Source of the DNA: Acidobacteriota bacterium
Lineage (GTDB): Bacteria > Acidobacteriota > Terriglobia > Bryobacterales > Bryobacteraceae
Direction of reading: 5' to 3'
Assembly: GCA_029776225.1 (NCBI GenBank)
Contig: JAKOTR010000060.1
Span: 1 to 64,000, forward strand
Length of the DNA: 64,000 nucleotides
Shown here: positions 1-64,000 of the stretch, piece by piece
How the letters are laid out: each line of letters starts with the position of its first letter
Numbering within the stretch: the first letter of the stretch is position 1
Program-made: the position numbers and the translations under genes
The notes under the pieces: generated by a model
The model's input: the letters and a program-made list of their open reading frames with translations, nothing else
What the model was told of the DNA's origin: nothing
The model's database searches: none

Positions 1-230
1 TGCATGCACCGCCGGCCAAAGGAGTGATTGGCGGGCAGCTCGATGTCCACGGTGAGCAGGTCGCCGGGCTTGGGCAGCTCCGTCATAATCCGATCTGCAA
101 CCCCGGATACCAGGATGCCGCCACGGCTGATGTTTTCGGTGATTCCGGCAAAAAGCAGCGACTTAGTCCTCGGGGAAGCCACGTAACACGGCAGCTTGAC
201 ATCAACCCGAGGATCGGTACGCCTGTCCAT
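1..230 (-). CDS. PilZ domain protein, C-terminus cut by window edge
   Basis: Reading the minus strand from an ATG at 230 gives an open frame to the window edge (76 residues), so the C-terminus is missing. Both PilZ cyclic-di-GMP signatures are visible: RxxxR near the start (R4..R8 in MDRRTDPR) and NxSxxG about 28 residues later (ENISRGGILV). PilZ domains bind c-di-GMP and usually modulate motility, exopolysaccharide or transcription. An AGG lies six bases before the ATG. A GTG lies 13 codons upstream in frame but is less likely because the RxxxR motif normally sits close to the N-terminus. The gene is divergent from the response regulator at 676. Family call is firm; the output is unknown. 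Confidence 0.85.
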   Translation of the reverse strand, partial: MDRRTDPRVDVKLPCYVASPRTKSLLFAGITENISRGGILVSGVADRIMTELPKPGDLLTVDIELPANHSFGRRCM

Positions 231-675
231 TTTTGCCTTGTTGTTAGGAGTACACCCTATCACCGCAAGGATCAAGACCGAAAATGGATGATATATTTTT
301 GTTGACTGAGGTTAACCGACAGTTTAAGATCGAAATTGCTTACGAAAATCGCCTCCCCGGCCTGTGGCGGGAAGGTCAAAGGCTGGTTATCGGGATACCA
401 CGCTAACCAAAGAGAGTAGTATCACGGTTAACTTCCGAGAAACAGAAAACGGCAAGGACATTCGGTGAAAGGGGCATCCGAAGCAACGAGACTTCTGGTA
501 CTTACGAGCAATCCCAGTGATAGTAGTACTAGAACTTAGCTAGATCCACAATGTTAACTTCGACACAGCCAAACTTTAGTACTAGACCTGGTCCGAGCGA
601 GCGGAGCGGCCCGCAATTCATATCGAAATTCAAAAGATTTTGTTACGATATTTGCTCGCACGCTGCGGAATAAAG
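231..675. promoter_or_regulatory. Divergent intergenic region with paired TAGTACTA palindromes
   Basis: This 445-bp gap between the PilZ gene and the response regulator holds no credible gene and is visibly richer in A+T than its neighbours. The perfect 8-bp palindrome TAGTACTA occurs twice, at 524-531 and 577-584, each followed by GA, 53 bp apart (about five helical turns). A second direct repeat, GTTAACTTC, occurs near 427 and 553. Repeated palindromes in front of a LuxR-type gene are what an operator for a dimeric regulator would look like, but no binding is shown and the regulator is not identified. Confidence 0.4.
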
Positions 676-1431
676 ATGGCTCGTGTTCTGTTGTTCACCG
701 ATGAACCTGTACTGGCGAGGGGCTTCACTTCCGTACTTTCGGGCGTGCCCGGGTTCGAAAGCGTCTCCGTGTGCCACAGCGCCGCGGAGCTTGCAGGAAG
801 CATTCTCAATACGAAACCGGATGTTCTGCTGATCGACCTTACGCCGGAGGTGACGTTCGGAATTCTCACGCAATTGCGCCGCGAATTGCCGAATTGCCGG
901 ATTGTTTTGTGGGTCCGCGCAATTTCTACGGAACTCGCTTACCAGGCGATGGAACTGGGTGTGCGCGGCGTGCTGCGGAAAACCTTGCCGCCGGAGTTAC
1001 TGATCAAGTGTCTTGCCAAGGTCTCCGAAGGGGAGTTGTGGTTCGATAAGACGCTGACGGCCAGCTTTTTGTCGGCCAAGATGGTTTCGCTGACCAAGCG
1101 CGAGAGCCAATTGGTGAGCCTCCTGGCTCAAGGCCTCAAGAACAAGGAAATCGCCACGGCGTTGTCGATTTCCGAAGGGACCGTGAAAGTTTATCTTTCG
1201 CGCCTGTTCCAAAAAGTCGGAGTAAAAGACCGGTTTGAATTGGCCCTTTACGGCCTGAGAAATCTGCAACACATGAGCGGCGAGAGCTCGCCCCTGAGCC
1301 CGTCGCCGCATGAGTCCGCGGCGGCCGCCGGCCGCGATCCGGCTCAGATGCAGTGGCTCAGGTCGCTGGTGCTCGAGAAACAGCCGGTAAAGCCGGGCGA
1401 TCAGGTGCAGTTCTGGAGTCCCCGCTCGTAG
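676..1431 (+). CDS. NarL/LuxR-family response regulator
   Basis: A two-component response regulator of 251 aa with an N-terminal receiver domain (about 2-115) and a LuxR-type helix-turn-helix (about 142-200, LTKRESQLVSLLAQGLKNKE). The acidic pocket (DE in LLFTDEP), the phospho-acceptor Asp at about 54 (VLLIDL) and the conserved Lys (GVLRKTLP) are present. I chose ATG 676, just before MARVLLFTDEP, with GGAA upstream; an earlier start at 640 would add 12 unlikely residues. A tail of about 50 residues follows the HTH and resembles nothing I know. No sensor kinase is adjacent, so the partner is unknown. The downstream TonB-like gene is co-oriented with a 68-bp gap. Confidence 0.88.
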   Translation: MARVLLFTDEPVLARGFTSVLSGVPGFESVSVCHSAAELAGSILNTKPDVLLIDLTPEVTFGILTQLRRELPNCRIVLWVRAISTELAYQAMELGVRGVLRKTLPPELLIKCLAKVSEGELWFDKTLTASFLSAKMVSLTKRESQLVSLLAQGLKNKEIATALSISEGTVKVYLSRLFQKVGVKDRFELALYGLRNLQHMSGESSPLSPSPHESAAAAGRDPAQMQWLRSLVLEKQPVKPGDQVQFWSPRS

Positions 1432-1499
1432 CGGATTCCCGCCCAGACACAACCCGTTTTGCGCGGGGAATCTGAGCGGGGAAACAGAGCGTCGCCGCC

Positions 1500-3053
1500 A
1501 TGCAACCGCTTTTCACGCAATCTCCGAGCAGCCCCGCCCTGCTCTCGGCGGAGGAACCGGATTTAAGTCAACTCTTCTCTCGGCTCTGGCCGACGCAGGC
1601 CAGCCGCTGGCCTGGTTTCACCATTTCGGTGATACTGCACGTACTGGCAGTACTACTGATACCACCGATCTCTGCGCGCATCGAAGCGGAATCCGACCGT
1701 CGAATCTGGGCGCGGCAGGAGAGACTCATGCGGACGCTGCGGATTCGCGTCCCCGAGCAGCTCTACATCGCGTCCGCCCCGAGGAGGACGCCGGAGCCCA
1801 AGCGGGCCGTCCAGCGTCCGAAACCGGCGGCGCCCGCTCCGGCGGCGGCAAAACCGCAGGCCCCCGCGCCCGCCGAAACTCACCGCGCCGCTGCCCCCAG
1901 GCGGCGCTTCGATCTGCCGCCCGCACAGCACCGCACGCAGAGCAGCCAAAGCCTGATCCAGCCGTTGCAGCCGCCGGATCTGCTGCCCCAGCCGGGACTG
2001 CGGCTGCCTGAAGTGTTCTTCTGGGCTCCGCCGGTGTCGCGCATGCCTCCGAAGCCGTTCGTGCAGCCGGGCCATGCCGTTCCTCCGGCACGGCCGCGGG
2101 TGTTGGATGCCCCGCCCCGGCTCGACTTGCCAACGCTGACACCGACCGCGCCTCTCCAGGTTGCGCAGCTCATGACTCGCTCGCCGCTGGAGGCGCTTCC
2201 GGATTCCCAACCGATACGCACGAACTACCCCGACCAGCCCAGCCCACGCAGCGGTCCGTCGGGGGACCCGCTTCCCGGCGACCCGACCAATGTCTTATCG
2301 ATTTCATCGGACCCGCTGCCCTTGCGGGAGTATCTGGCCGTGCCTCCAGGGAATCAGATCGGCAAAGCGCCGGAATCCGGAAGCCAGACGGGCCCCTTGA
2401 GCGGAACCGGCAGCGGGGGCACAGGCAGCGGCACGGGCACAGGACCACGCGGAAGCAGAACCGGGACCGGAACTGGAACGGGAACCGGCACTGGCGCCGG
2501 ATCGGGACCGGGAGGATCGGGATCGGCCGAGGCCGACGGCTCGCCAGACGCAATTGCGTTTTCGCCGGCGGTAAACGCGACGCGCATCGACCACTCCGCG
2601 ACCGGCGTTTTCGACGTCGTTGTGCAGTCGAGTGGAGTGGAAGGCTTCCCCGAGAGCGCGGGTGTGCTGAGCGGCAAGCCGATTTACTCCGTCTACCTGT
2701 CGGTGGGCGCGCCTAAGGATTGGATTCTGCAATACTGCATTCCGTTTGGCGAGGGGAACTCCGCCGAGGCAAGCGGCGCTGTTATCAAACTGGGCAACCC
2801 TTCGCCGTTAACCGCTCCCTTCCCCCGCGTGACGTTCCGGCCGTTTTTCGATCACCGTCCGGGAACCTACCTGATGCTGCACGGGTTCATCACCGCGGAG
2901 GGGAAGTTTCAGGACTTGAAGCTGCTCGGCGCCGGCGACCCGCGCTCGACCGCCGTTGTGATCGCCATACTGAACCGCTGGGAGTTCCGCCCGGCAACGC
3001 AGGACGGCCGTCCCGTGCGCGTGGAAATTCTGCTGGCGATACCCGGCGAGTAG
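1500..3053 (+). CDS. TonB-like energy transducer with Gly-Thr repeat linker
   Basis: A 517-aa envelope protein with the TonB plan: a short cytoplasmic segment, one membrane helix (about 40-57, FTISVILHVLAVLLIPPI), a long Pro/Ala/Arg-rich periplasmic stretch (about 95-260), a Gly/Thr/Ser low-complexity linker (about 298-345) and a C-terminal domain (about 435-517) with TonB_C-like features (GFITAEGKFQDLKLL, then WEFRPATQDGRPV). TonB proteins pass inner-membrane proton-motive energy to outer-membrane transporters. No ExbB/ExbD or receptor is nearby. The Gly-Thr segment is encoded by degenerate GGNACN hexamers at about 2401-2525, so length changes there would stay in frame. It could instead be a TonB-C-containing protein with a non-transport role. 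Confidence 0.7.
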   Translation: MQPLFTQSPSSPALLSAEEPDLSQLFSRLWPTQASRWPGFTISVILHVLAVLLIPPISARIEAESDRRIWARQERLMRTLRIRVPEQLYIASAPRRTPEPKRAVQRPKPAAPAPAAAKPQAPAPAETHRAAAPRRRFDLPPAQHRTQSSQSLIQPLQPPDLLPQPGLRLPEVFFWAPPVSRMPPKPFVQPGHAVPPARPRVLDAPPRLDLPTLTPTAPLQVAQLMTRSPLEALPDSQPIRTNYPDQPSPRSGPSGDPLPGDPTNVLSISSDPLPLREYLAVPPGNQIGKAPESGSQTGPLSGTGSGGTGSGTGTGPRGSRTGTGTGTGTGTGAGSGPGGSGSAEADGSPDAIAFSPAVNATRIDHSATGVFDVVVQSSGVEGFPESAGVLSGKPIYSVYLSVGAPKDWILQYCIPFGEGNSAEASGAVIKLGNPSPLTAPFPRVTFRPFFDHRPGTYLMLHGFITAEGKFQDLKLLGAGDPRSTAVVIAILNRWEFRPATQDGRPVRVEILLAIPGE

Positions 3054-3059
3054 ACTCCG

Positions 3060-5390
3060 TCAGATTCGCAGCTCGTAGCCCAGCGCCTTCATGCGCTCGA
3101 TGATGGCCGAGCGCACTGCGCCGACTTCCTCCAGCGACAGCGTATGATCGGCAGCCGCGACGGTGAGGCGGAACGAGACGCTCTTCTGGCCTTCGGGAAT
3201 GGGCGGTCCCGAGTACTGGCGCAGGAATTCAATGGACTCAAGCTGCGGCCCGGCGGATTCGACGATAAGTTTTTGGAGCGTGCCGGCCAGCTCGCGCATA
3301 CCCGCAATGACGGAGAGGTCAAACGAGCTTGCCGGGAAACGCCGGATGGGCTTGTAACGCTTCTCGCGCGGCTGCAACTCCTGGACGAGGCGCAGATCGA
3401 GATCCAGAACGGCCGCCCTTCCTTCGATGAAAGACGGGTGGAATTCGAACAGGCGGCCGACAACGCGCCCCTGCCAGAGCACATCGGCCGCGCGCGTTGG
3501 ATGCTCGAACGAACGCGGCGCGGCGGGTCTTACCTCGGCGCCGCGCATCAGGCACTCGGTGAGCCGCTTCAGCTCAAACAGATTTTGTTCCCCGTCTTCG
3601 CGGCGGTAGATTGCCGCGGCCAGGTGGGGAATCTCGTCCGGCAGACCCTCGGCGCGCTTGTGAATCTCGCGCCCGATTTCGAACAGCCGGAACGAATCCA
3701 AGTGCCGCGCGTTGTCGACAATGTTGCGGAAGATGCCGGGCACAAGGCTCATCCTCATCAGGCTCTGATCGGCGGCGATAGGGTTGGCGACGCGCACATG
3801 CGCTTCCGGATCAAAGCCGAGCGCCGCGGCCTGTTCCTCGCTGAGGAAGGAGTAGTTGTAAACTTCCGTAAAGCCCTGGGCGGCCACCATGGAACGAACG
3901 CTGCGGTGGAAGAGGCGCTCTTCGTCGTCCGGCGGCGGCACGACGGCCATCACCGGCGCCTGCGGCTCGATCGTGTCGTAGCCGATCATGCGCCCAACCT
4001 CTTCGACGAGATCGTCCTTGATTGAGATGTCCTTCGTGGCGCGCCAGCTCGGCACGCTTACGGAGAACACCCCGGGCTCGGGCTCCTCCACACCGAACGC
4101 GAGCCGTTCGAGAATCTCCCGCACGGTTGCGGGTTCGACCCCGCGCCCGAGTTTCCTTGCCAGCCAGTCCAGCGGCAGCTTGATCGGCGGGGGCGCGGGC
4201 ATTTCTTTTTTCTGATCGGCGAACCCGCCCACGATGCGTATGCCCGGCGAGACCATGCGGAAAAGCTCGACGGCGCGCGCGAGGCCGCGAATGGTGTTGG
4301 CCGGGTCCTGAGCCTTTTCGTAGCGCATGGAAGCGTCGGTGCGCAGCTTGAGCTTGGACGAGGTCTTGCGGATATTCGAAGCGGAGAAGCACGCGCTCTC
4401 GAGAACGATGCGGGTGGTGCGCTCGTTAATGGCGCTGTCGAGTCCGCCGATCACGCCTGCCAGCGCTACGGGGCCGCGGGCGTCGGCGATGACAAGGTTC
4501 GAAGAGTCGAGCGTGTATGTTTCCTCGTTCAGCGCGACAAACACCGCGCCTTCGGGAGCCCGCCGGATGAAGATCGTATCGCCGTGGAGCAGGTCGGCGT
4601 CGAAGGCGTGCATCGGCTGCGCCAGCTCGGCCATGATGTAGTTCGTCACGTCGACGATGTTGTTGATCGGGTTCAGGCCGATGGCTTCCAGCCGGTACTG
4701 GAGCCAGGGCGGCGAGGGCCGCACGGTCACGTTCTCAAAGACCAGCGCGCTGTAGCGCGGGCAGAGGTCGAGGTCCTCGATGGCTACCTTCACGGGCGCG
4801 GGCCCGGCGGGAACGAGTTCCGGCTTCACCGGGTCGATTAAGCGCAACCCGAGAATGGCCGCCACCTCGCGAGCCATTCCATAGTGGCCCCAAAGGTCCG
4901 GCCGGTGCGTGAGCGACTTGTTGTCGATTTCGATAATGCTGTCGGGCCGACAGCCGGGGATTGGGGCGCCGGGTTCGGCGTCGAGTTCCATGATGCCGGC
5001 GGAATCGCGGTTGATGCCGAGTTCGGCGCCGCTGGCGAGCATGCCGTCGCTTTCCACGCCGTCAATCGTCGCCTTGCCGATCTCGCGGCCGCCCAGCTTC
5101 GTTCCGGCCGGCACGTAGGCGGTCACGATGCCCGGGCGGCAGTTCGGGGCGCCGCAGACAACGGTCCGGGTTCCGTAAGCGCCCGCTTCGATTACCGCCT
5201 TGACGTTATGACTCCCGGCGATCGGTTCGACGCTCACGACCTTGGCGGCCACGACGCGCTCCAGGTGCGCTCCTACGGTGGACACACCCTCGCACTCCGC
5301 GGTCTTCATCGTGATCAGCCGGCCGAGTTCCGCCGGATCGATCTGGAGACCTTCGACAAGCTCGGAAAGCCAGTTATACGAGAAATTCAA
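3060..5390 (-). CDS. pheT: Phenylalanyl-tRNA synthetase beta subunit
   Basis: The 776-aa beta chain of PheRS, which with PheS charges tRNA-Phe in the cytoplasm. Domain order is standard: N-terminal segment (FSYNWLSELV), EMAP-II-like tRNA-binding domain (about 40-150), B3/B4 region with editing site, B5, catalytic-like core and C-terminal ferredoxin-fold anticodon-binding domain (about 683-776, starting RRFPASSFDLSV). Length is normal for bacterial PheT. The start is TTG at 5390, chosen because the conserved N-terminal MxFSYNWL begins there. It lies 20 bp after the pheS stop, with a weak Shine-Dalgarno, so translation may be coupled to pheS. It converges on the TonB-like gene with a 6-bp gap. 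Confidence 0.97.
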   Translation of the reverse strand: MNFSYNWLSELVEGLQIDPAELGRLITMKTAECEGVSTVGAHLERVVAAKVVSVEPIAGSHNVKAVIEAGAYGTRTVVCGAPNCRPGIVTAYVPAGTKLGGREIGKATIDGVESDGMLASGAELGINRDSAGIMELDAEPGAPIPGCRPDSIIEIDNKSLTHRPDLWGHYGMAREVAAILGLRLIDPVKPELVPAGPAPVKVAIEDLDLCPRYSALVFENVTVRPSPPWLQYRLEAIGLNPINNIVDVTNYIMAELAQPMHAFDADLLHGDTIFIRRAPEGAVFVALNEETYTLDSSNLVIADARGPVALAGVIGGLDSAINERTTRIVLESACFSASNIRKTSSKLKLRTDASMRYEKAQDPANTIRGLARAVELFRMVSPGIRIVGGFADQKKEMPAPPPIKLPLDWLARKLGRGVEPATVREILERLAFGVEEPEPGVFSVSVPSWRATKDISIKDDLVEEVGRMIGYDTIEPQAPVMAVVPPPDDEERLFHRSVRSMVAAQGFTEVYNYSFLSEEQAAALGFDPEAHVRVANPIAADQSLMRMSLVPGIFRNIVDNARHLDSFRLFEIGREIHKRAEGLPDEIPHLAAAIYRREDGEQNLFELKRLTECLMRGAEVRPAAPRSFEHPTRAADVLWQGRVVGRLFEFHPSFIEGRAAVLDLDLRLVQELQPREKRYKPIRRFPASSFDLSVIAGMRELAGTLQKLIVESAGPQLESIEFLRQYSGPPIPEGQKSVSFRLTVAAADHTLSLEEVGAVRSAIIERMKALGYELRI

Positions 5391-5410
5391 GGGAGAACCT
5401 CAGCGTTGCT

Positions 5411-6451
5411 TCAAAACTGCTGCAAAAACCTCAGATCGCCGCTTTGGAGCAGGCGTATGTCGTCGATGCCGTAGCGCATCATCGCCAGACGCGTCAGCCC
5501 CAGGCCGAAAGCAAAACCGTTCCACTCATCCGGATCGATGCCGCTTATCCGCAACACGTTCGGGTGCACCAATCCGCAGGGCAGCAGTTCGACCCAGCCG
5601 CCCTGCTTGCAAACCGGGCAGCCCGCGCCGCCGCAGATCAGGCACTGGATGTCCAGCTCGAAGCCGGGTTCGACGAACGGGAAATAGCCCGGCCGGAGCC
5701 GCACCGTGACATCCCGCTTGAAGATGTGGCTGAGCAGCCTCTTCATGAAGTAGATCAGGTGGGCCACCGAGACGTCGCGGTCGATCATCATGCCTTCGAG
5801 CTGATAGAAGGTGTGCTCGTGCGACGCGTCCACTTCTTCGTTGCGGAACACGCGGCCCGGCGCGATCATGCGCAGCGGCGGCCCGAAGCGCTCCATGCCG
5901 CGCACCTGCACGGGTGAAGTGTGGGTTCGCAACAGATTGCCGCCGACAATCCAGAAAGTGTCCTGCATGTCGCGCGCGGGATGATCGGGCGGGATGTTCA
6001 GCGCATCGAAGTTGTGGTATTCGGTCTCCACTTCCGGGCCGTCGAGCACGGCGAATCCCATCGAGGTGAACAGATCCTCGATCTCGCGCTGGATCTGGGT
6101 TATGGGATGCAGGCTGCCCGGGCGCGGACCCGGCGCGGGGAGCGTCAGATCGACCCATTCGGCGTCCAGCCGGGCGGCCAGCGCCTGTTGCTCGAAGCGC
6201 GCCTTGCTCGTTTCGATCGCCGCTTCCAGGCTTGCCTTCACGGCGTTCAGCAGCTTCCCAACGCGCGCGCGCTCCGCCGGAGCGAGCCGGCCGAGTTGCT
6301 TGCTGATTTGCGCCAGGGTGCCTTTGCGGCCAAGCACCTCGACGCGCACGGACTCGAGATCCTCGGGTCCGGCCGCCGCTTCGAGCCGCGCCCGCGCGCT
6401 CGCCTCAAGCTCGTTCAGCGTGGATTCCAAAGATACAGTGGATTCGGGCAT
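5411..6451 (-). CDS. pheS: Phenylalanyl-tRNA synthetase alpha subunit
   Basis: The 346-aa catalytic alpha subunit of PheRS. An N-terminal coiled-coil tRNA-binding region (about 1-85) precedes the class II aaRS core. Motif 2 is seen around GRVFRNEEVDASHEHTFYQL and motif 3 around the C-terminal AFGLGLTRLAMMRYGIDD, plus the PheS-typical HPARDMQDTFW. The cysteine pairs in IQCLICGGAGCPVCKQGG are a common insertion in this family. It is the second gene of a minus-strand set (hypothetical, pheS, pheT) with 3-bp and 20-bp gaps, so co-expression is likely. No leader peptide or T-box-like element was recognised upstream. Confidence 0.97.
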   Translation of the reverse strand: MPESTVSLESTLNELEASARARLEAAAGPEDLESVRVEVLGRKGTLAQISKQLGRLAPAERARVGKLLNAVKASLEAAIETSKARFEQQALAARLDAEWVDLTLPAPGPRPGSLHPITQIQREIEDLFTSMGFAVLDGPEVETEYHNFDALNIPPDHPARDMQDTFWIVGGNLLRTHTSPVQVRGMERFGPPLRMIAPGRVFRNEEVDASHEHTFYQLEGMMIDRDVSVAHLIYFMKRLLSHIFKRDVTVRLRPGYFPFVEPGFELDIQCLICGGAGCPVCKQGGWVELLPCGLVHPNVLRISGIDPDEWNGFAFGLGLTRLAMMRYGIDDIRLLQSGDLRFLQQF

Positions 6452-6454
6452 GGC

Positions 6455-6919
6455 TCAGGCAACCGGCGTAAACACCTCAGAGGTTTTGGAAAGTTCCCAG
6501 GCGAGATGGTTGATATAAAGCCGCAGCACGGGTTCGGAGTACTTGCCGCGGAACTCCTGATAGACGCGCTCCTGCCAGCCTTCGGTCAGGTACTTATCCG
6601 CATCCAGATTCTTATCGAAAAAGCCGTCCTGGTTGGGGATACCAAGGAAGTCCAAAACCTCCCGGATCATGTCGAGGTGCGCGATCAGCACCGCCTGGGC
6701 CAAATCCTTGGCGAATTCCTCATCGCCCTGCTGCAAGCGCGCCCAGAATCGCGGAATCCCTTTGCGGAGGCTCTCGGTATTCAGCTTTGCGAGGTGGGCG
6801 CGCGTTTTCAACGTCTCGTAAAGCTGGTACGTCTTGAGTTTTCCAATCGAAATCTGACGGACAAGCTCAGCGAATACATCTTCGCCAAGCGAAAGAAAAA
6901 CCTGGGAAAGCTCCATCAC
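6455..6919 (-). CDS. Conserved hypothetical protein upstream of pheS
   Basis: A 154-aa, predominantly helical, soluble protein (MMELSQVFLSLGEDVF...) with no signal peptide, membrane helix, cysteine cluster or catalytic motif that I can name. I do not recognise the family. It ends 3 bp before the pheS start on the same strand, which strongly suggests co-transcription with pheST, but position alone gives no function. Codon use and base composition look like the neighbours. Either of two adjacent ATG codons at the 5' end could be the start. Confidence 0.7.
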   Translation of the reverse strand: MMELSQVFLSLGEDVFAELVRQISIGKLKTYQLYETLKTRAHLAKLNTESLRKGIPRFWARLQQGDEEFAKDLAQAVLIAHLDMIREVLDFLGIPNQDGFFDKNLDADKYLTEGWQERVYQEFRGKYSEPVLRLYINHLAWELSKTSEVFTPVA

Positions 6920-6988
6920 CGCCAGCGTAACATATCGAGTCCGGTGTGTTCCGGGGCGCCGCCGGTCTTCACGCGGCGGCGCCTGGAG

Positions 6989-7486
6989 TCAGAAGCGGTA
7001 TCCCACGCCCACGCAAGGCAGCACCGTCAACGTGGGTCCGCCGTGTGCGTAAACCTGGATATGCGGCCGGATGTACAACGACTCCCACACGCTGATCGTA
7101 GCCCCGCCGCCGAAAACGCCGGCGAAACCGGTGTCGTTCGCCCTCGGGGGGCGACCTCTGAACGTGCGGCGGACAACACCACCGCCGATCTGAACAAACG
7201 GCCGGGTCCTCCCCCGGGCGCTTTGCAGTACATAGCTCGCGGTGGCGAAATGGCGGTCTTCCATGGTGCCATGGACGTTGTTGAAGAGGTAATCGAGCTG
7301 TATCCGGTGGTTACCCGCGTACGGATAGCCGAAGCTCAGCCCGACCGCCGAGATTCCGTGCGTATCCTGATTCTCCCCGACGGAAAAACCACCGCCGCCA
7401 ACAATGGAAAGATCGGCCTGTTGAGCAACGGCCGGAAGCGCCAAAACAAGGAAAGCCAGCAACGGAATTACGGAATTCTTGAGCAT
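6989..7486 (-). CDS. Outer-membrane beta-barrel protein
   Basis: A 165-aa secreted protein when started at ATG 7486, which puts a classical signal peptide at the N-terminus (MLKNSVIPLLAFLVLALPAVAQQ, cleavage after about residue 20). The mature part alternates hydrophobic and polar residues in short strands separated by turns (LSIVGGGGFSVG, AVGLSFGYPY, HRIQLDYLF, HIQVYAHGG) and ends in a terminal aromatic (GVGYRF), as in small OmpA/OmpW-like barrels. A GGGG lies just upstream of the ATG. An upstream GTG at 7531 is open but would bury the signal peptide. The ligand or role is unknown. Confidence 0.75.
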   Translation of the reverse strand: MLKNSVIPLLAFLVLALPAVAQQADLSIVGGGGFSVGENQDTHGISAVGLSFGYPYAGNHRIQLDYLFNNVHGTMEDRHFATASYVLQSARGRTRPFVQIGGGVVRRTFRGRPPRANDTGFAGVFGGGATISVWESLYIRPHIQVYAHGGPTLTVLPCVGVGYRF

Positions 7487-7600
7487 TTTCCCCAAGTTCC
7501 GGCCTCCATGAAACGCTGCGCCGTGCGGCACAACTACTCATGAAGCCGCCGGAACTTTTTCTATGGTACCCGTAAAGCGGGTGCAGTTCGCTACAATTGA

Positions 7601-8917
<1,317 letters not shown>

Positions 8918-8972
8918 GATCAAAGCGACCCGGAGGTGCGCTCCGAGCGCCGCTGCCAGTGCGTCCGAGTCC

Positions 8973-9698
8973 TCAGAGCGCCTTCAAAAAAGCTTTTGCT
9001 TCCTGGATGCCGGGGAAAGCGCGTTCCGCCTGCCGGAACTCGGCGGTGTGGACGCTGCGGCGGGCGCCGCGAGTCTGCGCCGGGTAGCGGAGGTGCAGCA
9101 TTTCGTGGAAGAGGACGTAGTCCAGGACAACCTGGGGCACTTTCGGGTCGTCGAGCAGCTTGCTAATGATGATGGCGTTGTGGGAGGGGTCGTAGTGTCC
9201 CAGCATGGTGCGGGAGGCGCGGCGGCTCCAGCCCAGCAGCGGGCGGGCCATCAGTCCGTTGAAGTGCCGGAGATTCAGCTCCTCGAAGCGCTCCTCCAGG
9301 TTGAAGTGCTTCCCCTGCGGGCCGGAGATGAATTTCCGCCCGCGGATCTGCCGGATGAGATGAATGCTCCGCCTGACGTCGTGGCGGTTGAGATAGAGCC
9401 GGTAGCGGTGGGCGTAGGAGGCCGGCACCGGGCGGCGGAGCAGTTTTCCGAGCAGGATGTAGGCGAGAGCTTCCATGACCGGAGCCGGGGCGCCCTCCAG
9501 CAGGTCGCTCATCCGGATTTCGATCCGCCCGGAATCATAGCGGGCGAAGCTGTCCGGGTTGGCGAACTTGCAGAAGGTAACGGTGATTTCGGGAGGTTTC
9601 GTCCTCGGCTTCAAGTTGCGGAAAACACGGGTGTAAATCTCGCGGGGAGTTTCAAAGAAGAGAGCGCTCTCGACTTGCATCTCCGTAGTAATTAACAT
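8973..9698 (-). CDS. SprT-like / YgjP-like zinc metallopeptidase-fold protein
   Basis: About 241 aa when started at ATG 9698. The C-terminal third carries a zincin motif, HEMLHLRYP (HExxH), preceded by a conserved block (HYDPSHNAIIISKLLDDP, then VLDYVLFHEMLH) typical of SprT-like and YgjP/DUF45-like predicted proteases. The N-terminal part is helical with many basic residues. Substrates are not known for this group; eukaryotic relatives act on DNA-protein crosslinks, which should not be transferred here. A start 17 codons upstream is possible; an ATG six codons in has a GGAG too close to serve it. Divergent from fabH. Confidence 0.7.
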   Translation of the reverse strand: MLITTEMQVESALFFETPREIYTRVFRNLKPRTKPPEITVTFCKFANPDSFARYDSGRIEIRMSDLLEGAPAPVMEALAYILLGKLLRRPVPASYAHRYRLYLNRHDVRRSIHLIRQIRGRKFISGPQGKHFNLEERFEELNLRHFNGLMARPLLGWSRRASRTMLGHYDPSHNAIIISKLLDDPKVPQVVLDYVLFHEMLHLRYPAQTRGARRSVHTAEFRQAERAFPGIQEAKAFLKAL

Positions 9699-9778
9699 AG
9701 CAAGTTTAGGTTGATTATCGCCTTCTGTTCGTTTTCGCCGCGATACCATGTGTTGTTTGACCCGAGATTGGAGGATTC

Positions 9779-10768
9779 GTGCCTAATGCGATGATCAGCG
9801 CGCTCGGTTGCTACGTTCCGCCGCGCGTGTTGACAAATTTCGATCTGGAAAAGATGGTGGAGACCAGCAACGAGTGGATCCTGGAACGTACGGGGATCCG
9901 CGAGCGGCACATTGCCGACCCGGAGGTGGCCACCTCAGACATGGCGGTAAACGCCGCCCGGGAGGCGCTGGCCCAGCGCGGCATCGACGCGACCGAGATC
10001 GAAATGATTCTGGTCTGCACCGTGACCCCGGACATGATGTTTCCCTCGACGGCCTGTCTGGTGCAGAAGCAGTTGGGGGCGAAAGGCGCCTGGGGCTTCG
10101 ACCTGATCGCCGCATGCTCGAGTTTCCTGTACGGCCTGACCACGGCCGCCCACCTCGTGATCGCCGGCAGACACAAGAAGATTCTGGTGATCGGGGCCGA
10201 CACCATGTCCCGGATCATCGATTACACGGACCGCGCCACCTGCGTGCTGTTCGGCGACGGCGCGGGCGCAATGCTGGTCGAAGCGACCGACGACGATTCG
10301 GTGGGCCTGATCGATTTCATCAACGAGATCGACGGTTCAGGAGCGCCGTTCCTCTATATGCCGGCGGGCGGAAGCCGCATGCCGCCTTCGATCGAGACCG
10401 TGCAGAAACGTATGCACTACGTACACCAGGACGGCCAGCAGGTGTTCAAGTACGCGGTGCGGAAGATGTACGAGACGTGCCAGGCTTTGCTGGATAGAAA
10501 CGGCATCAAGCCGAACGATATCGCGGCGCTGATACCGCACCAGGCAAACCGCAGAATCATCCAGGCAACGGCCGACCGCCTCGGGATCAATTGCGAAAAG
10601 GTGATCATCAACATCGACCGCTACGGGAACACGACCTCGGGCACCATCCCACTGGCAACCCGCGACGCGATCGCGTCCGGGCAGTTGAAAAAAGGCGGGC
10701 TGGTGCTGTTCGCGGCCGTCGGCGCGGGATACACGGCTGGCGCGAGCCTCTGGCGCTGGGCGTACTGA
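9779..10768 (+). CDS. fabH: 3-oxoacyl-ACP synthase III
   Basis: KAS III, 329 aa, which condenses acyl-CoA with malonyl-ACP to start type II fatty-acid synthesis. The Cys-His-Asn triad is visible: Cys at about 113 (AACSSF), His at about 255 (IPHQANRR) and Asn at about 285 (RYGNTTSG). The GDGAG loop and C-terminal AVGAGYTAG are also typical. The start is GTG at 9779, supported by GGAG five bases upstream and the family N-terminus. No other fab genes adjoin; upstream is the divergent peptidase-like gene and downstream a convergent aminotransferase (10-bp gap), so it is probably monocistronic. Confidence 0.96.
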   Translation: MPNAMISALGCYVPPRVLTNFDLEKMVETSNEWILERTGIRERHIADPEVATSDMAVNAAREALAQRGIDATEIEMILVCTVTPDMMFPSTACLVQKQLGAKGAWGFDLIAACSSFLYGLTTAAHLVIAGRHKKILVIGADTMSRIIDYTDRATCVLFGDGAGAMLVEATDDDSVGLIDFINEIDGSGAPFLYMPAGGSRMPPSIETVQKRMHYVHQDGQQVFKYAVRKMYETCQALLDRNGIKPNDIAALIPHQANRRIIQATADRLGINCEKVIINIDRYGNTTSGTIPLATRDAIASGQLKKGGLVLFAAVGAGYTAGASLWRWAY

Positions 10769-10778
10769 TATTCGCCGG

Positions 10779-11963
10779 TCACACGGCGGCAGCGCGAGCG
10801 TAGACCTGCTCCGCCGCGGAGGCGCCGCTCGCGGGCGGGCGGTAGCCCTCCGCCTTCAGCGCGGCTTCGAGCGCGGTCAGGAGCGTGAGCACGTTCTCGC
10901 AGGTGGAGGAAGCGCCCATCAGGCCGATGCGAAGAATGCGGCCGGCGAGCGGCCCGAAGCCGCCAAGAATCTCGATACCATGTTCCTCGATCAGACGCTT
11001 GCGGATCTTCGCGTCGTCAACGCCTTCGGGCAGCCGCGGCGTGTTCAGCGTCCAGAGGCGGTGGGCGGGATTCTGCACGTGCATGGATAGCCCCATCGCC
11101 TCCAGGCCCGCGACAAGCGCGAGGTGGTTGAGCCGGTGCCGTTCGTAGCGGCGTTCCAGCCCTTCCTCAACGGCCACGGCAAGAGCTTCCCGCAGAGCGT
11201 AGAACATGCTGACCGGGGCGGTGTGGTGATAGCGGTGCGCGCCTTCGTAGTAGTCGTCGAGTAATTTCAGATCGAAATAGAACGACCGCACAGGCGCCTC
11301 GCGAGCGCGCAGGACCTCAAGCGCCCGCGGTGAAAGCGAGATGGGGGCAAGTCCGGGCGGGCAGCTCAGGCACTTCTGAGAGCAACTGTAAGCGATATCG
11401 ATGCCGGTTTCGTCCATCTTGACCGGCATCCCGCCCAGTGAAGTGACGCAATCCGCGATCACGAGAGCGCCCACTTCGTGCGCCGCTTCGCAGATCGCCT
11501 TGCCGTCCTGCCATGCGCCGGTGGAAGTTTCCGCCTGGACATAAGCGACGACTTCCGGGCGTTCGCGCAGAATAAACTCCCGCGCCTCGGCATCGCTGAA
11601 CGTCTCGCCCCAGGGTTTTTCGAAGCGCACAACCGCGGCGCCCTGGCGCCTGGCGATATCGGTGATGCGGTCGCAAAAGTAGCCGTTGGCGAAAACGGCG
11701 AACCGCGTGTCCGCGCCGGCGAAGTTGGTGACGGCGGTCTCCATTCCGGCGCTGCCGGTCCCGGAGATGACCATCGTGAAGTGGCTCTCCGTACCGAACA
11801 CCATGCCAAGCATGCGCCGGATGTCCTCGGCAACCTCGAAAAAGTACGGATCGACGTGGCTGACAATAGGCAGCCGCATCGCTTCATAGACGCGGGGCTC
11901 AACCATGCTGGGCCCAGGTCCCAAGAGCAGGCGCGGCGGCGGAGACAGCGGCGGCACTTGCAT
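10779..11963 (-). CDS. Class V aminotransferase (alanine-glyoxylate / serine-pyruvate type)
   Basis: A PLP-dependent fold-type I aminotransferase of about 394 aa. The family pattern is clear: LLLGPGPSMVEPRVYEA at the N-terminus, SGTGSAGMETAV in the cofactor site, VQAETSTGAWQD, DCVTSLGGMPVKMDE and the Schiff-base lysine in CSQKCLSCPPGL. Such enzymes transfer amino groups from alanine or serine to glyoxylate or pyruvate; the exact donor cannot be read here. I preferred ATG 11963 over an upstream TTG because the conserved region starts just after it. The start lies 29 bp from that of divergent hrpB, so both promoters are compressed or overlapping. Confidence 0.9.
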   Translation of the reverse strand: MQVPPLSPPPRLLLGPGPSMVEPRVYEAMRLPIVSHVDPYFFEVAEDIRRMLGMVFGTESHFTMVISGTGSAGMETAVTNFAGADTRFAVFANGYFCDRITDIARRQGAAVVRFEKPWGETFSDAEAREFILRERPEVVAYVQAETSTGAWQDGKAICEAAHEVGALVIADCVTSLGGMPVKMDETGIDIAYSCSQKCLSCPPGLAPISLSPRALEVLRAREAPVRSFYFDLKLLDDYYEGAHRYHHTAPVSMFYALREALAVAVEEGLERRYERHRLNHLALVAGLEAMGLSMHVQNPAHRLWTLNTPRLPEGVDDAKIRKRLIEEHGIEILGGFGPLAGRILRIGLMGASSTCENVLTLLTALEAALKAEGYRPPASGASAAEQVYARAAAV

Positions 11964-11992
11964 AGCGCTATGGTCCGTAAAATGGGAGGGCG

Positions 11993-14401
11993 ATGTCAAC
12001 GGCGTTGCCCATCGATCCGCTGATTCCCGCGGTGCTGGAGGAGCTACGAAAGGCGCGCGCGCTGGTGCTCGAAGCGCCGCCGGGAGCTGGCAAGACGACG
12101 CGAGTCCCGCCGGCGGTGATGCGGGAGATGCCCGGCGAGGTCCTGGTTCTGGAGCCGCGGAGACTGGCCGCGCGCCTGGCGGCGCGGCGGGTGGCGTTTG
12201 AACTCGGGGAACGTGTTGGCGAGACGGTGGGATACCAGGTGCGCTTCGAGGAGGCAGTGGGGCCGCAGACCCGCCTCAAGTTCATGACCGAAGGCGTGCT
12301 GACACGCAGGCTGCTGTCGGACCCCGAACTGCGCGGCGTCTCCGCCGTCCTGCTGGACGAATTTCACGAGCGGCACCTGGAAGGGGATACGGCGCTGGCT
12401 CTGCTGCGCCGATTGCAAGAAGGCCCGCGGCGGGACCTGCGGCTGGTGGTCATGTCGGCGACGATCGAAACGGCGCCAGTGGCGGAGTACCTGGGCGGCT
12501 GCCCGGTGCTGCGGTCGGCAGGGCGGCAGTATGAGCTTTCGATCGCCTACAGGCCATCGTCGCCCGAGCCCCTGGAACAGCAGGTTGCGGCAAGCCTGGA
12601 GACGCTGCTGCGCGACGGGCTCGACGGCGACGTGCTGGTGTTTCTTCCGGGAGCGGCGGAAATTCGGCGGGCGGCGCGGGCGTGCGAGCGGCTCGCGCAA
12701 CGAGCGGGACTGCTGCTGCTTCCCTTACACGGGGACCTGCCGCCCGAAGAGCAGGAACGCGCCCTCGCGCCCGCGGACCGGCCGAAGGTGATCCTGTCGA
12801 CCAAGGTGGCGGAAAGCTCGGTGACGATCGAGGGCGTGACGGCGGTGATCGATAGCGGCCTTGCGCGGGTGGCCAGCCAGTCGCCGTGGTCCGGGCTGCC
12901 CAGGCTCACGGTGTCGCGCATCAGCAAGGCATCCGCCAACCAGCGCGCCGGGCGTGCCGGGCGCACGCGGCCGGGCCGGGTCATCCGGCTGTATCCGGCC
13001 GAGGATTTTCACCGGAGGCCGGCGCAGGACGTGCCGGAGATCGCGCGGGTGGAATTAACCCAGCTCGTGCTGACGCTGGCGGCAATGGGGGTGCGCCCGG
13101 CGGAGTTGCAGTGGCTGGAAAAACCTCCCGAAGCGGCCGTCGAGGCGGCAGGCGAGCTGCTCCGGCGGCTGGGCGCGATGGATGAAAACGACCGACTGAC
13201 TCCGGGGGGGCGGCGGATGGCCGCCATGCCCGTGCATCCTCGGCTGGCGCGGCTGATTCTGGAAGCGGCGGACCGGGGAGCGGCAGAAGACGGGTGCGCG
13301 CTCGCGGCGCTGTTGAGTTCCGGCGAGAGATTGCCACGTGATGCGGAGCACGCCGGGCCTTCGGATTTGCTCCTGCTGCTCGAAACCGACTGGGAACCCC
13401 GCACGCGCCGGCTCTTCGAGCAGATCAGGCGCTTCGCGCCGCGAGGACAGCGAGGCAAGGGAGGCGACGAAGCTCTGCTGATGGCGGTGCTGGCGGCGTT
13501 TCCAGATCGCGTCGCCAGGAGACGGAAAGGAAACGATCTGCTGCTGGCCTCGGGAGGCTCAGCGGTGCTTTCGCCGTCGAGCGTGGTGCGGAACCATGAA
13601 TTCCTGGTGGCCGTGGATCTCGAGGAACGAAGCGAGCACGGGCTGCCGCTGGTGAGACTGGCGAGCGGCATCGAGCCGGAATGGCTGCTCGATTTGTTTC
13701 CCGAGCGCGTGACCGAACGGCGCGGGCTGGAGTGGAACCGCGCGGCGGAGCGCGTGGAGGAATCCGGCGCGCTGCTCTACGACAAGCTGGTGATCGAGGA
13801 GAGCCGCGGAGCGCCGCGCGACTCCGAGCAGGCGGCCCGGCTGCTGGCCGAAAAGGCGCTCGATGCCGGAATCGCGCGATTTTGCGAGCCGGAGGAGCTG
13901 GAGCAGTTTCTCGCCCGCACGGCGTTCGCATCGGAGCATACTCCGCTGGTAAGGGAGTTGGGCGAGGAGGACGTGCGCGCGGCGCTGGCGTCGCTGTGCC
14001 ATGGACTGGCGAGCTTTGCGGAACTGGAGAACGCGGCCCGGAAGGGCGGCTTGCTGCGGGCGCTGGAGGCCGGTATGCCGGCGGACGCGCGGCGGGCGCT
14101 GGAGGAGTATGCGCCGGCGCGGCTGCGGCTCCCGAACGGCCGGTCCGTTAAGGTCAACTACGCCCGCGGGCGGACACCATGGATCGCGGCGAAGCTCCAG
14201 GAATTTTTCGGTATGCAGGAAACTCCGAGAATCGCCCGCGGCAAAGCGCCGGTGGTGGTCCACCTGCTTGCGCCCAATAACCGGCCGGTGCAGACAACAA
14301 CGGATCTGGCCGGGTTCTGGGAGCGCCTGTATCCAGCGGTGCGGCGCGAATTGAGCAGAAGGTATCCGCGGCACCGCTGGCCGGAAATGCCGGGACCGTG
14401 A
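11993..14401 (+). CDS. hrpB: ATP-dependent helicase HrpB (DEAH-box)
   Basis: 802 aa, typical HrpB length. Helicase motifs are in order: Walker A PPGAGKTTRVP, DEFHERH (DExH Walker B), SAT in VVMSATIE, then motifs V and VI in the second RecA domain (STKVAESSVTIEGV, NQRAGRAGRTRPG). The HrpB-specific C-terminal part ends with the conserved RRELSRRYPRHRWPE block. HrpB is a predicted RNA helicase of poorly defined role. ATG 11993 has a strong GGGAGG four bases upstream. Downstream secA is co-oriented after 72 bp. Confidence 0.95.
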   Translation: MSTALPIDPLIPAVLEELRKARALVLEAPPGAGKTTRVPPAVMREMPGEVLVLEPRRLAARLAARRVAFELGERVGETVGYQVRFEEAVGPQTRLKFMTEGVLTRRLLSDPELRGVSAVLLDEFHERHLEGDTALALLRRLQEGPRRDLRLVVMSATIETAPVAEYLGGCPVLRSAGRQYELSIAYRPSSPEPLEQQVAASLETLLRDGLDGDVLVFLPGAAEIRRAARACERLAQRAGLLLLPLHGDLPPEEQERALAPADRPKVILSTKVAESSVTIEGVTAVIDSGLARVASQSPWSGLPRLTVSRISKASANQRAGRAGRTRPGRVIRLYPAEDFHRRPAQDVPEIARVELTQLVLTLAAMGVRPAELQWLEKPPEAAVEAAGELLRRLGAMDENDRLTPGGRRMAAMPVHPRLARLILEAADRGAAEDGCALAALLSSGERLPRDAEHAGPSDLLLLLETDWEPRTRRLFEQIRRFAPRGQRGKGGDEALLMAVLAAFPDRVARRRKGNDLLLASGGSAVLSPSSVVRNHEFLVAVDLEERSEHGLPLVRLASGIEPEWLLDLFPERVTERRGLEWNRAAERVEESGALLYDKLVIEESRGAPRDSEQAARLLAEKALDAGIARFCEPEELEQFLARTAFASEHTPLVRELGEEDVRAALASLCHGLASFAELENAARKGGLLRALEAGMPADARRALEEYAPARLRLPNGRSVKVNYARGRTPWIAAKLQEFFGMQETPRIARGKAPVVVHLLAPNNRPVQTTTDLAGFWERLYPAVRRELSRRYPRHRWPEMPGP

Positions 14402-14473
14402 GCACGCTGTTCCCAGCAATTCCGGCATTCGCCTAAGACGTTAGCTGATAAAATAATTTACAAAGTCTTTATC

Positions 14474-17277
<2,804 letters not shown>

Positions 17278-17281
<4 letters not shown>

Positions 17282-18249
17282 AGACGCTCCGCTTAGTGGC
17301 TCTCATCATCGCGGCGGGCCTCACCGCGCACGCCGCAGCAGCGATCTGGCCCGACCAGCTCGGCGGCGCCGTCAAGACCGCCGGGGAAACCGTGGCCGTG
17401 AAGGACCAGGCGCTCTGGAACGAATACGGCTTCGAACTTGCCGAGCGGGCCGAGTACTCCTTGGGGGAGAAAAAGTTCACCGCGACCGCCTACCGGCTCT
17501 ATGATCCGACCGGCGCCCTGGGCGCGTTCCTGTGGCAGCGGCCGGCGGATGCGCAACCTTCCCAGCTTGCAAGCTTTGCCGCCGAGACCGGCGACGGCGT
17601 CATGCTGGTCTATTACAACTACCTTCTTCAGTTCGCGGGGTGGAAGCCCGAAGTGGCCGACCTGGAACCCTTCCTCCGGGAACTCCGGCCCGTGAACGCG
17701 GCGGAATTCCCGCGGTCGTACCTGCCTGACAGCAATCTCGCGCCGAACTCTACGCGCTACATTCTGGGACCGGTCGGGCTTGAGAGGTTCGCGCCGCAGA
17801 TCCCGCCCTCCGTCGCAGCATTTCATCTGGGATGCGAGGTCGAGGTTGCCTCCTTCGATACGGAAGCGGGAAAAATCAGCTTAGCCGCTTTCTCCTACCC
17901 GACGCCGCAGATCGCGACTATGCAGTTGGAGTCCTTCCGCAAGGTGCCAGGGGTCCTGGCGAAGCGCACCGGACCGATAGTGGCCGTTGCCATCGCGCCC
18001 CCGAACGCGGACACTGCCGAGCGGCTGCTGGCCCAGATTCGATATCAGGCAGTCATCACCGAAGCCGAGCGGATGCCCACCGCGCGAGACAACGTCGGCA
18101 ACCTCATCCTGAACATCTTTATCCTCGCGGGCATTCTGATGGCGTTGTTCCTCGTCGCGGGGCTGGTGTTCGGTTTCCTCCGGGCCGCAGCCCGAAAGGA
18201 CAAGGCGGAGGAGCCAATGATCATGCTGCACTTGGACGACCGCAGGTGA
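17278..18249 (+). CDS. Membrane-anchored exported protein of unknown function, coupled to secA
   Basis: 323 aa with a signal peptide or anchor ([20 protein letters not shown]) and a second hydrophobic helix near the C-terminus ([23 protein letters not shown]), followed by a short basic tail. The large intervening domain is presumably periplasmic. It resembles acidobacterial conserved proteins sometimes grouped as DUF6599, but I am not certain of that assignment. The TTG at 17278 overlaps the secA TGA (TTGA), has GGGG at a workable distance and gives a proper signal peptide; upstream in-frame codons overlap secA's zinc motif. The coupling suggests a link with export, but no function follows. 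Confidence 0.7.
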
Positions 18250-18453
18250 TATAACGCAATAAACCTTGTTTTTCAGCAGGTTAGGGGCGAGGGAGGCATG
18301 TAAGCGGAGTTCGACACCTTACACGCAACGACGCACAACTCACCAAGATTCTTCATCTTAGAAGGAAAACCTAAGGTCCGAAATGAACCCTTGCCGGGAG
18401 TTTTCCACAGGATGGAGAAAAATTGACCAACGGATAAGGTATTTCCTTAGAAG

Positions 18454-18487
18454 AGCTTGGAGCGATTCGGAGCCACCCAGCTTTTTT
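18454..18487 (+). terminator. Weak hairpin plus T6, possible end of the secA transcript
   Basis: AGCTTGG at 18454-18460 can pair with CCCAGCT at 18476-18482 with one mismatch, followed directly by six T residues (18482-18487). It lies about 200 bp after the preceding stop codon and just ahead of the small-RNA promoter. The stem is short, so the call is tentative. Confidence 0.35.
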
Positions 18488-18489
18488 GC

Positions 18490-18518
18490 TTGATTTACCT
18501 GCCCCGGTGCAATAAGAT
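18490..18518 (+). promoter_or_regulatory. Sigma-70-type promoter for the candidate small RNA
   Basis: TTGATT (18490-18495) and TAAGAT (18513-18518) are separated by exactly 17 bp. Each hexamer is close to the -35/-10 consensus, and the predicted start near 18525 leads straight into the structured segment that ends at the terminator at 18605-18644. No open reading frame of credible quality begins downstream before the terminator. Confidence 0.55.
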
Positions 18519-18524
18519 CCAATC

Positions 18525-18645
18525 ACAAAGAGTTTTGGCGGTTGCGTTTCCGTCGAAACTGATTCTCCCATAGAACATCACCCTGGTAGAACAGGGCAGA
18601 AAAGGAAATGCCTGCCTCGTCTCCGAGGCGGGCATTTCTGTTTTT
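18525..18645 (+). ncRNA. Candidate structured small RNA (about 120 nt)
   Basis: Between a good promoter and a strong terminator lies about 120 nt with three successive hairpins. The first pairs 18531-18541 with 18550-18560 (11 bp including two G-U pairs, 8-nt loop). The second pairs CCCTG at 18581-18585 with CAGGG at 18592-18596 (6-nt loop). The third is the terminator stem. I see no protein-coding signal on either strand; a 66-codon minus-strand frame crosses the region but lacks a ribosome site and protein-like composition. I do not recognise the RNA as 6S, tmRNA, SRP or a known riboswitch. It could alternatively be a 5' leader of sufB with an attenuator-like terminator. Confidence 0.5.
18605..18644 (+). 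terminator. Strong rho-independent terminator before the suf operon
   Basis: A 15-bp stem (18605-18619 with 18624-18638, one G-U pair, loop TCTC) is followed by a T5 run inside TGTTTTTG. It is the strongest hairpin in the intergenic region. On the plus strand it would end the small RNA. The stem lacks a comparable U-tract on the minus strand. Confidence 0.8.
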
Positions 18646-18679
18646 GGGCCCGTTTCTGCGCGATTCCGGCTCCTCAATC

Positions 18680-18708
18680 TTGACTTTTTTGTACAGATTC
18701 CGCTACCC
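18680..18708 (+). promoter_or_regulatory. Candidate sigma-70 promoter of the suf operon
   Basis: TTGACT at 18680-18685 followed after 17 bp by CTACCC (or TACCCT after 18 bp) lies just upstream of the sufB ATG at 18737, which is served by GGAG a few bases before it. The -35 is good and the -10 poor, as expected for a regulated promoter. The Rrf2 protein encoded last in this operon is a plausible regulator, but I cannot delimit an operator. Confidence 0.4.
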
Positions 18709-18736
18709 TTGAAATGGCATTCTACACGGAGCTCCC

Positions 18737-20185
<1,449 letters not shown>

Positions 20186-20209
20186 GGTTTCACGACAGAG
20201 GAGAAAGCA

Positions 20210-20974
20210 TTGCTGGAAATCAGAAACTTACACGCTCGGGTCCAAGAGAAGGAAATTCTCAACGGAATCAACCTCACGATCAAGCCCGGAGAGGTCCACG
20301 CGATCATGGGGCCGAACGGGTCCGGGAAAAGCACCCTGGCGCAGGTGCTGGCCGGGCGCGACATCTACGAGGTTACCGCCGGCGAGGTTCTGTTTGAGAA
20401 CAAGAACCTGCTGGAAATGGCGCCCGAAGACCGCGCGCGTGAAGGCGTTTTCCTGGCCTTTCAGTATCCGGTTGAGATCCCCGGCGTGTCGAACATGTAC
20501 TTTCTGCGGGCGGCCGTAAACGCCCGGCGCAAGCACCAGGGACTCGAAGAGCTGGACGCCTTCGACTTTCTGGAACTGGTGAAGGAGAAAGCGCGCCTGT
20601 TGGGACTGAGCGAGGACCTGCTTTCGCGGCCGGTGAACGAAGGTTTTTCCGGCGGCGAGAAGAAGCGGAACGAAGTTTTCCAGATGGCGGTGCTGGAGCC
20701 GCGCCTGTGCATTCTCGATGAGACCGATTCGGGACTGGACATCGACGCGCTCAAGGCGGTGGCCAACGGCATCAACGCCATGCGCAGTCCCGAGCGGGGC
20801 ATGCTGGTGGTGACCCACTACCAGCGGCTGCTGAACTACGTAGTTCCGGATTACGTTCACGTGATGTACAACGGCCGGATCGTGCGCTCGGGCGGCAAGG
20901 ACCTGGCGCTCGAACTCGAACAGCAGGGCTACGCCGGGCTCGAAGCCGAGGCGGCGTCCGTCAGGTCTTCGTGA
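20210..20974 (+). CDS. sufC: Fe-S assembly ATPase SufC
   Basis: 254-aa ABC-type ATPase subunit of SufBCD. Walker A (GPNGSGKST), signature (FSGGEKKRNE), Walker B (LCILDETDSGLDID) and the H-loop (VVTHYQRLL) are all intact. The start is TTG at 20210 with a strong GAGGAG eight bases upstream, matching the family N-terminus MLEIRNLHA. It is soluble, with no membrane partner, as expected for SufC rather than a transporter. It lies between sufB and sufD (15-bp gap to the latter). Confidence 0.97.
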   Translation: MLEIRNLHARVQEKEILNGINLTIKPGEVHAIMGPNGSGKSTLAQVLAGRDIYEVTAGEVLFENKNLLEMAPEDRAREGVFLAFQYPVEIPGVSNMYFLRAAVNARRKHQGLEELDAFDFLELVKEKARLLGLSEDLLSRPVNEGFSGGEKKRNEVFQMAVLEPRLCILDETDSGLDIDALKAVANGINAMRSPERGMLVVTHYQRLLNYVVPDYVHVMYNGRIVRSGGKDLALELEQQGYAGLEAEAASVRSS

Positions 20975-20989
20975 GGTCTGAGAGAGCAT

Positions 20990-22279
20990 ATGCCGGCGAC
21001 CATCGTTCCCATACACGAGAACCAGGAACCGTACCTCGCCATGTTCGCGAAGCGGGCCGAGAAGCTCCCCGGGCTGCCCGAGTTGCGCCGCGCCGCTGCC
21101 GAGCGCTTCGCCGCGCTGGGTTTTCCCACCACGAAGGACGAGGACTGGAGATACACCAATCTGGCGCCGTTCTTGAAACGGCCGTACGAGCCCGCCGCGC
21201 CGGCGCCCGTCGAAGCCGTGCGGGAACGGCTGGCGGCTGTGCCGTTTACGGACCTGGGATGTCCGCGGCTGGTGTTCGTCAACGGCCGCTACGTTCCGGA
21301 GCTGTCCGCCCCGCCCGATGGAATCACGGCGGGCAACGTGCGCGCGGTTCAGGATTGGACAACGTTCGCCGAGGCCGAGCAGCTTGGCGACAACGCGCTT
21401 GCCGCATTGAACACGGCGCTGTTTGAAGACGGGGCGTTCATCCGGATCGCCAACGGCTGCGTGTCCGAGCAGCCTGTCCATGTCCTTTATGTGTCATCCG
21501 GCAGCGGCGTTTCGTACCCCCGAACCCTGATCGTGGCAGGACGCGACAGCCAGGCCGTTCTTGTGGAGGGATATCTCGGGCTGGGGGACGACGCGTATTT
21601 CACGAACGCCGTCACCGACCTGATCGCTGCCGACGGAGCGGTGGTTTCGCATGTGAAGCTCCAGACGGAGTCGCCCCAGGCGCTCCACTGCGGGCTGCTG
21701 CGTGTGCGGCAGGGCGCGAGCAGCAACGTCAGGTCTCACAACATCGCGCTCGGCGCGGCGCTGGCGCGGAATGAGATCAAAGTGGCGCTTGAAGGCGAAG
21801 GCGCCGAGTGTACGCTGAACGGCCTGTACCTGACCACAGGCCGGCAGCACGTCGACAATCACACGACGCTCGATCACGCGCGCCCGCATACCACCAGCAC
21901 CGAGTTGTACAAGGGCATTCTGGACGGCAAATCCGAAGCCGTCTTCCACGGCCGCATCATCGTACGGCCCGTGGCTCAGAAGACCAACGCGATTCAGCGG
22001 AACAAGAACCTGCTGCTGTCGCGCGACGCGGTGATCAACACCAAGCCGCAACTGGAGATTTACGCCGACGACGTGCGATGTACACACGGGGCCACGGTGG
22101 GCCAGGTGGACCAGGAAGCGGTCTTCTACCTGCGCAGCCGGGGCATAGGTTTGGAGGAGGCGCGCAGCCTGCTTACCTACGCATTCACGAGCGATCTGAT
22201 CGAAGCCGTCCCGGTGGAAGCGATCCGGGAGCGGCTTTCTGCCGCTCTGTTCGAGCGGCTGCAAGGCGGCCTTCTATGA
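20990..22279 (+). CDS. sufD: Fe-S assembly protein SufD
   Basis: 429 aa, the SufB paralogue that completes SufBC2D. The N-terminal helical part (KLPGLPELRRAAAERFAALGFPTTKDEDWRYTNL split over about 20-60) is typical of SufD. The C-terminal beta-helix carries HVDNHTTLDHARPHTTSTEL, FHGRIIVRP and AQKTNAIQRNKNLLLS with the conserved His of the SufB-SufD interface. Its TGA overlaps the sufS ATG (ATGA at 22276-22279), indicating coupling. Confidence 0.96.
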   Translation: MPATIVPIHENQEPYLAMFAKRAEKLPGLPELRRAAAERFAALGFPTTKDEDWRYTNLAPFLKRPYEPAAPAPVEAVRERLAAVPFTDLGCPRLVFVNGRYVPELSAPPDGITAGNVRAVQDWTTFAEAEQLGDNALAALNTALFEDGAFIRIANGCVSEQPVHVLYVSSGSGVSYPRTLIVAGRDSQAVLVEGYLGLGDDAYFTNAVTDLIAADGAVVSHVKLQTESPQALHCGLLRVRQGASSNVRSHNIALGAALARNEIKVALEGEGAECTLNGLYLTTGRQHVDNHTTLDHARPHTTSTELYKGILDGKSEAVFHGRIIVRPVAQKTNAIQRNKNLLLSRDAVINTKPQLEIYADDVRCTHGATVGQVDQEAVFYLRSRGIGLEEARSLLTYAFTSDLIEAVPVEAIRERLSAALFERLQGGLL

Positions 22280-23520
22280 GAACCGGGACAAAGACGGCTT
22301 CGCAGTTCGACGTCCAGCGGATCCGCGCGGACTTCCCCGCCCTGGCGCAGACGGTTCACGGCTATCCGCTGGTGTACCTCGACAACGCCGCGACGTCGCA
22401 GAAGCCGCGCGTCGTGATCGATGAAATGATGCGCTTTTACACGCAGGACTGCGCCAACGTGCATCGGGGCGTACACCTGCTGAGTGAGCGCTCCACGGCC
22501 GCTTATGAGGGGGCGCGGGAGACCGTGCGCCGGTTCCTGAACGCCCGCTCGACGCGCGAAATCGTGTTCACGCGCGGCGCGACGGAGGCGGTCAATCTGG
22601 TGGCGCAAACGTATGGGCGCGCCAACGTGGGGCCCGGCGACGAGATCCTGATCACGGCGCTCGAGCACCATTCGAACATCGTGCCTTGGCAGATGCTGGC
22701 GGAGGAGAAGCAGGCGGTGCTGCGTGTGGCGCCGGTCGACGACCGCGGCGAAGTGATTCTCGAGGAGTTCGAGAGACTCATCGGGCCGCGGACGAAGATC
22801 GTCGCGCTGGCGCATGTTTCGAACGCGCTCGGCACAATCAACCCGGCGGCGGAGATGGTGCGGATTGCGCACCGTGAGGGGGCGGTCGTTCTGGTGGACG
22901 GGGCGCAGGCCGTGCCGCATATGCAGGCGGACATGCGACGGCTGGACTGCGATTTCTACGTCTTTTCGGGACACAAGACGTTCGGGCCGACCGGAATCGG
23001 CGTGCTCTATGGAAAGGCCGCACTGCTGGAAGCCATGCCTCCGTGGCAGGGCGGGGGCGACATGATCCGGTCGGTGACGTTCGAAAAGACGCTGTATAAC
23101 GATCTGCCGTACAAGTTCGAGGCAGGCACGCCGCACATCGCGGGCGCCATCGGGCTGGGGGCCGCGCTCGATTACATGACGGCGATCGGCATGGACCGCA
23201 TCGCCGAGTACGAGCACGAGCTGCTGGAATACGGAACGGAGGCGCTGCTGGGAGTCGAGGGCGTGCGGCTGATCGGGACGGCGCGCAAAAAAGCCGCCGT
23301 GCTCTCGTTCGTGATGGAAGGCGTGCATCCGCACGATATCGCCACCATTCTCGATCGCCGGGGTATTGCAATTCGGGCCGGCCATCACTGCGCGCAGCCG
23401 ATTATGGAGCGCTTTGGCGTGCCGGCTACTTCGCGGGTTTCGCTGGCGTTCTACAATACTCGTCAGGAGATCGACGCCCTCGTGGAAGGGCTCGGGTGGG
23501 TGAAGGAAGTTTTCGCGTGA
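22276..23520 (+). CDS. sufS: Cysteine desulfurase SufS
   Basis: 414-aa PLP enzyme that takes sulfur from cysteine for Fe-S assembly. The N-terminus VYLDNAATSQKP, the histidine region ALEHHSNIVPW, the PLP lysine at about 233 (FSGHKTFGPTG) and the persulfide Cys at about 371 (AGHHCAQP) mark it as group II (SufS/CsdA). I chose ATG 22276 because it overlaps the sufD stop and precedes the family N-terminus; the frame is open far upstream inside sufD but that part is not SufS-like. The stop overlaps the sufU GTG start. Confidence 0.97.
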   Translation: MRTGTKTASQFDVQRIRADFPALAQTVHGYPLVYLDNAATSQKPRVVIDEMMRFYTQDCANVHRGVHLLSERSTAAYEGARETVRRFLNARSTREIVFTRGATEAVNLVAQTYGRANVGPGDEILITALEHHSNIVPWQMLAEEKQAVLRVAPVDDRGEVILEEFERLIGPRTKIVALAHVSNALGTINPAAEMVRIAHREGAVVLVDGAQAVPHMQADMRRLDCDFYVFSGHKTFGPTGIGVLYGKAALLEAMPPWQGGGDMIRSVTFEKTLYNDLPYKFEAGTPHIAGAIGLGAALDYMTAIGMDRIAEYEHELLEYGTEALLGVEGVRLIGTARKKAAVLSFVMEGVHPHDIATILDRRGIAIRAGHHCAQPIMERFGVPATSRVSLAFYNTRQEIDALVEGLGWVKEVFA

Positions 23521-23972
23521 GCACGACGGCAATCAAGGACTTATACCAGCAGGTGATCGTGGACCACAGCAAGCGGCCGCGCAATTGCCGGCGGCTGGAG
23601 GGAGCGGACCGCCAGGTGGAGGGCTATAATCCGCTGTGCGGCGACAAAATCACGCTCTACTTGAAGCTGGACAACGGTATCGTCAAGGACATCAGCTTTG
23701 AGGGTTCGGGCTGTGCGATTTCGACGGCGTCGGCTTCGCTGCTGACCGAGTCCCTGAAAGGCAAGTCGCTGGCGGACGCCGAGGCGCTGTTTGAGAGTTT
23801 TCATCGCCTGGTGACCGGCTTGGAGCCGTCGCACGAGGCGCCGAAGCTGGGTAAGCTGGCGGTGTTTTCGGGCGTGTGCGACTATCCCACGCGCGTGAAA
23901 TGCGCGACGCTGGCGTGGCACACTCTGCGCGCGGCAATCCGCGGCGACGAGGAAAGGGTATCGACGGAATGA
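23517..23972 (+). CDS. sufU: SufU-type sulfur-transfer protein
   Basis: 151 aa, IscU/SufU fold. The ligands are C41 and D43 (NPLCGD), C66 (GSGCAIS) and C129 (RVKCATLAW). The insertion between the second and third cysteines, and the RVKCATLAWHTL ending, are SufU-type rather than IscU-type. In Firmicutes SufU is a zinc protein that accepts persulfide from SufS; by family knowledge that role is likely here. The GTG at 23517 overlaps the sufS TGA and has GAAGGAAG upstream. The stop overlaps the next ATG. Confidence 0.94.
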   Translation: MSTTAIKDLYQQVIVDHSKRPRNCRRLEGADRQVEGYNPLCGDKITLYLKLDNGIVKDISFEGSGCAISTASASLLTESLKGKSLADAEALFESFHRLVTGLEPSHEAPKLGKLAVFSGVCDYPTRVKCATLAWHTLRAAIRGDEERVSTE

Positions 23973-24274
23973 GCGAGCTGGAAGACAAAATCATCGCCGC
24001 TCTGAAAACCTGCTACGACCCGGAGATACCCGTAAACATTTACGATCTTGGACTGATTTACGAACTGAAGGTGGACGGCGGTGAGGTGCTGGTCCGCATG
24101 ACGCTGACCGCGCCCAACTGCCCGGTGGCTGGGATCCTGCCTGCCGAGGTGGAACGGAAGATCCGCGCCTTGCCCGGCGTCAGCGACGTGAAGGTCGAGC
24201 TGGTGTGGGATCCGCCATGGGACCGCAGCCGGCTCTCGAAAGCCGCCATGCTTCAGCTAGGGTTGGATTATTAG
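23969..24274 (+). CDS. DUF59 / MIP18-family SufT-like protein
   Basis: 101-aa protein of the MIP18/PaaD family that helps mature Fe-S proteins. Hallmarks are the N-terminal DPEIPVNIYDLGLIY and the cysteine motif TAPNCPVAG, with the C-terminal VWDPPWDRSRLSKAA. The ATG at 23969 overlaps the sufU stop (ATGA), and the next gene's GTG shares a base with this stop, so the whole run sufD to the Rrf2 gene is overlapped. As part of a suf operon it is best called SufT-like; a longer reading of the frame into sufU is not supported. Confidence 0.92.
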   Translation: MSELEDKIIAALKTCYDPEIPVNIYDLGLIYELKVDGGEVLVRMTLTAPNCPVAGILPAEVERKIRALPGVSDVKVELVWDPPWDRSRLSKAAMLQLGLDY

Positions 24275-24744
24275 TGAAGATTTCCGCACAGGAAGAATAC
24301 GGCATTCGCTGCCTCCTGCAGATCGGGAAAAGAGGGGCGGAGGCGAGCCTGACGATCCCGGAAATCAGCCGGGCCGAAGGGCTTTCCTCGCACTATGTCG
24401 CAAAGCTGATGCGGGTGCTGCGCCGCGCGGGTCTGGTGAAGAGCGTGCGCGGCCAGGCGGGCGGCTACAGCCTGACGCGTCCACTGGCCGAGATCACGGT
24501 CGCCGAGGCGCTGGCCGCGCTGGGCGGGCGTCTGTATGAGCCGGGATTCTGCGACAGGCACGGCGGCAGCGAGGACGTTTGCGCGCACACCGTGGACTGC
24601 TCGATTCGTTTTCTCTGGCGTTCCGTGCAGCACGTTGTGGATCAACTGCTCTCGAAAACGACCCTGGAAGATTTACTACCAAAGCAGGAGGACCTCGCCG
24701 TCGCATCCCCACCGGAGCGGCTCGCCAGAATTCGTGCTCAGTAA
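24274..24744 (+). CDS. Rrf2-family regulator with three cysteines (IscR/SufR-like)
   Basis: 156-aa winged-helix transcription factor. The Rrf2 pattern is complete: KISAQEEYGIRCLLQI, the recognition helix region LSSHYVAKLMRVLRRAGLV and the wing GQAGGYSLTRP. Three cysteines at about 93, 103 and 109 (spacing C-x9-C-x5-C) fit the Fe-S ligand cluster of IscR/NsrR-type members, so a cluster-sensing role is likely. The GTG start shares one base with the preceding TAG. Being the last gene of the operon, it probably autoregulates suf expression in response to Fe-S status; this is inference from family and position. Confidence 0.9.
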   Translation: MKISAQEEYGIRCLLQIGKRGAEASLTIPEISRAEGLSSHYVAKLMRVLRRAGLVKSVRGQAGGYSLTRPLAEITVAEALAALGGRLYEPGFCDRHGGSEDVCAHTVDCSIRFLWRSVQHVVDQLLSKTTLEDLLPKQEDLAVASPPERLARIRAQ

Positions 24745-24799
24745 CCGGCGCCCCCGCTGCGAGCCTATGCTAGCCTGAATTCTTGCCGTTGTTTTCTCT

Positions 24800-26467
24800 A
24801 TGCCGGACCAAAAACTCCAGATAATTCCACTCGGAGGCTTGGGCGAGTTCGGAATGAACTCGCTGGCGCTCCGATACGGTGACGACATCATTCTCATCGA
24901 TGCCGGCATGATGTTCCCCGAGGAAGAGCTGCCCGGCGTTGATATCGTGACGCCGGATTTTGCTTACCTCGAGGAGAACCGCGCGCATTTTCGCGCGCTG
25001 ATTCTGACACACGGGCACGAAGACCACATCGGCGCGGTTCCCTTCCTGCTGTCGCAAATGAACGTGCCGGTGTACGGCACTGCGTTCACGCTGGCCCTTG
25101 TGGAACGGCGTTTGGAAGAGCACGACCTGCTTGAGCAATCTAAGCTGGTGCGAGTCGCCGCCGGCGACAGGATCGAGATCGGGCCGTTCCAGGTGGAGTT
25201 CATCCACGTGACGCACTCGATCGTGAGTGCGGTTGCGCTGGCCATCACCACGCCACTCGGGACGATCATCCACAGCGGCGATTTCAAAGTGGACCCGACG
25301 CCCACGGACAACGTGCTCTTCGATCTGCACTCGCTGGCCGACTACGGCAGGCGCGGCGTGCTGGTGCTGCTTTCCGACTCGACCAACTCGGACCGTCCGG
25401 GTTACACCGAGAGCGAGCGCGACGTGCGGCCCCGGCTGGAGGACATCATTAGAAACGCGGACCGGCGGGTGGTGATCACCTGCTTCAGCTCCTCGGTGCA
25501 CCGGCTCCAGCAGATCCTCGACCTTTCGGCGGAGTGCGGGCGCAAGGTGGCGTTTCTGGGCCGCAGCATGGTGAGCACAACGGAGATCGCCCACGCCCAC
25601 GGCCTGCTGGATATCCCGAATGGAATTCTGGTGCGGCCTCAGGACATCATGGACGTCCCGCCCCGGAAGCTCCTGGCGGTAGTTTCCGGCAGCCAGGGCG
25701 AGCCGATGTCGGCGCTCTACCGCGTGGCGGTGGACGACCACAAGCATCTCTCGCTCGAGCGGGGCGATACGGTGGTGTTCAGCTCGCGCATCATTCCGGG
25801 AAACGAGAAGGCGATCTACCGGATGATCAACCATTTCGCCAGACGCGGCGCGGACGTGATCTACGGGTCGATGAACCCGCCCCTGCACGTCTCCGGACAC
25901 GCGAGCGCCGAGGAATTGAAGCTGCTGCTGAATCTGGTGCGCCCGAAGTATTTCGTGCCGATTCACGGCGAGTACCGGCAGCTTGCCAAGCACGCCATGC
26001 TTGCCGAACACCTGCGGCACACAGGGCTCCAGGAGACGTTCATTCTCGAAACGGGCGAGACGCTGGAGTTTGACCGTTACGGCGCGCGCCGCGGCGCGCG
26101 GGTCCCCGTGGGGCGCGTGTGCATCGATTCGGGGTCCGTTGACGATGTGGTGGAGGACTTCGTCATCCGCGACCGCCGCCATCTTTCCGAGGAGGGTTTC
26201 CTGCTGCCCATCATTGCGATCGACAAGCACACGGGCAAAGCCGAGGGGCTGCCGGAAATCGTGAGCCGCGGCTTCATCTCCGAGGACGGCTCCGACCTGT
26301 TGCAAGAGGCGCGGCAGGTTGTCGCCCGCACGATCGCTTCCGCCACGGCGGAGGAGCGCACCGACTGGGGCGTGATGAAAGAGAAGATACGCACCGACCT
26401 GCGCCGTTTCGTGATCAAGCAGACCTCCCGCCACCCGCTGATCATGCCGGTGATCCTGGAAGTGTAA
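24800..26467 (+). CDS. rnj: Ribonuclease J
   Basis: 555 aa, a metallo-beta-lactamase/beta-CASP ribonuclease with 5'-3' exo- and endonuclease activity in mRNA decay and rRNA maturation. The zinc motif THGHEDHIGA (about 70-79), GDFKVDPTP, SDSTNSDRPG, the beta-CASP region GRSMVSTTEIA, SGSQGEPMSAL, the VHVSGHAS-like box (PPLHVSGHASAEE) and IHGEYRQL are diagnostic. The C-terminal domain is present. It starts 55 bp after the Rrf2 gene and may be read from the same or its own promoter. It converges with the dehydratase gene downstream. Confidence 0.97.
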   Translation: MPDQKLQIIPLGGLGEFGMNSLALRYGDDIILIDAGMMFPEEELPGVDIVTPDFAYLEENRAHFRALILTHGHEDHIGAVPFLLSQMNVPVYGTAFTLALVERRLEEHDLLEQSKLVRVAAGDRIEIGPFQVEFIHVTHSIVSAVALAITTPLGTIIHSGDFKVDPTPTDNVLFDLHSLADYGRRGVLVLLSDSTNSDRPGYTESERDVRPRLEDIIRNADRRVVITCFSSSVHRLQQILDLSAECGRKVAFLGRSMVSTTEIAHAHGLLDIPNGILVRPQDIMDVPPRKLLAVVSGSQGEPMSALYRVAVDDHKHLSLERGDTVVFSSRIIPGNEKAIYRMINHFARRGADVIYGSMNPPLHVSGHASAEELKLLLNLVRPKYFVPIHGEYRQLAKHAMLAEHLRHTGLQETFILETGETLEFDRYGARRGARVPVGRVCIDSGSVDDVVEDFVIRDRRHLSEEGFLLPIIAIDKHTGKAEGLPEIVSRGFISEDGSDLLQEARQVVARTIASATAEERTDWGVMKEKIRTDLRRFVIKQTSRHPLIMPVILEV

Positions 26468-26475
26468 GCGGCTGG

Positions 26476-27681
26476 TTACCGCTCGATCGACACGGTCAAG
26501 TTGTCGACCACGTTGAAATCGATTTCGTAGCCCAAGCCGGGTTTGACCGGCGCGTGTACGTAGCCGTCTTTGTCGATCCGGATTTTGTCCTTGATGTAGG
26601 GCCGGTCCGAAGATCCCTGCGGCAGGGTCATTTCGAACCAGACGTTGTTGGGCATGGCCAGCTCGCAGTGGAAATGCACGGCGTGGTCGAGCGCGTCTCC
26701 CCAGTTGTGCGGGGCGCACTCCATGCCGTGGCATTCCGCCAGGGCAGCGACTTTCATCCCTCCCGTGATGCCGCCGATGTTGTCCACGATGAACCGCAGG
26801 ACATCCATCGCGCCGCGCCGTATGTATTCCGCGTAGTCGTAAATGGAGAAGATGAACTCGCCCGCGTGTATCGGAATGTCGAGCGCGTTGCAGAGTTGAA
26901 CCAGCCCTTCCACATCGGAAGTGGGAATGGGGTCCTCGTAGGCCACGAAGTTCAGATCCTGAATCATGCGGCCCACGAGTATGGCCTCATGCCGGGTGTA
27001 AACGCCCACCGGGTCGTGCAGCAGGATGAAGTCGTCTCCGGCGGCTTTACGAACGGCCTTGCAGACTTCGATATCCAGCTTGTAATCGCTTCCCTGGTGC
27101 GGAGGCAGCTCCGGCGGGTGGATCTTGTAAGCCTTGAACCCCTCGGCCTTGGCTTTCAGCACGTCCTCGACGAAGTCATCAACGGTTTTCAGATGTTGCG
27201 AACTGGCGTAGGCCAGCACTTTGTGGCGGTAGGCGCCCAGAATCTTGTAGACGGGCAGGCCCACCGCCTTGCCGGCGATGTCCCAGAGGCAGTTGTCGAT
27301 GGCCGAGGCGTAGGAACTCTGACCGCGCCGCCGCCTGGGCTCCACCCACTGGGAGGTGAACTGCGGCCTGTCGAGCGCGTTCTTCCCCACGAGCACCCTG
27401 CGGGCGAACTGCACCCATCCCTCGTTGTTCCAATCGGGGTGCCAGTAGCGCGTCCCGAGAGTGTAGTTCCCCTCGATCCCGCTTGCGGTCACCACCGAGG
27501 CCAGGCGGCCGCCTTTCATGACATAGGCCTTGACTTCCTTGATGGTCAGGTCGGGAAGATCGCCGGGTTTCACCCCGACGGCCGACGCCACCATCTGCGC
27601 ACGGCCCGCCGCGGTGAAAATGCCCGCGCCGGCCAGTCCGGCGCTTAAAGCCTTGCGTCGCGTAATGCCAGAATCCGCCAC
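26476..27681 (-). CDS. Tat-tagged enolase-superfamily dehydratase (mandelate racemase-like)
   Basis: 401 aa. A twin-arginine signal is evident (ITRRKALSAGLAGAGIF), so the enzyme is probably exported. The body is the mandelate racemase/muconate lactonizing fold: capping domain (about 45-150), then the barrel with a KxH pair (FKAYKIHPP), metal ligands Asp (ILLHDPVG), Glu (VAYEDPIP) and Glu (IHAGEF), and His in CAPHNWGD. Family members dehydrate or racemize sugar acids; the substrate is not readable. A co-functional relative lies at 31972-33201. It converges on the RNase J gene with an 8-bp gap. Confidence 0.85.
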   Translation of the reverse strand: MADSGITRRKALSAGLAGAGIFTAAGRAQMVASAVGVKPGDLPDLTIKEVKAYVMKGGRLASVVTASGIEGNYTLGTRYWHPDWNNEGWVQFARRVLVGKNALDRPQFTSQWVEPRRRRGQSSYASAIDNCLWDIAGKAVGLPVYKILGAYRHKVLAYASSQHLKTVDDFVEDVLKAKAEGFKAYKIHPPELPPHQGSDYKLDIEVCKAVRKAAGDDFILLHDPVGVYTRHEAILVGRMIQDLNFVAYEDPIPTSDVEGLVQLCNALDIPIHAGEFIFSIYDYAEYIRRGAMDVLRFIVDNIGGITGGMKVAALAECHGMECAPHNWGDALDHAVHFHCELAMPNNVWFEMTLPQGSSDRPYIKDKIRIDKDGYVHAPVKPGLGYEIDFNVVDNLTVSIER

Positions 27682-27735
27682 CGGGAGCCCTCCTCTCTGT
27701 CAATCGCTCAGTTCAGATTACCCCAGTTTCGGGGG

Positions 27736-27781
27736 GTGTCAAGGGAGTGCGAGTGTGGGCGTTACCCGAACTGGTTGACAC
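27736..27781. promoter_or_regulatory. Inverted repeat upstream of the HicB-like gene
   Basis: GTGTCAA (27736-27742) and TTGACAC (27775-27781) form a perfect 7-bp inverted repeat with a 32-bp spacer, about 50 bp before the ATG at 27829. The right arm overlaps a TTGACA that could serve as a -35, though no good -10 follows at 17 bp. HicB antitoxins commonly repress their own promoters through such repeats; here it is only a candidate operator. Confidence 0.3.
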
Positions 27782-27828
27782 TCGGGCAAGACTGTCCGAG
27801 GCTGGAGGTCTGAAGGGTAGGGAAACGG

Positions 27829-28263
27829 ATGTCCCGGTTGAGCTATCCCGCGAAGTTCACAGCCGGCAGCGACGGCCGCGTGCTGGTCGAGTTCATCGAT
27901 CTGCCCCGCGTAGCCACTGACGGCAAAGACGAGCGCGAGGCGATGGAAGAAGCCATGGATGCTCTCGGCTCCGATCTCTCCATCCGCCTGTCCCGGCGGG
28001 AGGAGATCCCGGCGCCCTCTCGGGCGAAGCGCGGACAGCGCCTGGTGCCCGTGCCGCTCTGGCTGGCGCCGAAACTCGCGCTCTATTTTGCCATGCGCGA
28101 TCAGCGCGTCAGCAACTCCGAGCTGGCGCGCCGCCTGGGACTGCACGAGCGGGTGGTCCGCCGCATGCTCGATCCAAAACACGCCACGAGGCCCGAGAAG
28201 ATCCAGGCCGCTCTCGCTGCCCTTGGCAAGCAGATGACCGTCGAAGTCCGCGATGCCGCCTGA
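27829..28263 (+). CDS. HicB-like antitoxin with C-terminal HTH, no HicA partner
   Basis: 144 aa. Residues about 4-60 match the partial RNase H fold of HicB (YPAKFTAGSDGRVLVEFIDLP, then EAMEEAMDALGSDLSIRL). Residues about 85-130 are a helix-turn-helix (NSELARRLGLHERVVRRMLDP). HicB normally neutralises the small RNase toxin HicA and represses the operon. No HicA-like frame exists in the 147 bp upstream, and downstream comes a decayed CRISPR array, so it is solitary here. It may be a free-standing regulator or a relic of a lost toxin-antitoxin pair. Confidence 0.8.
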   Translation: MSRLSYPAKFTAGSDGRVLVEFIDLPRVATDGKDEREAMEEAMDALGSDLSIRLSRREEIPAPSRAKRGQRLVPVPLWLAPKLALYFAMRDQRVSNSELARRLGLHERVVRRMLDPKHATRPEKIQAALAALGKQMTVEVRDAA

Positions 28264-28343
28264 GGCACCATTGGCGCTTTGCAGTTTTGGAGATTTCTAG
28301 ATGGGAGATCCCGGAGTACCCGGTATTCGTGCCGCGACGATGA

Positions 28344-28386
28344 GTGCGAGCGGCGGGGTGAGAATCGGAGTGCGGGAGCCGCTCGA
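28344..28386 (+). repeat. 43-bp flank repeated (inverted) beside both CRISPR arrays
   Basis: These 43 bases are identical to the reverse complement of 44260-44302. Weaker similarity continues outward to about 28314 (CCCGGAGTACC also shared). In each place the segment lies on the same side of CRISPR repeats read in the ATTTCC-to-GAAGC direction, so it behaves like an array flank or outer leader. In the small array it abuts the repeat directly. Confidence 0.85.
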
Positions 28387-28621
28387 CCGCGGCCCCATTG
28401 AAGCCCGAACCGGGCTCGCCCAGGGCCAGGACCCATACCGGGATTCCGCGGTCAATCGACCGCGGCCCCATTGAAGCTCTGCTTCATGGGTTTCCTCGAT
28501 TTGCAGGGATTCGAATTCCGCGGTCATTCAACTGCGGCCCCATTGGAGCTGGATCACATCGACGGAGTGGGGTTCAATCGGTTGCAGTTCTGCGGTCGCT
28601 TAACCGCGGTGGAAAACCTAC
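28385..28621 (+). CRISPR. Decayed four-repeat CRISPR array
   Basis: Four diverged copies of the main array's repeat, reverse-complemented: a truncated copy at 28385-28404, then 28442-28477, 28514-28549 and 28586-28621. They are separated by spacers of 37, 36 and 36 bp, the same period as the main array. The repeats carry the terminal GAAGC/GGAGC and start ATTCC, i.e. the older register of the main array. The last copy is most decayed and touches the stop codon of the next gene. No cas genes lie near. Likely a non-functional remnant. Confidence 0.88.
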
Positions 28622-29709
28622 TGCAGCTTTCCCCGCCCCTCGACGCGCCAGACCTGCTCGACCTCGCCGCCGCGAATTCCGTAGACCGTCTCGTGGAGGT
28701 TCATCGCGGCGCAGATGTGGTTGGGGATGATGCGGACGCGGTCTCCTACTTTGAACCGTTGATTCGGGCCGCGCAGTTCGATGTAGCCGTGCTCCTCGTT
28801 CATCTTGGTGAACACGGCTTCCGGGGCGTCCACCACGTGGCCGAAGCTCACTTCGGCGCCCGCCGGCGGGGGATCCGAGGAAAACGTCTTCGAGCCGCCG
28901 TCCACGATGATCTGGCCTGGCACGGTGGTGGAAACCACCGTGGTGAGAATCGAGGCCGCGCAGTCCGCCAAGGTGCATGCGCCCGAAAGCACGGTATTCC
29001 GGTCGTTAAAGATGTACGTGCCGGGGCGGATCTCGTTCATCCCGGCGATCAAATGGGAATGAAACAGCGCGGGGGTCGATCCGCCGCTGACGATGCGCGC
29101 TTCGATGCCCGCGGCCCGCAGCTCTTCGAGCATGGCCGACACCAGAGCGCTCAAGCGCATTACAGTTGCCAGGCCGGCCTCGTCCATCCGCTTGATGTGC
29201 CCGGGATAGAACGCGATCCCTTCGAACCGCAGCGCGGGCAGCCGCATGAGTTCAAGGGCAAAGCGTACGAGTTCCCCCGGCGCCACTCCCACGCGGCCGA
29301 GCCCCACATCCACTTCCGCCAGCACGCCGATTTCAAGCCCCGCCTCGCGAGCCGCGCCGGATAGCTGTTCAGCCGCGGCCATGCTGTCGAGCGCCACCGT
29401 GACCTGCGTCTCGCGCGCGACCTCCATCAGCCGCTTCAGCTTCCGTTCTCCAATCACCGGATACGCCACCAGCAGATCCGGCGTGCCCGAGCGCAGCATG
29501 ACTTCGGCCTCGCCCACCTTCGCCACGGTCAGGCCCGCCGCACCGAGCTCGAGCTGCCGCTTTCCGAGCGCCGGGATCTTGTGCGTCTTGGTGTGCGGCC
29601 GCAGCCGCAGGTTGTGCTCGCGCGCGTACGCGGCCACGCGGCACAGGTTGCGCTCCATGATGTCCAGATCGATCAGGAGCGCCGGCGTCTCCAGGTCGGC
29701 GATGCGCAT
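28618..29709 (-). CDS. D-threonine aldolase / D-serine dehydratase-like PLP enzyme
   Basis: 363 aa, alanine-racemase-like barrel with the DSD1-type C-terminal metal-binding domain. The N-terminus (LETPALLIDLDIMERNL), the PLP lysine in RPHTKTHK, the barrel motif EVDVGLGRVGV, SGGSTPALF and the C-terminal PNHICAAMNLHE (His and Cys metal ligands) fit D-threonine aldolase or D-serine dehydratase. The reaction would cleave or deaminate a D-beta-hydroxy amino acid. The stop codon abuts decayed CRISPR repeats. The upstream gene ends one base before its ATG, so the two are co-transcribed. Confidence 0.85.
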   Translation of the reverse strand: MRIADLETPALLIDLDIMERNLCRVAAYAREHNLRLRPHTKTHKIPALGKRQLELGAAGLTVAKVGEAEVMLRSGTPDLLVAYPVIGERKLKRLMEVARETQVTVALDSMAAAEQLSGAAREAGLEIGVLAEVDVGLGRVGVAPGELVRFALELMRLPALRFEGIAFYPGHIKRMDEAGLATVMRLSALVSAMLEELRAAGIEARIVSGGSTPALFHSHLIAGMNEIRPGTYIFNDRNTVLSGACTLADCAASILTTVVSTTVPGQIIVDGGSKTFSSDPPPAGAEVSFGHVVDAPEAVFTKMNEEHGYIELRGPNQRFKVGDRVRIIPNHICAAMNLHETVYGIRGGEVEQVWRVEGRGKLQ

Positions 29710-29710
29710 A

Positions 29711-30373
29711 TCAGCGGAATTTCAAGACGATTTTTCCCGCCGGCCCCAGATAGTGCAGCTCGAGATCCTTGGGCTTGTGCTTGCCCTCGAGAGAGAAATA
29801 GAGCAATCCCGAAAGCGGCTTGGAGATTTCCCCTTCGGGGAGCACCTTTTCCTTCAGCACAGCGAGCAGCGGGTTTTCCTTTTCGCCCACTCCGGTTTTG
29901 GCGGTTGCCACGGCCTCGGTCTGCCCGGCCGCATTCCCCACCCCGGGAGGCTCCATGCCGCCGAGGCGTCTCGGGCGGCCGCCCGTGCCCGGAATGCCGC
30001 CCCAAATCGGGCCGCGATCCTCGGCCACAATGCCACCTCCCGAACTGGTAGTGGAAACCACCAGCGCGCCGCGCCCGGCGATCTGGCTGGGTTCGAAGGG
30101 CGCGGACTTCTGCCCGTCCTTGAAGCTGCGGAGCAGGAAATCGTCCTTGTCGACCAGAAGGGGTGTTTCACCCGTGGGCGTCAGTTCCACGCGGATCACT
30201 TTGAAGTATCCGCCGAGGTCGGAACCAAGCTCGTCCCTTATCGAGTCTTTGTCGTGGTAGAGCGTGGCGGTGATCTGGAGCTTGCTGTTGCCTGCTTTGG
30301 CAACAGGCAGCTTTTTCTCCGCCGCCAGGCAAACCGCAAAAGTGAAAACGAGGGAACACGCCAGCAGTCGCAT
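29711..30373 (-). CDS. Secreted protein of unknown function
   Basis: 220 aa with a signal peptide (MRLLACSLVFTFAVCLAAEK). The mature part begins with a beta-rich region (LQITATLYHDKDSIRDELGSD, VIRVELTPTG). A Gly/Pro-rich low-complexity stretch follows (about 110-150), and then a compact C-terminal domain ending LHYLGPAGKIVLKFR. I do not recognise the family. It sits one base upstream of the D-threonine-aldolase-like gene on the same strand, which suggests joint expression but no clear joint role. Confidence 0.6.
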   Translation of the reverse strand: MRLLACSLVFTFAVCLAAEKKLPVAKAGNSKLQITATLYHDKDSIRDELGSDLGGYFKVIRVELTPTGETPLLVDKDDFLLRSFKDGQKSAPFEPSQIAGRGALVVSTTSSGGGIVAEDRGPIWGGIPGTGGRPRRLGGMEPPGVGNAAGQTEAVATAKTGVGEKENPLLAVLKEKVLPEGEISKPLSGLLYFSLEGKHKPKDLELHYLGPAGKIVLKFR

Positions 30374-30419
30374 CGCGCGGGGACCTCGCCCAATTATACG
30401 CCCTGGAACACGGGAACAG

Positions 30420-30662
30420 TCAGATGGGCGAATTGGCCACGGCCAGCCGGACGATTCCGATGGCCACGGCCAGAGCGCAACAGGTGATGCCCACCAGCCA
30501 CGGCGCGTTGTCCACCGGCTTCGACTTCACCAGCGACACGAGGCCGATGGCGAGCCCCGCGGCGGCAAACGGAAGGTTTACCCAGTTGATGAAGATCAGA
30601 ATCGGGAAGAAACCAAACATCATCCCGATGAATGCAACGAGACCCCAGATCAGGCTCAGCAT
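30420..30662 (-). CDS. Small inner-membrane protein of unknown function
   Basis: 80 aa with two to three hydrophobic segments (LIWGLVAFIGMMFGFFPILIF, PFAAAGLAIGLVSLV, WLVGITCCALAVAIGIVRLAV) and a short polar loop (KSKPVDNAP). The pattern resembles small DUF4190-like membrane proteins, but similarity at this size is weak evidence. It may share a transcript with the two genes downstream on the minus strand (46-bp gap). Confidence 0.55.
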   Translation of the reverse strand: MLSLIWGLVAFIGMMFGFFPILIFINWVNLPFAAAGLAIGLVSLVKSKPVDNAPWLVGITCCALAVAIGIVRLAVANSPI

Positions 30663-30772
30663 TGGTGACGCCCCTCACTTCCAGGATATGCGGTTCCGGC
30701 GCGAGGCGGCCGGCGGCACAGGCATCAATTCCGGGATAATGGACTTAGCGCAGCGCAGGGGTTGGCCGATAC

Positions 30773-31966
30773 ATGAACCAGGATCGAGGGGAGGCCGAAC
30801 TGTCCTTTTCGCTGGTGAAGGGAGGGCCGATCTATTCGCTGTTTCGCCGCGCCGGCATCATACGCGCCGGAGAACTGGGAATCCACCGGAGAATCCTGCT
30901 CGTTTGGGTGCTGATTGCCGTGCCGGTGATCGTTCTTGCCCTGGCCGCCGGGCAGCTCGTCCCAACCGACGATATCCGGAACGCTCTGATCAGGCACTTC
31001 TCCGTCCTCGCGAGAATGCTGGTCGCAATTCCAATCTTCATTGCAACCGATGTCGCGGTGGAGAGCTTTACCGTCACGATCGGGCAGCGACTGCGGGCTA
31101 CAGGCATTCTGAGCGAGGCTCAAATACCCCGCTTCCGCGATGCCGTACGCCGGGCGGAACGGTTGCGCGATTCCCGCATTGCGTTTGCGGCAGTCGTGGC
31201 CCTTGCGGCGATCTCCGTTGCCAGCCGGCTGCATCCGACCTGGGAATGGCAAGAGTTGTCGTGGGCCGTGGTGGAACGTGGGGGTCAGCCCGCGCTGAGC
31301 CCCGCCGGATACTGGTATGTGATCGCAGGGTTTGGGTTGTATCTTTTGCTCGGGCTTCAGTGGATTTGGCGGCTATTTGTGCTGCTGATCCTGTTTTGGG
31401 AAATTGCCCGTCTCGACCTTTCGCTCGTTCCCACACACCCGGACCGGGCCGGCGGCCTCGGTTTCCTGCAGCAGGAAATGGTTGTGTTCTCACCGATCGG
31501 GTTCGCCGTTTCGGCCGTTCTGAGCGCGCGCTGGAGCCACGACATCCTGTACCGCGGGTTCCACGTCGCGATGCTCCAAGTCTCCATGATCACGTTTCTC
31601 GTCATAGCCGTGGCGATGCTGGTGGCCCCTCTGGTTGTATTTGCTCCTGCGCTGATACGGCTCCGTCGTACCGCTTTGCGCGACTACAGCCCATTCATCA
31701 GCCGGCAGGGGCGCCTGGTTCACAAGAAATGGGTGCTGGGGGAGGAAGTGCCCGCTGAAGAAAGCGGCGTCCTGAGCGCGCCGGAGCTTGGCCCGCTCGT
31801 GGACATCTCCAGCTTGTATCAAGGCCTTCAAGCCATCAGACCGGTGCCCCTCAATCCCAGATCTCTGATCGCGCTTGCGGTGATCATCGGCTTGCCGATC
31901 CTGCCGGTGCTGACGCTTGAAATCCCGCTAAGAGAGATTCTCAAAGGCCTGACACGATCGGTCTGA
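30773..31966 (+). CDS. Multi-pass membrane protein of unknown function
   Basis: 397 aa with about six hydrophobic helices, near residues 41-60, 83-100, 135-155, 180-205, 235-255 and 270-300, and a final helix around 370-387. It has a conserved-looking cytoplasmic motif THPDRAGGLGFLQQ after the fourth helix. I recognise the general look of an uncharacterised bacterial integral membrane family but cannot name a transport or enzymatic function. The gene stands alone between minus-strand neighbours. Confidence 0.65.
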   Translation: MNQDRGEAELSFSLVKGGPIYSLFRRAGIIRAGELGIHRRILLVWVLIAVPVIVLALAAGQLVPTDDIRNALIRHFSVLARMLVAIPIFIATDVAVESFTVTIGQRLRATGILSEAQIPRFRDAVRRAERLRDSRIAFAAVVALAAISVASRLHPTWEWQELSWAVVERGGQPALSPAGYWYVIAGFGLYLLLGLQWIWRLFVLLILFWEIARLDLSLVPTHPDRAGGLGFLQQEMVVFSPIGFAVSAVLSARWSHDILYRGFHVAMLQVSMITFLVIAVAMLVAPLVVFAPALIRLRRTALRDYSPFISRQGRLVHKKWVLGEEVPAEESGVLSAPELGPLVDISSLYQGLQAIRPVPLNPRSLIALAVIIGLPILPVLTLEIPLREILKGLTRSV

Positions 31967-31971
31967 CCGCG

Positions 31972-33201
31972 CTATACCACCTCGAACTCCCAACCGAATC
32001 CGGGCCTGTCGGACGGCCGCACGTAGATGCCTTCGGGGCCGCGGGTAATTTGATTGTCCTCTTCGAAGCGCCGGTAGACCTCGGGCGGGCCGCCGGGCGC
32101 CGGCATGAACAGTTCGGCCCACGGGCTGTTGGTGGTAGCCATTACGAAATGGACGGCGTCGCGCTGGCCGCCGCCGTGCGGGATCACCGGGATATCGTAG
32201 GCGGCGGCGAGGGCGGCGATGCGCCGCATCTCGGTGAGACCGCCGCACCAGTGCATGTCGGGCTGCCAGATGGAGGCGGAGCGGTGCTCGAGCAACTGGC
32301 GGAACCCGTAGCGCGTGTACTCGTGCTCGCCGGTCGCGATGCGGGTGGACTTGATTTGCGCGTTGAGCCGGCCGAAGCCCTCATAATCGTGCGGCTGGAG
32401 GCACTCTTCCATCCAGTAAACGCGCAGCGGCGCCAGCATTTCGGCCATTTCGAGCGTGTAGCGCTCGGTCCACGCCATCCAGCAATCGAGCATGATTTCG
32501 CCGTCCGGGCCGAGCGCTTTCCGCGCGCGCTCCACCAGGGCGAGGTTTTTCCTCATGCCCTCGCGGCCATCGGCGGGGCCGTGCGGCATCGCCAGTTTCA
32601 GCATCTTGAAGCCGAACTCCGCATGCTGTTCGATGTCGTTGCCGGTGCAATAGGCGGGGATGCGGTCTTTGGTCGCCCCGCCGATCAGCTTGTAGACCGG
32701 CATATTGAGGGCGTTCCCGATGAGATCCCAGAGCGCGATGTCCACGCCGCTGATGCCGTTGATGGCGATTCCCATGCGCCCGTAATGCATGGTGGCGCGC
32801 CACATCATGTCCCACAGCCGCTCGATATCGAACGGGTCTTCTCCCAGCAGCAGCTTGCGGAGGTTGCCTTCCACCACCGCGCCGCCGCCGGGACCGCCGC
32901 TGCCGTAGCCCTTGATTCCCTTGTCTGTGGCGATCTCGACGGTGAAGCCGCCCAGGTGGCCTGGGTCCGGAAAGAACAGCGCGCGGTTGGCCTTGTACTT
33001 CGGGTAAATCGACATCGGATTGGCCACTTCGACGCCCTGCGTGGACCATGAGCCGGGCGCCGGACGATAAGAAGGAACGGGCCGCCGGGGACGCGTGCGT
33101 ACCAGGCGCACGCTGGTGATTTTCATTCCGCTTTTTTCGGGAACCTGAGGAGCGGCAGCCATCGCCGCAGCCGGTAACTGGAGGAAATGTCGGCGCCGCA
33201 T
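31972..33201 (-). CDS. L-rhamnonate dehydratase-like enolase-superfamily enzyme, Tat-tagged
   Basis: 409 aa. A twin-arginine-like leader (MRRRHFLQLPAAAMAAAP) precedes a mandelate racemase-type enzyme. Regions recalled from RhmD are present: ANPMSIYPKY near the N-terminus, ALWDLIGNALNMPVYKLIGG, the metal ligands in MLDCWMAW (Asp), WMEECLQP (Glu) and ATGEHEYTR (Glu), then QPDMHWCGGLTEM and the catalytic His in VIPHGGG. L-rhamnonate dehydratase makes 2-keto-3-deoxy-L-rhamnonate; a related acid sugar is possible. No rhamnose genes adjoin it. With the gene at 26476 it makes two exported-type sugar-acid dehydratases within 7 kb. Confidence 0.82.
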   Translation of the reverse strand: MRRRHFLQLPAAAMAAAPQVPEKSGMKITSVRLVRTRPRRPVPSYRPAPGSWSTQGVEVANPMSIYPKYKANRALFFPDPGHLGGFTVEIATDKGIKGYGSGGPGGGAVVEGNLRKLLLGEDPFDIERLWDMMWRATMHYGRMGIAINGISGVDIALWDLIGNALNMPVYKLIGGATKDRIPAYCTGNDIEQHAEFGFKMLKLAMPHGPADGREGMRKNLALVERARKALGPDGEIMLDCWMAWTERYTLEMAEMLAPLRVYWMEECLQPHDYEGFGRLNAQIKSTRIATGEHEYTRYGFRQLLEHRSASIWQPDMHWCGGLTEMRRIAALAAAYDIPVIPHGGGQRDAVHFVMATTNSPWAELFMPAPGGPPEVYRRFEEDNQITRGPEGIYVRPSDRPGFGWEFEVV

Positions 33202-33315
33202 AACTGTGCGGAATTATAAGCCAAAAAAGCTCAAGACAGAGGAATAATTGGAAACCGGGGCTGGTTGACACACGTCAGGGCAGCAAGCACACTTACAGTA
33301 GTAGAAGGAGGAGCC

Positions 33316-34314
33316 ATGAAGGCTGGCGCGCACGTCTGCTGTATCGTCCTGATTCTGTTAGTAGTCGCCGGCTCCGCGGAGGGTCAGGCCGTCATTTCGG
33401 CAAAATCCGGGTTGATCAATTACGTCGAGGGCGAGGTCACGCTGGACGGCCAGCAAGTAGAAGTGAAGCTGAACTCCGTCACCCAGCTCAAGCCCTCGCA
33501 AGTGCTGAAGACGGGCGCCGGCCGCGCGGAAGTGCTCCTCAGTCCCGGTGTTTTCCTGCGTGCGGGCGAGGACAGCTCGCTGAAGCTGCTCTCGGACGAG
33601 ATCGTGAACACGCGGCTGGAAATGCTCGAGGGGTCCATCATCGTTGAATGCGTCGAGCTTCCGAAAGACGGCTCCGTCACGGTCTTGTATAAGGACGCGA
33701 CGGTTGTGCTGGGGAAAAAAGGCCTGTACCGTGTTGACGCCGAACCGGCAGCGCTGAGAGTCTACGACGGCGAAGCCACCGTGCGGCAGGGCGAGCAGAG
33801 CCAGACCATCAAGAAGGGGTGGCTGCTGCCGCTTGATGGCTTGCTGGCAGCCGAGAAGTTCGACACCAAGACGGGCGACGCGCTGCTCCGCTGGGCGCGG
33901 CGCAGAGCCGAGTACATTGCGATGGCCAACCCCGCGGCGGCGCGTATGGCCTGGCGGGACCGCCAAGGCTTCGGGAGCGCGGTGAGCAGCATCTGGGTTT
34001 ACAACCCTTACCTGGGGATGTACACCTTTGTCCCGCGGACCGGCATGTACCGCAGTTACTGGGGATACGATTATTGGAGCCCCGGCGAAGTACGTGTGCT
34101 GTACTACCCGCGAGTCTACCGTGCCCCTTCGAGCAGCGCGGGCTGGAGCCGCACCGGCGGCGCAATGAGTTCGCGGGGCTACGAAGGCGTACCGAGAACC
34201 GCGGCGGGCACCTCGGGCGTGGCGGCATCGTCCGCCCCGCGCGCCAGCGAGCCAAGCGCCGGTTCAGTATCCGTGCCGCGCGGAACCGGCTCGGCGGGCG
34301 CCCGGCGCCGGTAG
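33316..34314 (+). CDS. FecR-domain-like exported protein
   Basis: 332 aa when started at ATG 33316, which has a strong GGAGGA three bases upstream and yields a signal peptide (AHVCCIVLILLVVAGSAEGQ). Residues about 30-180 look like a FecR-type beta domain (SAKSGLINYVEGEVTLDGQQ, VLKTGAGRAEVLLSPG, FLRAGEDSSLKLLS, VYDGEATVRQGEQS). The C-terminal third is Tyr/Ser/Gly-rich and low in complexity. FecR proteins usually relay signals to ECF sigma factors, but no sigma factor or receptor gene is near, so the domain may simply be a surface module. Confidence 0.7.
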   Translation: MKAGAHVCCIVLILLVVAGSAEGQAVISAKSGLINYVEGEVTLDGQQVEVKLNSVTQLKPSQVLKTGAGRAEVLLSPGVFLRAGEDSSLKLLSDEIVNTRLEMLEGSIIVECVELPKDGSVTVLYKDATVVLGKKGLYRVDAEPAALRVYDGEATVRQGEQSQTIKKGWLLPLDGLLAAEKFDTKTGDALLRWARRRAEYIAMANPAAARMAWRDRQGFGSAVSSIWVYNPYLGMYTFVPRTGMYRSYWGYDYWSPGEVRVLYYPRVYRAPSSSAGWSRTGGAMSSRGYEGVPRTAAGTSGVAASSAPRASEPSAGSVSVPRGTGSAGARRR

Positions 34315-34403
34315 TTTTTTGTCCGCAGGTTTCTCGGCCGACGGCTCCACCGCGAGCACGCTTCGCGATCCCTCACGAGCGGCAAGCGATTGCAACGAAA
34401 AAC

Positions 34404-35354
34404 TCAGGAATGGCGCACCCCGGCGGAATTCCGGTACCAGGCGAGGGTGCGGCGGAGCCCTTCCTCCAGCGTGAATTGTGGCTGATGGCCCAGGTCGCGG
34501 ACTGCCGCTGTGGTGTCGGCCTGCGAGTGCCGCACGTCGCCGGGGCGCGGCGGTCCGTACACGGGCGGAATCCTCACGCCTTCTATGCGCTGTAGCGTCT
34601 CCCAGACCTCGTTCAGCGTGTAGCGGTTTCCGTTGCCGCCGTTGTAGACCTTGCCTGAAACGCCGGAGAAGGCCGCCTTGAGCGTCAGAGCCGCCACATC
34701 CTCGACATAGGTGAAATCGCGCGACTGCTCGCCGTCGCCGTAGATCGTAGGCGCGCGCCGCTCGATCAGGGATTTCATGAAGAGCGAGATGACGCCGGAA
34801 TACGGGCTCGACGGGTCCTGCCGCGGCCCGTACACGTTGAAATAGCGCACCGCCACGGTGTCCAGGTGGAAGCACTCCGTGAAAACGCTCGCGTAATACT
34901 CGCCGACGAGCTTCTGCACGGCGTAGGGCGATTTCGGCCGCGGCGGCATCGTCTCGACCTTCGGCAGCGTTTCGCTATCGCCGTAGGCCGACGAGGAAGC
35001 GGCGTAGAACACGCGCCGCACCCCGCCCTCCGCACAGGCGCGAAAGACGTGGAATGTCCCGTCGATGTTGGTTTCGTGCGAGGGCACGGGGTCGGAAATC
35101 GAGCGGGGCACCGAAGGGATCGCGGCCAGGTGGAAAACCACGTCCGCTCCCTTCACCAGCGGGGCGATTTCGTCGAAGCAGCGTATGTCCGCGCGGTGTA
35201 TCTCGATGCGGTCCCGCACTTCGGCAAGATTTTCTTCGCGCCCGGTGAGAAAATTGTCGATTACCGCCACCTTTCCATCGCCGCGATCGAGCAGCGCGCG
35301 AACCACCATCGAGCCGATAAAACCAGCCCCGCCCGTGACAACGTACCTGGTCAT
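34404..35354 (-). CDS. NAD-dependent nucleotide-sugar epimerase (GalE/WbpP type)
   Basis: 316-aa extended short-chain dehydrogenase. The Rossmann motif VTGGAGFIGS, the catalytic Ser region ASSSAYGD and YxxxK (SPYAVQKLVGEYY) are intact, followed by RYFNVYGPRQDP and the GDGEQSRDFTYVEDVA substrate-binding stretch. This fits UDP-glucose or UDP-N-acetylglucosamine 4-epimerases, feeding cell-surface glycan synthesis. Its ATG overlaps the stop of the upstream isomerase gene (ATGA at 35351-35354), so it is the last gene of a four-gene operon with a glycosyltransferase at its head. Confidence 0.88.
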   Translation of the reverse strand: MTRYVVTGGAGFIGSMVVRALLDRGDGKVAVIDNFLTGREENLAEVRDRIEIHRADIRCFDEIAPLVKGADVVFHLAAIPSVPRSISDPVPSHETNIDGTFHVFRACAEGGVRRVFYAASSSAYGDSETLPKVETMPPRPKSPYAVQKLVGEYYASVFTECFHLDTVAVRYFNVYGPRQDPSSPYSGVISLFMKSLIERRAPTIYGDGEQSRDFTYVEDVAALTLKAAFSGVSGKVYNGGNGNRYTLNEVWETLQRIEGVRIPPVYGPPRPGDVRHSQADTTAAVRDLGHQPQFTLEEGLRRTLAWYRNSAGVRHS

Positions 35355-36187
35355 TGTATTTTTGCGATCTCCGTCTGAAGGTAGCGCATCGTCTCTTCCG
35401 CGATCCTGTCGGCGCCCAAACTGAAGTCGAAAACTTCGACCGAGAGCCAGCCCTGATAACCGCGCTTGTTCAGCACCTCGAATACGGGCTTGAAATCGTA
35501 CGTCCCCGTCCCCGGATGCCGGCCGTCCATTTCGTTCAGGTGAACATGCCGGATCAGATCGAAGTGCCGCTCCACCAGCACGGTATGCGGCTCGGCCTCC
35601 TTCACCGCGTTGTGCGAATCGAACATCGTGCGCAGGCCCGGGCTGCCGATCTGCCGCACGATAGCCGCCGCTTCGTCGAGCGTCGTCACCACGTCGGTAT
35701 CGGGCTCGGGCAGGGCTTCCAGCAGCACGGTGACGCCGCGTTCGGCGGCATACGGCGCAACGCCCGCCAGGCCCTCAACGAGGCGGCATGTGGCCTCCTC
35801 GCGGCTCGAACCGCCGGTTGACGAGCGCTGCTTCGGCGAGCCGAACACCATGACGCCGCCCGGTCCGAGGTCGGCGCAAAGGTCTACGAGGTAGCGGACA
35901 TACGCCCAGCTCCGCTCGCGCACAGCCTTGTCCGGCGTGGTCACGTGCAGGTCCTTTGGCCCTACGAGCAGCCAGTGCAAGCCAACGAACTGAAGCCCCT
36001 CCCCCTCCATCGCCGCGATGAACTCCCTGCGCCGCGCCGGGGGAATGTCCCTCGGATCGTCAGCCAGAGTGAACGGCGCGATCTCGATTCCAGTGTACCC
36101 GGCCTTGCGGATGGATTTGCAGGTCTCCGCGAACGGGCGTTTTTCGTAAACCTCGTTGCAGATGGCAAGACGAAATGTACTGGGCAT
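35351..36187 (-). CDS. Sugar phosphate isomerase/epimerase (xylose isomerase-like TIM barrel)
   Basis: 278 aa. The AP_endonuc_2-type barrel has candidate metal ligands Glu (VLLEALPEPDTD), Asp-His (TMFDSHNAV), His (IRHVHLNEMDGRHPG) and Glu (SVEVFDFS). Such enzymes isomerise or epimerise keto sugars or inositol derivatives; the substrate is unknown. I chose ATG 36187 because GAGGAG lies five bases upstream; a GTG at 36199 is also in frame. The stop overlaps the epimerase start, and the dehydrogenase stop lies 8 bp upstream. Confidence 0.82.
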   Translation of the reverse strand: MPSTFRLAICNEVYEKRPFAETCKSIRKAGYTGIEIAPFTLADDPRDIPPARRREFIAAMEGEGLQFVGLHWLLVGPKDLHVTTPDKAVRERSWAYVRYLVDLCADLGPGGVMVFGSPKQRSSTGGSSREEATCRLVEGLAGVAPYAAERGVTVLLEALPEPDTDVVTTLDEAAAIVRQIGSPGLRTMFDSHNAVKEAEPHTVLVERHFDLIRHVHLNEMDGRHPGTGTYDFKPVFEVLNKRGYQGWLSVEVFDFSLGADRIAEETMRYLQTEIAKIQ

Positions 36188-36195
36188 GAGTCTCC

Positions 36196-37209
36196 TCACT
36201 CGATCACATGTACCACCTTGGCGGCCCCGCCTGCGGCGGCCGGAATCGTGGTTGCGAAGTCGCCGAAGCTCGCGCGGTGGATCATCCGCTTCAGCACACC
36301 GGCATCCATGCGCGGCAGGTCTTCGAGTGCGCGCTGGAAAGCTTCGGGGCTCGCGTTCACGCTGCCGAACACCGTTTGATTCTTCACCAGCATGTCGCGG
36401 AACGGGATTTCGCCCCGCGCATCCGGGCTCCCGAGCACGCCAAGCACACCCAGAGGAGCCAGCGAGCGCAGGCCCGCCATTGCAGCGTCAGCCGCTCCGG
36501 CCGCCTCGATCACAATATCCGCTTTGCGTTCGCCGGGCGTGTTCAGATACTCGATGCCGGCGGCCGCAACCAGCCGGGCTCGCGGGTGATCCGGAGGTTC
36601 AAGCGAAACGATCGCCGCGCGGAGACCGCGCAGTTCGAGCACCATTGCGGCCAGCAATCCGATCGGCCCCGCGCCAAATACCAGCGCGGTGCGGGCGCCC
36701 GGCTCGTGAATCCTCAGCGCCGTTTCGACTGCTTTCTCCACCACGCTCAGCGGCTCGATGAGTACGGCCGTATCCAGCAGCGCTTCCGGCACGCGGACCA
36801 GGTCCGCTTCGGAATCCACCGCGTACTCGGCAAAATAACCGTGAAGCCCGAAGATGCCGCGCTCGAGAGCCTTTCCGGTGAGGCACAGATCGCGCCGCCC
36901 GCGCGCGCAGGAAAAGCACGGAGGATTGCAGGGACGGCGCACCAGCGGCACTACCCAGTCGCCGGGCTTCAGCGCCTTCACGCCCGGACCGGCTTCCACA
37001 ACCTGCGCGAGAGCCTCGTGCCCCAGCACCAAAAAGCTTTCACCCTCGGGAGGGAACCCGATGCTGAACGTCGCCAGCTCGCGGTCCGTACCGCAGATGC
37101 CTACCTCACGCACGCGCAGCAGCGCCTCGCCCGCGCCGGCGCCGCGCGGTTCGGGCAGATCGCGCTCAACCAGCGCACGGGATTCGTAATCAAGACCGGC
37201 CGCCCGCAT
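36196..37209 (-). CDS. Zinc-dependent sugar dehydrogenase (glucose 1-dehydrogenase-like MDR)
   Basis: 337-aa medium-chain dehydrogenase. VGICGTDREL and FLVLGHEA carry the catalytic zinc ligands in the arrangement typical of archaeal-type glucose dehydrogenases. Four structural-zinc cysteines lie in PCNPPCFSCARGRRDLC, and the nucleotide-binding loop is VFGAGPIGLLAA. It would oxidise a sugar or polyol with NAD(P). Started at ATG 37209, four bases after the fusion-gene stop; an earlier in-frame start at 37239 would overlap that gene. Part of the minus-strand sugar operon. Confidence 0.85.
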   Translation of the reverse strand: MRAAGLDYESRALVERDLPEPRGAGAGEALLRVREVGICGTDRELATFSIGFPPEGESFLVLGHEALAQVVEAGPGVKALKPGDWVVPLVRRPCNPPCFSCARGRRDLCLTGKALERGIFGLHGYFAEYAVDSEADLVRVPEALLDTAVLIEPLSVVEKAVETALRIHEPGARTALVFGAGPIGLLAAMVLELRGLRAAIVSLEPPDHPRARLVAAAGIEYLNTPGERKADIVIEAAGAADAAMAGLRSLAPLGVLGVLGSPDARGEIPFRDMLVKNQTVFGSVNASPEAFQRALEDLPRMDAGVLKRMIHRASFGDFATTIPAAAGGAAKVVHVIE

Positions 37210-37213
37210 CCCC

Positions 37214-38623
37214 TCAGGCCGGCTTTCTCGCCACCGCAATCATCGACAGCCCGCGCCACGGCAGCAGCCAGTCCACGCGCCGCCAGATCCACACGGTCTT
37301 ATCGAAAATCTTCAGCGACGGCTTGTCGATTCTGCTTCGCCTCAGCAGGCCGCCATACAGGCGCCAGGCGAGGGCGCCCACTTTGTTCATCTGCACGACC
37401 TTCTCCACCCGGCAGCCGTTCTGCTCCAGCAGCTTGCGCAGCTCGGCCTCGGTGAACCGCTGCCGGTTGCCTAGCCTGCGGTCCAGTTCGCAAAACAGCG
37501 ACGGCCCCTGAGGCGCCAGCACGATCAGCGCGCCGCCCGGTTTCAGCTTGCGCTGGAGAGCAGCCACCGATTTGGCCGGATCCTCAAGCAGCTCCAGTAC
37601 GTGCAGGCAGAGGACGGTGTCGAAGGACTCCCCTATGCTTTCAATGCTCTCGACGGAGTTCGGATCGAGCGGCCGCACGCAGACGTTCGGCGTGCGCAGA
37701 AAGCGGTTGCGCAGCGCGTGCAGGTAAAGCGGGTCCCGTTCGCAGGCCACGTACTGGAGGCGGCGCGCCATCAGCCGTCCGGTGATTGCGCCGATGCCCG
37801 CGCCCACTTCGAGGACCGTATCCCCCAGATACGGCCGCACGGTCTGCGTCAGCCAGCTCAGGTACTGCGGCGTTCCGGTGAGGTTGTACAGCATGCCGCG
37901 CCCGTAGGGCTCGACGTAAAGGTCGTCGATGATCCAGAATTTCAGGATCGTCGCCAGCGCCTGGAAGCCGTCCTTCCAGCCGATCTTCTTGCCTTCCTCG
38001 AACGTGCGCCCGTGATAACTGATCGGCACCTCGTAGACGCGCAGCTTCCGCTTTGCGCACTTCATGGTGATTTCCGGCTCGAAGCCGAAGCGGTTCGAGC
38101 GGATCGGGATGCTCTTCAACAGGTCGGTGCGGAAGGCCTTGTAGCAGGTCTCCATGTCGGTGACGCCGAGATTGGAAAACATGTTGGAGATCAGCGTCAG
38201 TCCCTTGTTGATCATGGAGTGCCAGAACTGAAGGACGCGCGTTTGCTCGCCGGCGAGATACCGCGACCCGAACACGGCGTCGGCGTGGCCGTCGAGCAGC
38301 GGCTTGAGTAAACGCGGGTACTCGTTGGGATCGTACTCCAGGTCGGCGTCCTGTATGATGCAGAAGTCGCCGGAGGCCTGTTTGATGGCCGTCCGCACGG
38401 CCGCGCCTTTACCCATATTCACTTCGTGGCGGAAGAGGCGGATTTCCGGGTGCTTTTCGGCGAGCCGGAGCAGAATGTCCCACGTGCCGTCGGTCGAATG
38501 ATCGTCCACCACGACCAGCTCCCGCTCCATGTCCTCCGGCAGAGGCGCGTTGAGCACTTGGGCAAAGCAGCGCTCTACCATAGTGCGTTCGTTGTACACG
38601 GGCATCAGGATCGAGAGCTTCAT
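37214..38623 (-). CDS. Family-2 glycosyltransferase fused to a SAM-dependent methyltransferase
   Basis: 469 aa. Residues 1 to about 240 are a DPM1-like GT2 domain (ILMPVYNERTMVERC, VVVDDHSTDGT, IQDADLEYDPNEYP, VFGSRYLAGE). Residues about 255-469 are a class I methyltransferase (motif I VLEVGAGIGAITGRL, LCLHVLELLEDP, LKPGGALIVLAPQ). ATG 38623 has GGAGG five bases upstream and matches the GT2 N-terminus; the frame stays open far into purC on the other strand but that is not coding. No stop or linker break separates the two domains. It probably transfers a sugar from a nucleotide or lipid donor and methylates the product or carrier. It heads the operon running to 34404. Confidence 0.88.
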   Translation of the reverse strand: MKLSILMPVYNERTMVERCFAQVLNAPLPEDMERELVVVDDHSTDGTWDILLRLAEKHPEIRLFRHEVNMGKGAAVRTAIKQASGDFCIIQDADLEYDPNEYPRLLKPLLDGHADAVFGSRYLAGEQTRVLQFWHSMINKGLTLISNMFSNLGVTDMETCYKAFRTDLLKSIPIRSNRFGFEPEITMKCAKRKLRVYEVPISYHGRTFEEGKKIGWKDGFQALATILKFWIIDDLYVEPYGRGMLYNLTGTPQYLSWLTQTVRPYLGDTVLEVGAGIGAITGRLMARRLQYVACERDPLYLHALRNRFLRTPNVCVRPLDPNSVESIESIGESFDTVLCLHVLELLEDPAKSVAALQRKLKPGGALIVLAPQGPSLFCELDRRLGNRQRFTEAELRKLLEQNGCRVEKVVQMNKVGALAWRLYGGLLRRSRIDKPSLKIFDKTVWIWRRVDWLLPWRGLSMIAVARKPA

Positions 38624-38701
38624 GGGCCTCCAGTACTCAACCAGTATAAATAAGCACCACGCCCCGCAGTTGCAGCATAATGTATCTTCGTACCGTTTAC
38701 T

Positions 38702-39589
38702 ATGCCTCAGCCCATTCTTGAAACCGACTTTCCCGGCGTGGAACGTTACGCCAGGGGAAAGGTGCGCGACGTTTACGCCGCCGGAGACAACCTGCTGATC
38801 GTCGCCACGGACCGCATCTCCGCCTTCGACTATATCCTCGCCACGGGAATTCCGGACAAAGGCAAGGTGCTGACGCAGCTTTCCGTCTTTTGGTTCGATT
38901 TCCTGAAGCCGCTTACGCCGACGCATTTTATCTCGGCTTCGGTGGATGACTACCCCGCCCCGTTCCAGCGGTTCCGCGATCAGCTCGAGGGCCGGTCCAT
39001 GCTGGTCAAGCGCGCCCGCATGATCGAAGTGGAGTGCGTCGCGCGGGGCTATCTGTCGGGTTCCGGCTGGAAAGAGTACCGCGCCACCAGGTCCATCTGC
39101 GGCATTCCCCTTCCCCCCGGGTTGAAGGAGAGCGACAAGCTGCCCGAGCCGATTTTCACGCCCGCCACCAAGGCCCACACGGGGCACGACGAAAACGTCT
39201 CGTTCGACAAAGTAGCCGGGATGATCGGTACAGATCTGGCCACGCGCCTGCGCGACCTCACGCTGAGCATCTACACCCGCGCCGCCGAGTACGCTCTTTC
39301 CCGCGGCATCATCATCGCCGATACCAAGTTCGAGTTCGGCTTCGTGGGCGATCAGCTCGTGCTCGCCGACGAGGTCCTTACGCCGGATTCCTCGCGCTTC
39401 TGGCCGCTCGAAACCTGGCGTCCCGGAGGACCGCAACCCTCCTACGACAAGCAGTACGTCCGCGATTACCTGGAATCCATCCAGTGGAATAAGCAGCCTC
39501 CGGCGCCGGCGCTGCCTCCGGACGTCGCCGCCAGGACCAGCGAAAAGTACAAAGAAGCCTACCGTGCGCTGACCGGCAAAAATCCGTGA
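38702..39589 (+). CDS. purC: SAICAR synthase
   Basis: 295-aa phosphoribosylaminoimidazole-succinocarboxamide synthase of de novo purine synthesis. Signatures: RGKVRDVYAAGDNLLIVATDRISAFD split over the N-terminus, IEVECVARGYLSGSGWKEY, the TPATKA-type loop (FTPATKAHTGHDENVSF) and IIADTKFEFG, then LADEVLTPDSSRFWP. The longer length than the E. coli type fits the eukaryote-like/long bacterial form. It is divergent from the glycosyltransferase operon across a 78-bp gap, and its stop overlaps the GTG of cvpA. Confidence 0.97.
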   Translation: MPQPILETDFPGVERYARGKVRDVYAAGDNLLIVATDRISAFDYILATGIPDKGKVLTQLSVFWFDFLKPLTPTHFISASVDDYPAPFQRFRDQLEGRSMLVKRARMIEVECVARGYLSGSGWKEYRATRSICGIPLPPGLKESDKLPEPIFTPATKAHTGHDENVSFDKVAGMIGTDLATRLRDLTLSIYTRAAEYALSRGIIIADTKFEFGFVGDQLVLADEVLTPDSSRFWPLETWRPGGPQPSYDKQYVRDYLESIQWNKQPPAPALPPDVAARTSEKYKEAYRALTGKNP

Positions 39590-40149
39590 ACTGGCTCGAT
39601 ATCGTACTGGGGATTTTGATACTGATCTCGGTGGTATCCGGGATCAAGAGGGGCCTGGCGCGCGCCGTCATCGGTTTTGGCGCCGTAATTCTCGGCCTCT
39701 TTTGCGGCCTGTGGTTTTACGGCCTGCTCGGCGCGCATCTCAGGTTTGCCGGATCGCGCAACATCGCCAACCTCATTGCGTTTTTCGTGATTTTTTTGGG
39801 GGTGGTTCTGACCGGCAGCCTGATCGGGTATCTGATCGACCGCCTGCTCAAGCTGGTCCGCCTTTCGTGGTTGAACCGCCTGCTGGGCGGCGCGTTCGGC
39901 CTGATCCGCGGAGTGCTGGTAGGAGCGATTGTCGTGCTGGCGATCATGGCGTTCTGGCCGGGACCGGCGCCGCGGCCGGTCACGCAGTCGCGGCTGGCGC
40001 CCTACGTCGTCGATACCGCCCGGCTGCTTGCCGCGGCCGCGCCGTACGAAGTGAAAACGGCGTTCCGCAACAGCTATGCGCGGGTGAAGCAGATCTGGGC
40101 GGAGGCGATGAAGCGCGGCGTGCGCCGGCTTCCCGAGTCGGAGTTTTAG
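39586..40149 (+). CDS. cvpA: CvpA family membrane protein
   Basis: 187 aa with four predicted helices (LDIVLGILILISVVSGIKRG, VIGFGAVILGLFCGLWFY, LIAFFVIFLGVVLTGSLIGYL, GVLVGAIVVLAIMAFW) and the family motif RLLGGAFGLIRGVLVG. CvpA was named from colicin V production and is widely linked with purine genes; its direct role is unclear. GTG at 39586 overlaps the purC TGA, so it is translationally coupled. It converges with the exonuclease gene by a 4-bp overlap of stop regions. Confidence 0.88.
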   Translation: MNWLDIVLGILILISVVSGIKRGLARAVIGFGAVILGLFCGLWFYGLLGAHLRFAGSRNIANLIAFFVIFLGVVLTGSLIGYLIDRLLKLVRLSWLNRLLGGAFGLIRGVLVGAIVVLAIMAFWPGPAPRPVTQSRLAPYVVDTARLLAAAAPYEVKTAFRNSYARVKQIWAEAMKRGVRRLPESEF

Positions 40150-41411
40150 GCTTCGCCGAGTTCACACAGCAGCCGGCCGGGGCGGCGTGCCAGGCGGCGC
40201 TCCAGGCGCTCCTGCCGCCGGGCGAGGTCTTCGGAATCAGCCAGCGTGCGGGCGCAGCGGATCATTTCTAACGCCATAGCGTAGTTCCGTTCGCGGTGCT
40301 CGTAGTATTTCGCCAGCGCCTCGAGCGCCTGCACGCGGTAAGGGTTGCGGCTGGCGGCCAGGTCCGTCCAGATGGCCAGAGCCGCGGGCTCGTTGCCCGA
40401 TCTTTTCTCCAGGGCGGCGGTATCCCACAGCGTGCGGAACAGCAGGTCCTCGGGAAGCCCGAGATCGACGGCGCGGTGCATGAGTTCCAGCGCCTGTTCG
40501 CGCTTGCCGGCCTTCAGGCACCAGCGCGCGAGGCCCACCAGGTCGGTGCCGTGCGCGAGAGGGGCCGCATGGGGCTCGCGAAACGCGAACGGCACGATGC
40601 CGGTGAGGCAGGCCGTGGTCAGAATATCGAGGGCGTTGTGGTGGAAGATGGGCACTAGCCGGAACGCCTGCTGCGTGCGCAGGTATTCGAAGTAGACATA
40701 GGGGATCATCTCGCCCGGCAGGTCGCCCTCGCGCTCTACGCCTAGAATCTGGTTTTCCAGGTCGACCAGCCGGCAGCTCTCCAGCCGCAGTTTCCATAAG
40801 CGGCGCGCGCCGTGCAGCAGATCGAGATGCGCCAGCCTGTCAAACGGCGGGCGCGCGCGGGCCATGCGGTACCGCGTTTCCAGGAGCGGCTGATCATACG
40901 TCTTGCCGTTGAAGGTGATGAGGACGTCAAACCGCCTCAGGTACTCCGCCAGCGCGTGGAGCAGGCTGGGTTCCTCGCCGTAATCGCGCATGAAGAACTG
41001 CCGGACGCGGAACCCTTCCTCGCAGATGGAGCCGACGCCGATCAGGAACGCGTACGTGCCGGAGCCTCCCGCAAGGCCGGTGGTTTCCGTATCGAGAAAA
41101 GCCCAGCGGCTCACCGGCGCCGGCGCCGCCTCGCCACCGGAAAGCGGACCGAGCAGATCGTCCGGCAACTCGAGCAGGTTTGATATCTCCATGCTGCCGT
41201 GCCGGCGGTGGCGCTCGTACAGCCGTTCCGTTTCAAAGTGTGAGCCGAAGGGAGTCTCAACGACCTCGCCGCTGAGCCATTGCTCGACGAAGTAGCGCGC
41301 GGGGCGGCGATCGACGGGCAGCCGCTGCGCCGGCGGCCCGGCCGCGTACTTGCGGTCGATGCGTTCGATCTTGCGGCGAAGAGCGGCGAGCTGTTCCTGA
41401 AGGTCGGCCAT
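40146..41411 (-). CDS. YprB-like DEDD 3'-5' exonuclease-fold protein with helical C-terminus
   Basis: 421 aa. The central domain is RNase H-like: FLDTETTGLAGGSGTYAF (DxE motif), LITFNGKTYDQPLLETR and FHHNALDILTTACL give the acidic residues of the YprB family. The C-terminal 120 residues are helical with TPR-like spacing (ARWCLKAGKREQALELMHRAV, AALAIWTDLAA). The likely activity is single-strand nucleic-acid exonuclease; the biological role of YprB is unknown. Its start lies about 75 bp from the decayed outermost CRISPR repeat and 140 bp from the first intact one, but the family is not a Cas component and occurs independently of CRISPR. Confidence 0.82.
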   Translation of the reverse strand: MADLQEQLAALRRKIERIDRKYAAGPPAQRLPVDRRPARYFVEQWLSGEVVETPFGSHFETERLYERHRRHGSMEISNLLELPDDLLGPLSGGEAAPAPVSRWAFLDTETTGLAGGSGTYAFLIGVGSICEEGFRVRQFFMRDYGEEPSLLHALAEYLRRFDVLITFNGKTYDQPLLETRYRMARARPPFDRLAHLDLLHGARRLWKLRLESCRLVDLENQILGVEREGDLPGEMIPYVYFEYLRTQQAFRLVPIFHHNALDILTTACLTGIVPFAFREPHAAPLAHGTDLVGLARWCLKAGKREQALELMHRAVDLGLPEDLLFRTLWDTAALEKRSGNEPAALAIWTDLAASRNPYRVQALEALAKYYEHRERNYAMALEMIRCARTLADSEDLARRQERLERRLARRPGRLLCELGEA

Positions 41412-41485
41412 TAATTCGCTTTTTCTTTGCTAATGGTAGAGCGAAGGGGCGACTGAATTCAAGTTCCTGGCGGGTCAGCGGGCAC

Positions 41486-41515
41486 ACTGGAGCCGCGGTG
41501 GCTTGACTGCAAAGT
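41486..41515 (-). repeat. Decayed CRISPR repeat at the distal (trailer) end
   Basis: The segment with GGAGCCGCGGT and TTGAC matches the array repeat core with about six substitutions. It is separated from the first intact repeat (41554) by 38 bp, exactly one spacer length. Degeneration is typical of the leader-distal end of an array, so this helps set polarity. Confidence 0.75.
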
Positions 41516-41553
41516 CCCTGCCTAATCTGGGTCGGAGGCTGCTCCAGCACGAA

Positions 41554-44125
41554 TCTTCAATGGGGCCGCGGTTCATTGACCGCGGAAATGGCCTTCTTGC
41601 CGTCTGCTGCGCCGGAGATCCGCACCTGCTTCAATGGGGCCGCGGTTCATTGACCGCGGAAATGCATCGATGGCGGCAAAAACCTCCGCTTTCTCCATCC
41701 GGCTTCAATGGGGCCGCGGTTCATTGACCGCGGAAATTCAATTAGCAAGAACTCCAATTACATCCCCGGCTTAGCTTCAATGGGGCCGCGGTTCATTGAC
41801 CGCGGAAATTTCGTGGTCGGTCACGGATCGGGAAGGCCTACGAAGGCTTCAATGGGGCCGCGGTTCATTGACCGCGGAAATGCGGTGGAGGGAATGCAAG
41901 TCGTTCCACCGCTACACGCTTCAATGGGGCCGCGGTTCATTGACCGCGGAAATATGGGGATTGTTTACGATGAAAATGGACTTCTCCAGGCTTCAATGGG
42001 GCCGCGGTTCATTGACCGCGGAAATGAGGTTTTCGAGCGGTGGAAGACCGGATATTTGGCTGGCTTCATGGGGCCGCGGTTCATTGACCGCGGAAATAAA
42101 GAAAAGGGATGGGAAGAGCATTGGAGTCTTAGTGCTTCAATGGGGCCGCGGTTCATTGACCGCGGAAATGGCCGGGCGCTTCATGGACAGCAGCAAGAAG
42201 CCCGCGGCTTCAATGGGGCCGCGGTTCATTGACCGCGGAAATTCAGCGCCAGGCCCGAACGCGGCCTGATCTGAGCCTGCTTCAATGGGGCCGCGGTTCA
42301 TTGACCGCGGAAATACCCGCACGCTGCAGCGCTGGGTAAGCTGGGGGGCGCTTCAATGGGGCCGCGGTTCATTGACCGCGGAAATTTTATCCAGGCGTTT
42401 CTACTCTGCGTAGTGAGTGGGGCTTCAATGGGGCCGCGGTTCATTGACCGCGGAAATGGTAGAGCAACATTATCTGGCAATCAAGTCTTTTATGCTTCAA
42501 TGGGGCCGCGGTTCATTGACCGCGGAAATGCAGTCGTAACGAACGCACCGCGCAGCTTCAGCGCGGCTTCAATGGGGCCGCGGTTCATTGACCGCGGAAA
42601 TACGAATGCGTCCATGTTCTCAGGCTTGCGGCGCCGGCTTCAATGGGGCCGCGGTTCATTGACCGCGGAAATAAATTCACGGCCCCTCATCTCCGTTGGA
42701 ATCTCCGGCAACAATGGGGCCGCGGTTCATTGACCGCGGAAATAAATTTAGCTTTGTCCGTTACGATCAGCATGTCTATCCCTCCAATGGGGCCGCGGTT
42801 CATTGACCGCGGAAATAAATCTGTTATGAGGCAGGCGAATGTCCAGGGCAAGACCATCAATGGGGCCGCGGTTCATTGACCGCGGAAATAAATGAACATT
42901 GCTCCATCCAGATAGCGATGGGGATACATCAATGGGGCCGCGGTTCATTGACCGCGGAAATAAATCACTCAATTCAGCCTCCAGCCGGCGCAACTCAAAC
43001 ACAATGGGGCCGCGGTTCATTGACCGCGGAAATAAATTTCGCTAAGGAGGGACAGTGATGTCCCTCCTTACGTCAATGGGGCCGCGGTTCATTGACCGCG
43101 GAAATAAATGTCGGGAGCCCCGACCGACGGCCGCGGATGAACGCGCAATGGGGCCGCGGTTCATTGACCGCGGAAATAAATCACTCCGACAGAAACTATT
43201 CGCAGGGGCGGAAGATCCCAATGGGGCCGCGGTTCATTGACCGCGGAAATAAATGCCGGGGGTACGTATCGGGAGCGAATCACCTATGCATCAATGGGGC
43301 CGCGGTTCATTGACCGCGGAAATAAATGACCAGCGAAGTCAATCAGGCTCGCCAGAGACAGGTCTCAATGGGGCCGCGGTTCATTGACCGCGGAAATAAA
43401 TGCGGGCGGCCAGGTGGAGGAATGACAATGATATACCAATGGGGCCGCGGTTCATTGACCGCGGAAATAAATCGTGCTGCCCTTGGAGATCGAGGGCCGG
43501 TACAGTGGGCAATGGGGCCGCGGTTCATTGACCGCGGAAATAAATGAACATTGCTCCGTCCGGATAGCGATGGGGATACATCAATGGGGCCGCGGTTCAT
43601 TGACCGCGGAAATAAATACCCCCTGGTCTGCCGGAACAAGCCTACAAGCGGCCAATGGGGCCGCGGTTCATTGACCGCGGAAATAAATGTCGCTGACGCG
43701 AACCACATGGGCATCCAGCCAATCCAATGGGGCCGCGGTTCATTGACCGCGGAAATAAATCTGTCGATAACCGTGATGCCGTTTACCCGCAGAGAACAAT
43801 GGGGCCGCGGTTCATTGACCGCGGAAATAAATACCGAAGTGGCGCTAAGTCTCTTTCGGCGCTTCCATCAATGGGGCCGCGGTTCATTGACCGCGGAAAT
43901 AAATTTTCGGCAGCGCCGAGGAGGGCGCCGGGCAAGCCTGCAATGGGGCCGCGGTTCATTGACCGCGGAAATAAATCGCCCGCCGCCCCCGACTCGCTGT
44001 CCCGAGCTCGCGCCTGCAATGGGGCCGCGGTTCATTGACCGCGGAAATAAATATCCTCGCCGCTGGCGGCAGGACGCCTGAGAGTATCGCAATGGGGCCG
44101 CGGTTCATTGACCGCGGAAATAAAT
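41554..44125 (-). CRISPR. CRISPR array, 36 repeats and 35 spacers, with a 4-bp repeat register shift
   Basis: I count 36 repeats with 35 spacers of 35-40 bp (mostly 36). In plus orientation the shared 32-bp core is CAATGGGG, CCGCGG, TTCATTGA, CCGCGG, AAAT. The first 15 repeats (41554-42601) add GCTT at the left; the last 20 (42712-44125) instead add AAAT at the right. Both versions are 36 bp. Repeat 16 (42637-42676) has both extensions and is 40 bp. Repeat 8 (42063-42097) lacks one base and repeat 1 has a G-to-T change. On the minus strand the older repeat ends ATTGAAGC, like many crRNA 5' handles, so transcription is probably right to left. No cas genes occur in the window. Confidence 0.98.
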
Positions 44126-44259
44126 AGCTCGCCTCCAAAATCCACCTTTTCAAAGACCTGCGGCCAGACTTGCGAGCGGTCCGGTCCTTCCGGAGGGCAC
44201 GCGCCGGCCTTCCTGGCTCCGGTTCCAACAACCTGCCCGAGATCATAACTTTACACCAT
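44126..44259 (-). promoter_or_regulatory. Probable CRISPR leader
   Basis: The 134 bp between the last repeat and the 43-bp shared flank contain no gene. The part nearest the repeats is richest in A+T (minus-strand CTTTGAAAAGGTGGATTTTGG). It is assigned as leader because the other end of the array is decayed, because the flank beyond it is shared with the second array, and because repeats at this end are uniform. No convincing -10/-35 pair was found. Confidence 0.55.
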
Positions 44260-44302
44260 TCGAGCGGCTCCCGCACTCCGATTCTCACCCCGCCGCTCGC
44301 AC
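44260..44302 (-). repeat. 43-bp array flank, inverted copy of 28344-28386
   Basis: Its reverse complement is identical over 43 bases to the flank of the decayed array 16 kb away. Just beyond it, on the minus strand from 44351 to 44332, ATTCCG.GGTC.ATCGACC resembles a CRISPR repeat (about 16 of 20 positions), so older array debris continues past the leader. The remaining stretch to nusB (44352-44430) shows only a short CCCGC/GCGGG hairpin. Confidence 0.8.
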
Positions 44303-44430
44303 CCTCATCGCGTCACAAGTCCGGTACTCCGGGTCGATAGACCACGGAATTCCCGCTCGCGGGACCCTGTCGCGGCTGCCTATGTCGCCGCTTCCACGAA
44401 GGCCGCTGTTAATCACGGCTCCAGCTCCGA

Positions 44431-44883
44431 TCAGCGCCCGCCCGTCGAGCCCTGCTCCTGCGCCTCCCGGCGGATCGCATCCAGAACTCCATTAATGAAA
44501 GAAACCGCTTCTTCTCCGGAAAAGCGCCGCGCCAGCTCGAGAGCTTCATTAATCACCACGGCAGGCGGGTTGATGCCTCCGGTCATCTCAAAAACGGCCA
44601 TTCTCAAAATGTTGCGATCCACGGCAGGCATGCGCTCCAGGCGCCAGTTCTCCGAGTACTTCGCGATGCGGCGGTCGATCTCCTCCACCCGCGCGCAGGT
44701 GCCCTTGACGAGTTCCTCCATGAACGGATCGGGCGGAAGCGGCGCCTCCTGATCCTCCTGCTCCTCGGAGTAGAGCGAATCGTAGTAAGCGCGGATGGCG
44801 GCCTCAACGGGCTGCTTGCGAACGTCCACCTGGAACAGCACCTGAAGCGCGCGCTGCCTGGAACGGCGGCGGGACGGCATCAT
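44431..44883 (-). CDS. nusB: Transcription antitermination factor NusB
   Basis: 150-aa helical RNA-binding protein that, with NusE (S10), binds boxA and supports rRNA antitermination. Family pattern: RRRSRQRALQVLFQVDV at the N-terminus, then ERMPAVDRNILRMAVFEM and INEALELARRFSGEEAVSFINGVLDAI. It follows ribH by 3 bp on the minus strand, the usual bacterial ribH-nusB pairing. Either of two adjacent ATG codons may start it. The last gene of its operon; the CRISPR leader region follows. Confidence 0.96.
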   Translation of the reverse strand: MMPSRRRSRQRALQVLFQVDVRKQPVEAAIRAYYDSLYSEEQEDQEAPLPPDPFMEELVKGTCARVEEIDRRIAKYSENWRLERMPAVDRNILRMAVFEMTGGINPPAVVINEALELARRFSGEEAVSFINGVLDAIRREAQEQGSTGGR

Positions 44884-44886
44884 ACT

Positions 44887-45363
44887 TCAGCGCGGCTGGC
44901 GCAACTGGCGCATCAGGTTGCCCATCTCGACGGCGGACATCGCCGCGTCAAAGCCCTTATTGCCGCTCTTTGCGCCCGCACGGTCAATGGCCTGCTCCAG
45001 CGTGTCGCAGGTGAGCACGCCGAAGGTGATCGGCACACCGGTTTCCAGCGCCGACTGCGCCAGCCCCTTGGCGACTTCCGCCGCGATGTATTCATAGTGC
45101 GGCGTGTCGCCGCGGATGACGGCGCTCAGACAGATCACGGCATCGTGCCGCTTCTGCTTCGCGAGCTCGTGCGCCACGATGGGCAGTTCCCACGAGCCCG
45201 GAACCCTGATGATCTCGATATCCTCGGGCCCTCCGGTGCGCGCCAGCGCATCCAGCGCCCCCGTCAGGAGGCGTTCGGTGATGAGGCTATTAAAACGGCT
45301 TACGACGATGGCGAATCTTAGCCCCGCCGAACTCAGATTACCTTCAATTACCTGTTTGGACAT
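44887..45363 (-). CDS. ribH: 6,7-dimethyl-8-ribityllumazine synthase
   Basis: 158-aa lumazine synthase, penultimate step of riboflavin synthesis. Typical blocks: [50 protein letters not shown] (with the catalytic His) and [25 protein letters not shown] start at ATG 45363, one base after the stop of the enoyl-CoA hydratase gene, because the family N-terminus ([14 protein letters not shown]) follows; the frame is open further upstream but overlaps that gene. Confidence 0.96.
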
Positions 45364-45364
45364 T

Positions 45365-46150
45365 TCACTTACCCTGAAACACGGCCCTGCGTTTTTCCAG
45401 AAAGGCAGCCGTGCCCTCTTTGCGGTCCTCAGTGGACGCCGCGACGGCAAACGCGCTCGCTTCGAACTTGAGTCCTTCTTCCAGCCCGCTGCTCAGGCCC
45501 ACATCGACCGCATCCATAATCAGCGCGGCGGCGATGGGGGCATTCTGTGTCATCTTCTGGAGCAGCGCCCGGGAGAAGCCGAGCAACTCGGCCCGGGGGA
45601 CCACGTGGTCAACCAGCCCGATGCGGAGCGCCTCTCCGGCGTCAACCGGCTCGCCCGTGAGAAGCATTTCCAGCGCGCGCCCGCGCCCCACAAGCCGGGG
45701 CAACCGCTGCGTCCCGCCGTATCCGGGAATCATGCCCAGCCGCACTTCCGGCTGGCCCAGCCGGGCGTCCTCCGAAGCGACGCGAACGGTGCAGCACATC
45801 GCCAGCTCAAGGCCGCCTCCCAGCGCGAAACCGTGGATGGCCGCCACCGAGGGCTTGGCCATTAGCTCCAGCCGGCGGAAGGCGCGCTGCCCGGCAACCG
45901 AGGCTTCCCGGGCCTGCACGGGAGTCTTGCCCGCCAGTTCCTCGATGTCGGCGCCCGCCGCGAAGGCCTTTTCCCCCGCGCCGGTGAGGATGAGTCCCTT
46001 AACGGCGTCGTCCGACGCCGCCCGCGCGAAGGCGTCGTCGAGTTCCGCAATCACGGTGGCGTTGAGCGCGTTGAGCTTCTCCGGGCGGTTGATCGTGACC
46101 AGGGCGATCCCGTCCTCCGAAAGCTCGAAAGCGATTCTGCTATAAGACAT
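45365..46150 (-). CDS. Enoyl-CoA hydratase/isomerase (crotonase family)
   Basis: 261 aa. The oxyanion-hole stretches are clear ([14 protein letters not shown] and [15 protein letters not shown]), and both catalytic glutamates are in place (GGLELA and [18 protein letters not shown]). This fits a genuine 2-enoyl-CoA hydratase rather than an isomerase lacking one Glu. It would act in fatty-acid or amino-acid breakdown. It begins a minus-strand set with ribH and nusB (1-bp and 3-bp gaps), although the functions are unrelated, and is divergent from lepA. Confidence 0.92.
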
Positions 46151-46220
46151 ATGGGATAATCGCTAGAGGCGCTAACCGCGCGGCATACCGCCGCTTACCG
46201 CGTCCGTTACATCATACCGC

Positions 46221-48029
<1,809 letters not shown>

Positions 48030-48046
48030 AGACGGGCGCCCCGCGC

Positions 48047-48310
48047 TCAGGAGCCGTCTTCGAGGAATAGATTCGCGGCTCCGCAGCCCGGACAACGGTA
48101 GCGCTGTAAGAATCCGAACCTGGTCACCAAGTTTGCCTGCCGGAGGGCTTCCGCGCTGTGTCCGGATCCGCACCGGACGCAGACGTTCGTGCGGGTCCGC
48201 GTGTCGACGGCGCCGGTGTTGCCGAAGTACATCGCCCATCCGTAGCGCGTCAGGCTGGTCCCCAGCCATTTGTCTGTGAGCCGCAGGATGTAGCTCAGGC
48301 ATTTGAGCAC
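48047..48310 (-). pseudogene. Zinc-ribbon C-terminal fragment of a split methyltransferase
   Basis: 87 residues from a GTG at 48310, with two CxxC-type pairs (NVCVRCGSGH and RYRCPGCGAANLF) and a preceding TRYGWAMYFGNTG segment. That arrangement is what I expect at the C-terminus of an acidobacterial class I methyltransferase, and the methyltransferase lies immediately upstream in another frame. The 87-residue frame stays open upstream through the G-rich stretch near 48320-48330, so one indel there would fuse the two. If not a frameshift, this is a small zinc-ribbon protein translationally coupled to its neighbour. Confidence 0.5.
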
Positions 48311-48314
48311 GGTC

Positions 48315-48842
48315 TCATTCCCGCCCCCAAGCAGCCAGAGCCTGCGTGGCGGCCCGCGACCGCCGGTTGGCGCGGTTCAGGAAAGAGAACGACGTTGCGA
48401 GCACGCGCGTGCCCGAGTGAGCCAGCGGCGTGTGCTTCTCAACCAGGGCGATCAGACTCTTCTCGTCAAGAAAGCGGTTCACGTGGCCGCCGCCGCGCGC
48501 CAGCCAGCGGTACAGGCGGTCGCAGAGGGTTGAAGCGTCCGGAAGTGCGATATAGAGCGCGCCGACGGGGTCCAACACCCTGCCGATCTCCTCTAGCGCC
48601 TCTTCCAAACTGGAGAAATGCTCAAGGCTGTGGTTCGCGATCACTGCCGCGAACAGTCCATCTCGGAAGGGCAGCCGGCAGGCATTGCAGCGTACGAAAT
48701 GCCCGTCACGCGTGCCCCGGAGCGGCTCCAGGTCCGCCCGGACAACGCGGCCGGAACACGCGTCAAGAGGGAAGCTCCCCCTCCCGCTCCCGAGATCAAG
48801 CACCCATGCGCCGGGAGCGACGGATCGCAAGATCTCGTGCAT
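48315..48842 (-). CDS. Class I SAM-dependent methyltransferase, probably frameshifted
   Basis: 175 aa. Motif I (VLDLGSGRGSFPLD), the acidic strand-2 end (VVRADLEPL), LPFRDGLFAAVIANHSLEH (motif II region) and GRVLDPVGALYIALPDA identify a Methyltransf_11-type enzyme; the substrate is unknown. It begins at ATG 48842, only eight codons after an in-frame TAA, so the usual N-terminal helix is nearly absent. It ends at a TGA just after a G5 and a G3 run. The continuation in a different frame (48047-48310) suggests a single original gene broken by an indel, real or from sequencing. Confidence 0.65.
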   Translation of the reverse strand: MHEILRSVAPGAWVLDLGSGRGSFPLDACSGRVVRADLEPLRGTRDGHFVRCNACRLPFRDGLFAAVIANHSLEHFSSLEEALEEIGRVLDPVGALYIALPDASTLCDRLYRWLARGGGHVNRFLDEKSLIALVEKHTPLAHSGTRVLATSFSFLNRANRRSRAATQALAAWGRE

Positions 48843-48877
48843 GTAGCAATGATAGCGGCGGCGTTACGCGCAAGCGC

Positions 48878-49150
48878 TCACACGGCTTTCCCCTTCTTTG
48901 CGCGTCTCGTCTCCTTGCGCGGATAGAGAAGCGCGTCCGCCCATGAACGCTCCTTCTTGCTCAAGGGACCGCCGGTCTGTTGCAGCGCGTCTTCCAGCAT
49001 CTCGCGCCATCCCGCGACATCGGAAAGAGCGACCCTGACGGCGTGCTGCACGAAGCCGGAAACACTCGCGGCCTGTCCGGCTGTCACCAGCGCGCGAATC
49101 TCTTTGAACTGGTCGTGTGGAAGGGTGACGGTGATCTTGCGGGCCGCCAT
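48878..49150 (-). CDS. Ribbon-helix-helix antitoxin-like protein, orphan
   Basis: 90 aa from ATG 49150. The N-terminus KITVTLPHDQFKEIRALVTAGQ then ASVSGFVQHAVRVAL is a standard RHH (CopG/ParD-like) DNA-binding fold. The rest is helical and ends in a basic tail (KKERSWADALLYPRKETRRAKKGK). Such proteins are usually antitoxins paired with a RelE-, PIN- or MazF-type toxin, but the downstream gene is a methyltransferase and no toxin-like frame is visible. A longer in-frame extension to 49387 is not credible; it lies antisense to mtgA. Confidence 0.68.
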   Translation of the reverse strand: MAARKITVTLPHDQFKEIRALVTAGQAASVSGFVQHAVRVALSDVAGWREMLEDALQQTGGPLSKKERSWADALLYPRKETRRAKKGKAV

Positions 49151-49193
49151 ACCAAAACCATTACCACGGCGGCGATTCGGATGACAGACGCCC

Positions 49194-49865
49194 TTACCAG
49201 CCCATCTGCCGCATCCGCGTCTCGATGGCGGCGCTGTAGCGGTCCATTCGGGCCGGTGTTCGCTTTCTGGGCGAGGGAAGAATGGCGGCCAGGCGGACGG
49301 CGCGCGCCCGGTCCACCGCCGACGCCGGTATGCCGTAGTGGTAGCGCGCCGCGGCTTCGGCGCCGTAGACCCCCGGACCCCACTCAACCACGTTCAGGTA
49401 CAACTCGAGAATCCGCCGCTTGGAAAGGATCATTTCGGCCACCGGCGCAAGCGTAAACTCCACGATCTTGCGCAGCGGCGACCGGTGCGTCGTGAAGAAC
49501 AGGTTTTTCACGAGTTGCTGCGTAATCGTCGAAGCGCCGCGGCGGATGCGGCCGCTTTCGATCCCGTCTTCGATCACGTTGCTCACTTCTCTCCAGTCGA
49601 TGCCGCGATGCCGGAAGAAGCGCGTATCTTCGGCGGCGATGACCGCGCGCTGGAGGTTTGTCGAGATCCGGCTGAGCGGCACGAACCTGTACCGCTTCTC
49701 GTAGCGCTCCCCCTTGAGCAGCGCCTCGACGCGGCGCTGGATGTGGACTCCGGTAGTGAACGGGTCCATCCACCGCAGTGTGAACAACCCGGCAATGGCA
49801 GCGGCATAGCAGCCCGCAACCAGCAGCGCGAACCAACGCGCCGCCCGCCCCAGAACGCGCTTCAC
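49194..49865 (-). CDS. mtgA: Monofunctional peptidoglycan transglycosylase
   Basis: 223-aa GT51 enzyme that polymerises lipid II glycan strands at the inner membrane. One N-terminal helix (WFALLVAGCYAAAIAGLFTL) anchors it. GT51 motifs follow: VIAAEDTRFFRHRGIDWREV with the catalytic Glu, GRIRRGASTITQQLVKNLFF, SKRRILELYLNVVEWGPGVYG and AILPSPRKRTPA. No transpeptidase domain is present, so it is MtgA rather than a PBP1. The GTG at 49865 overlaps the stop of the upstream DUF1080 gene. Confidence 0.95.
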   Translation of the reverse strand: MKRVLGRAARWFALLVAGCYAAAIAGLFTLRWMDPFTTGVHIQRRVEALLKGERYEKRYRFVPLSRISTNLQRAVIAAEDTRFFRHRGIDWREVSNVIEDGIESGRIRRGASTITQQLVKNLFFTTHRSPLRKIVEFTLAPVAEMILSKRRILELYLNVVEWGPGVYGAEAAARYHYGIPASAVDRARAVRLAAILPSPRKRTPARMDRYSAAIETRMRQMGW

Positions 49866-50611
49866 TGTACGGGCGCTTCAGCCTCCCTTTCCGGCAGCGG
49901 CCGGTACCAGATGTTGCGGAACCGCATCACCGTGAACGGCGCGCCCTTGTAGTTGTGGTCCTGAAGCATCAACGGGCCGGGCTCGCCGATTTTGTCCTCG
50001 ATACACCCGCGCCCGATGTTCTTGATCGTGACATTGTCCTGCACGAGGACCCCGTTCCAGAACACGGTCACCGTCCCGCGCTCGAGCAGCCTGCCCTCGG
50101 GGCTGCATTTCGGGGGATGAAAGATGATGTCGTAGGTCTGCCACTCTCCCGGCGGCCGGGCGGCGTTCACCAGCGGCGGCGCCTGGCCGTAAAGCGCCGC
50201 TGCCGCCCCCGTCGGGTAAGTCGGGTTCTTGTACGAGTCCAGGATTTGGATCTCGTACCGGCCGTGCAGGTACACGCCGCTGTTGCCGCGTTCCTGGCTG
50301 TGCTTGTCCGGCATGTGCGGCACGTTGAATTCCAGATGGATCTGCGCCGCCCGGAATTTCTTCTTGCTGTAGATGTCGCCATCCCCCGTCTTGCAGACCA
50401 TAACGCCTTGCTCGACGCTGCATCCCGCCGGCGATCCATCGCGCTTGGTCCATTCCGACAGGTCCTTGCCATCGAACAGAATGACGGCATCCGACGGCGG
50501 CTGCCCGGGCTTGCCGGGTTCCACGACTCGAGGCTGAGGTTCCGATTGCGCGGCCAGCACAGCCGCGCCGAACAGGATTACCGCAAAAGCGGCCGGAAAT
50601 TGGGCGTGCAT
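49862..50611 (-). CDS. Secreted DUF1080 (3-keto-disaccharide hydrolase-like) protein
   Basis: 249 aa with a signal peptide (FAVILFGAAVLAAQSE). The domain has the DUF1080 layout: ILFDGKDLSEWTKRDGSP, GVMVCKTGDGDIYSKKKF, HLEFNVPHMPDKHSQERGNSG, VYLHGRYEIQILDSY and a final block QDHNYKGAPFTVMRFRNIWYRPL. Members of this concanavalin-like family include glycosidases of the 3-keto-sugar pathway, abundant in Acidobacteria and Planctomycetes. The substrate is unknown. Overlap of its TGA with the mtgA start implies co-transcription. Confidence 0.85.
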   Translation of the reverse strand: MHAQFPAAFAVILFGAAVLAAQSEPQPRVVEPGKPGQPPSDAVILFDGKDLSEWTKRDGSPAGCSVEQGVMVCKTGDGDIYSKKKFRAAQIHLEFNVPHMPDKHSQERGNSGVYLHGRYEIQILDSYKNPTYPTGAAAALYGQAPPLVNAARPPGEWQTYDIIFHPPKCSPEGRLLERGTVTVFWNGVLVQDNVTIKNIGRGCIEDKIGEPGPLMLQDHNYKGAPFTVMRFRNIWYRPLPEREAEAPVQ

Positions 50612-50657
50612 AGATTGATCATTATCGGAAATCGCGCTCCCGGCAAGCAGCCGGTTT

Positions 50658-50924
50658 TTACCTGCGCGATCTCGGGCGCATCGCCTCGCTCCAGGCGCCC
50701 CCGTCGATCAGAAGGGCGATCGCCATGACCGCCCAATGAGAGCTCGCGAGAGGCTCGTTGAGGCTGACGATCCAGGCCCAGGCAATCGTGGTGGTGGGAA
50801 GAAAGATCAGGCCGAGGACCGGAATCAGCAAGTCATGGTAGGCCCGCTGTATGAGTTGCGAGGAGAGGTACAACATGACCAGCGCCACCCTCGGAAAGAC
50901 CATCGCGGCAAGCAGCAGCGCCAT
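50658..50924 (-). CDS. Small conserved membrane protein
   Basis: 88 aa with about three hydrophobic stretches (LLLAAMVFPRVALVMLYL, LLIPVLGLIFLPTTTIAWAWI, WAVMAIALLIDGGAW). The FPRxAL...LGLIFLPTTTxAWAW pattern recurs in small bacterial membrane proteins of unknown function, so I think it is real. Function unknown. It is followed on the same strand by the DUF1080 gene (46-bp gap). Confidence 0.6.
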   Translation of the reverse strand: MALLLAAMVFPRVALVMLYLSSQLIQRAYHDLLIPVLGLIFLPTTTIAWAWIVSLNEPLASSHWAVMAIALLIDGGAWSEAMRPRSRR

Positions 50925-51012
50925 GGCGGCAACCCTCTATCCCGTAAGGCGGACGGCAAGCCGGCCGGCCCAACGGTTTGTTACACTCGTTTTCGGTCTC
51001 ACGGATTATCTT

Positions 51013-52167
51013 ATGCTGAATTTCGAATACCGGAACCCAGTCAAAATCCTTTTCGGCAAGGGCCAGATCTCAAAGATTGGCAAGGAGATACCGGCGGACG
51101 CGCGCATTCTGATGACGTACGGCGGCGGCAGCATCAAGCGCAACGGCGTCTACGATCAGGTGCGCTCGGCTCTGGCCGGCCGGTCTTTCGCCGAGTTCGG
51201 CGGCATCGAGCCGAATCCGCGGTACGAAACGCTGATGAAGGCCGTGGAAATCGTGCGCGCCGAAAAGATCGATTTCCTGCTCGCCGTCGGCGGCGGTTCC
51301 GTGCTGGACGGCACGAAGTTCATTGCGGCGGCTGCGCCGTTTCAGGGCGACCCTTGGGACATCGTATTGAAAAAGGCGCCGGTGACTTCCGCGGTGCCTC
51401 TCGGGACCGTGCTTACGCTGCCGGCTACCGGTTCGGAGATGAACAACTGCGCGGTCATCTCGCACGCGGCAAGACAGGAGAAACTGCCCTTCGCGAGCGA
51501 CCTGGTGTATCCGCAATTTTCGGTGCTCGACCCCGAAACCACGTTTTCCCTGCCGCCGCGCCAGATCTCCAACGGCATCGTGGACGCTTTCGTACATGTC
51601 ATGGAGCAGTACCTGACGTTTCCGGCGGACGCGCCGCTCCAGGACAGGCTCGCCGAAGCGATTCTGCTGACGCTGATCGAAGAGGGTCCGAAGACGCTGG
51701 CCGAGCCGCGCAACTACGAAGCGCGCGCAAACTTCATGTGGTGCGCCACCATGGCGCTCAACGGTCTGATTGGCCAGGGCGTGCCGCAGGACTGGGCGAC
51801 GCACATGATCGGCCACGAGATCACGGCCCTCTGCGGCCTCGATCACGGGCAGACGCTGGCCATCGTGCTGCCCGCTCTGCTCGAAGTGCAGCGCGAACGC
51901 AAGAAGGCCAAGCTGCTGCAGTACGCCGAGCGCGTTTGGGGCATCACGTCGGGGACCGAGGAGGAGCGCATGGCTGAAGCCATCCGGCGGACGCGCGAGT
52001 TCTTCGAACGCGTGGGCGTGCCAACCCGGCTTTCGGCCTACGGCGTCGCTCCCGCCGCGGTGTGCAGCATTCCCGAAAGGCTCGAACGGCGCGGCTGGGT
52101 CGCTCTCGGAGAATCCGGCGAGGTTACCCCGGCTGTCGTGAACCGCGTGCTTGCAGTGGCGGCGTGA
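51013..52167 (+). CDS. Iron-containing alcohol/aldehyde dehydrogenase (YqhD-like)
   Basis: 384-aa group III alcohol dehydrogenase. NAD(P) loop GGGSVLDGTKFIAA; metal ligands in DAFVHVMEQYL, MIGHEITALCG and GLDHGQTLAIV; N-terminus MLNFEYRNPVKILFGKGQI as in YqhD/BdhA-type aldehyde reductases. It likely reduces aldehydes with NADPH. ATG 51013 is chosen by this conserved N-terminus; the frame extends back into the divergent membrane-protein gene but that part is not similar. It ends 11 bp from the convergent cheX gene. Confidence 0.92.
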   Translation: MLNFEYRNPVKILFGKGQISKIGKEIPADARILMTYGGGSIKRNGVYDQVRSALAGRSFAEFGGIEPNPRYETLMKAVEIVRAEKIDFLLAVGGGSVLDGTKFIAAAAPFQGDPWDIVLKKAPVTSAVPLGTVLTLPATGSEMNNCAVISHAARQEKLPFASDLVYPQFSVLDPETTFSLPPRQISNGIVDAFVHVMEQYLTFPADAPLQDRLAEAILLTLIEEGPKTLAEPRNYEARANFMWCATMALNGLIGQGVPQDWATHMIGHEITALCGLDHGQTLAIVLPALLEVQRERKKAKLLQYAERVWGITSGTEEERMAEAIRRTREFFERVGVPTRLSAYGVAPAAVCSIPERLERRGWVALGESGEVTPAVVNRVLAVAA

Positions 52168-52178
52168 AAGCGCCGCCG

Positions 52179-52724
52179 CTATATCGTCACACAGCGCGGC
52201 ACCGCAAAACCGCGGCGCAGCTCGCCGGGCTGAGGCACGTGCCGCAGGCACATTTTCACGACCAGCTTTGCGCCGTCGCAGGTGAACGGCACCACGGTCC
52301 AGGACTCCGTCCCGCCGCTCCGGGTGTTGAAGTTGTGGCCGAAAACGACGGTCGGGATGCTCATGCCCATCGGCCCGGTCTGCTCTTCAAGCAGATTCTT
52401 GACGTTGCCAATGATGATATTGGCCAGTTCGGCGACCGCATCCAGAACGTCGTCGCTGACGGCCTCCGGCGGCGGTGTGTCTTCCATCGCCAGCAGGTGC
52501 GTGTAGATCCTGCCCGCCAGGCTCGGGTCGCATTGCACGATTCCCGTGCCCGCCCACTGCCCTACGAGGCCCAACAGCGCGATGACCCCGTCGGTCGGTC
52601 CCGAACTGGGCGGCTCGCGGTACGCCTCGCCGGGGGTTACCGTAAGGTTCAGCATCGTCCCGAAGGCCTCGGCCGTCGCGGCGCATATCGAATCGACTAT
52701 TTGCTCATGGTTGATTGGTTCCAC
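52179..52724 (-). CDS. cheX: CheX-like chemotaxis phosphatase (fliG side)
   Basis: 181 aa. The N-terminal part (EQIVDSICAATAEAFGTMLNL) and the central helix VLDAVAELANIIIGNVKNLL with the ExxN phosphatase motif fit CheX, a CheY-P phosphatase. The C-terminal beta sheet follows. It is third in the minus-strand series fliG-cheY-cheX (21-bp gap after cheY). A second, shorter CheX-type gene lies at 59768. Most likely it dephosphorylates the adjacent CheY, which would set the resting motor bias. Confidence 0.78.
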   Translation of the reverse strand: MEPINHEQIVDSICAATAEAFGTMLNLTVTPGEAYREPPSSGPTDGVIALLGLVGQWAGTGIVQCDPSLAGRIYTHLLAMEDTPPPEAVSDDVLDAVAELANIIIGNVKNLLEEQTGPMGMSIPTVVFGHNFNTRSGGTESWTVVPFTCDGAKLVVKMCLRHVPQPGELRRGFAVPRCVTI

Positions 52725-52745
52725 AATGGATCCCCTTCCTGAGTG

Positions 52746-53120
52746 CTACAGAACGCTCGCCAGCGTGTGCCGGATCTGGTCGGCAGTGAACGGCTTGCGG
52801 ATGTAGCCCGCCGCGCCAAGCTCGGCGGCCGCCATCACTTTCGCCTGCCCGCCCTCGGTTGTCACCATGATCACCGGCAGGTTTTTCCACTGCTCGCTCT
52901 CCTTGAGCTTCCGGAGCAGCTGGAGGCCGTCCATATTCGGCATGTTGATGTCGGCCAGCACGAGGCTGACTTTCTGGGTGCCCAGCACCTTCAGAGCGTC
53001 CACGCCGTCGGCTGCCTCGTACACCTCCCCGAGAGGCACATCAGCCTGCCGCAAGACGCGCTGCAAAATTTTCCGGATGGCGGCGGAATCGTCAACAATC
53101 AGAACATCCAGGAGCATCAA
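52746..53120 (-). CDS. cheY: CheY-type single-domain response regulator (fliG side)
   Basis: 124 aa, receiver domain only. Acidic pair DD in LIVDDSAAIRK, phospho-acceptor Asp at 57 (VLADINMPNMDG), Thr in VIMVTTEGG and Lys in GYIRKPF are all present. With no output domain it should act by binding a target such as the flagellar switch; fliG upstream and cheX downstream support that. It could alternatively serve another histidine kinase. Confidence 0.9.
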   Translation of the reverse strand: MMLLDVLIVDDSAAIRKILQRVLRQADVPLGEVYEAADGVDALKVLGTQKVSLVLADINMPNMDGLQLLRKLKESEQWKNLPVIMVTTEGGQAKVMAAAELGAAGYIRKPFTADQIRHTLASVL

Positions 53121-53175
53121 CTCCCATATCGGGTCATCGGGCGGAGGAATTTAGGCCGATTTTCCGCCGGCCGGG

Positions 53176-54204
53176 CTAAACCACGTAGCGCTCGCCCGCG
53201 GTACCCTTGAGGCTGAGCACGCCTTCGCTCTCCAGCTGGCGCACCAGCGCGATGATTTGCTGCTGCGCCGCCTCGACGTCCTTGAGTTTTACCGGCCCGA
53301 GCGCTTCCATGTCCTCGCGGAGGATTTCCGCGCCACGCTGCGACATGCAGTCGGTGAAGTGCCGCTTCAGTTCCTCGCTCGTGCCCTTCAGCGCCACTGT
53401 GAGCAGCTTGCGGTCCACCCGGCTCAGCACTTCCTTGATGCCGTTCTTGTCGAGCAGCACCATGTCCTCGAATACGAACATGAGCTGGCGCACCGTCTCC
53501 GTCAGCGCCGCCTCGCGCTGCTCCATCGCGGCCAGAATATCCTTGCTCATCGCCGAATCCATGCGGTTGAGCATTTCCGCCACCGCCCGCACGCCCCCGT
53601 AGGATTCCCTGCTAATCTCGCCCAGCGCGTTCAGCTTCTGCCCGATAATCGCAGCCACTCTCGAGATGATTTCCGGAGATATGCGATCCAGTTTCGCCAT
53701 CCGGTAAGCGACGTCCGCGCGCATCTCAAGCGGGAGAGAAACCAGCAGCGCGGCCGCTTGCGAGGGGTTCAGATGCGACAGGATCAGCGCAATCATTTGC
53801 GGATGCTCGCTGTGAATGAAGCGCGCCAGTTGCTGGGGATCGGCCTTCTGCAGCGCGTCGAAGCTCAGGAAATCGTTGCCGAGCGCCTTCATCAGCCGCT
53901 CGAGCATGCGCCTTCCTGTCTCGGGGCCGAAGGCGCTGATCAGCAGCTTGCGCGCATACTCCACGCCGCCCTTCAGCACGTACTCGTGCGCCACCGACAT
54001 CTCGAAAAATTCCTGGAGCACGGCCTCAGCCTGCTCGGCGGAGACCGAACCCAAGCGCGCCACCTCCTGGCTGACCTTCTGTACTTCGTCTTCTTCGAGT
54101 TCCTTCAGGATTTCGGCGCTGACCTGGTCCCCCAGGCTTACCAGCAGAATGGCCGCCTTTTGTATGCCCGTCAGCGGCTCGGTCGAGGCGTTCGTCGTGC
54201 TCAT
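53176..54204 (-). CDS. fliG: Flagellar motor switch protein FliG
   Basis: 342 aa, the switch component that touches MotA and sets rotation. The N-terminal domain (LTGIQKAAILLVSLGDQVSAE), the middle-domain EHPQ motif (FIHSEHPQMIALILSHLNPSQ) and the C-terminal torque-helix region (EDMVLLDKNGIKEVLSRVD with the charged residues) are all intact. ATG 54204 is preceded by AGGA; a further upstream start gives an unlike N-terminus. No other flagellar structural gene is in the window, so fliG is separated from the main flagellar cluster or is a second copy. Confidence 0.94.
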   Translation of the reverse strand: MSTTNASTEPLTGIQKAAILLVSLGDQVSAEILKELEEDEVQKVSQEVARLGSVSAEQAEAVLQEFFEMSVAHEYVLKGGVEYARKLLISAFGPETGRRMLERLMKALGNDFLSFDALQKADPQQLARFIHSEHPQMIALILSHLNPSQAAALLVSLPLEMRADVAYRMAKLDRISPEIISRVAAIIGQKLNALGEISRESYGGVRAVAEMLNRMDSAMSKDILAAMEQREAALTETVRQLMFVFEDMVLLDKNGIKEVLSRVDRKLLTVALKGTSEELKRHFTDCMSQRGAEILREDMEALGPVKLKDVEAAQQQIIALVRQLESEGVLSLKGTAGERYVV

Positions 54205-54363
54205 GTGTCCTGATATGTCGGGCCGCGCAGCTTCCCGGCGGCTGAGCTGCGCATTCCTCTCCACTACATCGGGCCTAAAGCGGCAGGCCTGAATCAGGGA
54301 AACACCCGAGCGCGGCCCTGGTTTCCTACTGCGGGCTAGGGCTGCCTACCGAGCCGGCCGACG

Positions 54364-54390
54364 TAAAGTCCATCGGGTTTAAGCCGATAT
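54364..54390 (+). promoter_or_regulatory. Sigma-28 (FliA) promoter before mcp
   Basis: TAAAGTCC (54364-54371), an 11-bp spacer and GCCGATAT (54383-54390) match the flagellar sigma-28 consensus (TAAAGTTT, N11, GCCGATAA) at 13 of 16 positions with the exact spacing. The predicted start near 54397 leaves a leader of about 70 nt to the mcp GTG at 54465. This places the chemoreceptor operon among late flagellar genes. No fliA gene is in the window. Confidence 0.72.
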
Positions 54391-54464
54391 GGGGTTTTGA
54401 CGGCGCCTCCGCAAATGCATTCATTCTTCACAACTCCGGCGCCGCGAATGACAGGAGCGAGGAC

Positions 54465-56081
54465 GTGAAATCACAGGTAACTATCGGTGCGAAGCTCGGC
54501 GGGAGTTTCGTGGCCATTCTTATACTGCTGCTCGTGTTGGGCAGCGTTTCATTGCCCGCCATCTCAAGCCTGGGGCGTGCAACGGGGAGGCTGGTAACCA
54601 CGGAAATGAGCCAGCAGCGCCTGATTGCCGAGCTTGACCGGGCCGTCTTGGAGATGCGAGCCGCGCAGCGCGGCGCCGCGCTGTTCTCGATGGCAAAACA
54701 GAATGGACAGGCCCGGCTGGCCGCGGACGATTTCCGCAAGGCCAGCTCCATTGCCACCGCGCTCGCCAACGAGTTGCGCACGGCGCTCGACGACGATTCC
54801 GGCCGCCGCGCCGCCGAAGAAATCCTGGCCGGCGTGAACGCCTGGATGCCGCTCTATCAGGAAATTGTGCAACAGGCGGCCGCCGAGCAGCCCGAGGGTC
54901 CGGTGATGGAAGCGCTGGGCAGGACCGCGCCCGTCATGGACCGGATAAGCCGTGCGGCCGCGCGGCTGAGGGAGGCCCAGGCGCAGCGCGCCGCGGCGAT
55001 AGCGTCGGAGGCTGCCGGAACCGCCTCCTCCAGCTGGTGGGCCGTCCTCGTGCTGATCGGATTGATTGCAGCGGGAGGATGCGCCGGTCTGGTCCTGACG
55101 CGGCAACTGAACTCGGGACTGCGCCAGATCGCCGCGGAAATCGCCGAGAGCGCGGGCCATATAGCCGCCGGCGCGAGCCAGGTGTCTGCCGCGAGCCAGG
55201 CGCTCGCGCAAGGCGCCTCTGAGCAGGCAGCCTCGCTCGAGGAGACCTCGGCGTCCAGCGGGGAGATTACGTCGATGACACGAAAGAACGCGGAAAACTC
55301 GAAATCGGCCGCCGAGTTTATGGCCGACGCCGAGCGGAAAGTGGAGGAGGCCAACCGCACGCTCGGCGAGATGGTGGCCTCCATGCGGGAGATCAACGCC
55401 TCCAGCGACAAGATCAGCAAGATCATCAAGGTGATCGATGAGATTGCCTTCCAGACGAATATTCTTGCGTTGAACGCGGCGGTCGAGGCGGCGCGCGCCG
55501 GCGAAGCGGGAATGGGATTCGCGGTGGTGGCCGATGAAGTGCGCAACCTCGCGCAGCGCTCCGCGCAGGCTGCCAAGGACACGGCCGCGCTGATCGAGGA
55601 GTCCATTGCGACATCCCACGAGGGCAGCAACCGGCTGGATCAGGTCGCCGCCGCCATTCGCGCCATTACCGGAAGCGTCAACCAGGTCAAGACGCTGGTG
55701 GACGAAGTGAAGGTGGGCAGCGAGGAGCAGACGCGCGGCATCGAGCAGATCTCGAAGGCCATTGCGCAGATGGAGCAGGTCACGCAACGAGCGGCCGCAA
55801 GCGCCGAGGAGAGCGCGTCCGCCGGAGCCGAGATGAGCGCGCAGGCGGAACATCTCAACAAGGCCGTGGCGCGCCTGCGCTCGATGGTCGGCGGAGCGGA
55901 TTTCGAGTCCGGCTCGGCGTCCCGTACGGTCCGTAAGTTCGCGCCGCGCGTCACCGAAAACCTCAAGGCGCTCAGCCGCGCGGTTTCGTTCCGCAACCGG
56001 GAAGCGGCGCCGGCTGCCGTGACTTCCGCGGCGAAAGCCAGAGAAGCGCTGCCGCTCGAAGAGGATTTCAAGGAGTTTTAG
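54465..56081 (+). CDS. Methyl-accepting chemotaxis protein
   Basis: 538 aa. TM1 (about 14-34), a four-helix-bundle-like periplasmic domain (about 35-185), TM2 (about 188-208) and a long cytoplasmic coiled coil follow in order. The signalling tip is canonical ([23 protein letters not shown], then [16 protein letters not shown]). The C-terminus ends DFKEF, with aromatics placed like the CheR/CheB-tethering pentapeptide NWETF. Start is GTG 54465 with GGAGCGAGGA upstream. The ligand cannot be predicted. It heads the operon cheA-cheR-cheD-cheY-cheX-cheB. Confidence 0.94.
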
Positions 56082-56126
56082 GGGATCGGCTATGCCCCGG
56101 AGACACGTTGGGGGAAAGGCATAACC

Positions 56127-58055
56127 ATGTCCGGTAACGGCTCGATTGCTGAGGGGCTGCGCCGCCAGGTTGAAGAACTGGCAATGGCCGTCATGATGCA
56201 GGAATCGCCGGCGGCGCCGGAGGCCCTGCGCGCGCTTGCGGCCGCCCTGGAGGAGACGCGCAGGCAGGCCGCGGAAGCCGGTTTGGAGGAAGTGGCGCGA
56301 ATCGCCGGCGAACTGGCGAGTGCGGGGCCCGACGAACTCCGCCAGGGTATCGCCAGGTTGCAGGCCGCCTTGGACAATCCTCCATCGGCGCCCGCCGCCT
56401 CCCTGACCCAGGACACGGACCTGCTGAACGACGTCGTCATGGAGTCGGCCGAGCACCTGATCTCGATTGAAAGCCAGCTACTGACGCTCGAGCAGGACCC
56501 GACCAACGCCGAAGCCGTCCATTCCGCCTTCCGGAGCTTCCACACCATAAAGGGCCTGGCCGGCTTCATGGAGTTGACCGCCATCCAGGAGGTGGCCCAC
56601 GAGGTCGAAAACATCCTCGACCTGGCGCGGAACAAAAAGCTGAAGATCACGCCCACGGTGATCGACGTCGTGCTTGCCGGCAAGGATTATCTTCAGCATG
56701 CCTTCCGGCTTCTCGAACCGGCCCTGCATGGCGGGCAGCCCGGCCAACCGCCGGACAACACCGCGCTGATCGCGCGCATCAAAGCCCTGGCGGAAAACCC
56801 CGAGCAAGCCGAGGAGCAGGCCCCCGACGTGGAAGCGCCGAAAGACGCCGCCGCGGCGACGAGCAAGGTCTCCGAAGCCCGGATGGTCAAGGTCGACACC
56901 GCGAAGCTCGACTTCCTGGTGGACATGGCCGGCGAGATGGTGATCGCGCAATCGCAGATCACCCACGACCCGGATCTGCAGTCTTTGGAAAGCCCGCGCC
57001 TGCAGCGCAACCTCGCCCACCTGTCGCGCATCACCGAGGAGATCCAGAAGACCGCGATGTCCATGCGCATGGTGCCGATCGGGCAGTTGTTCCGGCGCAT
57101 GCACCGGCTGGTGCGCGACCTGGCGCGGAAGGCCGGTAAACAGGTCGAACTGGAGCTGTTTGGCGAGGACACCGAACTCGACCGCACAATTGTCGAGGCG
57201 CTTTCCGACCCGCTCATTCACATGGTCCGCAACTCGGTGGACCACGGCATCGAAAAGCCAGAGGTGCGGCGCGCCGCCGGCAAGAACCCGGTGGGAAAGG
57301 TGCGTCTGAAGGCTTGCCACCAGGCCGGCAGCATTCTGATCGAAGTCTGCGACGACGGCTGCGGCATCAACCGCGAAAAGGTTCTCGCCAGGGCCTGGGA
57401 GCGGGGTCTCGTCCCGCCCGGCGTCACTCCGCCCGATAACGAAATCCTCAACCTGATCCTCGAGCCGGGCTTCTCGACCGCCGAACGCGTCACGGACGTT
57501 TCCGGGCGCGGCGTCGGCATGGATGTCGTCAAAAAGCAGGTGATGAAGCTCCGCGGGCGCATAGACATCCAGTCCGTCGAAGGCCAGGGGACCACGTTCT
57601 TCCTGAAACTGCCGCTGACGCTGGCGATCATCGACGGGCTGGTGGTCGCCGTCGGGCGCGAGCGCTATATCGTGCCGCTGTTCGCGGTGCGCGAGATGTT
57701 CCGGCCCGTGCCAGGCATGGTCACCAACGCCTGCAACCAGGGCGAGGTAGTGCTCATCCGCGGCCGGCTGCTCCCGCTGGTGCGCCTGTACCGGCGCTTC
57801 AACGTCAAGCCCCGCACCGAAGATCCCTGCGAGAGCGTGTTTCTGGTGGCCGAGGGCGGCAGCAATGTTTTCTGTCTGATGGTGGACGAGTTCTTAGGCA
57901 AGCAGGAAGTGGTCATCAAAAGCCTGGGAGAGACCCTGAAGAACATTCCCGGAATCGCCGGAGGCGCCATCCTCGGCGACGGGCGCGTCGGGCTGGTCCT
58001 GGATTTGGACGGCGTTTTCGAGCAAGAACATGACGCTCAGCCGGCGGGAGTTTGA
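56127..58055 (+). CDS. cheA: Chemotaxis histidine kinase CheA
   Basis: 642 aa. After a 100-residue N-terminal helical extension comes the HPt domain with phospho-His at about 139 (FRSFHTIKGLAGF). A short linker follows in which I see no clear P2 domain, then dimerisation (VKVDTAKLDFLVDMAGEMV), the ATPase (HMVRNSVDHGIE, DDGCGIN, GRGVGMDVVKK) and a C-terminal CheW-like domain (IDGLVVAVGRERYIVPL). It phosphorylates CheY and CheB in response to the receptor. cheR overlaps its last 26 bases. The extension is not diagnosable. Confidence 0.95.
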   Translation: MSGNGSIAEGLRRQVEELAMAVMMQESPAAPEALRALAAALEETRRQAAEAGLEEVARIAGELASAGPDELRQGIARLQAALDNPPSAPAASLTQDTDLLNDVVMESAEHLISIESQLLTLEQDPTNAEAVHSAFRSFHTIKGLAGFMELTAIQEVAHEVENILDLARNKKLKITPTVIDVVLAGKDYLQHAFRLLEPALHGGQPGQPPDNTALIARIKALAENPEQAEEQAPDVEAPKDAAAATSKVSEARMVKVDTAKLDFLVDMAGEMVIAQSQITHDPDLQSLESPRLQRNLAHLSRITEEIQKTAMSMRMVPIGQLFRRMHRLVRDLARKAGKQVELELFGEDTELDRTIVEALSDPLIHMVRNSVDHGIEKPEVRRAAGKNPVGKVRLKACHQAGSILIEVCDDGCGINREKVLARAWERGLVPPGVTPPDNEILNLILEPGFSTAERVTDVSGRGVGMDVVKKQVMKLRGRIDIQSVEGQGTTFFLKLPLTLAIIDGLVVAVGRERYIVPLFAVREMFRPVPGMVTNACNQGEVVLIRGRLLPLVRLYRRFNVKPRTEDPCESVFLVAEGGSNVFCLMVDEFLGKQEVVIKSLGETLKNIPGIAGGAILGDGRVGLVLDLDGVFEQEHDAQPAGV

Positions 58056-58887
58056 ACGGATCCGCAGCCTGGCCCGCCTGCACGCCGGACTGGATCTGCG
58101 CGAAGGCAAAGAGGGACTGGTTTCCGCCAGGCTTGGCAAGAAGGTCCGGCAAGGGGGGTTCCGCAACTTTCAGCAATACTGCGATCACGTCGCCGCGGAC
58201 ACGACCGGAAAAGCGCTCGCCGAGATGATCGACGCGCTCACCACCAATCACACCATGTTCCTCAGGGAACCGGCGCACTTCGATTTCCTGCGCCGGATCG
58301 CCTCGGCCGAGCTGCGCGGTCCCGGTCCGATCCGGATCTGGAGCGCGGCCTGCTCTACCGGGGAGGAGCCGTACTCCATCGCCATCTGCCTGCTCGAGGA
58401 ACTCGGGCCGCAGGCCGCCTCACGAATCCGCATTCTGGCGTCTGACATTTCCACGCGCGCGCTCCAGGCGGCCAAAGACGGTATCTACGCGGCCGAGCGG
58501 TTCGAGGGATTTCCCGCCGCCTGGCTGCCCAGATACTTCCTCCGCGGCGAGGGCAATTGGAAGGGCTGGTACCGCGTCAAGCCGGAGCTGCGGCGGATGC
58601 TGGAGTTCCGCCGAATCAATTTGATGGAGCCGTTTACCGGCCTGCCGAGCTTTGACGTCGTTTTCTGCCGGAACGTCATGATCTACTTTGACCGGCCCAC
58701 CCGGGAGGATGTTGTCCGGCGGATCACCGCCTTGATCGAGCCCGGCGGCTACCTGCTGACCGGGCATTCGGAAAGCCTGCTGGGCGGGCAGCACTCGCTC
58801 CAGTACATCTGCCCGGCGGTCTATCGCAAACCGCTGGAGGGCGGTTTCTGCCACAGGCGGCTGGAGGGGAGGCTATGCGTTCGATAA
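58030..58887 (+). CDS. cheR: Chemotaxis protein methyltransferase CheR
   Basis: 285 aa. It methylates receptor glutamates using SAM. The N-terminal helical domain ends in TTNHTMFLREPAHFDFL. The SAM site IWSAACSTGEEPYSIA, ILASDISTRAL, the beta-subdomain stretch (YFLRGEGNWKGWYRVKPELRRML in two parts) that binds a receptor pentapeptide, and FDVVFCRNVMIYFDRP are present. It overlaps cheA by 26 bp and cheD by 13 bp, indicating strong coupling. Confidence 0.96.
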   Translation: MTLSRREFERIRSLARLHAGLDLREGKEGLVSARLGKKVRQGGFRNFQQYCDHVAADTTGKALAEMIDALTTNHTMFLREPAHFDFLRRIASAELRGPGPIRIWSAACSTGEEPYSIAICLLEELGPQAASRIRILASDISTRALQAAKDGIYAAERFEGFPAAWLPRYFLRGEGNWKGWYRVKPELRRMLEFRRINLMEPFTGLPSFDVVFCRNVMIYFDRPTREDVVRRITALIEPGGYLLTGHSESLLGGQHSLQYICPAVYRKPLEGGFCHRRLEGRLCVR

Positions 58888-59384
58888 TCGTCGGCGTCGC
58901 GGATTGCCAGGTCAGCGCCGACCCGGAGACGGTGCTGGTGACTTACGCTCTCGGTTCGTGCATCGCGGTCACCATCTACGACCCCGTCGCGCGCGTCGGC
59001 GGGATGCTGCATTACATGCTGCCGGAATCGAGCATCGACGCCGCCATGGCCAAGGAGAAGCCCTTCATGTTCGCCGATACGGGCATTCCGCTGCTGTTCC
59101 GTACAGCCTACAATTACGGGGCCGAAAAGAAGCGGATGATTGTGCGGGTGGCCGGCGGCGCCCAGGTGATGGACGACCAGGGCGTGTTCGACATCGGCCG
59201 GCGGAACTACCTCGCGTTGAGAAAGATCTTGTGGAAAGCCGGCGTGCTGATCCATGGAGAGCATGTCGGAGGCACCAATTCGCGCACGATGCGGCTGGAG
59301 ATCGCCACCGGAGCGGTCTGGCTGCGGGACGCCGGGGCTCAAGAGGTGCAACTCGGGCCACCAATTCCCCAGGGGAGAGTGTAA
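58875..59384 (+). CDS. cheD: Chemoreceptor glutamine deamidase CheD
   Basis: 169 aa. CheD deamidates receptor glutamines and often works with CheC/CheX-type proteins. The catalytic Cys29 (ALGSCIAV) and His46 (GMLHYMLPES) are intact, with RVAGGAQVM and the C-terminal EHVGGTNSRTMRLEIATGAV typical of the family. The ATG at 58875 lies inside the end of cheR. Its neighbours, including a CheX-type protein, agree with a Bacillus/Thermotoga-like adaptation circuit. Confidence 0.96.
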   Translation: MRSIIVGVADCQVSADPETVLVTYALGSCIAVTIYDPVARVGGMLHYMLPESSIDAAMAKEKPFMFADTGIPLLFRTAYNYGAEKKRMIVRVAGGAQVMDDQGVFDIGRRNYLALRKILWKAGVLIHGEHVGGTNSRTMRLEIATGAVWLRDAGAQEVQLGPPIPQGRV

Positions 59385-59388
59385 TCAC

Positions 59389-59767
59389 ATGGGATACCGC
59401 GTGCTGATTGTCGACGACTCGCCGGCGATGCGATCCGTCATCCGGCGGGTAATCGTCCTGTCGGGGTTCGACCTGGAAGAGTGCCTGGAGGCCGAGCACG
59501 GCGGGGAAGCCTGCCGGCTGTTGCAGGAGCGGCCGGTGGACGTCATTCTGACCGACATCAACATGCCTGTCATGAATGGCGAGCGGTTCCTCGAAGCGAT
59601 TAAGGCGGACCAGTCGCTGGAAGCGATTCCCGTCGTCGTCGTCTCGACCGACGCCACCGAGCACCGGATCCGCCGTATGCTCGAACTGGGCGCGCAGGGC
59701 TATGTCACCAAACCCTTCTTTCCCGAATCGCTCCGCGGCGAACTGGAGCGCGTGCTGGGGGTGAACT

Positions 59768-59775
<8 letters not shown>
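59389..59775 (+). CDS. cheY: CheY-type response regulator (mcp operon)
   Basis: 128 aa, single receiver domain: acidic pair in LIVDDSPAMRS, phospho-acceptor Asp at 56 (ILTDINMPVMNG), Thr in VVVSTDAT and Lys in GYVTKPFFPE. I start at ATG 59389, four bases after the cheD stop with GGGGAG upstream; the same frame extends back antisense-like into cheD but lacks domain content. It overlaps cheX by 8 bp. It is the second CheY in the module, only moderately similar to the one at 52746. Confidence 0.92.
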
Positions 59776-61284
<1,509 letters not shown>

Positions 61285-61298
61285 TGGGGGCGTTTACA

Positions 61299-64000
61299 TC
61301 ATCTTCTCACCGCCCCGAACGCTTCCTGTCTCAGGTCGATTCTGCCGTCAGGCACCACCACGGCCACCCATGGGCTGTCGTTCGATACCACCTTGCCCTG
61401 CCAGGTGATCTTGCCAGGCGTACCGGCGCGCAGGGTCGCAGTCCGCTCGGGCTGCGCCACCTTCAGGTTGTCTGCCCGCAGCTCGAACTTATGACTGCCC
61501 TGCCCGCGCGCGGTTACCGTGATGGTGACGTTGCCCTGCCCGTCCGTTCGCGATGAAACCTCGTAATCAAGGAAGTTCTCCGGCCGCAGGTCCAATTCGT
61601 ACGTTCGACCGGGCAACACCGTGAAGTTTTTCTTCAGGCTGCCCACGCTCACTTCATACTTGCCTTCCGGCACCTCCGCGCGGAATTCGCCTTTCACATA
61701 GTCCGGTTCCACCGAGAACGTATAGCCGGTCCGCGAGTCACGGAACACCACCGGTCCGCCCGGTCCGGGAGCCACGTACCCTTTCACCACCGCCGGTCCC
61801 GCAAGGTCTTCCATCAACCAGAGCCAGCGTGATGACGGGTGCACCCAGACTTCCTTATAGTTCCAGGAGTTGGTGGCCGGCCAGTACGGAAGGTCGTTGT
61901 TGCCCAGCATCTTGATGCCAACCGGCAGCGAACCGACCATGTCGCCCGACATCGCCGTATACTGCGGAGCGTAGTCATAACCCTCGCCGTACATGGTGCT
62001 TTGGACGAACGGGTTCCGGCCTACCACCCAGTGCAGTTGTTCCTGCGCCAAGTCCGCTAACTCCAGCCGCCCACGAAGATGCGCTGCTACCGTTACGGCT
62101 TTAGACTGCGACAACACGGTCCCGTAGTTGCCCCGAAACTGGTAGGACGGCTGTACCGGGTACATCCGAAGATAGTAGTCCCCGCCGACCTTCCATCCGT
62201 TAAGCACCTGCGCACGGAAAATCTCCGCCTGCTCTCCTTTTGCCCGCGACTCCGCCTCGTCCGGCCGCCATAACCCGTTTGGCAGATGCCGGTACGGCTC
62301 GGTGAACGCGGCCATCTGGTTCTGGAAGTACTCGGAATGAAGCATCACGGCCGAATACCACTTCATGTAGTCCGGGTGGTTCGGGAAAACCTCACAAAGC
62401 CGTGCCAGCGCGACCACAGGCGACTGCTCGTGCGAGCGGTGCTGATAGTGCACCATCCGGGACTTGTCCGGGCTGGTGTAGAAGAACCCGGTAAAGGGCG
62501 GTTCTACCCCCGGCAGGAACGTCCGCTGCTGCGCGCGGAGCACCAGTTCTCCCAGCCGGATCGCCTCATCCGCGTACTTCTTCTCCCCGGTCAGCTTGAA
62601 CAGATCGAGCGAAGCCTTGATGCCGGCGCCGGCCGTCTCGGTAAAATTGCCGCGGCCGCTGCGGTCCGACCACGCCTTCAGCCCCTCCACTGCGAACTGC
62701 CAATCCGCCCGCGCCATTTTCAGGCTGCGTGCCGCACGCGCCGGATCTCTTCGCTTTAGGACCTTGGCGCCGATGGCTTCCGCAGCCGCCGCCAGGAAGT
62801 TCTCAAATGGGGTGTTGCGGGCTTCGAACATTACATCGTCCGCGTCGCCCAGGACGCCGTTCGTCCAAAAGTCCATTGTGGCCCAGGTAATCCGATAGCC
62901 ATCACCGAAGCTGACTTTCATCACCCAGTCAAGCCCCCAAGTGGCCTCTTCCACCAATCTGTCCACAAGCTCCGGATCCTGTCCGTTCGCTTCCAGCCGG
63001 TCAGCCAGCGCGAACATGGCGTAAACGGCTTCCGACGTGTTGACCAGCCCCTGCGACAGGTCGCCGGCATCGTGCCAGCCGCCGTTCACGATGATGCGCT
63101 TGTCCCCGTGTACGCCCTGCCAGTCCTGGTGGCACACCTGGTGGATGCCCGGCACCTCGTAGCCGCAGCGCTCCGCGTAGAAAAAGTTAATCGTCTTGAG
63201 GATGGTGTCGCGCCAGACGTTCAAATCGATCCGGAAGGGGAGCGTAGCGATATCGCCAGCCCTGATGATGTATGATCCAGGCGAGGCAACCTCATTGAAA
63301 TCGAGGACCTGAAACTCCCCTATGCGCGTCTTTACCGTCCGGACCGGTTTCGAAAGAACGATTTCCCCGTTATCCTGGCTGACGATCTGGAACTCACGCG
63401 CCTTCAGATCACTTGCTATTGCCCGCTTAGGGGCATTCAACTGATACCCCGTATGACTGAAGGAAATGCGCCCGGGCGCGACGTTCCAACCCTCATAGTG
63501 GTCAGCCTCAACCCGCTGCAGCTCCAGATGGTCGATATCGAACTGCACCGTCTCCGTAGCGCCAGGCTCATGTCCCTGAAGGCGGTAGGTGAAAGCCAAG
63601 CCGGTTACCCTGTCGCGGGCCAGATCGGGAATCTCCCAGACAACATGGTTCCACTCATGGTTTCTCAGCAGGACATAGTTGCCCGTTCGGCCGCGCTCTG
63701 GCCCGACGTTGCGCAGAGTTACCAAGAACGACACAACGTTGAATCCGGGCAGGTCGGGATAGATCCAGAATGAAATCCGGTTGAACTTCTCCCAGTTTTC
63801 TTCATTGAACGTGCGAACGGCAGTCGCGGCGCCCCAGGGCCTGCCCTGAGGGGACGGCTGGGTCCCTTTCGTGGGGGCGCGCAGCCGCAAGGACTGCTTG
63901 CCGTCCTTCGCGCGCTCGGTGGTGAAACTCATTTCGCCCGTCCCTTCGAATTTCCATGTGGACGGGTTTTCCATGTCGTCGAGCAACCGCGACTCGAGCA
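61299..64000 (-). CDS. Glycoside hydrolase family 9 enzyme with N-terminal modules, 5' end cut by window
   Basis: At least 900 residues are visible and the frame is still open at the window edge (residues LESRLLDDMENP precede the first listed start), so the N-terminus and signal peptide lie outside. Order: a beta-sandwich carbohydrate-binding-like module, a CelD-type Ig-like domain (ISFSHTGYQLNAPKRAI), then the GH9 (alpha/alpha)6 barrel. GGWHDAGDLSQG (about 63048-63090) holds the catalytic base region. WVVGRNPFVQSTMYG and the WNYKEVWVHP segment (about 61835-61870) hold the region of the catalytic acid. C-terminal beta domains follow. It probably cleaves cellulose-like or mixed-linkage beta-glucans outside the cytoplasm. 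Convergent with cheB. Confidence 0.88.
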   Translation of the reverse strand, partial: LESRLLDDMENPSTWKFEGTGEMSFTTERAKDGKQSLRLRAPTKGTQPSPQGRPWGAATAVRTFNEENWEKFNRISFWIYPDLPGFNVVSFLVTLRNVGPERGRTGNYVLLRNHEWNHVVWEIPDLARDRVTGLAFTYRLQGHEPGATETVQFDIDHLELQRVEADHYEGWNVAPGRISFSHTGYQLNAPKRAIASDLKAREFQIVSQDNGEIVLSKPVRTVKTRIGEFQVLDFNEVASPGSYIIRAGDIATLPFRIDLNVWRDTILKTINFFYAERCGYEVPGIHQVCHQDWQGVHGDKRIIVNGGWHDAGDLSQGLVNTSEAVYAMFALADRLEANGQDPELVDRLVEEATWGLDWVMKVSFGDGYRITWATMDFWTNGVLGDADDVMFEARNTPFENFLAAAAEAIGAKVLKRRDPARAARSLKMARADWQFAVEGLKAWSDRSGRGNFTETAGAGIKASLDLFKLTGEKKYADEAIRLGELVLRAQQRTFLPGVEPPFTGFFYTSPDKSRMVHYQHRSHEQSPVVALARLCEVFPNHPDYMKWYSAVMLHSEYFQNQMAAFTEPYRHLPNGLWRPDEAESRAKGEQAEIFRAQVLNGWKVGGDYYLRMYPVQPSYQFRGNYGTVLSQSKAVTVAAHLRGRLELADLAQEQLHWVVGRNPFVQSTMYGEGYDYAPQYTAMSGDMVGSLPVGIKMLGNNDLPYWPATNSWNYKEVWVHPSSRWLWLMEDLAGPAVVKGYVAPGPGGPVVFRDSRTGYTFSVEPDYVKGEFRAEVPEGKYEVSVGSLKKNFTVLPGRTYELDLRPENFLDYEVSSRTDGQGNVTITVTARGQGSHKFELRADNLKVAQPERTATLRAGTPGKITWQGKVVSNDSPWVAVVVPDGRIDLRQEAFGAVRR

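Follow-up and report, generated by a model that had tools for sequence, protein, structure and literature searches.

A type I-G CRISPR array that appears to record a single register slip in repeat duplication

In the type II-A system of Streptococcus thermophilus the first cut of spacer integration is made at the leader-repeat junction and the second is positioned by distance. According to the available part of that study, inserting one base upstream of position 28 in most cases shifted the second site one base down and thereby kept the repeat end, position 36 was also used as a second site in vivo, and the rulers of types I-E and I-B are described as similar to that of type II-A; a 4-bp insertion at the leader end was not found in this part of the paper (PMC6895254). 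In type V-A the leader-distal site is described as being determined by how large the Cas1-Cas2 complex is, and changes in repeat length reduced full-site integration in vitro, while the accessible text of the paper yielded no stable register change (PMC13034035). For type I-G, no ruler-type insertion test was found in the portion available of a paper on adaptation (PMC10504553). In type I-G, Csb2 is reported to cut on the 3' side of the hairpin, 4 nt from its base, which results in an 8-nt handle, and the structure paper, as far as its text was accessible, describes a 5' handle that contacts no subunit except Cas7.1 and reports TTN as the PAM (PMC9638904).

Repeat anatomy and register switch

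The window analysed here is a stretch of 64,000 nucleotides from the draft genome of an Acidobacteriota bacterium (contig JAKOTR010000060.1, family Bryobacteraceae), and it carries 36 CRISPR repeats that share one 32-bp core at positions 41554-44125. Read in the transcription sense, the older, leader-distal block R1-R15 (41554-42601, minus strand) has the form ATTTCC...CATTGAAGC, and the newer, leader-proximal block R17-R36 (42712-44125, minus strand) consists of repeats of 36 bp each that read ATTTATTTCC...CATTG and lack AAGC. Between the two blocks lies R16 (42637-42676, minus strand), a 40-bp hybrid repeat of the form ATTT-ATTTCC...CATTG-AAGC. On the plus strand this corresponds to a GCTT register in R1-R15, to GCTT followed by the 32-bp core and AAAT in the 40 bp of R16, and to the core followed by AAAT, 36 bp, in R17-R36. 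Reading all 36 repeats confirmed the original prediction of 15 repeats in one register, a 40-bp hybrid and 20 repeats moved by 4 bp. The claim that each of R1-R15 is GCTT plus core with a length of 36 bp holds for the register, with two departures in detail: R1 (41554-41589) begins with TCTT instead of GCTT, one changed terminal base, and R8 is 35 bp long owing to a 1-bp deletion (GCTTCATGG). The presumed direction of transcription was borne out by the leader, which is located on the right of the array, and the further claims that a single event was passed on to all later repeats and that the duplication length of 36 bp was kept are both supported. The probability of the same four extra bases occurring by chance in twenty consecutive units is approximately 1e-48. 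Mean spacer length is the same on either side of the switch, with 36.45 nt for the 20 slipped spacers and 36.27 nt for the 15 old ones (Mann-Whitney p = 0.66).

A survey for further register-switch arrays, which had been suggested alongside the original prediction, covered 62 arrays with 1485 repeats, including the window array and two arrays (L027 and L028) that are not type I-G. The test looked for three or more units in a row whose flanking 3 or 4 bases were identical, and by this test none of the 61 other arrays contained a register switch. Flags raised in L047, L066 and L092 were traced to gaps in the assembly, spacer duplications or short chance agreements. Across 396 genomes of the phylum the slipped-repeat pattern forms an array in this genome only, and its 21 matches genome-wide are entirely accounted for by R16-R36. 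Three single matches to the pattern in other genomes (G604, G377 and G587) were recognised from their context as in-register repeats whose spacer has TTT at its end. IMG/VR gave no match to one fixed-length slipped-repeat pattern. When repeat, leader and flanks were compared by blastn with 30 neighbour loci of the RNase-H-like gene, one of which is from this genome, repeat matches came only from the locus of this genome itself, which stops short of the leader, and the leader had no match in any of the 30; four other loci match 17-36 bases of the left flank. The literature on integration rulers or shifted repeats, covered by titles and the openings of abstracts and with most subscription journals outside the coverage, yielded no such array.

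The original prediction had named as an alternative that two arrays, one in each register, were joined by recombination or by misassembly inside the 32-bp core. A crossover of this kind predicts exactly the observed GCTT, core and AAAT of the 40-bp hybrid, and the genome is available as a draft in 115 contigs. However, a search of this draft assembly turned up no other array with the new register, the arrays on contigs C93 and C32 differ in their loop sequence, and an array in the new register would itself still need a slip. Fusion is thus disfavoured and is regarded as quite improbable.

Leader, cas genes and the integration cuts

The 191 bases to the right of the array form its leader (44126-44316, minus strand), which resembles the sequence between cas4-cas1 and the second array of this genome on contig C93 (92% identity over query 1-195 of 205). 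The gene adjoining that second array encodes a Cas4-Cas1 fusion (L025:15117-16880) with matches to Cas1 (E 3.8e-88) and Cas4 (E 1.3e-16) and Cas1g as the best PADLOC model. Its closest relatives in named genomes belong to Bryobacteraceae or Bryobacterales bins and to other bacteria, and the two loci of relatives that were scanned, L033 and L048, both contain type I-G cas3, cas8g and csb2, with csb1 present in L048 as well. The effector operon of this genome, csb1 (Cas7g)-csb2 (Cas5-6)-cas3-cas8g, is located on contig C14 (L128) and is not adjacent to the array; each of its genes is open with one stop at the end, and a DEAH motif is visible by eye in Cas3. No cas gene was seen by eye among the open reading frames neighbouring the window array. 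The array is filed under type I-G because it has its leader in common with the cas4-cas1 array on C93, and because of the Cas1g match, the type I-G genes of the relatives and the effector operon in the genome. Genome-wide, Cas1 matches are found on contigs C93 and C45, and csb1 and csb2 matches on C14 and C11. Contig C11 holds a second type I-G-like effector operon, a divergent one, with cas3, a csx17-like cas8, csb1 and csb2 (L129:1168-10016). On contig C45 an array with some 60 repeats lies close to Cas1 matches (L027), and another with 78 repeats lies close to a Cas1 match and an open reading frame of 1020 amino acids that looks by eye like Cas9 (L028).

The leader of the C93 array ends directly on the repeat, GAGCT/ATTTCC (the slash marks the junction), without an extra ATTT, whereas the window array reads GAGCT/ATTT-ATTTCC, that is, GAGCT followed by ATTTATTTCC. 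A leader motif, CTCG (44173-44176, minus strand), lies upstream of the junction, 51 bp from the new leader-repeat boundary and 55 bp from the old one. This spacing was compared among 58 leader-bearing arrays from loci that hold a cas4-cas1 relative, a set that includes C93 and several near-duplicates of one species. CTCG, or ATCG where CTCG is absent, starts 51-54 bp before the repeat in all 58, with a distance of 51 bp in 32 arrays, 52 in 20, 53 in five, 54 in one and 55 in none, and this constant distance, which the window array shares, is what a leader-anchored first integration site would show. Five loci with few repeats (L032, L037, L040, L098 and L100) stand outside the set although they show GCT/ATTTCC; a sixth match to this junction, L121, was set aside because no leader precedes the repeat, and L026 likewise is without a leader. 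Since the C93 leader ends with GAGCT and the motif distance of 51 bp fits the range of 51-54, the first cut appears to have stayed where the leader puts it. The best reading of the junction is that the leader-side cut was unmoved, that the first 4 bp of the repeat were duplicated and that, with the distance of 36 bp retained, the far cut was displaced; the origin of ATTT by duplication would be the parsimonious choice over a leader that, in this array alone, had already ended in ATTT.

The original prediction displaced the first cut instead, in that a leader already ending in ATTT would have been entered by 4 bp in one integration, with all later integrations copying the slip. The same hybrid and the same repeats would result, and from the array alone the identical tetranucleotides make the two courses of events indistinguishable. 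However, the paralogous leader on C93 has no ATTT before the first repeat, and the pre-slip distance from motif to repeat would have been 55 bp, the value that none of the 58 arrays shows. A displaced first cut is therefore not borne out, and this version is considered unlikely.

By eye, many leaders of this family in L033-L122 (for example L099, L102 and L107) share GCTCGC about 51 bp before the repeat and, some 33 bp from it, a block resembling TCTTTGAAAA, which may represent a putative site for the integrase or a DNA-bending protein. At 44290-44345 the leader copy opens with GTGACGCGATGA, the last codons of the cas4-cas1 gene on C93, and the likeness seems by eye to extend slightly into the gene. 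A vestigial array (28329-28600, plus strand), 13 kb from the main array, combines a leader fragment (93% identity over query 1-57) with roughly three degenerate repeats whose tail is that of the old register. Both arrays of the window may be copies torn from an array that was adjacent to cas1.

Repeat length is 36 bp in 49 of the 58 arrays, 37 bp in eight, and called as 35 bp in one; with the window array excluded, 43 of 52 distinct consensus repeats measure 36 bp. Hairpins of 18, 19, 20 and 21 nt are combined with 5' arms of 6, 5, 4 and 3 nt, respectively, in 42 of these 43 distinct 36-bp repeats, that of L077 being parsed otherwise. The compensation between hairpin and 5' arm and the repeat lengths therefore point to a length constraint. 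Two arrays with near-identical leaders, L064 (7114-10856) and L065 (8281-9197), have repeats of 36 and 37 bp that are one A apart at the leader end; both repeats end in GAAGC, such that the additional base preserves the far end. The pair represents a natural +1 test of the ruler, and a strict ruler is contradicted because the far end is kept at +1, with seven further arrays also at 37 bp. Read after the fact, the integrase may reach a preferred end when it lies within about 1 bp, whereas an offset of 4 bp would be too great.

Taken together, it is judged probable that the window holds a type I-G array which recorded one register slip, made up of an ATTT duplication, a kept first cut, a constant length of 36 bp and a mis-framed later half. 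It is proposed that R16 was the leader-proximal repeat when its first four bases were tandemly duplicated from ATTT to ATTTATTT, giving a repeat of 40 bp. The first cut by Cas4/1-Cas2 would then have stayed at the leader-fixed GAGCT, and the second, 36 bp away, would have fallen between ATTG and AAGC. With the first cut kept and the second at this distance, R16 is what the first slipped integration must leave behind: new repeats would take the form ATTTATTTCC...CATTG, AAGC would be left in the hybrid, and each of the 20 subsequent acquisitions would copy the new register.

crRNA handle, protospacers and self-targeting

The consensus repeats of 51 of the 58 arrays end exactly in ATTGAAGC. In the window array this tail is present in the older block, with small changes in R1 and R8, and in R16, and is absent from R17-R36, while the predicted hairpin is the same in old and slipped repeats. 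By analogy with the described Csb2 cut, the 8-nt handle would be ATTGAAGC in crRNAs of the old block and only ATTG in those of the slipped block, in which AAGC is lost. It is suggested, with less certainty than the integration steps, that crRNAs of the slipped half are mis-framed by this truncation, with interference that is probably weak or absent. Inspection of the first 8 positions of the slipped spacers showed no fixed PAM-like or AAGC-like motif, the largest base counts being T in 11 of 20 at position 6 and G in 10 of 20 at position 3.

One spacer of the slipped block, s21 (42966-43001, minus strand), matches the dnaA gene of its own genome at 36 of 36 positions (contig C104, 37484-37519) next to a 5' TTC, and the identity of the target locus was confirmed by DnaA, DnaN and GyrB. 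Among the 35 spacers of the array, for which all 25 first-look candidates were scored, it alone matches the genome outside the array. The acquisition of s21 was followed by that of fifteen newer spacers, and the lineage therefore lived on with it. A second slipped spacer, s34 (43905-43940, minus strand), has a site in five relatives with 4-6 mismatches of 36 and a 5' flank of TTG in four and TTA in one; a match in G131 was dropped for its 11 mismatches of 36. Two distinct protospacers, both of slipped spacers, thus start right after TTN (TTC in one, TTG or TTA in the other), which suggests, with some reserve, that slipped spacers still begin directly after the PAM. The spacers s20 (42894-42929, minus strand) and s29 (43546-43581, minus strand) are 34/36 identical with the same ends, as if one protospacer had been sampled twice after the slip. 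The pattern of this pair had no match in IMG/VR, the array as one blastn query gave no match among phages and plasmids, and the spacers of the old block gave no convincing protospacer.

As an in-register control, 57 of 179 listed spacers from six type I-G arrays in five genomes were searched against their own genomes. With 40 of the 45-80 first-look candidates per genome scored, there was no exact match outside the arrays among the 57, and two imperfect self matches, of 94% over 33 and 89% over 35 positions. In one survey, according to its available text, self-targeting spacers made up about 0.4% of the total (PMC6990116), so that a single exact self-target among 35 spacers is not very rare.

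Weak or absent interference by the slipped half would allow the cell to retain a spacer that matches its own dnaA perfectly. The 4-bp duplication would then amount to a frameshift for adaptive immunity, in which acquisition proceeds normally, post-slip memory is silent and autoimmune spacers, even one against dnaA, are no longer lethal; this proposal is a tentative one, and the single dnaA self-target may be taken as a lead, not as proof, that the slipped half is silent. An alternative to this last step, compatible with both preceding ones, is normal function of the slipped half, with the dnaA spacer tolerated owing to an effector that is switched off, inhibited by an anti-CRISPR or inactive in some other way. 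The type I-G handle, in the structure paper as far as available, contacts only Cas7.1 (PMC9638904), so that shortening of the handle may be tolerated, and many genomes carry self-targeting spacers and have other means of escape, as the accessible part of the survey describes (PMC6990116). Against this alternative stand the open effector genes and the DEAH motif seen by eye in Cas3, as well as the strong conservation of the handle among the 58 arrays, neither of which implies activity. This alternative is a serious candidate that falls somewhat short of an even chance.

Comparison with described systems

If the proposed slip and its effect on the handle are correct, an array may lose its immune output while adaptation continues, by way of one small duplication. 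Two matters become directly testable, namely how the position of the second cut is determined in type I-G and whether interference needs an in-register crRNA handle. The system resembles type I-G (formerly I-U) in having cas4-cas1 beside an array with 36-bp repeats and a csb1-csb2-cas3-cas8g operon in the genome, and also in its hairpin repeats with a ATTGAAGC tail and the TTN flanks at two protospacers. It departs from type I-G in that 20 of the 36 repeats of the window array are out of register and without the last 4 nt of the tail, and in that this array, the integrase and the effector are found on separate contigs. Imprecise ('slipped') spacer acquisition likewise involves small integration offsets, there between protospacer and PAM and in single spacers, whereas here the repeat register switches once and then persists.

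As in type V-A, a ruler given by the integrase's own size would fit the window array. The likeness to the type II-A ruler is that the first cut is taken from the leader junction and the second from distance. In type II-A, however, a single-base insertion upstream mostly kept the far end of the repeat, whereas the additional 4 bp at the leader end of this natural array moved the far end by 4 bp and left the total length unchanged. The window array may thus be viewed as a natural counterpart, in type I-G, of the repeat-insertion experiments on integration rulers, with an outcome, total length kept and far end moved, that departs from type II-A and from types I-E and I-B as these are described in the available text (PMC6895254).
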